DNA of 39,898 nucleotides from Candidatus Saccharimonadota bacterium (GTDB taxonomy: Bacteria; Patescibacteriota; Saccharimonadia; Saccharimonadales; Saccharimonadaceae). The position numbers and the translations under genes are program-made. How positions within the stretch are numbered: position 1 is the first letter of the stretch; every line of letters starts with the position of its first letter. The notes beneath the pieces were generated by a model. The model was given only the letters and a program-made list of their open reading frames with translations. It had not been told where the DNA came from and searched no databases. Below are positions 1-39,898 of this stretch, piece by piece. Where the stretch lies: assembly GCA_017404685.1 (NCBI GenBank), contig JAFRBW010000036.1, positions 1 to 39,898 of the forward strand. The letters are read 5' to 3'.

Positions 1-117
1 AAACGCACCTTCGTTTTGCGGGTGACGTTGCTCTGCCCCTCTTCGACGATTGAGGCGGCCGGGAGCGGAAGCGCCTTGAGTTTAACTCGCGCGATCTTTC
101 CTGGTACCTCACACCCT
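1..117. other. Upstream gene end, not identified
   Basis: This is the 3' edge of whatever precedes prfB. One plus-strand frame (third base of the window) is open from the edge and stops with TGA at 51-53, which would make a 16-codon C-terminal tail, but other frames are open too and no family can be recognised from so little. The following terminator hairpin at 118-145 supports a plus-strand transcript ending here. Confidence 0.25.
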
Positions 118-145
118 AAAATCAGCCCCTTCGGGGGCTGATTTT
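118..145 (+). terminator. Rho-independent terminator hairpin
   Basis: A perfect 12-bp stem (118-129 with 134-145) closed by a TTCG tetraloop, GC-rich at the top and A/T at the base so that the 3' side ends in TTTT. It separates the upstream unit from prfB and is nearly symmetric, so it could act in both directions. Confidence 0.85.
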
Positions 146-148
146 ATG

Positions 149-157
149 TGGTATAAT
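149..157 (+). promoter_or_regulatory. Extended -10 promoter of prfB
   Basis: TGG followed by TATAAT at 152-157, seven bases before the ATG at 165. There is no Shine-Dalgarno, and transcription starting at the usual distance would begin at or next to the ATG, so a leaderless mRNA is inferred. The ATG at 156 lies inside the -10 box and cannot be the start. Confidence 0.65.
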
Positions 158-164
158 GGATATT

Positions 165-1235
165 ATGCTAGACATGGAAAAGAGACTCGCGAAGCTGGAA
201 AAGGATTTTTTGCAGACGTACGAAAGGCTGGGGATTGCGGAAAAATTGGCGGAGATGAGTGAACTGGAAAAACAAGTGGCGAATCCGGAGATTTGGCATG
301 ATGTGAAGCTCGCGACGGAGAAAAATCAGGAACTGGCGCGGCTAAATGAGGAAACGCAGCCGTGGGAGCTTCTAAAAACGCAGGTTGCGGACATGAAAGA
401 GCTGATGCTCATGGCAGATGAAAGTCTGGCAGAGGAGATTAACGGGCAGATTATGGCGATGGAGGAAAACTTTGCTGGGCTAAGGAAGGCGCTGAGATTC
501 AATGGGCCATATGATAAAAACGATGCGATTATTAGGATTACTGCCGGCGCTGGTGGGACGGAAGCGATGGACTGGGCAGGAATGCTGGAGCGGATGTATC
601 TTCGTTTTGCGGAGCGGCACAATTTGAAAATGACCTTGATCGAGAAAGTGGAAGGCGAGGAAGCGGGGATCAAGACCGCGGTATATGAAATAAGTGGAGC
701 GAACGCGTATGGGCAGCTAAAATCCGAGCATGGCGTGCACAGACTGGTGAGGCTTTCGCCGTTCAATGCAAACAATTTACGACAGACGTCATTTGCGCTA
801 GTGGAGGTGTTGCCGGTGATAAAGGCGGAGACGGAAGTGGTGATTGACGATAAAGATCTCAGGATAGACGTGTATCATTCTGGCGGGCATGGTGGGCAAT
901 CGGTAAACACGACGAACTCGGCGGTGAGGATTACGCATCTTCCGACTAACACGGTGGTGGCGATCCAGAATGAAAGGTCACAGCTACAGAACAAGGAAAA
1001 GGCGATGGAGATTTTGCGGGGAAAGCTGGCACAGATGCAGATGGAGCAACACGCGGCGTCTTTAAAAGAGCTTCGCGCGGGAGAGTCGGCGGGCTGGGGG
1101 CAGCAGATTCGGAATTACGTTTTGCAGCCATACAAGCTGGTCAAGGATACGAGGACTGGCTATGAGGAGACCGACCCGGATGCGGTGCTGGATGGTAAAA
1201 TCGACGGATTCATTGACGCGTTTTTAGAAAGCTAG
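165..1235 (+). CDS. prfB: Peptide chain release factor 2
   Basis: Class I release factor that reads UAA and UGA in the ribosomal A site and triggers hydrolysis of peptidyl-tRNA. The recognition tripeptide SPF near residue 195 marks RF2 rather than RF1, and the catalytic GGQ lies near residue 243 inside GGHGGQSVN. The protein is 356 aa from the ATG at 165, close to the usual 365. The frame is uninterrupted, so the programmed +1 frameshift that controls RF2 in many bacteria is absent. The start at 165 is preferred over 156 because 156 overlaps the -10 box. The N-terminal coiled-coil domain is slightly short. The gene has its own promoter and is followed by the DGR target. UGA stops elsewhere in the window agree with a functional RF2. 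Confidence 0.96.
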   Translation: MLDMEKRLAKLEKDFLQTYERLGIAEKLAEMSELEKQVANPEIWHDVKLATEKNQELARLNEETQPWELLKTQVADMKELMLMADESLAEEINGQIMAMEENFAGLRKALRFNGPYDKNDAIIRITAGAGGTEAMDWAGMLERMYLRFAERHNLKMTLIEKVEGEEAGIKTAVYEISGANAYGQLKSEHGVHRLVRLSPFNANNLRQTSFALVEVLPVIKAETEVVIDDKDLRIDVYHSGGHGGQSVNTTNSAVRITHLPTNTVVAIQNERSQLQNKEKAMEILRGKLAQMQMEQHAASLKELRAGESAGWGQQIRNYVLQPYKLVKDTRTGYEETDPDAVLDGKIDGFIDAFLES

Positions 1236-1287
1236 ATTTTAGCCAAAATATTGAGCCAAAAACCACTTGCAGAAAACATAAAGCTAG

Positions 1288-1295
1288 TGTATAAT
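1288..1295 (+). promoter_or_regulatory. -10 promoter of the DGR target gene
   Basis: TG directly followed by TATAAT (1290-1295), five bases before the ATG at 1301. No Shine-Dalgarno is visible, so the transcript is probably leaderless or nearly so. Confidence 0.55.
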
Positions 1296-1300
1296 GGAAG

Positions 1301-1417
1301 ATGAATAAAACGTTTAAGCGAGGTTTCATGAAAACAATAAACAAAATTATCTTCAAAACCGCGGCGCTGGTTTTAGCAACCGTGATTTTGGGTGCGGGGG
1401 GGGGTATCACTATTTAG
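1301..1417 (+). other. Signal-peptide segment of the DGR target, currently out of frame
   Basis: From the ATG at 1301 (or the in-frame ATG at 1328) a typical export signal is encoded: a basic start (KTINKIIFK) followed by a hydrophobic run (TAALVLATVILGAG). Translation then enters nine Gs at 1396-1404 and stops at TAG 1415-1417 after 38 codons. If the run had ten or seven Gs, the frame would continue through YHYLVEDAHADSASAS into the large protein whose open frame covers 1474-3519; AHA-D would be a plausible cleavage site. What is seen is the frame break and the signal sequence. Phase variation is inferred; a sequencing or assembly error in the homopolymer is the main alternative. Confidence 0.75.
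1396..1404 (+). repeat. Poly-G tract (G9) in the signal peptide
   Basis: Nine consecutive Gs inside the signal-peptide coding region of the DGR target. G8-G10 runs of this kind are the classic substrate of slipped-strand mispairing in contingency loci. With nine Gs the gene is OFF; seven or ten would be ON. Confidence 0.85.
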
Positions 1418-1473
1418 TTGAGGATGCACATGCGGATTCTGCTAGTGCGTCTGTTTATAACGACGAGAGCGAA

Positions 1474-3519
1474 GTGGATATAGATTCCAATTTTTCGATC
1501 CACGTGGAGGAGGTGAATGCTCTAGAATTAACGCTATCGGAAACGCAGATAGAGATTGATCTTGCGCCGGATATTAGTAGGCCAGATTTTGATTCCGAAG
1601 ACCTGCGTGTGATCGTGGGCACGTCTAATACAACTGGCTATAGCCTGATCATGACTCCTTCGTATAATAACGTCGTCACTACGGATTTGACGCGGACTGA
1701 AGCCATTGGTAACGTGCGGCCAACGATCGCGACACTTTCGTCAACGGTGACGCCGGCGATTTTTGCTTCGGATTCGGATACTACCACTACTAATAAGTGG
1801 GGCTATATGGTCACGACTACCAACCTTAGCGTAGATAAGACCGTGTATTCTCCGATGCTCACGTCTAACGTTGTGAATAGGAATACGACGGTGACTCCTG
1901 GGGATTATACCGATCTGACGTTTGGTGCGAAAGTGGATAGCACGACGCCAGCGGGCAGCTATCTTGTGACGCTAAACTTTAACGCGACGGTGAATCCTGT
2001 AACGTATAGTATTGCGTATAATATCGGTAATAATAGCGATGAGGGGAATATCGTCTTGCCAAGTCCAAATCCACAGACTGGGGCGCTCGCGAGCTCCATG
2101 ACTACGTCGGTGCCGATTTCTTCGACCATGCCGACACGGGTGGGGTATGCTTTTGGTGGCTGGTGTACAGTGATGCCAACGACGGCGAATAACAGCGATA
2201 GCTGTGTGGGCGGGACGACTTATGGTGCCGGCAATAGCATCGACATTGCGCTTACGGAACCAGATGTGACGCTCTATGCAATGTGGAACATTAGCTCGTT
2301 CTCTTGCGCAAAGCAATATAGATTACAGAATGCGGATGGTACATATCCAAGTAGCTATACTTCGGTGACCGGTGAGGATTTGCCATATGGTAGTACCTGT
2401 ACTTATGAACAAGCTATGATGGATTACACAACGCAATCTACTACTGGCACGGTGGGCGTGAATGGTGTGACGCTGTCGCTTGATCTACCAAGGACGACTT
2501 ATGCTCTCACGGTAGATAAGGATAGTACATACATTGATAGCGTAACTGGCGCTGGTACATATAGGTGGGGAGAGACAGTGACGATTACGGCTACGGAAGC
2601 GGCAAATAGCGAGTTTACGACTTGGGAACAGACGGCTGGTACTACGAGCAGCTTTGCTGATGCAACGAGCGCGTCCACGACCTTCACGATGCCAAAGAGC
2701 GCTGCGACGGTGAAGGCGAATGGTAAGACTTCACTCACGACCTTTGCTCAAGCTTACGCCGCGGCTAACAAATCACAATCTGGCGGGTATTACACTATGC
2801 AGGATATGACTAGCTCAATCTGTGCTGCAGTTACGGTTGGCCAGACAGCTACGCTTAGGGATACGCGCGATACGACAGATTATCTAGTTGCCAAGGCGGC
2901 AGATGAGAATTGCTGGATGCTTCAGAACCTCAAGCTCGGCTCCAATTCCACTAGCCTCTCGCTCACTACTGCAAATTCTACTGTATCATCTAGCGGCTTC
3001 ACGCTCAGCAACAAGCTAAGCGATGGTAAGTTCCCACGCGCATCTAGTACTTCTGGAACGGATGCGTACTACCAATATGATGGCTCTGCTTACTACTGTA
3101 CTAGCGACTATGGCTGCTACTACAACTGGTACACTGCCACGGCAGGCTCCGGTACTGGCTCGGTATCTTCTGGCAACGTAAGCTACAGTATTTGCCCTAA
3201 AGGCTGGAATCTCCCAACTGGTGGCTCTAATGGCCAATTCCAAACTCTTTATAACCAATATAATTCCGCATCGCTAATGCTAGTAGATAGCCCTACAAGC
3301 ACCAAAGATAACACGGCTGGTAAGATTCCTGGTTTCCTCCTCGGCGGCTACTACGTCGCCAGTGGCGCCGGCGGCGTCGGCAGCGGCGGTTATTACTGGT
3401 CCCGTACGGCCTACAGCGCGAGGTACGGTTACGGCCTGGGCCTCGACACTTCGAGCGTGTACCCTGCGTACTACGGCGGCAAGTACCTCGGGTTCGCCGT
3501 GCGGTGCGTAGCGGTGTAG
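1474..3519 (+). CDS. DGR target: secreted InlB-repeat / C-type-lectin-fold surface protein
   Basis: Large surface protein (681 aa from GTG 1474; about 740 aa if joined to the signal peptide at 1301). Domains in order: an N-terminal beta-sandwich module (to about residue 175) shared with the protein at 24018; an InlB-type beta-grasp repeat (about 178-275, with GYAFGGW and VTLYAMW); a second, divergent InlB-like repeat (about 340-415); and a C-terminal domain (about 425-681) with SICPKGWNLPT and the ending FAVRCVAV, as in the Fibrobacter-succinogenes-major-paralogue/FGE-like C-type-lectin fold used by known DGR targets. The last 63 residues are the variable repeat. Its ligand-binding loops are rich in Tyr and Gly, as is usual after adenine mutagenesis of AAC codons. 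GTG 1474 is only the first start codon available in the open frame; the true start is most likely 1301 across the G tract. The likely role is attachment to a host or other cells, which is inference. Confidence 0.85.
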   Translation: MDIDSNFSIHVEEVNALELTLSETQIEIDLAPDISRPDFDSEDLRVIVGTSNTTGYSLIMTPSYNNVVTTDLTRTEAIGNVRPTIATLSSTVTPAIFASDSDTTTTNKWGYMVTTTNLSVDKTVYSPMLTSNVVNRNTTVTPGDYTDLTFGAKVDSTTPAGSYLVTLNFNATVNPVTYSIAYNIGNNSDEGNIVLPSPNPQTGALASSMTTSVPISSTMPTRVGYAFGGWCTVMPTTANNSDSCVGGTTYGAGNSIDIALTEPDVTLYAMWNISSFSCAKQYRLQNADGTYPSSYTSVTGEDLPYGSTCTYEQAMMDYTTQSTTGTVGVNGVTLSLDLPRTTYALTVDKDSTYIDSVTGAGTYRWGETVTITATEAANSEFTTWEQTAGTTSSFADATSASTTFTMPKSAATVKANGKTSLTTFAQAYAAANKSQSGGYYTMQDMTSSICAAVTVGQTATLRDTRDTTDYLVAKAADENCWMLQNLKLGSNSTSLSLTTANSTVSSSGFTLSNKLSDGKFPRASSTSGTDAYYQYDGSAYYCTSDYGCYYNWYTATAGSGTGSVSSGNVSYSICPKGWNLPTGGSNGQFQTLYNQYNSASLMLVDSPTSTKDNTAGKIPGFLLGGYYVASGAGGVGSGGYYWSRTAYSARYGYGLGLDTSSVYPAYYGGKYLGFAVRCVAV

Positions 3520-3580
3520 CCTAGTAGCTCGCCTGGGCGGGGGCGCCACTAGTTTCCCTAGTGGTCCTGTCCCCGTCCCG
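3330..3580 (+). repeat. DGR variable repeat (VR) with initiation-of-mutagenic-homing region
   Basis: This 251-bp stretch is the inverted partner of 5636-5886. All 29 differences from the template fall in 3349-3494, in 18 codons, at first or second codon positions; 28 are substitutions at template adenines and one is G to A (AGC to TAC). The last 86 bp (3495-3580) are identical to the template and contain a G/C-only-like stretch (about 3529-3547) and a hairpin, as expected for the IMH that fixes the 3' boundary of cDNA replacement. It covers the 3' end of the target gene and 61 bp beyond its stop. Confidence 0.96.
3546..3564. other. Hairpin/cruciform downstream of the VR
   Basis: CCACTAG (3546-3552) and CTAGTGG (3558-3564) form a 7-bp stem with a 5-nt loop that reads GGAAA on the minus strand. 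The Bordetella phage DGR needs a similar GAAA-loop hairpin just after its VR for efficient homing, so the same job is inferred here. Confidence 0.7.
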
Positions 3581-3646
3581 TTTTCTCCTCCGGAAAAGAT
3601 AGAGTGAATGCGTCAAAGAATGTATCTCGAATAATGAAGTAATAAT

Positions 3647-4486
3647 GTGAGTTGCACAAAAATGGAAAAAGCATCTATAATCTCAGGAAAGCACGCTGGA
3701 ACCAACGTGACTGGTGATGCCGCGCGCGAAAGATACTATGATCTGAAACGAAGAGTATTGGGTTGGGAAAAGAATAACTACACGCGACTTGCGGTGATTA
3801 AAACAGGCAATGGGTGGTACAAAATGTTTGGGCATTCCGCAATAGTTTTCGTGTGTCAGATAGCAAAAAGATTAGACATTCCAGCAGAGCTGGTTTCTGA
3901 TTCTGACTACGAACAGACTTCAGATGAACCAGTGTATTTGTTCAAGGATCTCGCAAAACTAGAAGGCCGACTAAAGACGCTGAAGATATTTCGTTCGAGT
4001 AGCGAAGACGGTGTGATGGTGTTTGACCTTGGATACAAGGTGGATGCTGCTGACCTGGTGGCAATGCAAAAAGAAGACCAGCTGGTGCGAGAGCGCGCGA
4101 ACAAACTGGTGCTACCGAAGGAGATATTTCCGGGATATCGCAATGAGCTGAGGATATTGCTTGGGTCGATCTACGAAATCGTGCGGAAGCAAAATGGTGT
4201 GGCGCGCGAGCTGTGTGGAAATAGTATGATGTTGATATGCTCCAGGATGATGGAGAATTTTATTGAAGCGGCAAATGGGCATGCGGACATGAAACAATAT
4301 ATGAAAACATCGGTGAAAGATTTACGGAGAATTGATGCGAAGCTGTTCGTGATGTCTGAGTTGAGGTTGGAAACTGATAATAAAATATACAACACAATGC
4401 TGCAGGTGGCGAAAACACAGAAAAAGGCGGCGGGCGCACTGCAGAAGCTAGATCATAAAGGGAATACAAGTGAAGAAGCTCACTAG
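3647..4486 (+). CDS. DGR accessory protein, apparent MutS-I-like / Avd-like fusion
   Basis: This 279-aa protein lies between target and RT and overlaps the RT start by 17 bp, so the two are probably co-translated. The N-terminal part (about residues 20-110) contains GNGWYKMFGHSA, which resembles the GDFYELF segment of MutS domain I (the mismatch-binding domain). MutS-like accessory proteins have been reported beside some DGRs. The C-terminal part (about 150-275) is all alpha-helical, with a spacing (MENFIEAANG, DLRRIDAKLFVMSELRL, YNTMLQVAK) like the Avd/23S-IVP four-helix bundle that binds template RNA and RT. No ATPase motifs of full MutS are present. The start is unsure: GTG 3647 opens the frame, ATG 3662 is the first ATG, and neither has a clear ribosome site. 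Both domain calls are by eye. Confidence 0.65.
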   Translation: MSCTKMEKASIISGKHAGTNVTGDAARERYYDLKRRVLGWEKNNYTRLAVIKTGNGWYKMFGHSAIVFVCQIAKRLDIPAELVSDSDYEQTSDEPVYLFKDLAKLEGRLKTLKIFRSSSEDGVMVFDLGYKVDAADLVAMQKEDQLVRERANKLVLPKEIFPGYRNELRILLGSIYEIVRKQNGVARELCGNSMMLICSRMMENFIEAANGHADMKQYMKTSVKDLRRIDAKLFVMSELRLETDNKIYNTMLQVAKTQKKAAGALQKLDHKGNTSEEAH

Positions 4487-5573
4487 AAGATGGCTAAAAA
4501 GAGAGCTATATAAAGCGTATCTGGAAGCGCGCAAGCATAAAAGACACACGAAAGATGTGTATCTTTTTGAACAAAATCTGGAAGCGAATTTGGATCAGCT
4601 CTGCGAGGATTTGTTTATGAGGCGATATAAGCCTAGTAGGGGAATTGCTTTTATTATTAAAGTACCAGTGATGCGTGAGATTTTTGCGGCACCGTTTCGG
4701 GATAGAATCGTGCATCATTTTCTTTACAATATGTCGTATTATTGGTGGGATAGGAGACTTGAGAATGATTCGTATTCTTGCAGGAAAGGCCGCGGGACTT
4801 TGTTTGGGATAAAACGGCTACAACATTTTATTAAGAGTGTGTCGCGGGACTATACGCAGAAAGCGTATGTGGTGAAGCTAGATATCCAGGGATATTTTAT
4901 GAGTTTGTCGCGGAAAAAGTTGTACGAACGCGTGTGCTGGGGGCTAGATATGCAATTTTCTGAAGAGCGGAGTATGAGGGGGTTTCTGAAATATATTTGG
5001 GGTGAAGTGATTTTTGATGATCCGTGTAAGGGTGTGTTTATACGCGGATCTAAGAAAGATTGGCGGAGGTTGCCGCGATCGAAAAGTCTTTTTCGTCAGC
5101 CGCCTGGGTTTGGAATTGTGATTGGGAATCTGTCTTCGCAGCTTTTGTCGAATATATATCTTGATGCGTTAGATAGATATGTCGTGCATGAACTTGGGTA
5201 TAAGGCATACGGAAGATATGTGGATGATTTTTTTATTGTGGTGGATGAGGCGCATTTGGCGCAGCTGAAAGAGGATGTGAAAAAGATAGAGAGATTTTTG
5301 AAGGAAGAGCTTTGCCTTACGTTACATCCGAATAAGCGTTATTTGCAGGAGGCACACAAGGGAGTGGAGTTTCTTGGTACGGTGATTTATCCGGGACATA
5401 TTGGGGTGACAAGGAGATTTAAGAATAATTTTTATAAGGCTGCGGCGGAAGTATCGATGGGATATAGAGATGTGGCGTCGATGGCGTCGTATCTTGGGCT
5501 GGCGAAACATTATGATGTAATGAAGTTGGCGAAAGATGTTTTTGAGTGGTATGGGTGGGATTATTATTACTAG
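4470..5573 (+). CDS. DGR reverse transcriptase
   Basis: RNA-directed DNA polymerase that copies the TR RNA with errors at adenines. The 367 aa are typical for a DGR RT. Visible motifs: RT1 (residues ~55-85, KVPVMREIFAAPFRDRIVHH); RT2a/3 with KLDIQGYF near 135-145; the DGR-type motif 4, IGNLSSQ, at residues 218-224 (GxxxSQ instead of the GxxxSP of group II introns); the catalytic YVDD at 250-253; and EFLGT near 305. There is no maturase/X-domain or endonuclease. GTG 4470 is chosen because AAAGGGA lies about six bases upstream and the overlap with the accessory gene suggests coupling. The TR lies just downstream on the other strand. Confidence 0.95.
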   Translation: MKKLTRRWLKRELYKAYLEARKHKRHTKDVYLFEQNLEANLDQLCEDLFMRRYKPSRGIAFIIKVPVMREIFAAPFRDRIVHHFLYNMSYYWWDRRLENDSYSCRKGRGTLFGIKRLQHFIKSVSRDYTQKAYVVKLDIQGYFMSLSRKKLYERVCWGLDMQFSEERSMRGFLKYIWGEVIFDDPCKGVFIRGSKKDWRRLPRSKSLFRQPPGFGIVIGNLSSQLLSNIYLDALDRYVVHELGYKAYGRYVDDFFIVVDEAHLAQLKEDVKKIERFLKEELCLTLHPNKRYLQEAHKGVEFLGTVIYPGHIGVTRRFKNNFYKAAAEVSMGYRDVASMASYLGLAKHYDVMKLAKDVFEWYGWDYYY

Positions 5574-5635
5574 AACGTGGTGATTGCCAAGGTTTGGTTG
5601 TAGTCGTTAAGGTTTAGTGGGGCAAATGAAGAAAT

Positions 5636-5886
5636 CGGGACGGGGACAGGACCACTAGGGAAACTAGTGGCGCCCCCGCCCAGGCGAGCTACTAGGCTAC
5701 ACCGCTACGCACCGCACGGCGTTCCCGTTGTACTTGTTGTTGTTGTTCGTAGGGCTCACGCTCGAAGTGTTGAGGTTCAGGTTGTAACCGTTCCTCGCGC
5801 TGTTGGCCGTACGGGACCAGTAATAACCGTTGCTGCCGACGTTGTTGGCGCCACTGGCGTTGTAGTTGCCGCCGAGGAGGAAACCA
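5636..5886 (-). repeat. DGR template repeat (TR), read on the minus strand
   Basis: This is the inverted 251-bp copy of the VR. Read on the minus strand it holds 16 AAC codons, every one altered in the VR. It must be transcribed leftward, because the mutagenised adenines are on the strand that matches the VR coding strand. The arrangement (downstream of the RT and opposite to it) differs from the classic TR-upstream-of-RT order. A minus-strand frame runs through the TR to the same stop as the target gene, but this reflects its origin from a VR, not a gene. Beyond the TR, the RNA would continue into antisense of the RT 3' end, which could serve as the cDNA-priming spacer. Confidence 0.95.
5652..5670. 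other. Hairpin copy at the TR 3' end
   Basis: Same 7-bp stem and GGAAA loop as at 3546-3564, here at the TR. In the phage DGR the hairpin is a VR-side element, so its perfect retention at both repeats is unusual. Confidence 0.6.
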
Positions 5887-6506
5887 ACGCTACCTGGCAA
5901 GCCGACAGGCGTATGCTGGTCGTGGGAGGTATTTGTTGTCGTGCCTCTTTTACAGAACCCCAATGATGGAGCCTTAGCCTACGAATAACAACAAGTCAAA
6001 GTAGAACACTATGACTTTGGTGTTCAGACGGACGACTTTTTAGCGCGGTTCCGCCGTAGCAGAGCCGCCTAGTTTGGTATATGCCTTATGGCTTCGTGTG
6101 ACTGGACAGTTTACGCGCTGTTCTTCATGTTGGACATTTGCCCATTTGGGTTTTTCAGTTTTTGGAGACTGGTCGCTAGGCTACCATAAGAGCGTCCGTT
6201 GTTTTCTCCTTCATACGTGAAGCTTCTTTTTCCGGGATGTAGACAACTTGTCCTGGGTCCAGAGTGCCCCACTTATTTTATTATAATACTTTTTGCGAGA
6301 ATTGGGCGGGGATAATAATTTGGTGGTTTGTCTAGCTAGAATGTGAAACCGGCGTTAATCTTGTAACTATAGTAGTGTGCTATTCTTTCACTAGCCAATC
6401 GGCATATCGATGATGTGGATGCCTTCGTACTGATATTCTGGTTGACGAGTTTGGTGGTTTTCAATATGCTATTGATGCATACAAATCCTACACTATTAGC
6501 ATAACC
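5887..6506. other. Non-coding region between TR and ribosomal operon
   Basis: About 620 bp without a convincing gene on either strand. It lies 5' of the TR in the direction the TR RNA must be made, so part of it is probably TR RNA leader. TATAAT-like boxes occur on both strands at 6281-6288, but without a clear -35. A short minus-strand frame ending at 6176-6178 with a LysM-like look (DPGQVVYIP) may be a decayed gene fragment. No tRNA, tmRNA or RNase P signature could be confirmed. Confidence 0.4.
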
Positions 6507-6603
6507 GCTCCTAAAAAGTCAAATTATTGCGAGTTTTAGGAATGAAAATGGTGTTTTGCTCCTAAAACTTGCAAAAAAATGCGAGTTTTAGGAATGAAGA
6601 TGG
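6507..6603. repeat. Two tandem 45-46 bp repeats, each a hairpin
   Basis: Copies at 6507-6551 and 6558-6603 share GCTCCTAAAA at one end and GCGAGTTTTAGGAATGA at the other. The right copy forms an inverted repeat, TCCTAAAACTtGC (6560-6572) with GCgAGTTTTAGGA (6581-6593); the left copy keeps the outer TCCTAAAA/TTTTAGGA pairs. They sit between a minus-strand promoter candidate (6620) and the DGR template, just upstream of the ribosomal promoter. A paired operator for a DNA-binding regulator, or tandem RNA hairpins, are the simplest readings. Confidence 0.7.
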
Positions 6604-6619
6604 AAAAGCAGATCGCGGA

Positions 6620-6628
6620 ATTATAACA
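6620..6628 (-). promoter_or_regulatory. Candidate leftward extended -10 (possible TR RNA promoter)
   Basis: On the minus strand TGT precedes TATAAT (plus 6620-6625). No ATG follows at leaderless distance, so a non-coding transcript is possible. It points toward the TR about 730 bp away and passes through the two tandem hairpins. No clear -35 is seen. Confidence 0.4.
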
Positions 6629-6636
6629 AAAATACC

Positions 6637-6665
6637 TTGTTTTTAGGGAAAAAGTGTGGTATAAT
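6637..6665 (+). promoter_or_regulatory. Promoter of the ribosomal protein operon
   Basis: TTGTTT (6637-6642), 17-bp spacer, then TATAAT (6660-6665) preceded by TGG. The predicted start near 6672 gives a leader of about 135 nt before rplC, in contrast with the leaderless promoters elsewhere in the window. Confidence 0.8.
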
Positions 6666-6743
6666 GAAAGAGTTATCTAGATGAAAAGCTAGGTCTGTGC
6701 TTTTGTAGTGCGGAAACCAGCTTACAAATCTAGATTTAATAGT

Positions 6744-6777
6744 GCAGTTTTGCCTGATGTACAGAGGCAAAACTCGC
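6744..6777 (+). promoter_or_regulatory. Leader hairpin of the ribosomal operon
   Basis: A perfect 10-bp stem (6746-6755 with 6765-6774) around a 9-nt loop, extended by GC/GC across a one-base bulge, lies 30 bases before rplC. No U-tract follows, so it is not a simple terminator. It fits an autoregulatory r-protein binding site, which is inference. The palindrome ATCTAGAT also occurs twice in the leader (about 6675 and 6728) and could pair over distance. Confidence 0.5.
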
Positions 6778-6806
6778 TGAATATAAAATTAAAGGAAAGG
6801 AATAGA

Positions 6807-7427
6807 ATGCAAGTCATTCTCGGCACCAAAATTGGTATGACTCAGATCATCGGTGATGACGGCGTAGTTACTCCTGTGACTATTCTGCAGGCCGGCCCGT
6901 GCACAGTGACTCAGATTAAAACTGTCGAAACCGATGGTTATAACGCTGTGCAGATGGGATATGGTGTGGGTCGGAATCTGAGCAAGTCGGTAACTGGCCA
7001 TGTCAAAAAGGCTGGTGAAAATATCAATCCTAAGGTCCTTCGTGAGTTTCGTGTTGATGCGATTCCAGAAGGAATGAAACTGGGCGACAATCTCACGGTC
7101 GAAAGTTTCAAAATCGGGGACAAAGTTTCCGTGACCGGTACGAGCAAAGGTAAAGGTTTTGCTGGTACAGTGAAGCGTTGGAACTTCCAAGAGTCTCGTA
7201 ATACCCACGGCTTTAAGGGTGATATTCGTAAGGTTGGTTCGATCGGTTCGATGTATCCGCAAAAAGTTTTCAAGGGTAAAAGAATGCCTGGTCGGATGGG
7301 ACACGATACTGTGACTGTAAAGAATATGGTCGTTGCGTATATTGATGCGGCGAACAACCTGATCGGTCTCAAGGGCGCTGTGCCTGGGCCTAAGAAAGGC
7401 ATCGTAACTGTGGAGGGAAAGGAGTAA
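6807..7427 (+). CDS. rplC: 50S ribosomal protein L3
   Basis: uL3 binds 23S rRNA near the peptidyl-transferase centre and nucleates 50S assembly. The 206-aa product begins MQVILGTKIGMTQ, the usual L3 start, and contains the conserved TGTSKGKGFAG loop. ATG 6807 is chosen because AAAGGAAAGG ends six bases before it; the frame is open further upstream to a GTG at 6708, but that segment is leader sequence. It is the first gene of the cluster here: S10, which normally precedes L3, is not in front. L4 follows after one base. Confidence 0.97.
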   Translation: MQVILGTKIGMTQIIGDDGVVTPVTILQAGPCTVTQIKTVETDGYNAVQMGYGVGRNLSKSVTGHVKKAGENINPKVLREFRVDAIPEGMKLGDNLTVESFKIGDKVSVTGTSKGKGFAGTVKRWNFQESRNTHGFKGDIRKVGSIGSMYPQKVFKGKRMPGRMGHDTVTVKNMVVAYIDAANNLIGLKGAVPGPKKGIVTVEGKE

Positions 7428-7428
7428 T

Positions 7429-8028
7429 ATGGCTACTTTGAACAAAGACATTTTCGGACTCTCCGTAGAAAATCACGAGCTAGTGAAACTGGCTTATGAT
7501 GCGTATCTTGCAAATTCGCGCTCTTCGCACGCTAAGACTTTGAAGCGTGGCGAGGTGCGTGGTGGTGGCAAGAAGCCATGGAAGCAGAAAGGTACTGGCC
7601 GGGCACGGTTTGGCTCGACTCGCAACCCAATCTGGCGCCATGGTGGTGTGGCCTTTGGTCGCACTGGTGAGGAAAACTTCACCAAGAAAATCAGCAAATC
7701 TGCAAAACTTTTGGCGGTACGCCAGGCTTTGTCGATGAAAAATGCCGATAAGGCTGTGATGATGCTTCCAGCGGACGCGAAAGTCACTGGTAAGACCAAG
7801 GATGCAGCTAAGATTCTTGAGAGCATGAAGCTTGACGGCAAGAATGTACTTGCTGTTGTAGCGGAGAAGACTCCTGAGATCTTGCGTTCGACCAACAATT
7901 TGGCAAATGTCAAGTTGGTACGCGCAAGCTATCTCAACGTGTTTGACATTATGAATGCAGACGCGATTATGTTTTCTGAGGCAGCTCTTAAGGCGACCGA
8001 AAATTGGCTACTAGGAGAGGAGAAGTAA
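7429..8028 (+). CDS. rplD: 50S ribosomal protein L4
   Basis: uL4 lines the exit tunnel and binds 23S rRNA; in some bacteria it also represses its own S10 operon through the leader. Its 199 aa are of normal length. The conserved extended loop is visible near residues 40-75 (SHAKTLKRGEVRGGGKKPWKQKGTGRA region, including KQKGTGRAR). It starts one base after the L3 stop, with AAAGGAG before it. Whether it acts on the hairpin at 6744-6777 is open. Confidence 0.97.
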   Translation: MATLNKDIFGLSVENHELVKLAYDAYLANSRSSHAKTLKRGEVRGGGKKPWKQKGTGRARFGSTRNPIWRHGGVAFGRTGEENFTKKISKSAKLLAVRQALSMKNADKAVMMLPADAKVTGKTKDAAKILESMKLDGKNVLAVVAEKTPEILRSTNNLANVKLVRASYLNVFDIMNADAIMFSEAALKATENWLLGEEK

Positions 8029-8029
8029 G

Positions 8030-8416
8030 ATGGCAGAAACTAAAGAACTAAAGCTGGATTTGCACCTCCTTGAGCCACGCGCGACTGAGAAAACTTATAT
8101 GGAGCAGACTAAGCGCACCTATGTTTTTCCGGTGAAGCGGACGATGGGCAAGCAAGAGATTAAGAATCTCGTAGAAAAAGAATACAATGTGAAAGTTACC
8201 GATGTGCGGACTTTGATTCGTAATGGCAAGAAAACTAAGTTTTCTAAGGGCAAGCACGCTTATCCTGGCATTACGCATCGTCAGGACAAGAAGTTTGCGT
8301 ATGTTACGCTAGCGGAAGGCAACTCGATCAAAGTATTTGAAGAGCAAAATGATAATGCCAGCGCAAAGGAAGCCGATAAAAAGGCCGACAAGAAAGCAGG
8401 CAAGGAGAATAAATAA
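8030..8416 (+). CDS. rplW: 50S ribosomal protein L23
   Basis: uL23 sits at the tunnel exit and is the docking site for trigger factor and SRP. The core (about residues 8-100) has EKTYMEQTKRTYVFPV and an rRNA-binding loop (RNGKKTKFSKGK). A Lys/Ala/Asp-rich tail of about 25 residues (to 128 aa) goes beyond the usual 95-100 aa. The start follows AGGAGAGGAG. Its stop overlaps the L2 start by one base (TAATG). Confidence 0.95.
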   Translation: MAETKELKLDLHLLEPRATEKTYMEQTKRTYVFPVKRTMGKQEIKNLVEKEYNVKVTDVRTLIRNGKKTKFSKGKHAYPGITHRQDKKFAYVTLAEGNSIKVFEEQNDNASAKEADKKADKKAGKENK

Positions 8417-9252
8417 TGGCAATTAAAGCATATCGCCCGATTACTCCGGCGCAGCGCCAAAAGACGACTGAGGATTACGATCAGATTACTACTCGTAAGC
8501 CAATGAAGTCTTTGCTTGCTGCGAAGAAGCAACAGGCGGGTAAGAATAACCAGGGCCGGATCACTGTGCGCCATCGCGGTGGCGGTGTGAAGCGGCACTA
8601 TCGGATTATGACCTATAATCTACCAAAGGATTTGACTTTTACGGTAGAGGAAATTGAGTATGATCCAAATCGTTCGGCACGGATTGCGCGTGTAAAGGAC
8701 GAGAATGGCGTATACTATTATGTACTAGCGGACACCAAGATGACGAAGGGTACGACTTTTAAGACCGGCAGCACTGCCGAAGTGGAAGAGTCGAATCGTT
8801 TGGCACTTGAGAATATCCCAGTTGGTACGTTTGTGTATGCAATTGAGCTCACTCCGGGCCGGGGCGCACAGATGGTGCGTGCGGCAGGTGCAAGCGCACA
8901 GCTGATGGCAAAGGAAGATGGCTATGCTACCCTTAGGATGCCATCTGGCGAAGTACGCAAAGTGTTACTTGCTTGTGAAGCCTCGATCGGTACGGTTTCT
9001 AATCTTCAGCATCAGAATGTGAAGATTGGTGCGGCTGGACGCCGTCGCCGCAAGGGTATTCGCCCAACGGTACGTGGTGTCGTGATGAACGCAACGGATC
9101 ACCCACACGGTGGTGGTGACGGTGGTCGTCACGGGTCTGGTAAAGCTCCACGCACACCTTGGGGTCAGCTCACGCTCGGGTATCGTACTCGTCACAATAA
9201 GAAAACTAATAAAATGATCGTGCGCAGTCGCCACGAAGGAAAGAGGAAATAA
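8416..9252 (+). CDS. rplB: 50S ribosomal protein L2
   Basis: uL2 is needed for subunit joining and peptidyl-transferase activity. The 278 aa are the standard length. The conserved HPHGGGDGG near residue 228 includes the histidine linked to peptidyl transfer, and the preceding [13 protein letters not shown] segment is typical. Start and stop both overlap neighbours by one base (TAATG junctions with L23 and S19), showing tight translational coupling. Confidence 0.98.
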
Positions 9253-9545
9253 TGTCACGGAGTCTCAAAAAGGGTCCATTTGTGGACGCGAAGCTCGCGA
9301 AGAAAATTGCCGCTCTTTCGTCTGAGGATCGCACCGTAATTAAGACTTGGGCACGCCAATCTACGATTTCTCCGGAAATGGTAGGCCGCACTATCGCCGT
9401 TCATAATGGACGGATGCATGTGCCTGTGTTTGTGTCGGAAAATATGGTGGGTCACAAGCTCGGCGAGTTTGCGCCAACCCGTAAGTTTAAACGCCATGGT
9501 GGCAAGAAAGCTGCTGAAGCTGCAGCTGCGAAAGGAAAGGCATAA
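9252..9545 (+). CDS. rpsS: 30S ribosomal protein S19
   Basis: uS19 lies in the 30S head next to S13 and contacts A-site tRNA. The 97-aa product starts [12 protein letters not shown], the hallmark N-terminus, and has [18 protein letters not shown]. An Ala/Lys tail ends the protein. It overlaps the L2 stop by one base and L22 follows after two bases. Confidence 0.98.
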
Positions 9546-9547
9546 TT

Positions 9548-10009
9548 ATGGCAACGATTTTCGCACACGCATATGAAAAAGGAATTGACTCGCAGCCACG
9601 CAAGACTAGCATCGTTGCATCTTTGGTGCGCGACCGCTACGTTGCGGATGCGGTGGTGATTCTAGAAAATACGCCACGCCGGGCGGCGAGAGCCGTGCTC
9701 AAGGCGGTGGAATCTGCAAATGCAAATCTTTTGAACAATTCGGGGAAGTCGATTGATCCAAAATCGATTCGGATTGCGAGGATCTTTGTAACAAGTGGTA
9801 CGCGGATGCGCAGGTATGTGCCAGCGTCTCGTGGGCGTGCACTTCCGTTTGAGAAGATTTCGAGCAACATCTTTGTAGAAGTTGCTGGTGAAGAAAAAGT
9901 AAAGGCTGCCGAAGCAAAGCCAGCGGAGAAGGCAGACGCCAAGAAGGCGGAAACCAAGAAAGCTCCAGCCAAGAAGGCGGCGCCAAAGGCAGAAAAGGAG
10001 AAAAAGTAA
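9548..10009 (+). CDS. rplV: 50S ribosomal protein L22
   Basis: uL22 reaches into the exit tunnel and touches all domains of 23S rRNA. The core (residues ~1-115) has the usual SPRKT-like start (SQPRKTSIVASLVRD) and the beta-hairpin RRYVPASRGRALPFEKISSN. It is followed by a Lys/Ala/Glu-rich tail of about 38 residues, making 153 aa against a usual ~110. Such low-complexity basic tails recur on several r-proteins in this window. Confidence 0.96.
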   Translation: MATIFAHAYEKGIDSQPRKTSIVASLVRDRYVADAVVILENTPRRAARAVLKAVESANANLLNNSGKSIDPKSIRIARIFVTSGTRMRRYVPASRGRALPFEKISSNIFVEVAGEEKVKAAEAKPAEKADAKKAETKKAPAKKAAPKAEKEKK

Positions 10010-10010
10010 T

Positions 10011-10637
10011 ATGGGTCAGAAGGTTAATCCCATCTCTTACCGTCTCCAAGTTAGCAAAGACTGGTCATCCAAGTGGTTTGCCAGAAAAAGCGATTTTCGT
10101 CGCTGGCTAGTGGAAGACGACCAGATTCGCAAGGCTATCGAAGGCCGGTTTAAGAGCCGCCCAACGATTGCGCGGATCGGTATTGAGCGCTCTGCTAACC
10201 TTACTACCATCACGATTTTGACTGCGAAAGCAGGTGCCGTGATTTGTACACAGGGAGCGGGCATCAATGAGCTTAAAAAAGAGCTCGAAAAAATCGTTGA
10301 TGGGCCAATTCGCATCAATGTAGAAGAAGTTAAAAAACCAGAGCTGAATGCAAAACTCGTGGCTGAAAACATTGGTTTTCAGCTGGGCAAGCGTATGAAT
10401 TTCCGCCGGGCGGTAAAGATGGCGCTCCAGTCCACGATGAATGCTGGCGCTAAGGGTGTACGTATCGAGGTGTCGGGGCGTCTTAATGGCGCTGAGATGT
10501 CTCGCCGCGAGAAGTTTATTGAGGGGTCCGTGCCTCTACATACGCTTCGTGCGGATATTGACTTTTATTGTCATCATGCACCAACGATTGCTGGTATTGT
10601 AGGCGTTAAGGTTTGGATTTACAAGGGGGAAAAGTAA
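10011..10637 (+). CDS. rpsC: 30S ribosomal protein S3
   Basis: uS3 forms part of the mRNA entry channel and helicase. Its 208 aa show the N-terminal MGQKVNPISYRL, a KH domain with GAGINELKKELEK, and the C-terminal GRLNGAEMSRRE. It is slightly shorter than the E. coli protein (233 aa), without its C-terminal extension. AAAAAGTAAT precedes the ATG; L16 follows after one base. Confidence 0.97.
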   Translation: MGQKVNPISYRLQVSKDWSSKWFARKSDFRRWLVEDDQIRKAIEGRFKSRPTIARIGIERSANLTTITILTAKAGAVICTQGAGINELKKELEKIVDGPIRINVEEVKKPELNAKLVAENIGFQLGKRMNFRRAVKMALQSTMNAGAKGVRIEVSGRLNGAEMSRREKFIEGSVPLHTLRADIDFYCHHAPTIAGIVGVKVWIYKGEK

Positions 10638-10638
10638 T

Positions 10639-11058
10639 ATGGCGATTTTGATTCCAAAGAAACTCGCGCACCGCAAGGTTCGCAAAGGCAAAAACGAAGG
10701 CGTAGCTACTCGCTGCAATACCGTAGCGTTTGGTGACTATGGGCTAATGTCGCTTGACAATGAGCGGATTAACTCACGCCAAATCGAGGCAGCTCGTCAG
10801 GCAATTACGCGTTACATTAAGCGTGGTGGTAAAATCTGGATTCGGATTTTCCCACACACTCCAGTGACTAAGAAGCCGCTTGATGTGAAAATGGGTTCTG
10901 GTAAAGGTGAGCCACAGTTTTATGTAGCAAAAGTAAAAGCTGGTACGGTGATGTTTGAAATCGCTGACGTGACCGATGAGCAGGCAAAAGAAGCTTTGCG
11001 CCTCGCATCGCACAAGTTGCCAGTGAAGTGCAAAATTATTAAGAAAGAGGAGTTTTAA
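10639..11058 (+). CDS. rplP: 50S ribosomal protein L16
   Basis: uL16 helps position A- and P-site tRNAs. The 139 aa are standard; visible signatures are the N-terminal [39 protein letters not shown], and the C-terminal [15 protein letters not shown]. The next gene is S17 one base later, so L29, which normally sits between L16 and S17, is missing at this site. Confidence 0.97.
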
Positions 11059-11059
11059 G

Positions 11060-11386
11060 ATGGCACACACATTAGTTGGGGTGGTGACTTCCGATAAGCG
11101 TGATAAGACCATTACCGTCTCCATCACGAGTCGCGAGACTCACCCACTATATCGCAAGCAGTACACGAAGACTCGTAAATACACTGCTCACGATGAGAAA
11201 AATGAGGCAGGAGAAGGCGATCTTGTAGAAATTACGATGTGCCGTCCGATGTCTAAGACTAAGGCTTATACGCTTGTTCGCGTGATTGAAAAAGCACGTG
11301 GCAAGGTAGAGCTGAAGGAAGATGTAAACAACGTTGTAACTGAAGAAGCGAAGGCTTCTGATGCGAAGACGGAGGGGGAGGAATAA
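11060..11386 (+). CDS. rpsQ: 30S ribosomal protein S17
   Basis: uS17 is a primary 16S rRNA binder with an OB fold. The core begins [18 protein letters not shown] and includes [30 protein letters not shown]. An acidic/Lys tail brings it to 108 aa against ~85. AAGAGGAG lies upstream of the ATG. L14 begins one base after its stop. Confidence 0.96.
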
Positions 11387-11387
11387 T

Positions 11388-11756
11388 ATGATTCAGCAAG
11401 AAACTAGACTAAAAGTAGCGGATAATTCGGGCGCAAAAGAGCTCGGCGTGATTCGCGTGCTTGGTGGTACTCGCGCTCGCTATGCACACGTGGGTGACAT
11501 CGTGACTTGCTCGGTGAAGGATGCTTCGCCAACTGGCAACGTCAAGAAGAAAGCCGTGGTGAAGGCTGTGATCGTACGGACCGTGCAGCCGATTCGCCGG
11601 CCAGATGGTTCGACCATTCGGTTTGATGAAAACGCGGCGGTGCTCGTAAACGAAGACAAGACGCCAAAGGGTACTCGTGTCTTTGGGCCAATCCCGCGCG
11701 AACTTCGCGACCTTGGTTTTACTAAAATTATTAGCCTTGCGCCGGAGGTACTATAA
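11388..11756 (+). CDS. rplN: 50S ribosomal protein L14
   Basis: uL14 sits at the subunit interface (bridges B5/B8). The 122 aa are the standard length, starting [18 protein letters not shown]. The start at 11388 is fixed by GGAGG nine bases upstream and by family length; an in-frame ATG at 11361 would add nine residues from inside S17. The stop overlaps the L24 start by one base. Confidence 0.97.
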
Positions 11757-12049
11757 TGAAAATTGGTGATACTGTAAAAATTATTGCTGGTGACAATAAA
11801 GGTACTGAGGCAAAAATCGTGCGCGTGATGCGTCGCGAGGGTAAGGCTTGCCTTGAGGGGATTAACGTGGTGGAGCGCCATGTCAAGAAGTCGTATTTGA
11901 ATCCTGCGGGTGGTAAGAAAACCATCCACGTGGGGATTGATATGTCTAACCTCAAGGTGGTAAAAGAAGCTGAGGCGAAAAAGTCGGACGCGAAGAAAGC
12001 GGACGATAAGGCCTCGAAAACTGCTAAGGCTAAGAAAGGAGCTAAATAA
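11756..12049 (+). CDS. rplX: 50S ribosomal protein L24
   Basis: uL24 initiates 50S assembly and lies near the tunnel exit. The KOW motif is clear at the N-terminus (KIGDTVKIIAGDNKGTEAKIVRV). The 97 aa end in an Ala/Lys/Asp tail of about 25 residues. It is joined to both L14 and L5 by TAATG overlaps. Confidence 0.96.
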   Translation: MKIGDTVKIIAGDNKGTEAKIVRVMRREGKACLEGINVVERHVKKSYLNPAGGKKTIHVGIDMSNLKVVKEAEAKKSDAKKADDKASKTAKAKKGAK

Positions 12050-12645
12050 TGGCGGAAAAGAAAACGGCTGCTAAGGCTACGGCTAAAGCACAACCACGCC
12101 TCAAGGCTCTCTATAATGACGAGCTCAAGGCGAAACTCCAGAAGGAGCTGGGGCTTGACAACATCAATCAAGTGCCAGAGCTAAAGAAAGTGATTGTATC
12201 TTCTGGCGTTGGTAAAAAGCGCGAAGATAAGAAGTTTACCGAGACGGTAGAACTCACGATCGCAAAGATTACTGGCCAGGCGGCAACTTCTCGCCTCGCT
12301 AAGAAGTCTATCGCAACATTTAAGATTCGGAAAGGCATGGGTGCGCCGGTCGGCTATCTCACGACTCTTCGGAACGACAAAATGTACGAGTTTGTGGATC
12401 GTTTGATTAACATCGCGCTGCCACATGTACGCGATTTTCACGGCGTGTCGCGCTCGGCGTTTGATGCACAGGGCAATTACAACTTGGGGCTCAAAGAGCA
12501 GACTGTGTTCCCAGAGATTACCTTTGAGGATGCGGCGGTGCTGCATGGTCTTGAGATTACGTTTATTATTAAAAATGGTTCAAAGGAAGGAAGCACTAAA
12601 TTGCTAGAACTCTTTGGCATGCCATTTGAGAAGGAGGCAAAGTAG
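12049..12645 (+). CDS. rplE: 50S ribosomal protein L5
   Basis: uL5 binds 5S rRNA and contacts P-site tRNA. The 198-aa product has about 15 extra Lys/Ala-rich residues before the normal start ([15 protein letters not shown]). Conserved parts include [36 protein letters not shown] and the C-terminal [11 protein letters not shown]14 follows one base after the stop. Confidence 0.97.
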
Positions 12646-12646
12646 T

Positions 12647-12916
12647 ATGGCTAAGAAATCTGCAGTGCTTCGTGATCAAAAGCGGCGTGAAATGTACGAA
12701 AAATATAAAGCAAAGCGTGCTGAGCTAAAGGCCGCAGGCGATTTGGAAGGTTTGCAAAAGCTTCCGCGCAACGCTTCGGTGACGCGGCTCAAGAATCGCG
12801 ATATGCTAGATGGGCGGCCACGCGGCTATATGCGCCGGTTTGGTCTCTCTCGTATTAATTTCCGGGAAAAAGCATCGAAAGGTGAAATCCCAGGTGTAAC
12901 TAAGAGTAGCTGGTAG
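12647..12916 (+). CDS. rpsN: 30S ribosomal protein S14 (zinc-free form)
   Basis: uS14 is a 30S head protein next to S3 and S10. This is the longer 89-aa type without CxxC zinc pairs, ending [19 protein letters not shown] and KSSW. ATG 12647 is chosen because AAGGAGG lies at 12631-12637; an in-frame ATG at 12614 would start inside L5. S8 follows after 14 bases. Confidence 0.97.
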
Positions 12917-12930
12917 GAGAAAGGAGAAAT

Positions 12931-13332
12931 ATGTCGTTACAATCTACTGATCAAATCGCCGACCTTCTTACCCGTATTCGTAACGCGGTGAATGTTGGCA
13001 AGACTGAAATCTTTGTTCCTACCTCCAAGTTGAAGGTTGCCGTAATTGAGATTTTGGTGAAGAACGGATATTTGGCTTCGTATGATGTGATTGAAGGGGC
13101 GCCACGCGCGACGCTTCATGTCGTCATTAACGAGCCGGGTACCGTGGCGCGGGTAAATGAGATCGAGAAGGTTTCAAAGCCGGGTCGCCGTGTCTATGCT
13201 GGCGCCGATGAGATTCGTGCAATCAAGTCTGGGCGGGGAATGGAAATTATTTCTACTTCCAAGGGCCTGATGACTGGTCGCGAAGCGAAGAAGAACCGGC
13301 TTGGTGGCGAGATACTAGTACGCGTTTGGTAA
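12931..13332 (+). CDS. rpsH: 30S ribosomal protein S8
   Basis: uS8 binds the central domain of 16S rRNA and in E. coli represses the spc operon. The 133 aa have the usual DQIADLLTRIRNA start and the C-terminal STSKGLMTGREAKKNRLGGEILVRVW. AAAGGAG precedes the ATG. It is the last gene of this ribosomal block: instead of L6, two hairpins and three surface-protein genes follow. Confidence 0.97.
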   Translation: MSLQSTDQIADLLTRIRNAVNVGKTEIFVPTSKLKVAVIEILVKNGYLASYDVIEGAPRATLHVVINEPGTVARVNEIEKVSKPGRRVYAGADEIRAIKSGRGMEIISTSKGLMTGREAKKNRLGGEILVRVW

Positions 13333-13337
13333 AGTCT

Positions 13338-13366
13338 TGTACTCTTTTCCGGAGGAAAAGAGTACA
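13338..13366. terminator. First hairpin after S8
   Basis: A perfect 13-bp inverted repeat, TGTACTCTTTTCC (13338-13350) with its complement at 13354-13366 around a 3-nt loop. It lacks a T-run and stands 16 bp before the true terminator, so it may protect the mRNA end or serve as a processing site. Confidence 0.6.
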
Positions 13367-13382
13367 GTAAAAAGGCTAGTTT

Positions 13383-13425
13383 AAAAAGCAAACCAGAAGT
13401 GAATTCTGGTTTGCTTTTTGTTTTT
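13383..13425 (+). terminator. Rho-independent terminator of the first ribosomal block
   Basis: A 16-bp perfect stem (13383-13398 with 13404-13419) with a 5-nt loop, followed by G and TTTTT. It ends the L3-S8 transcript. Confidence 0.92.
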
Positions 13426-13497
13426 AGCTAAAAATTCTTTTTAAGAATAATTAGATTTGTCAAGTTTTACAAAATATTTTTTGTCAAATTTCAAGAC

Positions 13498-13526
13498 TTG
13501 CGCGGGTTTTGATGATGTGGTATGAT
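13498..13526 (+). promoter_or_regulatory. Promoter of the 1235-aa surface protein gene
   Basis: TTGCGC (13498-13503), 17-bp spacer, TATGAT (13521-13526) with TGG before it. A leader of about 76 nt follows, ending in AAGGAGG (13596-13602) seven bases before the ATG: a strong, leadered signal. Confidence 0.8.
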
Positions 13527-13609
13527 GGAAGCAAATATAGAGTGTGTTTTTATATGGTGGGAAATAACACGATGTATTTTCCAACAATATCAAATAAGGA
13601 GGATAATAG

Positions 13610-16600
13610 ATGGAAAAACAACATCTTAAAAGGCTCGCATACGGGTTTTCTGCGTTGGTGATGGCGCTCAGTGCAGTGACGTTCGTGCCGGGTGACTCTG
13701 CATATGCGACGAGTGCATGCGCTGCCGACGAGGCATCGTTTGAGGTACTGGTTGGTACTGTAGACACAATTTGCCTCAATGCAAGCTTTGCGGTTGAGGA
13801 CACTATTGACGTCGATCAAGATCTTGTAATTGACCTCAATGGTAAGACGTTGACTAAAGGCACCGACGCATTGTTTACGGTTGCTGACGGTAAAACTTTG
13901 ACAATCACCGGTGAAGGTACAATTGCCGGTGTTACTAGCATGGAAGAACTAGCTACTCTTGGTGCTGAGGCCAGTATTAATGTGCAAGGTGGCAGTTATG
14001 AGTTCGATGTAGCTCCTGCGGCTAACTATACTGCTTATGAGGTAGAGGAAGCCACGACTTGGGAAGTTGCTCGGACGGTGAAGTTTAAGAACTTAGTGGC
14101 AAGTGTGCCGCGTAAGCGCCGCCTTGGTGCTGGCGATAGCCGCCCGATGGGGACTTACACTACCGGCGTGACTGTGAACGGTGAAGAATGGCTACCAACT
14201 GTTGTTGTGACGGATGCTGACGATAACGAGGTGGCTGAGACTGATTTTAGGGCTACGGTAGCTGAAGGCCGTGTGACGGTCTATGGCTATACTGCTGGTA
14301 CTTATAAGGCAACTGTTACCGATGCGACTGGAGCTTCAGTAACTGCAACCTTTACAGTCTATGAGTTTGCGGAAGATACGCTTAACGGAGATGTCTATTA
14401 TGTGGCACTAGGTGATACTTTGGCGCTTGCTGATACGTATACTGCTAGCTTTGCGGCTGGTACGCCAGTAACGTATGCAGTTTCTAATGATGATGACGCT
14501 ATCGCAACAGTGGATGATGATATTACGGTAACTGCAGTCGCTGTGGGTTCTACCGATGTCACGTTGACGCTATCAGATAGCGAAGAAACTAAAATGAAGT
14601 TTACAGTAAACGTGTTTGATGCTGATGACGAGACTTTGACATTGGCTTCTGGCAGCGAAAAACCTTTTGATGTAACGTATGCAAACTGGAGCGAGACGTT
14701 TACTAATACCGATGAAGAAGTGGCAGCTGCCGCGTTTAATGGTAATACGTTTACGATTACGGCTGGTAATAAAGTCGGTACGACTGATATTACTTTGACC
14801 GACGCAAGTGACGATACGATTACGAAGACTTTCACTGTGAATTCTTACAAACTTGCAACGAGCGTAACTATGGTGGAAGACTCGACGCTGCGTTATGATG
14901 ACGCATCTATCGTTGAGTTGCCAGAAGGCTGGACTGTGACGGCGGCGCCAAAGTACGCCTCGACAACGGTTGCTGAATTAGCCGGTAATTTCTTGATTGC
15001 GAATACGGCTGGTCAGAAGATCTTTAACTATACAATTAAGGATTCTGATGCAAACACAATTGTTAACGCTGGGCGCGTGACTCTGTATGTATATGATGCG
15101 GACGCCAACATGACTAGTATCGAGGATCAGTATCTGACGGTCTCTGCTGGTGTTTTGAGCAATGTCAGCGATCTTTATGTAACTACGAATGGTGGTACGG
15201 TGACTTACACGACGAGTGATGCTGATGCTACGGTTGACGCGGAAGATGACCAGATTACGTTTGTTACGACTGGCGAAAAGACTATTACTTTCACTGAGAC
15301 GCTCGGTAACAAGGTGATTAATACTGTCGATGCTAAGGTCTATGTGACTGGCCTAGTCTCTGAGACTGCAAGCAAGCTAGTTGGCGAAACGGCCACTTTG
15401 ACGGTGAATCCGTTCATGGGTACGTTCAAGAGCGAGACGATTCCAGCAGGACTTACTGTGACAAAGGATGGCGCGAGCTATGCCTTTAGCGCTGAAGAAG
15501 CTGGCGAGTATACCTACACTATAAAGGTCTCCGAGATCGATGAGGTCAATGGTGACGCAACAACGACTCTTGATTATGACTATAACTACACGATTAATTT
15601 CTATGCGCCAATGACCGTGAGCACGGAAGGCAAGATTGACCTCAAGGAAGGTAGCGAATATACCGCGATTACGGTTACTGCGACTGCTGATGACGGCGAT
15701 GTAACTGTAACTGATGAAAATGAGACTGCAACTGGTCTTCTGATTACTGATAATGATGACGGGACTTGGACGGTTAAAGCTGGTACGGCGGAAGAAGGTA
15801 CTTACACCTTGACCGCTACCCATACGGCGGAAGATGGCACGGTGCTTGAGACTACTCCGATTGAGATTAATGTAGATGATTCTACGGTGGTTTTGAATCC
15901 TACGCTGACTCTTCTCGATGAAGATGATCTAGAGTTGACCATAGGTGATGAAGAAGGCGCGAGCTTTGGCTTTACCTATAGTGATATCGAAGATCCAAAC
16001 TTTACGATCGTGATTACCGATAGCGAAGAGGGAGACGCAACAGAAGACTTCGCATATGGTTTTGCAGAAGGTGAAGAAGCTGGCGAAGTGCTTGCGAACA
16101 TCGTTGCGGGTGAAGGCGCTGACGCTGGGACTTATACTTTGACCTTGACTGAAACAACAAGCGAAAAGTCTGTCCAGAAAACTATCGTAGTATCTGAAGC
16201 TGAAGAGCCGGAAATGCCAACCTTTGAGGAAACCGTTCTATTTAAGGCGATGGCGGCTGGCACAAGCATCGAGGTTGAGGCTGAAGCTGGTGCGAATGTG
16301 AAGGTGTTTGACCTTTCCGAATATATTGGCGAAGAAGATGAAGATGAGCAGGGCATTGCGGTTGACGAAAACCACTATGCATTTGCCGACGAGGGCGATA
16401 TCACAGTAGAAGAAACCGCTGAAGGTGTATATACAATTTCAGCGCTGAAGGCTGGTGCATTCTATGTAAATATTGAGAAGCAAGACGAGGAAGGCAATAT
16501 TGTAGTGACGAACGTGACGCTTCTCGTGACGAGTGCAACTACGGAAGCTGCAGACACGGTGACAGACCTTCTGTCTGATGAGGTTGAAGCTGTCAATGCC

Positions 16601-17317
16601 TCTGAAAATGCTCTCTTTAATTACTACAAGGTGATAACTGCCGAGTATGACACTGAGGAAGAGTACAATGAAGCTGTTGCGGCGGCTCAGGTTGCACTTA
16701 AGGAAGCTTCCCAGGCGACTGAAGAGGCAGGACTTGCGATACAAAATGCATTTGGCGATGATGCAGAAGCCATCATGGCAGCAGTAGTAGAGGGCAAGAC
16801 GCTTTCTACGAAGGTTGAAGTTGAAAAATTGGACGAAGTTGACGAAGGCGTCGAGACGGCTTTGCTCGATGCGCTTGGTGCTGACTATGTTGGCAACGTG
16901 AGCTTCTATGATATCGACGTAGATCTCTATGCTGATGGTGTCAAGATCGGTACGCTCAAAGAGTTGACAAGCGAGCAGACTATTGTAATCGAGGGGATGG
17001 AAGCTGCTGAGGCTGGCTACACTCGCGTTTACAAGGTTGTGCGCTACCACACCTACATCGACGAAAACGGTGACGAACAGGTTACTGTTGACGAGATTGA
17101 GGATGTTGAGTTTGATGCGGACGCTGGGACTTTGACTTTCGGGTCGGATAAGTTCTCGACTTACGCCGTATCTTACATCGATGAGCTTTCGGCGTCGGTG
17201 GATACTGGCCGGAACACGGCTGAAGCTTCGGCTTCGTCTAGCGCGGTGATGGCAATCGCTTCGGCAATTGCAGCAATTACACTCGCTGGCGCAGCGATCT
17301 TTGCAAAGCGCAAGTAG
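13610..17317 (+). CDS. Large secreted surface protein with Ig-like repeats and sorting-signal-like tail
   Basis: The 1235-aa protein is exported and probably anchored. Residues 1-33 are a signal peptide (cleavage after SAYA). Residues ~45-130 carry a short beta-helix-like segment (VIDLNGKTLTKG, KTLTITGEGTIAG). From ~180 onward come several Ig/Big_2-like beta domains ending in TFTVYEF, FTVNVF or TFTVNSY. The whole is very acidic and rich in Thr. Residues ~1095-1190 form a module shared with the 668-aa protein at 18888 (YDIDVDLY...GYTRVYKVVR...SDKFSTYAVSY). The end is VDTGRN (~1197), a 20-residue hydrophobic segment and KRK, which looks like a variant cell-wall sorting signal. The exact function is unknown; an adhesin or S-layer-like role is inferred. 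Its place inside the ribosomal cluster is highly unusual. Confidence 0.85.
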   Translation: MEKQHLKRLAYGFSALVMALSAVTFVPGDSAYATSACAADEASFEVLVGTVDTICLNASFAVEDTIDVDQDLVIDLNGKTLTKGTDALFTVADGKTLTITGEGTIAGVTSMEELATLGAEASINVQGGSYEFDVAPAANYTAYEVEEATTWEVARTVKFKNLVASVPRKRRLGAGDSRPMGTYTTGVTVNGEEWLPTVVVTDADDNEVAETDFRATVAEGRVTVYGYTAGTYKATVTDATGASVTATFTVYEFAEDTLNGDVYYVALGDTLALADTYTASFAAGTPVTYAVSNDDDAIATVDDDITVTAVAVGSTDVTLTLSDSEETKMKFTVNVFDADDETLTLASGSEKPFDVTYANWSETFTNTDEEVAAAAFNGNTFTITAGNKVGTTDITLTDASDDTITKTFTVNSYKLATSVTMVEDSTLRYDDASIVELPEGWTVTAAPKYASTTVAELAGNFLIANTAGQKIFNYTIKDSDANTIVNAGRVTLYVYDADANMTSIEDQYLTVSAGVLSNVSDLYVTTNGGTVTYTTSDADATVDAEDDQITFVTTGEKTITFTETLGNKVINTVDAKVYVTGLVSETASKLVGETATLTVNPFMGTFKSETIPAGLTVTKDGASYAFSAEEAGEYTYTIKVSEIDEVNGDATTTLDYDYNYTINFYAPMTVSTEGKIDLKEGSEYTAITVTATADDGDVTVTDENETATGLLITDNDDGTWTVKAGTAEEGTYTLTATHTAEDGTVLETTPIEINVDDSTVVLNPTLTLLDEDDLELTIGDEEGASFGFTYSDIEDPNFTIVITDSEEGDATEDFAYGFAEGEEAGEVLANIVAGEGADAGTYTLTLTETTSEKSVQKTIVVSEAEEPEMPTFEETVLFKAMAAGTSIEVEAEAGANVKVFDLSEYIGEEDEDEQGIAVDENHYAFADEGDITVEETAEGVYTISALKAGAFYVNIEKQDEEGNIVVTNVTLLVTSATTEAADTVTDLLSDEVEAVNASENALFNYYKVITAEYDTEEEYNEAVAAAQVALKEASQATEEAGLAIQNAFGDDAEAIMAAVVEGKTLSTKVEVEKLDEVDEGVETALLDALGADYVGNVSFYDIDVDLYADGVKIGTLKELTSEQTIVIEGMEAAEAGYTRVYKVVRYHTYIDENGDEQVTVDEIEDVEFDADAGTLTFGSDKFSTYAVSYIDELSASVDTGRNTAEASASSSAVMAIASAIAAITLAGAAIFAKRK

Positions 17318-17318
17318 T

Positions 17319-17374
17319 ACCATATATATTATATATGGTGAATCACCCCTGTTTAACAGGGGTGATTTTTTTGG
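17319..17374 (+). terminator. Palindrome plus rho-independent terminator
   Basis: An AT-only-like perfect palindrome (17319-17328 with 17330-17339) is followed at once by a terminator: AATCACCCCTG (17341-17351) with CAGGGGTGATT (17357-17367), 5-nt loop, then TTTTT. Confidence 0.88.
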
Positions 17375-17404
17375 TTGATTTTTAAGGTTTTTCCAAGCGA
17401 AGGG

Positions 17405-17413
17405 TGATATAAT
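17405..17413 (+). promoter_or_regulatory. Extended -10 promoter, leaderless
   Basis: TGA-TATAAT (box 17408-17413), exactly six bases before ATG 17420; no Shine-Dalgarno and no clear -35. Confidence 0.7.
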
Positions 17414-17419
17414 GAGGCT

Positions 17420-18751
17420 ATGGAAAAAGATAATGATACGAAGAAAAAAATGGATACGGTGCAGCCTGTGAAGGCGGCGCCAGCGGTATCCGAAACTGAT
17501 GAAGCGCAGGTGGTAAATGCGGCGGAGTCTGAGAAAAAAGCGAAAATTAGAGACATGGTGATTGCTGCGGTGGCGGGGATAGCGCTAGTGGTGGTGTTAG
17601 TCTTGGCGGTGGTGCTCAACTTGGATCACGAAGGTAACACCGGTGGCGTGGGGCAGAGTACGGGCTCTAGCACATCGGATTCGTCTAGTGCGACAGATGC
17701 GACTAGCATTACGACGGCGGGGACTTATACGATTTCTGGTGAACACGCGCCAATTACGATAGATACGGCTGGCGATGTGACGCTTGTCTTAGATTCGGCG
17801 ACAATTACGGCGACGAGCGGGCCGGCGATCTACGTGGTGGATGCGGATTCGGTGACGATTGTGCTGAAGGGTGAAAGCACGCTTACGGCAAATGGCGGGA
17901 CTTCGGATCTTGAGGGCGTTATTCATTCCACGGATGATTTGATTTTTACTGGTGAAGGAACTTTGACTGTGAATGGTAATCTTGATGGGATTGTGTCGAA
18001 GGATACACTGGTGATTAAAAGCGGTACGTACATTGTGAACACTGACGACGATTGTATCAAGGGTAAGGACTCGGTGACGATTGATGGCGGAACATTTACG
18101 CTAACTTCTACTGGTGGCGATGGGATTAAAGCATCGAACGATGAAGACTCTGAACTGGGCTGGATTGTGATTAACGATGGTACGTTTACAATTACTTCGA
18201 CGCAAGATGGGATTCAGTCGGAGACTTATACGATGATTAACGGCGGAACGTTCACGATCAAGGTTGGCGACGATGCGATTCATGCGACAACGAAGCTAGA
18301 AATTAATGGCGGAACGTTTACGATTACGGCGGCCGAAGGGCTAGAAGCGACATATGTCTTGGTTAATGACGGTACAATTAAAATTACGGCGACCGACGAT
18401 GGTATCAATGCGGGCGCGAAATCTACAGCATATGGCGTGATGGTGGAGATTAATGGTGGTGAGCTCACGATTGACATGGGTCAGGGCGATACGGATGCGG
18501 TGGATTCTAATGGTGATCTAAAGATTACTGGTGGAAAAATCACGATTACGGCGCAATCGGCGTTTGACTATGATGGCACAGTGACGTTTACTGGCGGAAC
18601 GGTGATTGTGAATGGTACGCAAGTGACGACCATTACGAACCAGTTGATGGGCGGCGAGCAGGGTACGATGCCGGGGGCCCAGCAAGGCCAACAGACTCAA
18701 AAAACGCAGACACAGCAAGGCCAGCCAGGTATGATGCAACGCATGAGATAA
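17420..18751 (+). CDS. Membrane-anchored Cthe_2159-like beta-helix protein
   Basis: The 443-aa protein has a cytoplasmic N-terminus (residues 1-43, highly charged), one transmembrane helix (about 44-66) and an external right-handed beta-helix (about 95-400). The repeats INGGTFTIT, INDGTFTIT and KSGTYIVNTDDDCIKGKDSVTIDGG, and Asp-rich turns, match the Cthe_2159 polysaccharide-binding family (carbohydrate-binding, calcium-linked) well by eye. The C-terminus is Gln/Gly/Met-rich, low-complexity (QQGQQTQ). There is no catalytic motif, so binding of acidic polysaccharide is inferred. The mRNA is probably leaderless. It is the second of three surface genes between S8 and L6. Confidence 0.8.
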   Translation: MEKDNDTKKKMDTVQPVKAAPAVSETDEAQVVNAAESEKKAKIRDMVIAAVAGIALVVVLVLAVVLNLDHEGNTGGVGQSTGSSTSDSSSATDATSITTAGTYTISGEHAPITIDTAGDVTLVLDSATITATSGPAIYVVDADSVTIVLKGESTLTANGGTSDLEGVIHSTDDLIFTGEGTLTVNGNLDGIVSKDTLVIKSGTYIVNTDDDCIKGKDSVTIDGGTFTLTSTGGDGIKASNDEDSELGWIVINDGTFTITSTQDGIQSETYTMINGGTFTIKVGDDAIHATTKLEINGGTFTITAAEGLEATYVLVNDGTIKITATDDGINAGAKSTAYGVMVEINGGELTIDMGQGDTDAVDSNGDLKITGGKITITAQSAFDYDGTVTFTGGTVIVNGTQVTTITNQLMGGEQGTMPGAQQGQQTQKTQTQQGQPGMMQRMR

Positions 18752-18762
18752 TGGTTGACTCT

Positions 18763-18793
18763 AAAACGCCCCAATATACAGGGGCGTTTTTTT
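18763..18793 (+). terminator. Rho-independent terminator
   Basis: AAAACGCCCC (18763-18772) pairs with GGGGCGTTTT (18781-18790), 8-nt loop, then TTT. Confidence 0.9.
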
Positions 18794-18828
18794 GTGGAAA
18801 AGTGACTTAAAATAAGCTTAAAAAACGC

Positions 18829-18857
18829 TTGCGTTTTGCGGCGGCAATGTGTATAAT
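18829..18857 (+). promoter_or_regulatory. Promoter of the 668-aa surface protein gene
   Basis: TTGCGT (18829-18834), 17-bp spacer, TATAAT (18852-18857). A short leader contains AAAGGAGGT (18872-18880) seven bases before ATG 18888. Confidence 0.82.
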
Positions 18858-18887
18858 AGTAAGTAATAAGTAAAGGAGGTAGGCTAT

Positions 18888-20894
18888 ATGAGTCTAAATA
18901 TTTCTCGGAAAGCTGGATTGGCGATTTTCGCAATAGCAGCGTTTTCGGGTTTTGCCTTATCGAGTGGTGGGGCAAGTGCAGCGACATATACTGCCGGTAG
19001 TTATACTCTTGATGAGGATGTAACTGACGGTATTTATGTTGATGCAGGCAATGAAGTGACGATTAATTTGAATGGGCATAGCGTTACGAATAGTACGGCT
19101 AATGAAGCTGCAATTATAAATAAAGGTACGCTTACGATTACTGGCAGCGGTACCGTTTCGACTGACCAGGCAGGTACTGCGGCGGTAACAAACTATACGA
19201 ATTCTACCATGACAATTTCAGGTGGTACTTATACGTCTGATAAATGGTATATCATTCGTAATTATGGTAATATGACGATCAATGAAGGTGCTACGATTAC
19301 TGCGAGCGAGGCAAATGTTTCGAACGCGTCAATGGTGACGAATGGTTGGGCTGGTAGCAGCGATCATCAGAACAATTCGAGTCTAACGGCGGGTAGTGGT
19401 TCGTATGAACCAGTGCTAACGATTAATGGTGGCGAATTTACGGCCGGGGAGAGGAACTGTTCGGTTATCAAGAATGACGATTACGGCAATCTTGAGATCA
19501 ACGACGGTGTTTTCAAACAGCCTGTCGGTTCGCTCTCGGATTGTGATGCCGTTCTTCTCAACTGGAATGTCGCGGAAGTAAAAGGCGGGTCATTCTTCTC
19601 GGAGAATGGTCCAGTTGTCTCTAATGGCGCGTATGCTGCTCCTGCCGACAAAGGTTTAATTACTATTTCTGGCGGTACTTTCACGATTGGCGAGAATGGC
19701 AGTGTACTTGGCTATACTTTTGGTGGTAATGGTACCGGTGCTATGACGGTGACTGGTGGTACCTTCTCGACATCGCTTTACGAGATGCCGGTAAACCCAG
19801 GTGCTGCTAATAATGGCAAGTATTACACTATTGAGATTAGTGGTGGTACTTATGGTACGAACTTTACCGAGCAGACTGCTGCGATGATTAAGAACGGCTA
19901 TGGTGTATATAAAGTTGCTGATGACGAATATCAAGTAATCCCTTCGGCGGTGGCGCCAATTCCTGGTGCTATCTACCTAGAGAGGGGCGAAGAATATGAT
20001 CTTGGTGCTATCTTGAATGATACTGCTAAGACTTATGGTACGTTTGACTTTGCAGGTATCGAGTCTATCGCATTAGTGTATGATTGGAAGATTGCAGCTC
20101 TCCAGGCTGGTGAGGGTATGTTTAGCTATTCCTTCCGCGATGCAGTCGATCAAGGCATGGGCGGTGCTACGAAGCTCGTAGTCTATGCTCCTGCTTCTGA
20201 AGGTGAAGATGCTGATGCAGCACAGGTGGAAGCAAGTGACATTGTAGAAACGATTGTAGGTGATGGTACTGCGAGCAACTTTGAATATGCTGATGGCGTA
20301 AATGCTGATACTGTGAAGGATGCAGCAGCCGATGGCGCAACTTTCGCGACAACTGTAGCCACGAATGACGTGGATGCGGATGACATTGCTGAAGATGACA
20401 AAACAAAAATTGCAGACGAAATGGAAGAATCACTCACGGAAGATGCAGTACTTCTTGGATACTATGATATCGACATTCGTTTGCTCGCAATCAAAGACAA
20501 TAACGCAACAATGCTTGGTAACATTACTGAGCTCGCTAGCCCACTCACGATTACTCTAACTTTGCCAGAAGATCTTGAGGAAGTAGCGGAAGGTTACACT
20601 CGCACCTACTATCTCGTGCGTGTGCACGATGGCGAAACTACGCTCATCAAAGCAACCGATAATGATGATGGCACTATCTCGTTTGATTCCGATAAATTCT
20701 CGACTTATGCGGTAGTCTATGAAGACGCCGAAGAAGAGGAAGAAGAAGAGGTAGTGACTCCAGATACGGGTTCGTTTACTGGCGAAGCTGGGTCTGAAGG
20801 TACGAAGAACGCGCTGTTCGCTACAATCGTGGCGCTAACAACTGCTCTCATTTCTGGCTATGTCATGAAGCGGGTGCGCGCTCATCGCAAATAA
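18888..20894 (+). CDS. Secreted beta-helix surface protein with PDTG tail
   Basis: The 668-aa protein has a signal peptide (1-31, cleavage after ASA). Residues ~35-345 form a beta-helix of pectate-lyase-like type without recognisable catalytic residues (ISGGTYTS, INGGEFTAG, ISGGTFTIG, VTGGTFSTS). Residues ~525-611 repeat the C-terminal module of the 1235-aa protein (YYDIDIRLL, GYTRTYYLVRVHDG, SDKFSTYAVVY). A glutamate run precedes TPDTGS (~622), which is followed by a Ser/Gly linker, a hydrophobic helix and a basic end (KRVRAHRK): the architecture of a sortase substrate with PDTG in place of LPxTG. A cell-surface adhesin role is inferred. Strong ribosome binding site and promoter suggest high expression. 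Confidence 0.83.
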   Translation: MSLNISRKAGLAIFAIAAFSGFALSSGGASAATYTAGSYTLDEDVTDGIYVDAGNEVTINLNGHSVTNSTANEAAIINKGTLTITGSGTVSTDQAGTAAVTNYTNSTMTISGGTYTSDKWYIIRNYGNMTINEGATITASEANVSNASMVTNGWAGSSDHQNNSSLTAGSGSYEPVLTINGGEFTAGERNCSVIKNDDYGNLEINDGVFKQPVGSLSDCDAVLLNWNVAEVKGGSFFSENGPVVSNGAYAAPADKGLITISGGTFTIGENGSVLGYTFGGNGTGAMTVTGGTFSTSLYEMPVNPGAANNGKYYTIEISGGTYGTNFTEQTAAMIKNGYGVYKVADDEYQVIPSAVAPIPGAIYLERGEEYDLGAILNDTAKTYGTFDFAGIESIALVYDWKIAALQAGEGMFSYSFRDAVDQGMGGATKLVVYAPASEGEDADAAQVEASDIVETIVGDGTASNFEYADGVNADTVKDAAADGATFATTVATNDVDADDIAEDDKTKIADEMEESLTEDAVLLGYYDIDIRLLAIKDNNATMLGNITELASPLTITLTLPEDLEEVAEGYTRTYYLVRVHDGETTLIKATDNDDGTISFDSDKFSTYAVVYEDAEEEEEEEVVTPDTGSFTGEAGSEGTKNALFATIVALTTALISGYVMKRVRAHRK

Positions 20895-20954
20895 ACATTG
20901 GCGCAAACAAAACACACTCAAATAAAGGTCAAACACTAAATAAAGATAAAAAAG

Positions 20955-20986
20955 GAAATCTCCCTCAAAATAAGGGAGATTTCTTG
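20955..20986 (+). terminator. Terminator before the second ribosomal block
   Basis: GAAATCTCCCT (20955-20965) pairs with AGGGAGATTTC (20973-20983), 7-nt loop. The T-run is short (TTTCTT), so termination may be partial. Confidence 0.75.
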
Positions 20987-21012
20987 TAATTATTGCGATT
21001 TTGTGATATAAT
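20984..21012 (+). promoter_or_regulatory. Promoter of the L6-L15 block
   Basis: TTGTAA (20984-20989), 17-bp spacer, TATAAT (21007-21012) with TGA before it. It overlaps the preceding terminator's 3' edge and gives the split spc genes their own start of transcription. Confidence 0.8.
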
Positions 21013-21039
21013 GGTAAGGATATTAAAGTAAAGGAAGAT

Positions 21040-21576
21040 ATGAGTCGTATCGGAAAACAACCCATCGATATTCCGGCGGGAGTGACAATTACGGTCGGCG
21101 ACAAGGAAATTACTGTCGCTGGGCCGAAGGGTCAGCTCATCGTTCCGGTTCAGCCTATGACTACCACTACGGTAGAAGGCACTCAGGCGATTGTCACCCG
21201 CAAGGATGACGAGCCTAAATCTCGGGCTTGGCACGGTCTCCAGCGCGCGCTACTTAATAACGCGGTGCAGGGCGTGACTAATGGATTCGAGAAAAAACTA
21301 GAAATCAACGGTGTAGGTTTTCGTCTTTCTGGCGGTGGCCAGGAGATTGAAATGGCGCTAGGGTTTTCGCACCCAGTGAAATATAAAGCTCCAGAAGGCG
21401 TACAACTTACTACCAACAAAATGGAGATCACCGTATCTGGCATTGACAAGCAAAAGGTCGGTCAGGTGGCGGCTGAGATCCGTAGCCTCAAGAAGCCAGA
21501 GCCATACAAGGGCAAAGGCATCAAGTACGTGGATGAGGTAATCATTCGCAAGGCTGGAAAGGCAGGAAAGAAATAA
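21040..21576 (+). CDS. rplF: 50S ribosomal protein L6
   Basis: uL6 binds near the sarcin-ricin loop and GTPase centre. The 178 aa are standard, with MSRIGKQPIDIPAGV at the start and the C-terminal KKPEPYKGKGIKY. AAAGGAAG lies before the ATG. It starts the second ribosomal block from its own promoter and overlaps L18 by one base (TAATG). Confidence 0.97.
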   Translation: MSRIGKQPIDIPAGVTITVGDKEITVAGPKGQLIVPVQPMTTTTVEGTQAIVTRKDDEPKSRAWHGLQRALLNNAVQGVTNGFEKKLEINGVGFRLSGGGQEIEMALGFSHPVKYKAPEGVQLTTNKMEITVSGIDKQKVGQVAAEIRSLKKPEPYKGKGIKYVDEVIIRKAGKAGKK

Positions 21577-21905
21577 TGAATAAGGTATTTAGAGCAAATC
21601 GCACACGGGCCAAGATTCATGGCACCGCAGAAAGGCCACGCCTTTCGGTTCATTTTTCGAACCTCCACATTACTGCACAAGTGATTGATGATGACAAGAA
21701 AACTACGCTAGCTTACGCAACGACGGTTGCCAGCAAAATGACTGGCACCAAGACTGAGAAAGCGGCAAAAATTGGCGAAGAAATTGCAAAGAAAGCAAAA
21801 GCTGCCAAGGTAACGAAAGTCGTCTTTGATCGCGGTTCTAAATTATATGCTGGCAGAATGTCTGCGCTTGCAGATGCTGCTCGCAAGGAAGGACTGGAGT
21901 TTTAA
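21576..21905 (+). CDS. rplR: 50S ribosomal protein L18
   Basis: uL18 brings 5S rRNA to the 50S subunit together with L5. The 109 aa have RPRLSVHFSNLHITAQVIDD and the C-terminal DRGSKLYAGRMSALADAARKEGLEF. It is slightly shorter than the usual 115-120 aa at the N-terminus. S5 follows after two bases. Confidence 0.96.
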   Translation: MNKVFRANRTRAKIHGTAERPRLSVHFSNLHITAQVIDDDKKTTLAYATTVASKMTGTKTEKAAKIGEEIAKKAKAAKVTKVVFDRGSKLYAGRMSALADAARKEGLEF

Positions 21906-21907
21906 TT

Positions 21908-22636
21908 ATGCCAGAAACTGAGAAAAAAGCCCCACGGGTAATTAATAAATCCGGCACCCTCAAAATGGAAGACAAGGTCGCAGAAACCAAGCAGGTACGC
22001 GACATTGCTGGCCGCAAGATGGATCGTCGGAATCGTCGTGATCGCGTAAAGGCGAACGATGCACCAAAAGAATTTGATGAGATTACGATTGCTGTAGATC
22101 GCGTATCTAGGACTGTGGCTGGTGGCCGCCGGATGAGATTCAAAGCGCTCGTAGCGATTGGTAATCACAAGAACAAGGTAGGCGTAGGCGTTGCAAAGGG
22201 TAACGATGTGACGACTGCGGTGGCTAAGGCTACTTCCAAGGCAAAGAAGTCTATGGTTACCTTCAATATGGATGGCGAGACGATTTGCCACGAAACTCGC
22301 ACCAAGATTACTGGTGCGGATGTACTAATGAAGCCAGCTGCTCCTGGTACTGGGATTATTGCTGGTGGTACGGTACGTTCCATCATGGGTCTTACTGGCG
22401 TGAAGAACCTCATCTCTAAGTCGCTTGGTTCCACCAATAAGGTGAACATTGCGTATGCGGTGATCGAAGGGCTTCGTGCACAGGTGCCACGCAGTGAGTG
22501 GACCGGTAACAAGGGCAAGGCTGTAAAACCAGCCGAGACTAAGGCAGAGAAGCCAGTGGCAAAGGTTGCCGCAAAGCCAGTAGCTGCCAAGAAACCGGCC
22601 GCGAAGAAAGCTACCTCTAAGAAGGAGGAGAAATAA
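21908..22636 (+). CDS. rpsE: 30S ribosomal protein S5, with long tails
   Basis: uS5 is an accuracy protein at the mRNA entry site. The conserved core spans about residues 57-205 (VDRVSRTVAGGRRMRFKALVAIG, GVGVAKGNDV, AAPGTGIIAGGTVRSI). It is flanked by a charged ~55-residue N-terminal extension and a Lys/Ala/Pro C-terminal tail, giving 242 aa against ~165. L15 begins at its stop by a one-base overlap, leaving no room for L30, a known CPR trait. Confidence 0.96.
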   Translation: MPETEKKAPRVINKSGTLKMEDKVAETKQVRDIAGRKMDRRNRRDRVKANDAPKEFDEITIAVDRVSRTVAGGRRMRFKALVAIGNHKNKVGVGVAKGNDVTTAVAKATSKAKKSMVTFNMDGETICHETRTKITGADVLMKPAAPGTGIIAGGTVRSIMGLTGVKNLISKSLGSTNKVNIAYAVIEGLRAQVPRSEWTGNKGKAVKPAETKAEKPVAKVAAKPVAAKKPAAKKATSKKEEK

Positions 22637-23100
22637 TGAAGTACAATGATCTAATCGTAGAGAAGAATACTCGTCCGAGCCGCAAGGGCCGTGGTATTTC
22701 GGCGGGGCAGGGCAAGACTGCCGGCCGCGGTACTAAAGGCCAGAAGGCTAGGACTGGGCACTCCAAGATGCCAGCAGGCTTCATGGGTGGTCAGCGGGCG
22801 ATTATGCAGGCTGTGCCAAAGCTCAAAGGTTTCAAGAGCTTCCATGCGAAGGCTGAGGTGGTCTATACTGATAGACTGAACGAGCTTTCTGGCAAGGTAG
22901 ATAACTACACTCTGGCAGAAGCAAGTCTCATTTCTAGTCCATTCGTGAAAGTGAAAGTGATTTCACGCGGTGAGCTTACGGCTAAGATTGAGCTAGAGAC
23001 GCAGTTTGCTTCGGCATCGGCGGTTGCAATGATTAAGAAAGCTGGTGGGGCTTTCAAGAAAGTTGCTATTCTTAAGAAGCCAGCTAAGAAAGCTGAATAG
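22636..23100 (+). CDS. rplO: 50S ribosomal protein L15
   Basis: uL15 is a late-assembly 50S protein. The 154 aa have the Gly/Arg-rich N-terminus (RKGRGISAGQGKTAGRGTKG) and a Lys/Ala tail. GAAGGAGGAG precedes the start inside S5. The block ends here with a large structured terminator; secY and adk, which usually follow, do not. Confidence 0.97.
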   Translation: MKYNDLIVEKNTRPSRKGRGISAGQGKTAGRGTKGQKARTGHSKMPAGFMGGQRAIMQAVPKLKGFKSFHAKAEVVYTDRLNELSGKVDNYTLAEASLISSPFVKVKVISRGELTAKIELETQFASASAVAMIKKAGGAFKKVAILKKPAKKAE

Positions 23101-23118
23101 AACCACAAGAGAGAGGGT

Positions 23119-23207
23119 GGCGGGTGACGCGCGAAGGGGGACCCCCAAAATGTTTTGCGATCAGCAAAAATTTTGGGGGAAGAGCGCGGCAGGACCCGCC
23201 TCTTTTT
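23119..23207 (+). repeat. Nested palindromic repeat, copy A, acting as terminator
   Basis: Four stacked stems: 23119-23125/23194-23200, 23128-23132/23184-23188, 23142-23151/23170-23179 and 23153-23158/23164-23169 around a GATCA loop, followed by TCTTTTTTT. The minus-strand sequence aligns over almost its whole length with 25688-25764 inside sbcB, so it is a repeat family as well as the L15 terminator. Confidence 0.85.
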
Positions 23208-23229
23208 TTATGATTTTTTAAGGTTTCCG

Positions 23230-23238
23230 TGCTATAAT
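23230..23238 (+). promoter_or_regulatory. Extended -10 promoter, leaderless
   Basis: TGC-TATAAT (box 23233-23238), six bases before ATG 23245; no Shine-Dalgarno. Confidence 0.7.
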
Positions 23239-23244
23239 GGTGGT

Positions 23245-23964
23245 ATGGAAGAAATGGAGTTAAGAACAAGTCTAAAGCAGCGAATTGGTATTACGCTAAT
23301 CGCGGTGATTATGGTGGGATCGATTATAGCAAGTTATGTGGCGATTGTGGCGAGCGGAGGCGGTGCGTCTTCGGCGTCTGACACGGAGATTACTGACGAA
23401 AAGTTAGCGGCGTACGAAACTGCCTACGAGGAAAAGAAAGCGGAGTTCCAAGCGGTGACGACGAGTGAATATAATAAATACTCGCAATATCTTGACAAAG
23501 TAGCGGAGTATAACGAAGATGAGGCGAACGCTGGTGAAGTGCGTTCGAGCGATTTGGTGGTAGGTGATGGGCGTGAGCTTACGGAAGGTGATACGGATTA
23601 TCTTGCGTTTTATACCGGATGGTGCGCGGACGGCACGGTGTTTGATTCTACTCTAGACGATACGAGCGAACCGACTGGGTTTGTGAGTGCGTTGCCAGCA
23701 TCGACAGGGTTGATTTCTGGTTGGACGACTGGAGTAATCGGTATGAAACTGGGTGGAATTCGTGAAATTACGATTCCGGGTGAATACGCCTATCAGGATC
23801 AAATGGAAATTTGTGGTGGACATTTCAAGCCGCTCAAGTTCCTCGTGATGGCGGTAGAAAAAGGCGACGCACTTTCTACGCTGGCTTCTGAGACGAGTTT
23901 GGCTTATACAAAGCTACAATATGCATATTATGGCATAGACTACGAGAAACTATCTTCGCAGTAG
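23245..23964 (+). CDS. Membrane-anchored FKBP-type peptidyl-prolyl isomerase
   Basis: A 239-aa protein with an N-terminal transmembrane helix (about residues 14-38), an extracellular helical linker (about 55-95) and an FKBP domain (about 105-215). Visible family features are YLAFYTGWCADGTVFDST, LISGWTTGVIGMKLGGIREITIP and a final PLKFLVMAVEK. The usual GxGxxAxxG/tyrosine element is partly present as GEYAYQDQ. It probably helps to fold the exported proteins encoded nearby, acting outside the membrane. ATG 23245 is set by the -10 spacing; an upstream in-frame frame opening from 23155 lies within the terminator. Confidence 0.85.
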   Translation: MEEMELRTSLKQRIGITLIAVIMVGSIIASYVAIVASGGGASSASDTEITDEKLAAYETAYEEKKAEFQAVTTSEYNKYSQYLDKVAEYNEDEANAGEVRSSDLVVGDGRELTEGDTDYLAFYTGWCADGTVFDSTLDDTSEPTGFVSALPASTGLISGWTTGVIGMKLGGIREITIPGEYAYQDQMEICGGHFKPLKFLVMAVEKGDALSTLASETSLAYTKLQYAYYGIDYEKLSSQ

Positions 23965-23982
23965 TTTTGCGAAAATAAGCTA

Positions 23983-24011
23983 TTGCATTTTGAATGCGGT
24001 TGTGCTATAGT
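23983..24011 (+). promoter_or_regulatory. Promoter, leaderless
   Basis: TTGCAT (23983-23988), 17-bp spacer, TATAGT (24006-24011) preceded by TGC, six bases before ATG 24018. Confidence 0.75.
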
Positions 24012-24017
24012 TAGACT

Positions 24018-24848
24018 ATGAGAAGGTTAAAACAAATACTTATTACACTTTGCGCGATATCTACAGGGACAATTTTGGCGGGGGCAGCATATGCTGATAC
24101 TGCATGGCAGGACAGCGTGAATGTGCAGTTTACCTTTGACTCTTCGCTTTCGATGGTGCTTACTGGTGGTGATACTGATGGTAATGCTACAATTAGCCTG
24201 GATCCAGGTATTGCAGCGAAAAGCGATGATATTACGATTGCGGTGACGACTAATGGTGGCGCTGGCTATACGCTTTCAGCAAAAGTCGGCGTGTCTGGCG
24301 GTGATTATGCGAACAATAACTTGGTGGGTGCTGGTGGTGTTTTCAGTAGCTTGGCAAGTGATGCGAGCGTGTCTGGTGTAAGCAATATTACGGCAGACTA
24401 TTGGGGCTATTCGCTTGATGGTGGTACGACTTTCTCTGGTCTTATCTATAATACTGATAAGGTGCTACGCGCTACGAATAGTTCTAGTGGCACGGCTAAT
24501 ACTACTTTTGCAATTGGTGCAAAGGCGTCCGCTAGCAAGGCTTCTGGCACTTATTCCAATACGATTACCTTTAATGCTGTCTCGAACGTTACGCCGGTAA
24601 CTGTGACGACGGTAGCAGGTGAAAATGCTACCTCGGCAATCATCGGGACGAGCGGCAGTACTACTAGCGGGACTTATAGTCCTGGGGATTCGCTGACGGT
24701 GAAGACTACTTGTGATACTGGGTATGTCTTTGGCGGATGGACACTTTCGGGTGACTATGGGTTCTTGGCAGCTCCAAATTCGGCGCAGACGACGTTTACG
24801 ACTGGGTTAGAGGATGTGACGCTCACGGGTTGGTGCGTTGAAGAATAA
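24018..24848 (+). CDS. Secreted paralogue of the DGR target's N-terminal region
   Basis: The 276-aa protein has a clear signal peptide (1-26, cleavage after AYA). Residues ~30-195 match the N-terminal module of the DGR target by eye: ISLDPG and GYTLSAKV against IDLAPD and GYSLIMTP, WGYSLDG against WGYMVTT, and FAIGAKASASKASGTYSNTITFNA against LTFGAKVDSTTPAGSYLVTLNFNA. Residues ~200-276 look like one InlB-type repeat (GYVFGGW, DVTLTGW). It has no lectin-fold domain and no VR. It may be a small surface adhesin or a partner of the DGR protein; function unknown. Confidence 0.8.
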   Translation: MRRLKQILITLCAISTGTILAGAAYADTAWQDSVNVQFTFDSSLSMVLTGGDTDGNATISLDPGIAAKSDDITIAVTTNGGAGYTLSAKVGVSGGDYANNNLVGAGGVFSSLASDASVSGVSNITADYWGYSLDGGTTFSGLIYNTDKVLRATNSSSGTANTTFAIGAKASASKASGTYSNTITFNAVSNVTPVTVTTVAGENATSAIIGTSGSTTSGTYSPGDSLTVKTTCDTGYVFGGWTLSGDYGFLAAPNSAQTTFTTGLEDVTLTGWCVEE

Positions 24849-24874
24849 TGTGATTTTTCAGATTGCTGACATTA

Positions 24875-24883
24875 TGATACAAT
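24875..24883 (+). promoter_or_regulatory. Extended -10 promoter, leaderless
   Basis: TGA-TACAAT (box 24878-24883), six bases before ATG 24890. Confidence 0.65.
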
Positions 24884-24889
24884 AGAAGT

Positions 24890-26311
24890 ATGAATAAAAA
24901 CTTTTTCTTTTATGATCTGGAGACGTCGGGGCTGAGGCCGAGAGAAGATAGGATTATGCAGTTTGCGGGGCAAAGGACAGATATGGACCTGAACCCGATT
25001 GGCGAACCTGTGAATATACTGGTGAAAATGACGGACGATGCGCTACCGAATCCAGGTGCGATTATGGTGACGAAGATTACACCGCAAAAGACGCTTTCTG
25101 AAGGAGTGAGTGAACCGGAGTTTTGCAAGATGGCGGTGGAGGAGATTTTTACGCCGGGGACGATTGCGGTGGGGTATAATACGGTGAGGTTTGACGATGA
25201 GTTTATGCGGGCGACGCTGTGGCGAAATTTTTATGATGCGTATGAATGGGAATGGAAGGATGGGCGTTCGCGTTGGGATATGCTGGATGTGGTAAGGATG
25301 ACGCGGGCGCTAAGGCCGGAGGGGATTAATTGGCCGGTGACGGAGGATGGCAGAGCGACTAATCGGCTGGAACTGCTCACGAAAATGAACGGACTTTCGC
25401 ACGAGCATGCGCATGATGCACTTTCTGATGTGTTTGCGACGATTGCGGTAGCAAAATTGATTCACGAGAAACAGCCGGGGTTGTTCCGGTTTTTACTGAA
25501 ACTACGAGATAAGAATGAGGTAAAAAAATATGTCAATCTCGCGAATCCGCAGCCGTTTGTGTATGTGTCGGGGAGATATGCGGCGGAGTTTGAGAAAGCG
25601 ACGGTGGCGTTTCCGATTGCACCGTCTAGGAACGGGAACGTATTAGTATATGATTTACGATATAATGTAGAGTTACTTCTGGAAAAAGACGGGTCCTGCC
25701 GGTCGCTGTCCTCCCCCGCGTCGGCAAGCTCCGCGGGGGTCCCCCTCCGCGACCGTCACCCGTCTGGCCTTTTTCCGGTAATAAAGGAATTATGTTATAA
25801 TAAATGTCCGGCGGTGGCGCCGGTATCGGTGCTGGGTGAGGGGGATGGATGGAAGAAGATTGGGCTTTCAGCGGAAGTAGTGGAGGAAAATCTGAAGAGT
25901 TTATTGAATCACCCGGAGTTTATTGAGAAAGCACGGACGGAACACGAGGCAAGGCCAGAGTTTCCGCCGGCGGTGGAGCCGGAGCAGGCACTATATGATG
26001 GTTTTTTGAACGACCGTGATCGCATTAAAGTGGCGGCGGTGCGGAATGCGGACGCGAAGCGGCTGGCGGATTTTCATCCGGATTTTAGTGATGAAAGGTT
26101 GCCGGAACTTTTGCTACATTACAAGGGACGGAATTTTCCTATGAGCTTGTCTGAAACGGAAGCTCTAAAGTGGGAAGAATATCGTCGCGCGAGAATCGCG
26201 CGGCTCACGCCGAAGTTTCTAGATGAGCTGAACGGGATTTATGAACAAGATGACTACATTGCTGAAGAATTGAAGCTGTATTTTGAATCGATTGTGGCGA
26301 CGGACTATTAG
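24890..26311 (+). CDS. sbcB: Exodeoxyribonuclease I
   Basis: Degrades single-stranded DNA 3' to 5' in recombination and mismatch repair. The 473 aa match E. coli ExoI (475) from end to end by eye. DEDDh residues: D9 and E11 in YDLETSG, the D in GYNTVRFDDEF, and H175/D180 region in HEHAHDALSD (171-180). Also conserved are SRWDMLDVVR, ALRPEGINWP and the C-terminal LYDGFLNDRDR. Residues ~267-292 (25688-25764) are encoded by a GC-rich nested palindrome related to 23119-23200. The reading frame continues through it and replaces a linker before the conserved NKCP, so the enzyme is probably active. ATG 24890 is supported by the promoter. Confidence 0.94.
   Translation: MNKNFFFYDLETSGLRPREDRIMQFAGQRTDMDLNPIGEPVNILVKMTDDALPNPGAIMVTKITPQKTLSEGVSEPEFCKMAVEEIFTPGTIAVGYNTVRFDDEFMRATLWRNFYDAYEWEWKDGRSRWDMLDVVRMTRALRPEGINWPVTEDGRATNRLELLTKMNGLSHEHAHDALSDVFATIAVAKLIHEKQPGLFRFLLKLRDKNEVKKYVNLANPQPFVYVSGRYAAEFEKATVAFPIAPSRNGNVLVYDLRYNVELLLEKDGSCRSLSSPASASSAGVPLRDRHPSGLFPVIKELCYNKCPAVAPVSVLGEGDGWKKIGLSAEVVEENLKSLLNHPEFIEKARTEHEARPEFPPAVEPEQALYDGFLNDRDRIKVAAVRNADAKRLADFHPDFSDERLPELLLHYKGRNFPMSLSETEALKWEEYRRARIARLTPKFLDELNGIYEQDDYIAEELKLYFESIVATDY
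25688..25764. repeat. Nested palindromic repeat, copy B, inside sbcB
   Basis: Stems 25688-25694/25758-25764, 25701-25706/25749-25754 and 25713-25720/25732-25739 form a nested hairpin. It shares CGGGTCCTGCCG, a C5/G5 stem and GGGGGTCCCCCTnCGCG...CGTCACCCG with the minus strand of copy A. It is much richer in C than the surrounding gene and is read in frame. Confidence 0.85.
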
Positions 26312-26316
26312 ACTTA

Positions 26317-26325
26317 TGCTATAAT
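26317..26325 (+). promoter_or_regulatory. Extended -10 promoter, leaderless
   Basis: TGC-TATAAT (box 26320-26325), six bases before ATG 26332. Confidence 0.7.
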
Positions 26326-26331
26326 TATAGT

Positions 26332-27246
26332 ATGGACAATAATAAAGTAATGATTGTGGGCACTGGAAACGTAGGGGCGAGCATTGCTTTTGCGCTGACG
26401 CAGCAGCGGTCCGCGGTGAACGAAATCGTATTAACGGATATTATCGCAAAGGACGCCGAGGGAGAGGCGATGGATCTCAATGATGCGATGACGATTTCGT
26501 CTAGCTATGTGAAGATTTATAATGGCACTTATAAGGATGCGCGTGACTGTGACGTGGTGGTGATTGCGGCGGGTGCGCCACAAAAGCCGGGTGAAACGCG
26601 GTTGCATCTTCTTAAGAAAAATGTGAACATTCTGAAGGGGATGATCCAGCAGATTATGGCGAGTGGATTCAATGGGATTTTTTTGGTAGTGACAAACCCG
26701 ATGGATGTGATGACATATTTTACCTGCAAGTATTCTGGATTGCCGACGGAGCGGGTGATTGGTACTGGGACGGTGTTGGATTCGGCGAGACTGCGTAAAA
26801 GAGTGGCCGGGTATCTGAATGTGAATGCAAAAGCGGTGGAAGCGTATCAGATTGGCGAGCATGGTGATTCTGAAGTGACATTGTGGTCGCTCGCGAATGT
26901 GGGCGGTGCGAAGATTTCCGAAATGCTGCCGGCGGATGCATTGTTTTCTATCTCTAGTTACGTGAAGAATGAGGCGTATGTGATTATCGAGAAAAAAGGC
27001 GCGACGTATTATGGTATCGCGGCAGTGGTGGTGTCGATTCTGAATGCGATTTTGAACGACGAGATGCAAGTGCTGCCGGTGTCGTCGTATGATAATTATG
27101 CTGGCGTATATTACGGCTGGCCGGCGGTGGTGGGGAGAAATGGTATAGTGCGGAGGCTAGATATTGAGATATCTGAGACAGAGGCGCTGGCCTTGCAGAA
27201 GTCTGTAAACGTATTGCAGAAATCGATAAAAAGTGTTAAAATATAG
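26332..27246 (+). CDS. ldh: L-lactate dehydrogenase
   Basis: Reduces pyruvate to L-lactate with NADH, regenerating NAD in a fermentative metabolism. The 304 aa have the Rossmann GTGNVGAS at the N-terminus, the specificity loop GAPQKPGETR (Q rather than R favours lactate over malate dehydrogenase), TNPMDV, GTVLDSARLR and the catalytic His 177 in GEHGDSE. It is transcribed from its own leaderless promoter, and the promoter of the next gene lies in its last codons. Confidence 0.94.
   Translation: MDNNKVMIVGTGNVGASIAFALTQQRSAVNEIVLTDIIAKDAEGEAMDLNDAMTISSSYVKIYNGTYKDARDCDVVVIAAGAPQKPGETRLHLLKKNVNILKGMIQQIMASGFNGIFLVVTNPMDVMTYFTCKYSGLPTERVIGTGTVLDSARLRKRVAGYLNVNAKAVEAYQIGEHGDSEVTLWSLANVGGAKISEMLPADALFSISSYVKNEAYVIIEKKGATYYGIAAVVVSILNAILNDEMQVLPVSSYDNYAGVYYGWPAVVGRNGIVRRLDIEISETEALALQKSVNVLQKSIKSVKI
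27214..27242 (+). promoter_or_regulatory. Promoter inside the end of ldh
   Basis: TTGCAG (27214-27219), 17-bp spacer, TAAAAT (27237-27242) with TGT before it. It would drive the repeat protein at 27267 and probably metG. Confidence 0.6.
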
Positions 27247-27266
27247 TTAAGTAAAGAGGAAGAAAA

Positions 27267-27917
27267 ATGGAACCAGAGAACTTGTTTAATAATGGCGAAT
27301 TGCCGACACCTGTGAATCCGGTATTTACCCCTAATGCGACGGCTGCGCCTAGTATGCCAAGTGAGCCAAGTATGCCAAGTATGCCAAGTATGCCAAGTAT
27401 GCCAAGTATGCCAAGTGAGCCAAGTATGCCTAGTATGCCAAGTGAGCCAGTTATGCCAGCTATGCCAAGTATGCCTAGTATGCCAAGTGAGCCAGCTATG
27501 CCAAGTATGCCGAATGCACCAGTGGCAACTAATATACCAGAGCCGACGAATCCGATTATAAACCCGGCAACGATGGCGACTCCTAGCCTTAACGCGACGG
27601 ATCCGATTACGATGCCAGAGCCAGTGAAAGAGCCAGATCCAATCGAACAAGAGCTCAACGCTCCATTCAAAGCGGCCGAGCCAGTGCCAGGGTCTATTGG
27701 CAGCGCGATCTCTATGCCGACTGAAGAGCAAAAAGCTGCGATGCAGGCGCAGATGGTGATGGAACAGCAGCAAGCGGCGATGGCTGCTCCGGCAGCAGCG
27801 GAGAAACCAAAGAAGAAAACAAGCAAGAATACTCTAGTGCTACTTTGTGTCCTAGCTGGGATTATAATCGTGGCGCTGGTGGGTGTATTGATTTACGAAC
27901 TTAATAAACCTGCGTAA
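27267..27917 (+). CDS. Tail-anchored protein with Pro-Ser-Met repeats
   Basis: A 216-aa protein of unknown function. Residues 28-81 are 18 tandem tripeptides, mostly PSM with PSE, PVM and PAM variants. The middle is Pro/Ala/Gln-rich and probably disordered. A Lys-rich stretch (KKKTSK) precedes one C-terminal transmembrane helix (~187-209) and a short end. With no signal peptide, the N-terminus would be cytoplasmic. AAAGAGGA lies six bases before the ATG. metG follows 17 bp later, in the same direction. Confidence 0.75.
   Translation: MEPENLFNNGELPTPVNPVFTPNATAAPSMPSEPSMPSMPSMPSMPSMPSEPSMPSMPSEPVMPAMPSMPSMPSEPAMPSMPNAPVATNIPEPTNPIINPATMATPSLNATDPITMPEPVKEPDPIEQELNAPFKAAEPVPGSIGSAISMPTEEQKAAMQAQMVMEQQQAAMAAPAAAEKPKKKTSKNTLVLLCVLAGIIIVALVGVLIYELNKPA
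27348..27509 (+). repeat. 9-bp coding tandem repeat (18 units)
   Basis: Units of CCAAGTATG and close variants, repeated without frame break. Five near-identical units in a row make this a likely length-variable site. Confidence 0.9.
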
Positions 27918-27934
27918 AGCAGATAGGGGTAAGA

Positions 27935-29368
27935 ATGAAGAATGTGTATATTACGACGGCGATACCGTATGTGAATGGTGCGCCACACATTGGACACGCT
28001 ATGGACTATTGCCTGGCGGATGTTTTTGCGCGCTACAACAAGGCCGTAGGGAATAAGGTGCGATTTCAGGCGGGGACGGATGAGCATGGTAATAAGATTT
28101 TCAAGAAAGCTGAAGAGCTGGGCGTGCCAGTGGAAGAATATGTAGCGGAGAATGCGCAAGTTTTTCAGGATTTTATTAAAACGCTAGAGGTGTCTAATAC
28201 GGATTTTATCCGGACGACGGACGCGGAGCATGAGAGGCGGGTGCAAGAAATTTGGCGGCGACTCTCACCGTATATTTATAAGAACAAATACGAGGGGTGG
28301 TATTGTTCTGGTTGTGAAAGATTTGTGACCGACAAGGAATGCGAGGAAAATGGCGGGGTGTGCCCGGATCACCAGAAAGCGTACGAGAAGCTATCGGAAG
28401 AGAATTATTATTTTAGAATTGCGGATTTTAAGGAGCGAATTCGGGAGGCGATTTCGTCGAACGAGATGAGGATTTTGCCGGAGTTTCGGAAGAAAGAAGT
28501 GCTGAAGCTGCTTGAGGACTCGCCAGACGTATCGGTGTCGCGGCCGACTTCGCAGCTGACATGGGGCGTGCCGGTGCCGGATGACCCGACACAGGTGATG
28601 TACGTGTGGATTGATGCGTTATCTAATTATATTACGGTGCTGGGGTATCCGGATGCAGATATTTCTGAGTGGTGGCCGGCGACGGCACAGTTTGTGGGGA
28701 AAGATATCTTGAGATTTCACGCGATGATTTGGCCGGCGATGTTGCTGGGGCTTGGGCTAGCGCTTCCAAAAACGATTGCGACGCATGGATTTATTCTGGC
28801 GGATGGACAGAAGATGTCGAAATCGATTGGCAACGTGGTGAATCCGATGGATGTGCTATCAAAGCACGGCGTGGATGCGTTTCGGTATTTCTTTTTGCGC
28901 CACATGGATACATTTAGTGACTCAGATTTTACGTGGGAGAAGTTTGAAGACGCGTATAATAACGAGCTCGCGAATGACCTTGGCAATTTAGTACAACGCG
29001 TGGCGACGTTAGTACGAAAAAGTATGATTTCTGTGGGGGCGGATTTGGCAGTAAAATACAGGGGTGGAGAGCTGCCTCGCGAATTTTGTATGTTGATGGA
29101 TAACTTTGAATTTAGTAAAGCATTCGATTTTGCGTGGGAAAAAGTGCAAGGACTCAACCGGCAGATTGATGAGGAAAAACCGTGGAGCCTCGCTAAAAAT
29201 GGTGAGACGGAAAAACTGCGCGAATGTATGCTTTCTCTCATTCGCGGGATTATTGAAGTGAATAAGATGCTGGCGATTTTCATCCCGGGGGCGGCGGAGA
29301 AGATTGATGCGATATTCACTGATCCGATTGAACCACCGGAGGAACCGTTGTTCCCGAAAACAAAATAA
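27935..29368 (+). CDS. metG: Methionyl-tRNA synthetase
   Basis: Charges tRNA-Met. The class I signatures are PHIGH at residues 17-21 and KMSKS at 293-297; YCSGCERFVTDKEC and C-P-D-H form the connective-peptide metal-binding part near 125-150. The 477 aa lack the C-terminal dimerisation (EMAP-like) domain. AGGGG lies five bases before the ATG. Its last codons form the first arm of the shared terminator with the convergent channel gene. Confidence 0.96.
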   Translation: MKNVYITTAIPYVNGAPHIGHAMDYCLADVFARYNKAVGNKVRFQAGTDEHGNKIFKKAEELGVPVEEYVAENAQVFQDFIKTLEVSNTDFIRTTDAEHERRVQEIWRRLSPYIYKNKYEGWYCSGCERFVTDKECEENGGVCPDHQKAYEKLSEENYYFRIADFKERIREAISSNEMRILPEFRKKEVLKLLEDSPDVSVSRPTSQLTWGVPVPDDPTQVMYVWIDALSNYITVLGYPDADISEWWPATAQFVGKDILRFHAMIWPAMLLGLGLALPKTIATHGFILADGQKMSKSIGNVVNPMDVLSKHGVDAFRYFFLRHMDTFSDSDFTWEKFEDAYNNELANDLGNLVQRVATLVRKSMISVGADLAVKYRGGELPREFCMLMDNFEFSKAFDFAWEKVQGLNRQIDEEKPWSLAKNGETEKLRECMLSLIRGIIEVNKMLAIFIPGAAEKIDAIFTDPIEPPEEPLFPKTK

Positions 29369-29474
29369 AAGTACCAATAGTGGCCGCGTCGCCTCGGCCC
29401 GTTGCCACGGGCGAGGCGCGCTAACCTTCGCGCTGTCGCGCTCCGGAATGCCGCTATCGGTACTTTTATTTTGT
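29360..29474. terminator. Bidirectional terminator between metG and the channel gene
   Basis: Arms of 25 nt (29360-29384 and 29450-29474) pair with only two non-Watson-Crick positions and give a T-rich tail in both directions. Inside sits a second GC hairpin (GCCTC, one bulge, GCCCGT, with ACGGGC-GAGGC at about 29391-29417). It separates the convergent genes. Confidence 0.8.
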
Positions 29475-29484
29475 TTGTAAGGTT

Positions 29485-30423
29485 CTATTCCTCGGCGCTG
29501 AGCTTGCCGGCGAAGTCGGAGAGGCAGAAACCAATTGCGCCACCGACCATTGGCAAAAGCACGTAGATGGAGAGTGCTTGGCAGACTCCGCCCATGATTT
29601 CGCCAAAGTTCTCACCAGCGGTTGGGAAGATTTGCATCATAAGAGCAACTGCTGGATTGAAGATAAAGTTGTTGTTGAGCTGGAAGAAACCAGCGGAAGC
29701 GATGTAGCCAACGAGAATAGCGAGAAGGACGCCACCCGCTGCTACTGCACCGAAGGTGAATACGCTGCGCTTGTACTTGAGGGCGCGAGCATAGAAGAAT
29801 GCTATGATGCATGCGCCGAGAAGCTCGAGCATTGCGAAAACCCAGAATTGGTTTTCGCCGACGGCAGTCATCGAGACTACTTCCATGGCGGACTCGCCAG
29901 CGGCTACGTGGAAGCCGTTGAAGATGAGCCAGCCGAGCCAAGCGCCGACGATTTCGGCGATGATGTACATGACACCGCGGATGACAGACATACGGCGAGA
30001 GGCCATCATGCCAACTGTAACGATTGGGTTAAGGCAGGCGCCAGAGAATGCGTAGACTGCGATGTAAATTGCGATGAGCGCAACGACGAACCAGCTAGCG
30101 TAAGCGATGCTCCAGGTTGACAATGCGAAAAGCGCTAAAGCGATGAGCATGGTGCCGAGGGCTTCGCCGAGTAGGGAGCCGTAGAACTTTGGCTTTTTGA
30201 AGATTGTGAGGATGGACTCCTTTTCTTCGTATTTTTTGCTGAAGAAACCTTTGAAAATGGACTTGTTTTCGGTCGTTTCAACTGTTTCAACTTTTTCCAC
30301 CGGGTTAGTTTTAGGGGCCTCGGACACTGGCTTTACGGCAGTATTCGCGGCGGTTTTAGGTTTGGTCGTGGACTTGGACTTCGACGAAGTCTTTGCGGAC
30401 GACTTTGGCTTCTTTGTTGCCAT
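29485..30423 (-). CDS. Aquaporin/MIP-family channel with Lys-rich N-terminal extension
   Basis: A 312-aa membrane channel of the major intrinsic protein family. Residues 1-80 are a low-complexity Lys/Thr/Pro extension, followed by six predicted helices (about 90-305). The first pore motif is NPI (GACLNPIVTVG) instead of NPA; the second is intact (IFNPAVALM). The selectivity-filter residues cannot be assigned by eye, so water versus glycerol transport is open. The start is fixed by AAAGGAGG five bases upstream on the minus strand. It is the only minus-strand gene seen in the window and is divergent from the small gene at 30489. Confidence 0.85.
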   Translation of the reverse strand: MATKKPKSSAKTSSKSKSTTKPKTAANTAVKPVSEAPKTNPVEKVETVETTENKSIFKGFFSKKYEEKESILTIFKKPKFYGSLLGEALGTMLIALALFALSTWSIAYASWFVVALIAIYIAVYAFSGACLNPIVTVGMMASRRMSVIRGVMYIIAEIVGAWLGWLIFNGFHVAAGESAMEVVSMTAVGENQFWVFAMLELLGACIIAFFYARALKYKRSVFTFGAVAAGGVLLAILVGYIASAGFFQLNNNFIFNPAVALMMQIFPTAGENFGEIMGGVCQALSIYVLLPMVGGAIGFCLSDFAGKLSAEE

Positions 30424-30451
30424 TATTCCTCCTTTGATTTGATATTACATA

Positions 30452-30482
30452 TATTATACCACAGATTTCGTGTGGTATAATA
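30452..30482. promoter_or_regulatory. Divergent promoter pair in a perfect inverted repeat
   Basis: TATTATACCACA (30452-30463) and TGTGGTATAATA (30471-30482) are perfect complements around GATTTCG. Each arm is an extended -10 (TGGTATAAT), one for the channel gene on the minus strand and one for the small gene on the plus strand. Each -10 occupies the other's -35 region. Confidence 0.78.
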
Positions 30483-30488
30483 AAAAAT

Positions 30489-30653
30489 ATGGGAATAATG
30501 GTACAAAAAGAAGATGATATTAACAAAGATTTGTCGCGGAGGATTGATGCGGACCTTCGGACGAAGATGAAAGCGTCGTCGAAACTTGAGAATCCGGATT
30601 TTATGGATACGGATGAATACGATGCGGATTTATTCAAAAACATCAGAGTGTGA
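30489..30653 (+). CDS. Small protein of unknown function (54 aa)
   Basis: A short frame from ATG 30489, seven bases after a strong extended -10, ending at TGA 30651-30653. The product is acidic and helical in look (MVQKEDDINKDLSRR, then an Asp-rich end). No family is recognised. Real expression is suggested by its promoter and by the fact that its stop codon supplies the TGA of the pheS extended -10. A role in control of the adjacent pheS or channel gene is possible but not shown. Confidence 0.6.
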   Translation: MGIMVQKEDDINKDLSRRIDADLRTKMKASSKLENPDFMDTDEYDADLFKNIRV

Positions 30654-30659
30654 TATAAT
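30651..30659 (+). promoter_or_regulatory. Extended -10 promoter of pheST
   Basis: TGA-TATAAT (box 30654-30659), nine bases before ATG 30669; a second TATAAT overlaps at 30659-30664. No Shine-Dalgarno is present, so the pheS mRNA is probably leaderless or nearly so. Confidence 0.6.
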
Positions 30660-30668
30660 ATAATATAT

Positions 30669-31628
30669 ATGGAAGAGCTTTCGGAGTTAAAACTTAAACT
30701 AAAAAATTTGAATGCCGAGTATGCACGGATTCGGGAGATTGCGCCGGAGAAGCGGGGCGAATTTGGACGTGAGCTGAATGCGAAGAAGATGGCGATACTG
30801 GAGCAAATTCGGCTGGCTGAGGAAGCGGCAATGGATGTGGAAGTTTTGCCACTAGATATTACGGCGCCGTGTGCGGCGAATGAGAAAATGCCGGAGCTGT
30901 ATTCTTGTCTAATGGGGTCGCGGCATCCTTTGATGGTGGAAATGGATCGTGTGGTGGAGATTTATCAGCTGATGGGATTTGACGTGGTGGAATCGCGTCA
31001 GCTGGATGACGAATATCATATGTTTGATTCGCTCAATTTTGCGAAGGAACATCCGGCAAGGGATGGGTATGACACTTTTCGGACGGAAGAGGGGCTGATT
31101 CCGCCGGCGCATACTTCGACGATGCAACACCGAGTGCTGAAGATGTACAAGGATCGGTTGGCGCGGGGTGAGGATATCGCGGTGGTGGTGCCAGGACGAG
31201 TGTATCGGAATGAAGATGTGAATGCGACGCACGAACATACGTTTTATCAGTGTGAAGGGGTATATGTGTCGGAGAGTTGCACGATGGGAGATATGCTGGG
31301 GATTTTGCGTGAATTCTTTGAGAAGTATTATGAGCAGAAGTTGAACATTCGGACGCAGCCGGGGTATTTTCCGTTTACGGAGCCGAGTCTAGAGTTTATG
31401 ATTGAAAAGCCGAAAACGTTGGGCGGTAAGAAGGGTGATTATCTAGAGATGCTGGGGTGCGGGATGATTCACCCGAACGTGCTCAAGATGGCGGGGATTG
31501 ATCCTACGAAGTCTCATGGTTTTGCGTGGGGTGGCGGGATTGACCGCTTGGTGATGCTGCGTTATGGGCTAAATGATATGCGGTATTTTGAATCGGGTAA
31601 TCTTAATTTCTTAAGGGAGTTCAAATAA
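30669..31628 (+). CDS. pheS: Phenylalanyl-tRNA synthetase alpha subunit
   Basis: Catalytic subunit of the alpha2beta2 class II enzyme. The 319 aa have an N-terminal helical hairpin (1-65), class II motif 2 (GRVYRNEDVNATHEHTFYQCEG) and motif 3 (GFAWGGGIDRLVML). FPFTEPSLE is the phenylalanine-pocket segment. The stop overlaps the pheT start by one base. Confidence 0.97.
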   Translation: MEELSELKLKLKNLNAEYARIREIAPEKRGEFGRELNAKKMAILEQIRLAEEAAMDVEVLPLDITAPCAANEKMPELYSCLMGSRHPLMVEMDRVVEIYQLMGFDVVESRQLDDEYHMFDSLNFAKEHPARDGYDTFRTEEGLIPPAHTSTMQHRVLKMYKDRLARGEDIAVVVPGRVYRNEDVNATHEHTFYQCEGVYVSESCTMGDMLGILREFFEKYYEQKLNIRTQPGYFPFTEPSLEFMIEKPKTLGGKKGDYLEMLGCGMIHPNVLKMAGIDPTKSHGFAWGGGIDRLVMLRYGLNDMRYFESGNLNFLREFK

Positions 31629-33970
31629 TGAAGATTTCGCTTAATTGGCTAAAAAAGTTTGTGAGGATTAATGTGCCGGATGATGAGCTGGTGCGGCTGA
31701 TTGGTGCGCGACTGGTGGAAGTGGAGGGGGTGATTGACGAAAGTACGAAGTATAATAATATATATGTAGTGCGAGTGGCTACGGCGGAGAGGATTCCTGA
31801 CACACATTTGACGCTGTGTCAAATTGATTGTGGTAATGTGGAAGTGGCTGGGGTGGAGAAGAATGATGAGGGGTTGATACAAGTGGTTTGTGGCGCGCCA
31901 AATGTGCGCGAGGGAATGCTGGCGGCGTGGATTGCACCAGGGGCGATTGTGCCGGCTTCGGTGCATGAAGATGCGCCGTTTGTGATTGGTAAGCGGAAGA
32001 TGCTTTCCAAATATGAGTCAAATGGGATGCTGGCGGGGGCGGATGAACTAGATTTTGGCGATGATCATTCGGGCATCACCGAGATTGATCCTGCGATGGC
32101 AAAGCCGGGGGATTTGCTTGCTGATGTGTTTGAGCTTTGCGATTTGATTCTCGATATCGAGAATAAGTCGCTGACGCATCGGCCGGATTGTTTTGGGATG
32201 ATTGGGTTTGCGAGAGAAGTGGCGGGGATACTGGGTGAGACATTTACCGAAACAGAATATTTTCAAAAAACCAAAGCTATATATGGTTCAGAAAACTCTA
32301 TTTCGGTAAGTATTGCAGGTAAGGACATATGTTCTAGGTACTCGGCAATTGTGCTGACAAAGCATGGGGAGATGAAGAAAAAGTATCTGACCTACATGGA
32401 TACGATTCTATCAAAATCGGGGATGCGGCCGGTTGATGCAATTGTGGATGTGACGAATTATTTGATGCTGCTTACGGGGCAGCCGCTACACGCGTTTGAC
32501 TATGATAAGTTTGTGGCGGTGGGGGGTAGTGACAAGCCGAAGATTATCGTGCGACTGGCGCGTGCGGGTGAAAAATTGGAGCTACTAGACGGCAAAGAGA
32601 TTACGCTACTTGAAAATGACATCGTAATTACGTCAAATGATGTGCCGGTGGCGCTGGCTGGAGCGATGGGCGGCAAGAATACTGAGATTGATGAAAATAC
32701 GCGGAACATTATTATCGAGTCGGCGACATTTAGCCTTTATAATTTGCGGAAGACGCAGATGGAACATGGGATTTTTTCGGAGGCGATTACGCGGTTTACG
32801 AAAGGCCAGCCGCCGTACCAGACGCTAGACGTGGCGGAGGATGCAGCCGCGATGCTTTCGGATGGGTTTAAGGTTACGGCGGTGGCGGATGAATATCCGC
32901 ATCCGGAGAAGGAAATCACCGTTAAGATTCTCGTGGCGGAAATTAATCAGCTCTTAGGTACGGAATATGCGGATAAGTTGATTATACAGACGCTTGAGAA
33001 CGTGGGTTTTGGTGTGAAGAATCATCGCGGCGAATTGACGATTAGTGTGCCGGCGTGGCGGAAGGATATTCATATCAAAGAGGACATTATCGAGGAAATC
33101 GGGCGGCTGCTTGGCTATGATAATATTCAGCCGACTTTGCCGCGACATATGACGGCGAACAAGAACAAGATGATGATTTTAAAGTCTGACATTCGGGAAA
33201 CGATGAAAGAGTTTGGCGCGAATGAAGTTTTGACGTATAGTTTTGTGAGCGAAAGGCTACTTAAAAAGGCGGGGCTAGATGCTAATAATTCGTACAAAAT
33301 TGTGAATTCGATTTCGCCGGAACTGCAGCTGGTGCGGCAGACGATTGTGCCGAGTCTTCTTGAGAAGGCTTATGTGAACCAGAAAATGCCGATTGATAAG
33401 TTCGCGTTGTTTGAGATCAATAAAGTTTATCGCAAGGAGTGGGGGATGGATGGGGAGAATGTTCCGGTAGAGAAAATGCAGATGGGCTTTGTGGTGGCGG
33501 AACGAAAAAATAACGAAACGGCATATTATAAGGCAAAAAAGTTTGCGGAAGAATTGCTGCTCAAGTTTAATATCCCAGTAGAGTTTTTGCCGATTAAGGG
33601 GAAAAACGCGGACAATTTGCCGTTTGAAGAAAAACGCGCGGCAGAAATTTGGTCGGGAGAACATTATATTGGCGTGGTGGGGGAGTTCAAAAATTCGGTG
33701 AAGCGAAACTTTAAGTTGGCGGAGTTTTTGGCTGGGTTTGAGCTTGATGTGGATAAGATTTTGGAACTTTTGGCGCCTAGAAAAATCAATAATAATTTTG
33801 AAATTCGCGAGAAGCTAGACGAAACCGTGACGACGACTGGTAGTTATGCGGAAGCGCTGGCGGAAATGACAAAAAAATATCCGAACGCGGAGATTACGCC
33901 GGTGGGGATTTATCAGCCAGAAGATGTTAAAGCAAGAAACATTACTTTCCATATTGAACTTATGGTATAA
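31628..33970 (+). CDS. pheT: Phenylalanyl-tRNA synthetase beta subunit
   Basis: The 780-aa non-catalytic subunit for tRNA binding and editing. The N-terminal tRNA-binding OB domain (about 40-155), B3/B4 editing domain (~210-400, with DAIVDVTNYLMLLTGQPLHAFD), B5 and a catalytic-like core are all visible. The C-terminal anticodon-binding (FDX-ACB) domain is short or reduced near 700-780. The stop codon lies inside the -10 box of ftsE. Confidence 0.95.
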   Translation: MKISLNWLKKFVRINVPDDELVRLIGARLVEVEGVIDESTKYNNIYVVRVATAERIPDTHLTLCQIDCGNVEVAGVEKNDEGLIQVVCGAPNVREGMLAAWIAPGAIVPASVHEDAPFVIGKRKMLSKYESNGMLAGADELDFGDDHSGITEIDPAMAKPGDLLADVFELCDLILDIENKSLTHRPDCFGMIGFAREVAGILGETFTETEYFQKTKAIYGSENSISVSIAGKDICSRYSAIVLTKHGEMKKKYLTYMDTILSKSGMRPVDAIVDVTNYLMLLTGQPLHAFDYDKFVAVGGSDKPKIIVRLARAGEKLELLDGKEITLLENDIVITSNDVPVALAGAMGGKNTEIDENTRNIIIESATFSLYNLRKTQMEHGIFSEAITRFTKGQPPYQTLDVAEDAAAMLSDGFKVTAVADEYPHPEKEITVKILVAEINQLLGTEYADKLIIQTLENVGFGVKNHRGELTISVPAWRKDIHIKEDIIEEIGRLLGYDNIQPTLPRHMTANKNKMMILKSDIRETMKEFGANEVLTYSFVSERLLKKAGLDANNSYKIVNSISPELQLVRQTIVPSLLEKAYVNQKMPIDKFALFEINKVYRKEWGMDGENVPVEKMQMGFVVAERKNNETAYYKAKKFAEELLLKFNIPVEFLPIKGKNADNLPFEEKRAAEIWSGEHYIGVVGEFKNSVKRNFKLAEFLAGFELDVDKILELLAPRKINNNFEIREKLDETVTTTGSYAEALAEMTKKYPNAEITPVGIYQPEDVKARNITFHIELMV

Positions 33971-33971
33971 T
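33963..33971 (+). promoter_or_regulatory. Extended -10 promoter of ftsEX overlapping the pheT stop
   Basis: TGG-TATAAT (box 33966-33971); the pheT TAA is 33968-33970. The ATG of ftsE is exactly six bases further. Confidence 0.72.
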
Positions 33972-33977
33972 AGTAGT

Positions 33978-34751
33978 ATGATTCTGCTAGAAAATGTAAC
34001 GAAGACTTATTCTGGGGATAAAACCCCGGCGCTTGACGATGTGTCACTACACATTGAGCCGAATGAGTTTGTGTTTTTGGTGGGCAAATCTGGAGCGGGA
34101 AAATCTACGCTCATAAAAATGATTACAAAGGAAGAAAAACCGGATGCTGGAAAGATCGTGATTGGCGGGATTGATCTTGAATATGTGAAAAAACGATACA
34201 TTCCAAATTATCGGCGGCGGCTGGGCGTGGTGTTTCAGGATTTTAAACTCTTGCCGCGGCGGACGGTTTATGAAAACGTAGCGTTTGCACTGGAAATCGC
34301 CGGAATGAGTGGAAAAGATATTCGGAAGACGGTGCCGAAGGTTTTGGAGCTAGTGGATTTACTGGATCAAGCAAAAAAGTTTCCGGCGCAGCTTTCTGGT
34401 GGGCAGAAGCAGAGAGTTTCGATCGCGCGGAGCGTGGCTAGGCAACCAAAGATTCTGATTGCGGACGAGCCGACGGCGAATTTGGACAAATTGACGACGG
34501 AAGAAATTATCGAGCTTCTCAAGAAAATTAATGATTTTGGGACGACGATTTTGGTGACGACACATAATGAGAACATTGTGAATAGTTTGCAAAAGCGAGT
34601 GATAACTTTGAAGGATGGAAAAGTAGTGGACGACCAAAAGCGTGGCGGGATTTATAAACTTGATGACGTGAAGACGCCAAAGACGCAGACTGGGCGGACA
34701 ATTCGGACTCCGGGCTATGCGATGAAAAAGAAAAAGGTGATGATACAATGA
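33978..34751 (+). CDS. ftsE: Cell-division ATP-binding protein FtsE
   Basis: ABC ATPase that works with FtsX to switch on wall hydrolases at the septum. The 257 aa have Walker A GKSGAGKST (36-44), signature LSGGQKQR (139-146), Walker B ILIADEPTANLD and the H-loop VTTHN. The C-terminus is about 30 residues longer than usual and basic. ATG 33978 is taken because of the promoter spacing; an upstream in-frame ATG at 33924 lies inside pheT. It overlaps ftsX by four bases (ATGA). Confidence 0.95.
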   Translation: MILLENVTKTYSGDKTPALDDVSLHIEPNEFVFLVGKSGAGKSTLIKMITKEEKPDAGKIVIGGIDLEYVKKRYIPNYRRRLGVVFQDFKLLPRRTVYENVAFALEIAGMSGKDIRKTVPKVLELVDLLDQAKKFPAQLSGGQKQRVSIARSVARQPKILIADEPTANLDKLTTEEIIELLKKINDFGTTILVTTHNENIVNSLQKRVITLKDGKVVDDQKRGGIYKLDDVKTPKTQTGRTIRTPGYAMKKKKVMIQ

Positions 34752-35764
34752 CGGACGAAAAAGATCTGAAGAAGAATAGTAAGCGCGGTCTTAAAGTGAT
34801 GCGAAAGTCGCACGAATTTCATCCGATTCGGAATGAGGGGCGGATTTTGAAATATGGTGCGAAGGGGTTTTCGCGAAATATTTGGCTTTCGGTAGCGGCG
34901 ACGATTGTGATGGCAATTACGCTGATTATTTCGTTTGTGACGATAACGGCGAGCGTGATTTTGAGTAATACCGCGGAGACGATGCGCGAGAAGATTGATA
35001 TTACGATTTATCTGAAGCCGAATACGTCTCTAGAAGATTTGAATAAGCTGAAGGAAACAATCGAGAAGGACGCGAACGTAAAAAGCGTGGTGATATCGAC
35101 GTCGAAGGAAGAGTATGAGAAGTTTTTGAGTGAGAATCAGGACAGTGAAGAAATTATTGATGTGATGGATGAAGAAATGAGTGAGCTCATGATTTCCAAA
35201 ATGCAGGCAACGATGCGGCTAAAAGTATATGATGTTGATAATCTGGATAGCGTCAAGGAAATCGTGGAGACAGACGATGGCTTTGTGGCGGCTGTGGATG
35301 AGGAAAAAGCGCCGACGTACGATGTAAACCAAGTGGAAATTGCGACGATTACGTCTTGGGCGAAGATTGCGCGGACTGGTGGGCTGATTCTTGCGATTGT
35401 GTTCCTCATGATTTCGGTGTTGATTATTTTCTCGACGATTCGGATGGCGATTTTCTCGCGACGCGAGGAAATCTATATGATGAAGCTGGTGGGAGCGGAT
35501 AAGAGATTCATCCGTGGGCCGTTTTTGATTGAAGCGGAGATTTCGGGGATGATTGCGGGGATTATTGCGGCTATGGTGTCATATGTTGGTTTTATGTTTT
35601 TGGCGCCAAAGATGGCTGGGTATGGAATTGATGTGAGTGCGATTACTGATGTTTTAAACTCAAATCAATCGGTGCTAGTGTGTGCGGCGTTTGTACTGCT
35701 GGGGGTTTTGATTGGACGGATTTCGTCGAGGTTGGCGGTGCAGAAGTATCTTCACAAAGCATAA
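34748..35764 (+). CDS. ftsX: Cell-division membrane protein FtsX
   Basis: Polytopic partner of FtsE. The 338 aa have a basic cytoplasmic N-terminus, the first transmembrane helix (about 48-70), an extracellular domain (about 75-205, ECD with IDITIYLKPNTSLEDLNKLKE) and three further helices. The extracellular domain normally binds a coiled-coil hydrolase, and exactly such a protein is encoded next. Confidence 0.95.
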   Translation: MTDEKDLKKNSKRGLKVMRKSHEFHPIRNEGRILKYGAKGFSRNIWLSVAATIVMAITLIISFVTITASVILSNTAETMREKIDITIYLKPNTSLEDLNKLKETIEKDANVKSVVISTSKEEYEKFLSENQDSEEIIDVMDEEMSELMISKMQATMRLKVYDVDNLDSVKEIVETDDGFVAAVDEEKAPTYDVNQVEIATITSWAKIARTGGLILAIVFLMISVLIIFSTIRMAIFSRREEIYMMKLVGADKRFIRGPFLIEAEISGMIAGIIAAMVSYVGFMFLAPKMAGYGIDVSAITDVLNSNQSVLVCAAFVLLGVLIGRISSRLAVQKYLHKA

Positions 35765-35770
35765 GGGTTA

Positions 35771-35779
35771 TGATATAAT
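35771..35779 (+). promoter_or_regulatory. Extended -10 promoter, leaderless
   Basis: TGA-TATAAT (box 35774-35779), six bases before ATG 35786, in the 21-bp gap after ftsX. Confidence 0.7.
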
Positions 35780-35785
35780 GGGCTT

Positions 35786-37057
35786 ATGGTGAAAGCCCAA
35801 AAACAAAAATTTGGAAAAAGGGTGAGAAAAGGGCCAATTGCATTGGTGGGAATTTTGGCGTTTTGCTTTGCAATGGCGAGTGGGCGAAGTGCTGAGGAGC
35901 CGGTGGAAGCGGTGACTTATAATGTGTATTGTGTGACGGAAACATGTAGGAAGGCGGCGGATGCTGAGGCGGCGGCGACAGAGGCGGCGGAGGCGGCGCA
36001 GGCGAATGCGAATTCGCTTTCTAGTACGATTGCGGCGTTAAATGCGGAGATTAATGCGCTAGAGGCGCAGATTAAAACCAATGAGGCGATTGCGGAAGAT
36101 TTGGCTGGGCAGATTGCCGAAACTGAGCAAAAATTGGCAAAGCAGCGGGCGGCTCTAGCGGAGCTACTCGTAGAAATGCATTTTGAGTCGGATAGTGATC
36201 CAATTAAGATTTTGGCAAGTAGCGAGTCGATTTCGGATTTGGCGGAGAAACAGGCGCGTGAGGAAGTAGTAAAAAAGCAAGTGGCGGCTTCGTCGGAGCA
36301 AATCAAGAAGATGAAAGAAGAGCTGGAAGCGCAGAAGGCGGCAGTGGAGAAATTAATCCAGGAGTCTGAGGCCAAAAAATCCGAGATCGCGGCGCGGCGG
36401 CGTGAGCAGGAGACGATGCGGGCCGAATACCAGATGGCGGCAACTGAAAGTGCAGCGCAAGCGGCGGAGGCGCGCAAGATTAAGCAACAAGAAATTTGGG
36501 ATGAGATCGCGAGAAACAACCGCGGTGGCGAGATTTCATATGACGGATTGAATAGTTATTATTATCGCAAAACTTGTCCGGGATATTTGGATGTGTGGAC
36601 GGTGAATTGGTATGGAAGTCCGTATCGTTGTGAATGCACGGATTATGCTGGATGGAAAATGTATGAGTACACTGGGTATAGTGTGAGAAATGTGATGAGT
36701 TTGCCGGGGGCTAGCTGGATCGTTACGAATGCGATTGGATATACATCGTCGACTTTTGGCGATGCGAAATATTGGGCGAAGGCAGCAGAGGCGTTGGGCG
36801 ATGCTTACGTTTCGCAGCTTGGTTTTAAGTTTATGGTGACGACGACGCCGGTGGCAAATTCAATCGCGGTGCAGACTGGCGGGTCTTCTACTGGACACGT
36901 GGCGTGGGTGGAAAGCGTAAATGCGAATGGCACTATTAATATCACAGAGTACAATAATAAATATAGTTCCGCAAGTGGTAGATGGGGAGATTTTGGTTCG
37001 CGTATTAATGTGCCGGCGAGTAGTTTTCAAAAGTTTATTAGTTTTGTAAAAGTTTAA
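35786..37057 (+). CDS. PcsB-like coiled-coil CHAP peptidoglycan hydrolase
   Basis: The 423-aa exported protein has a basic N-terminus and signal/TM segment (~15-35), a long coiled coil rich in Ala/Glu/Lys (about 60-245), and a CHAP amidase/endopeptidase domain (about 265-423). The likely catalytic cysteine is C284 in RCECTDYAGW (C282 is adjacent), and the histidine is H371 in TGHVAWVE; INITEYN supplies the third polar residue. This is the architecture of PcsB/CwlO-type proteins that FtsEX activates, and the gene follows ftsEX. A role in daughter-cell separation is inferred. Confidence 0.9.
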   Translation: MVKAQKQKFGKRVRKGPIALVGILAFCFAMASGRSAEEPVEAVTYNVYCVTETCRKAADAEAAATEAAEAAQANANSLSSTIAALNAEINALEAQIKTNEAIAEDLAGQIAETEQKLAKQRAALAELLVEMHFESDSDPIKILASSESISDLAEKQAREEVVKKQVAASSEQIKKMKEELEAQKAAVEKLIQESEAKKSEIAARRREQETMRAEYQMAATESAAQAAEARKIKQQEIWDEIARNNRGGEISYDGLNSYYYRKTCPGYLDVWTVNWYGSPYRCECTDYAGWKMYEYTGYSVRNVMSLPGASWIVTNAIGYTSSTFGDAKYWAKAAEALGDAYVSQLGFKFMVTTTPVANSIAVQTGGSSTGHVAWVESVNANGTINITEYNNKYSSASGRWGDFGSRINVPASSFQKFISFVKV

Positions 37058-37062
37058 GTTTG

Positions 37063-37071
37063 TGATACAAT
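37063..37071 (+). promoter_or_regulatory. Extended -10 promoter, leaderless
   Basis: TGA-TACAAT (box 37066-37071), six bases before ATG 37078. Confidence 0.65.
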
Positions 37072-37077
37072 TAGGTA

Positions 37078-38265
37078 ATGAATAGAGTAGAGTGGAAAGA
37101 GAAAAGAGTCCAACTTTCTAGTGCGATTATCGTGGGGGCGATTTTGATGGTGCTGGGGATTTTTGTAGGTGCGAATTGGAACTCTTTTATGGCGGGGATG
37201 GGCGCGACGCTCACTGGGCAGACGTATTCGCAGGTGGATTGGTCGCCACTTGATGAAGTTTATAATAAACTTGCGAATACTTATAATGGTGAAGTGACGG
37301 TGGCGGAAATTATTGAGGGAGCAAAGACTGGGATGGTGGAGCGGCTGGGGGACCAATATACGGTGTATATGGATGCTACGACGAGTTCGGATTTTTATGA
37401 TGATCTGCATGGCAATGTGGGGGCGGGGATTGGCGTGGAAATGGGGTCACGCGATGGGTATGTGAAAGTGCTTCGGACGCTTCCGGATAATCCGGCGCGA
37501 AGAGCGGGGATTCTGGCGGGTGATATTTTCTATAAAGTTGATGGTGAGGAAGTATGGAAGAAGAGTTCGTCGGAAATTGCGAAGATACTGCATGGTGAGG
37601 AAGGGTCGGAAGTGACAATATCGATGGTGCGTGATGGCGAGGAGCTGGAGTTTACGATGACGCGGGAAGTGATAAATAATGTTTCAGAATATGTGGAGTA
37701 TGACGGCTCGACGGCAATAGTGACGATTACGCGGTTTGATAATGACACGGGGAAGAAAGTGCAGGCGGAAGCGGCGGAGTTTGCTTCGCGTGGGGTGGAT
37801 AAGGTAATTTTGGATCTTCGTGGCAATGGTGGCGGATATGTGAGTGCGGCGCAAGATCTTTTGGCGCTGTGGCTTAGCGGCGAGGAAGTGTATTTGCAAA
37901 AATCGCTGCACTTTGATGATTCGGCGTTTTCGACGGCGAGTGGGAAGGCGATACTTAGCGATATGAAAACGGTGGTGCTGGTGAATGGTTCGACGGCGTC
38001 GGCGTCGGAGATTACGGTGGGGGCGCTCAAAGATTATGGCAAGGCGACGATCGTGGGGGAGAAAACTTACGGGAAGGGCGTGGTGCAGAGTTTGTTTACT
38101 TTGTCGAATGGGTCTACACTCAAAGTGACGACGGCGGATTGGTATACACCGAAAGGGCTGACGATTAATGGCGAGGGAATTACGCCGGACATTGAAGTGA
38201 CACGGTCTTATGATGATATCAACAAAATGCGTGATCCGCAAATGGATAAGGCGAAGGAATTGTAA
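37078..38265 (+). CDS. C-terminal processing protease, S41 family
   Basis: The 395-aa membrane-anchored serine protease has an N-terminal transmembrane helix (about 15-40), a PDZ domain (about 110-200, GAGIGVEM...NPARRAGILAGD) and the S41 core. The nucleophile is a serine of NGSTASASE near 303-311; the general base lysine is in GEKTYGKG. Such CtpA/CtpB proteases trim or regulate cell-wall hydrolases in other bacteria, so its place after the PcsB-like gene is suggestive. Confidence 0.93.
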   Translation: MNRVEWKEKRVQLSSAIIVGAILMVLGIFVGANWNSFMAGMGATLTGQTYSQVDWSPLDEVYNKLANTYNGEVTVAEIIEGAKTGMVERLGDQYTVYMDATTSSDFYDDLHGNVGAGIGVEMGSRDGYVKVLRTLPDNPARRAGILAGDIFYKVDGEEVWKKSSSEIAKILHGEEGSEVTISMVRDGEELEFTMTREVINNVSEYVEYDGSTAIVTITRFDNDTGKKVQAEAAEFASRGVDKVILDLRGNGGGYVSAAQDLLALWLSGEEVYLQKSLHFDDSAFSTASGKAILSDMKTVVLVNGSTASASEITVGALKDYGKATIVGEKTYGKGVVQSLFTLSNGSTLKVTTADWYTPKGLTINGEGITPDIEVTRSYDDINKMRDPQMDKAKEL

Positions 38266-38315
38266 TGGTTGTGATGTGGTGCGGCTCATGCGGACATAAA
38301 GAAGAGGAGGTGTGA
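38265..38315 (+). CDS. Possible 16-codon bridging mini-ORF
   Basis: ATG 38265 overlaps the protease stop (TAATG) and its TGA overlaps the next ATG (TGATG at 38313-38317). The peptide contains WCGSCGHKEEE, a zinc-knuckle-like CxxC. Its 3' half carries the AGAGGAGG ribosome site of the glycosyltransferase. It may be a coupling device or a remnant; evidence for a stable product is lacking. Confidence 0.35.
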   Translation: MVVMWCGSCGHKEEEV

Positions 38316-39553
38316 TGAAAGTTGTAATTGCGACGGCGGTGTATTATCCGATGATAAATGGCGTGGCGGTGTTTTCGCATAATTTGGCGGTGGGGCTCAA
38401 TAAGCGGGGTCATGAGGTGATGGTGATTTGTCCTTCGCAAAAGAAACGGGGCTATACTGAAGTGGTAGATGGAGTGAAGGTGGTGCACCTTCATTCTACG
38501 AATGTGCGTGTGTATCCGGACCAGATTCACGAGACGAAGAAGAAGTTTTGGTACAAGGATGGGTTTAAGGTGTCGGTGTTTCCGGGGCGGGCGATTTTTA
38601 GGGCGCTTAATAAGTTTTCGCCGGATGTGGTGCATGTGCAAGTGTCTGACCCGATTGGGCTCTCGGTCGTTTCTTATGCTAGGAAGCATAACATTCCGGT
38701 AGTAACGACGGAGCATAACCAACCGGAGGTCTTGACGGAGCCTTTGGGCATGCCGGAGTTTATTCGGAAGCCTGTGAATACGCTACTTTCGGCGTATTTT
38801 GTGAATCGACAGAGTAAAAGTGATTTTGTGACGATGCCGACGGAGCAGGCGATTTCGAATCTGATTTGGTCGCGTGGGAAGGAGTTTAAGGTGCCGGTGG
38901 CGGCGGTGTCGAACGGAGTGGATTTAAGCTCGTTTAAGCCGGGACGAGCCGACAAGGAGATTTATGAAAAGTATGATATTCCTTCCGGCGTGCCGGTGGT
39001 GCTATATGTGGGGAGGGTGGATCCAGAGAAGAATGTAGGGGTGGCATTAGAGGCCTTTGCGAAGTTCTTGAGTCGTAATAAAGTTGACAGGCTGTCAAAG
39101 ACATTGTTTGTTGTGGTTGGCGATGGAGTGGATAGGATGCGACTAATTAAGGAGGCAGAGAGACTGGGCGTTTCTGATTCGGTGAGATTTTTGGGAAGAG
39201 TGTTGCCGCCGGATTTATACGAGCTGTATAAAGTTGGTGATGTGTTTTTGACGGCGTCTGAGATTGAAACGCAGGGAATTGTGCTGATTGAAGCGGCGGC
39301 GTCTGGGTTGCCACTGATTGCGGTGAATAAGGGGGCGGTTTCTGAAGTGTGTCGAGACGGAGTGAATGGAGTTTTGTGCAAGCCTAAGGATGTGGATGGT
39401 ATCTCTAAGGCGCTTGATTTAATCCTTGGCGACGAGAAACTTCAGAAAAAATATGCGAAGAAGTCGATTGAAATTGCTAGTGAGCATGATTTTGAGCGGA
39501 CGCTGGATAGGTTTATCAATATTTATAATAAAGTCGTTAATAGTAAGGAATGA
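38315..39553 (+). CDS. Family GT4 glycosyltransferase
   Basis: The 412-aa GT-B-fold retaining enzyme is similar in look to the alpha-mannosyl/glucosyltransferases that make membrane glycolipids. The N-terminal acceptor domain begins KVVIATAVYYPMINGVAVFSHN (segment in two parts), and TTEHNQPE is near 135. The C-terminal donor domain has VLYVGRVDPEKN and the E-x7-E motif in SEIETQGIVLIEAAASG. AGGAGG (38305-38310) is four bases before ATG 38315, which is preferred over GTG 38312. Substrate unknown; glycolipid or wall glycan is likely in this context. Confidence 0.88.
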   Translation: MKVVIATAVYYPMINGVAVFSHNLAVGLNKRGHEVMVICPSQKKRGYTEVVDGVKVVHLHSTNVRVYPDQIHETKKKFWYKDGFKVSVFPGRAIFRALNKFSPDVVHVQVSDPIGLSVVSYARKHNIPVVTTEHNQPEVLTEPLGMPEFIRKPVNTLLSAYFVNRQSKSDFVTMPTEQAISNLIWSRGKEFKVPVAAVSNGVDLSSFKPGRADKEIYEKYDIPSGVPVVLYVGRVDPEKNVGVALEAFAKFLSRNKVDRLSKTLFVVVGDGVDRMRLIKEAERLGVSDSVRFLGRVLPPDLYELYKVGDVFLTASEIETQGIVLIEAAASGLPLIAVNKGAVSEVCRDGVNGVLCKPKDVDGISKALDLILGDEKLQKKYAKKSIEIASEHDFERTLDRFINIYNKVVNSKE

Positions 39554-39898
39554 GCTTGGGGTTTGCTCGATATATGTCTGTGGATCTACCGGCTGCTCAT
39601 TTTTGAAGCTTGGACTTGGTGGCCGCAATGCAATGGTTTTTTCTTTGTGGTGCTTTTCGATGCGCTTGTGACTCCACCGGCTGCTCATTTTTGAAGCTTG
39701 GACTTGGCGGCCGCAATGCAAGGTTTTTTCTTTGCGGTGCTCTTCACGCGCCATGTTAATTATTACAACATTTCACTCAATCCTCGCCTCGATCAAGTTG
39801 TCTCGGATGAGGAAAAGTTGTAAAATTAACTTGGGCTGGCAACATACAAAGAAAAACCTTTGCATTATGACCTACACGCCATAGCTATCAAGTTGACC
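39554..39898. other. Non-coding 3' end of the window
   Basis: No convincing gene. It holds the tandem repeat at 39588-39747, an inverted pair GTTAATnnnTACAAC (39755-39769) with GTTGTAnnATTAAC (39817-39830), and near 39849 a degenerate inverted copy of the repeat's CAAAGAAAAA...TTGCATT part. Short frames through the repeat are low-complexity and not credible. Confidence 0.5.
39588..39747. repeat. Two-copy 88-bp tandem repeat
   Basis: Copies begin at 39588 and 39676 with ACCGGCTGCTCATTTTTGAA and stay nearly identical for about 70 bp (a few substitutions, one indel). Each contains a weak CCGCAA/TTGCGG hairpin spanning a T-run. Confidence 0.8.

Follow-up and report, generated by a model that had tools for sequence, protein, structure and literature searches.

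A guanine tract in the signal peptide of a retroelement-diversified secreted protein as a probable phase-variation switch in Saccharibacteria

The retroelement and its target gene

The window, a stretch of 39,898 nucleotides corresponding to contig C24 of a 670 kb Saccharibacteria genome, contains a diversity-generating retroelement (DGR) flanked by prfB (156-1235) and the gene for ribosomal protein L3 (6708 onwards), a core chromosomal place and therefore that of a cellular rather than a prophage-borne element. On the forward strand, a target gene whose long open frame ends at 3519 is followed by an ORF of 279 amino acids (3647-4486), by position a candidate DGR accessory protein and without a match in Pfam (up to E=5), NCBIfam or PADLOC, and by an RVT_1 reverse transcriptase (RT; 4470-5573) with the motifs YVDD and IGNLSSQ (G-x3-SQ), both conserved in all eight aligned RT relatives. 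The nearest RTs are encoded by Ca. Saccharibacteria, mostly from ruminant guts. The variable repeat (VR), with its flanking homology to the template repeat (TR), lies at 3330-3586 on the forward strand and spans the last codons of the target ORF, and the TR lies at 5630-5886 on the reverse strand. The two align over 257 bp without a gap and with 30 mismatches, 29 of them at template adenines and one a G>A change; the coding changes fall between 3349 and 3494, and the VR contains no stop codon. Just 3′ of the VR and the stop codon is a DGR hairpin-like structure with the stem CCACTAG/CTAGTGG (3535-3580, forward strand, z = -3.95). With a single TR and a single VR, an RT beside the target, adenine-specific mismatches, a VR at the 3′ end of the ORF and a hairpin, this is a real DGR, and the initial annotation was correct in naming the gene as its target. 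A second, divergent DGR RT (C20:17415-18506, 51% identical) is present in the same genome, where the region G000:C20:17119-18506 also holds a TR-like repeat and is close to another paralogue of the target family.

The long frame of the target, 733 codons at 1318-3519 on the forward strand, encodes the c-region of a signal peptide, an N-terminal region like that of its paralogues, an InlB-type repeat (PF18998) and a C-terminal Fib_succ_major/FISUMP domain (PF09603/TIGR02145). The VR domain belongs to Pfam Fib_succ_major; its AlphaFold model (mean pLDDT 36) is too poor for use and it has no clear solved relative. Surface proteins with a common N-terminal region form a large paralogous family in this genome, and many of the genome's contigs terminate inside these genes. 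The frame opens just after a TAA at 1315 and has no ATG, GTG or TTG start codon upstream of GTG 1474. From the sequence, signal-peptide cleavage is likely after AHA at 1434, and the mature protein would start with DSASASVYNDESEVD...; its N-terminus ADSASASVYNDESEV, encoded upstream of GTG 1474, aligns with ...FADSSSSAVYGDEGSV of the in-genome paralogues. As residues encoded 5′ of this GTG are conserved in the paralogues, the true gene reaches further upstream, to the tract described below, and the protein normally starts with a signal peptide.

Upstream, a strong σ70-type promoter is predicted at 1267-1295 on the forward strand, with TTGCAG (1267-1272) and TATAAT (1290-1295) separated by 17 nt. 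It precedes a short forward-strand ORF of 38 codons (1301-1417) that contains the signal-peptide segment, starts at ATG 1301 and ends at TAG 1415-1417. ATG 1328 shares this frame and is the more likely start codon, as a Shine-Dalgarno-like GAGG precedes it at 1320-1323; the peptide from there, MKTINKIIFKTAALVLATVILGAGGG..., is a good predicted signal-peptide start. The signal peptide is broken exactly at a tract of nine guanines (G9; 1396-1404, forward strand), the proposed slippage switch, with G7 or G10 as ON and G9 as OFF. Promoter, ATG and export signal thus lead into nine Gs and a stop at 1415 as initially annotated, and frame arithmetic bears out the associated claim that seven or ten Gs would fuse them to the open frame: G7 or G10 gives read-through to 3519 (738-739 codons), and 8, 9 or 11 Gs give an immediate stop. 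The site therefore has two hallmarks of a homopolymeric contingency locus, a position (promoter or 5′ coding) at which length sets expression and an intact ORF at another tract length, here G7 or G10.

This tract is the only G/C run of at least nine in the window; the 670 kb genome has two G tracts of that length, of which this one is coding and the other is intergenic and near dnaK. Base composition was dropped as proof that a G9 is improbable, since 0.31 are expected in the window and 22 of 100 shuffles contain one; what is unusual about it is its location, not its occurrence. A reading as a promoter spacer, with TATCACT 3′ of the tract, was rejected because a TTGAC-like -35 box is missing at the right spacing, and the coding reading was kept. 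No second sequence of the locus and no close relative of the gene was found among IMG/VR and GTDB contigs, and the tract itself is presumed to vary in length.

Guanine tracts across Ca. Nanosyncoccus

As a G9 is unsurprising by composition in 40 kb and switching is not demonstrable from one genome, placement was tested in 174 genomes of its genus, taken to be Ca. Nanosyncoccus (Saccharibacteria); 97 of them contain G tracts of at least nine. From 100 fetched regions, picked in listing order and not randomly, 108 tracts were classified, a sample in which genome G001 supplies many intergenic tracts and some loci are paralogues; a fixed classifier, which required flanks of 500 nt or more to either side, retained 89. 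With signal peptides called from hydrophobicity and start codons rather than by a dedicated predictor, reading on the G strand places 24 of the 89 tracts within the first codons of a predicted secreted ORF, and reading on the C strand places 3 there (Fisher 1e-5). The spacer between TTGAC and the -10 box holds 15 of the 89 on the G strand and none on the C strand (Fisher 3e-5). Among 10,000 random positions in the same loci, 511 fall at secreted N-termini and 5 in promoter spacers. Searched across the whole genus, the pattern TTGAC-N-G8+-TATAAT has 17 matches and the reversed pattern none. Tracts of G8 or longer fill σ70 promoter spacers of about 12-20 nt, as at G007:C5:110731-110759.

The 24 N-terminal tracts comprise 10 in frame and 7 in each of the other phases by the fixed classifier, and hand curation by start codon and ribosome-binding site gives 15 in frame and 22 out (binomial P 0.38 against 1:2), so that the proportions are about those predicted by chance. 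In 439 kb of genus loci unselected for tracts, A/T runs of at least nine are absent (147 of length 7 and 6 of length 8), but G/C runs of length 11 and of at least 12 occur as isolated cases. Homopolymer slippage rises in the absence of mismatch repair. MutS (MutS_V, PF00488) was found in none of 40 sampled genomes of the genus but in 11 of 14 control genomes, and MutL (the C-terminal-type family PF01119) was not found in the genome of the window. Contig ends near tracts were considered as a sign of length mixtures (6 against 1.6 expected within 300 nt) and were given little weight because paralogous repeats also break contigs.

Tract length differs between matching flanks in five families, in four of which the flanks are near-identical. 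L177 (G045) has a G9 in frame with the signal peptide and L270 (G001) an out-of-frame G8; the tract is the sole gap in their alignment of 650 bp at 98.2% identity, and L270 is itself a DGR target, with a VR/TR pair of 82 bp and 6 A/T mismatches. Further sets of matching genes have G9 in L168 against G10 in L240, G9 in L188 and L190 against G10 in L189, and G9 in L202 against G11 in L228. Another DGR target, L252 (G019), has a G13 in frame, reading MGKMWDKNKIKIANV-GGGG-HLNRL. Among 45 DGR targets with an intact 5′ end, drawn from 76 distinct VRs, an N-terminal tract of at least eight Gs occurs in three, namely the window gene, L252 and L270, and the combination is therefore occasional. Their long tracts differ in position relative to the hydrophobic segment, which suggests separate origins. 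Shorter tracts are found in L364 (G7 in the signal peptide) and L353 (G7 in the promoter spacer).

In two further loci a C tract on the reverse strand splits the gene between the DGR target and the RT, at 8482 of L284 (G052:C10) and at 2466 of L285 (G048:C2). These tracts, C11 and C8 respectively, occupy orthologous positions and share a phase, and represent either conserved recoding or a switch that acts on the DGR machinery.

Interpretation of the G9 tract

The most probable reading of the G9, at roughly 0.7, is a poly-G contingency locus at which phase variation in the signal peptide would switch a secreted protein that the DGR diversifies. The assembled genome is best read as the OFF state of this switch. 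Replication slippage would alter the number of Gs, with neither MutS nor MutL found to repair it. Lengths of 3n+1 (7, 10, 13) would place the signal peptide in frame with the mature protein and allow export, and at other lengths translation would end at 1415 or an equivalent nearby stop and leave no exported protein. In the ON state the protein would display the Fib_succ_major domain at its C-terminus, encoded by the part of the gene that the neighbouring DGR rewrites. With slippage governing export and the DGR rewriting the C-terminal domain, display would be switched and the binding surface varied in one gene. Switching of the target gene is presumably reversible, cells in the OFF state would be without the exported protein, and in the exported form the domain varied by the DGR may bind something outside the cell.

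The major competing explanation is an error of sequencing or assembly, with a real tract length of ten (or seven) Gs and an unbroken gene. Homopolymers are the commonest class of error. Disagreement of deposited G-tract lengths with the population has been reported, as has an Illumina artefact at G tracts (PMC9187656), and the main remaining doubt is that the length deposited here is perhaps not that of the population. The named relatives, however, are mostly short-read-style assemblies to judge from their contig names (NODE_ or RGIG), yet some 60% of their N-terminal tracts are out of frame, in roughly random phase, and errors would not confine tracts to the G strand at N-termini and promoter spacers. 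Such an error is therefore unlikely, and even at a wrong length the tract would remain a slippage-prone site. The out-of-frame tract is harder to ascribe to recoding of a fixed G9, by programmed -1 ribosomal frameshifting or transcriptional slippage, to yield some full-length protein. The sequence G-GGG-GGG is a slippery heptamer and -1 the usual direction of frameshifting; G9 contains this heptamer and the shift needed here is -1, and the C tracts of the two orthologous accessory genes, out of frame in the same phase, would also suit recoding. Across the genus, however, N-terminal tracts are spread over the three phases and the tracts of near-identical genes differ by 1 or 2 in length, and tracts in promoter spacers cannot act by recoding, all of which makes this explanation improbable.

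The least probable explanation is that the target is a dead gene, killed by a one-base indel and not subject to switching. A single frame break would suffice for this, but the break coincides exactly with the genome's sole coding G≥9 tract, ahead of 733 stop-free codons, with the signal peptide, promoter, RT and accessory gene all intact and with VR changes that are nearly all at template adenines and introduce no stop codon. Relatives with a fixed, non-repetitive sequence at the tract, named in the initial annotation as evidence against a switch, are represented weakly by the seven closest in-genome paralogues, which lack a G tract and have ordinary signal peptides; but these signal peptides are not homologous to that of the window gene, and tract-bearing and tract-free members of the family are mixed throughout the genus. 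The proposal that phase variation and hypermutation are combined as two antigen-variation devices thus stands in part: the relatives lend good support to slippage as a switch at a DGR target's signal peptide, but there is no indication of an antigen role. Adhesion to a host bacterium or evasion of phages fits the lifestyle at least as well, and the protein may act in either of these.

Known systems and implications for Saccharibacteria

Poly-G/C contingency genes are familiar from Campylobacter, Helicobacter and Neisseria, including tracts in promoter spacers such as that of porA. As in Ca. Nanosyncoccus, the G/C tract is located at the 5′ end or between the -35 and -10 boxes of surface genes and mixtures of lengths correspond to ON and OFF states, but these genes belong to unrelated lineages and are not known to be DGR targets. 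The closest experimentally studied parallel is the sortase-pilus switch of Bifidobacterium breve UCC2003, in which one ORF carries the Sec signal and another the remainder of the surface protein, the two being joined by G-tract slippage, and for which switching by such anatomy has been shown and tract-length mixtures measured (PMC9187656). Both organisms are gut bacteria with a G tract between the Sec signal and the protein body; the B. breve protein, however, is a pilin with an LPXTG motif and no retroelement, and its mixtures are measured whereas those of the window gene are inferred.

For the retroelement, the prototype is the mtd system of Bordetella phage BPP-1. The DGRs of Patescibacteria in clade 2 of Roux et al. 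2021 (PMC8144416) resemble the present element in having an RT, a TR, a 3′-end VR with adenine-specific mutation and a hairpin after the VR. No described DGR target was found whose expression depends on a homopolymer within the gene itself. In a gracilibacterium, another CPR bacterium, population-level variation is localised in a hypervariable repeat gene for a surface protein, with slipped-strand mispairing discussed (PMC6851277), but that gene has nine-base repeats and synonymous changes, with no on/off tract and no DGR. Each device is therefore known, and a description of both stacked in one gene was not found: the search, which covered part of the literature and is weak evidence of novelty, yielded no paper treating both a diversity-generating retroelement and a homopolymeric tract. 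Co-mentions of Saccharibacteria and phase variation looked incidental (a reference list only, or a different repeat variation), and poly-G contingency loci in the Ca. Nanosyncoccus lineage seem undescribed.

A broader scheme of two-layer variation can be put forward tentatively for Ca. Nanosyncoccus, in which G/C-tract switches in a MutS-less genome would act on numerous promoters and secreted proteins, among them DGR targets and also, in two of the species, a DGR accessory gene, so that slippage would set both display and rewriting. The genus-wide poly-G loci are a claim that stands apart from the window gene. The window gene also suggests that annotation pipelines may divide or overlook many surface proteins of these bacteria. 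Saccharibacteria, to which this tiny episymbiont-type bacterium belongs, live on the surfaces of other bacterial cells, and little is known of their responses to phages and to variation in the host. If the switch is as proposed, a tiny genome could conceal a diversified protein by combining switched display with a hypermutated binding site, and the OFF state would shield its sequence variants from selection.
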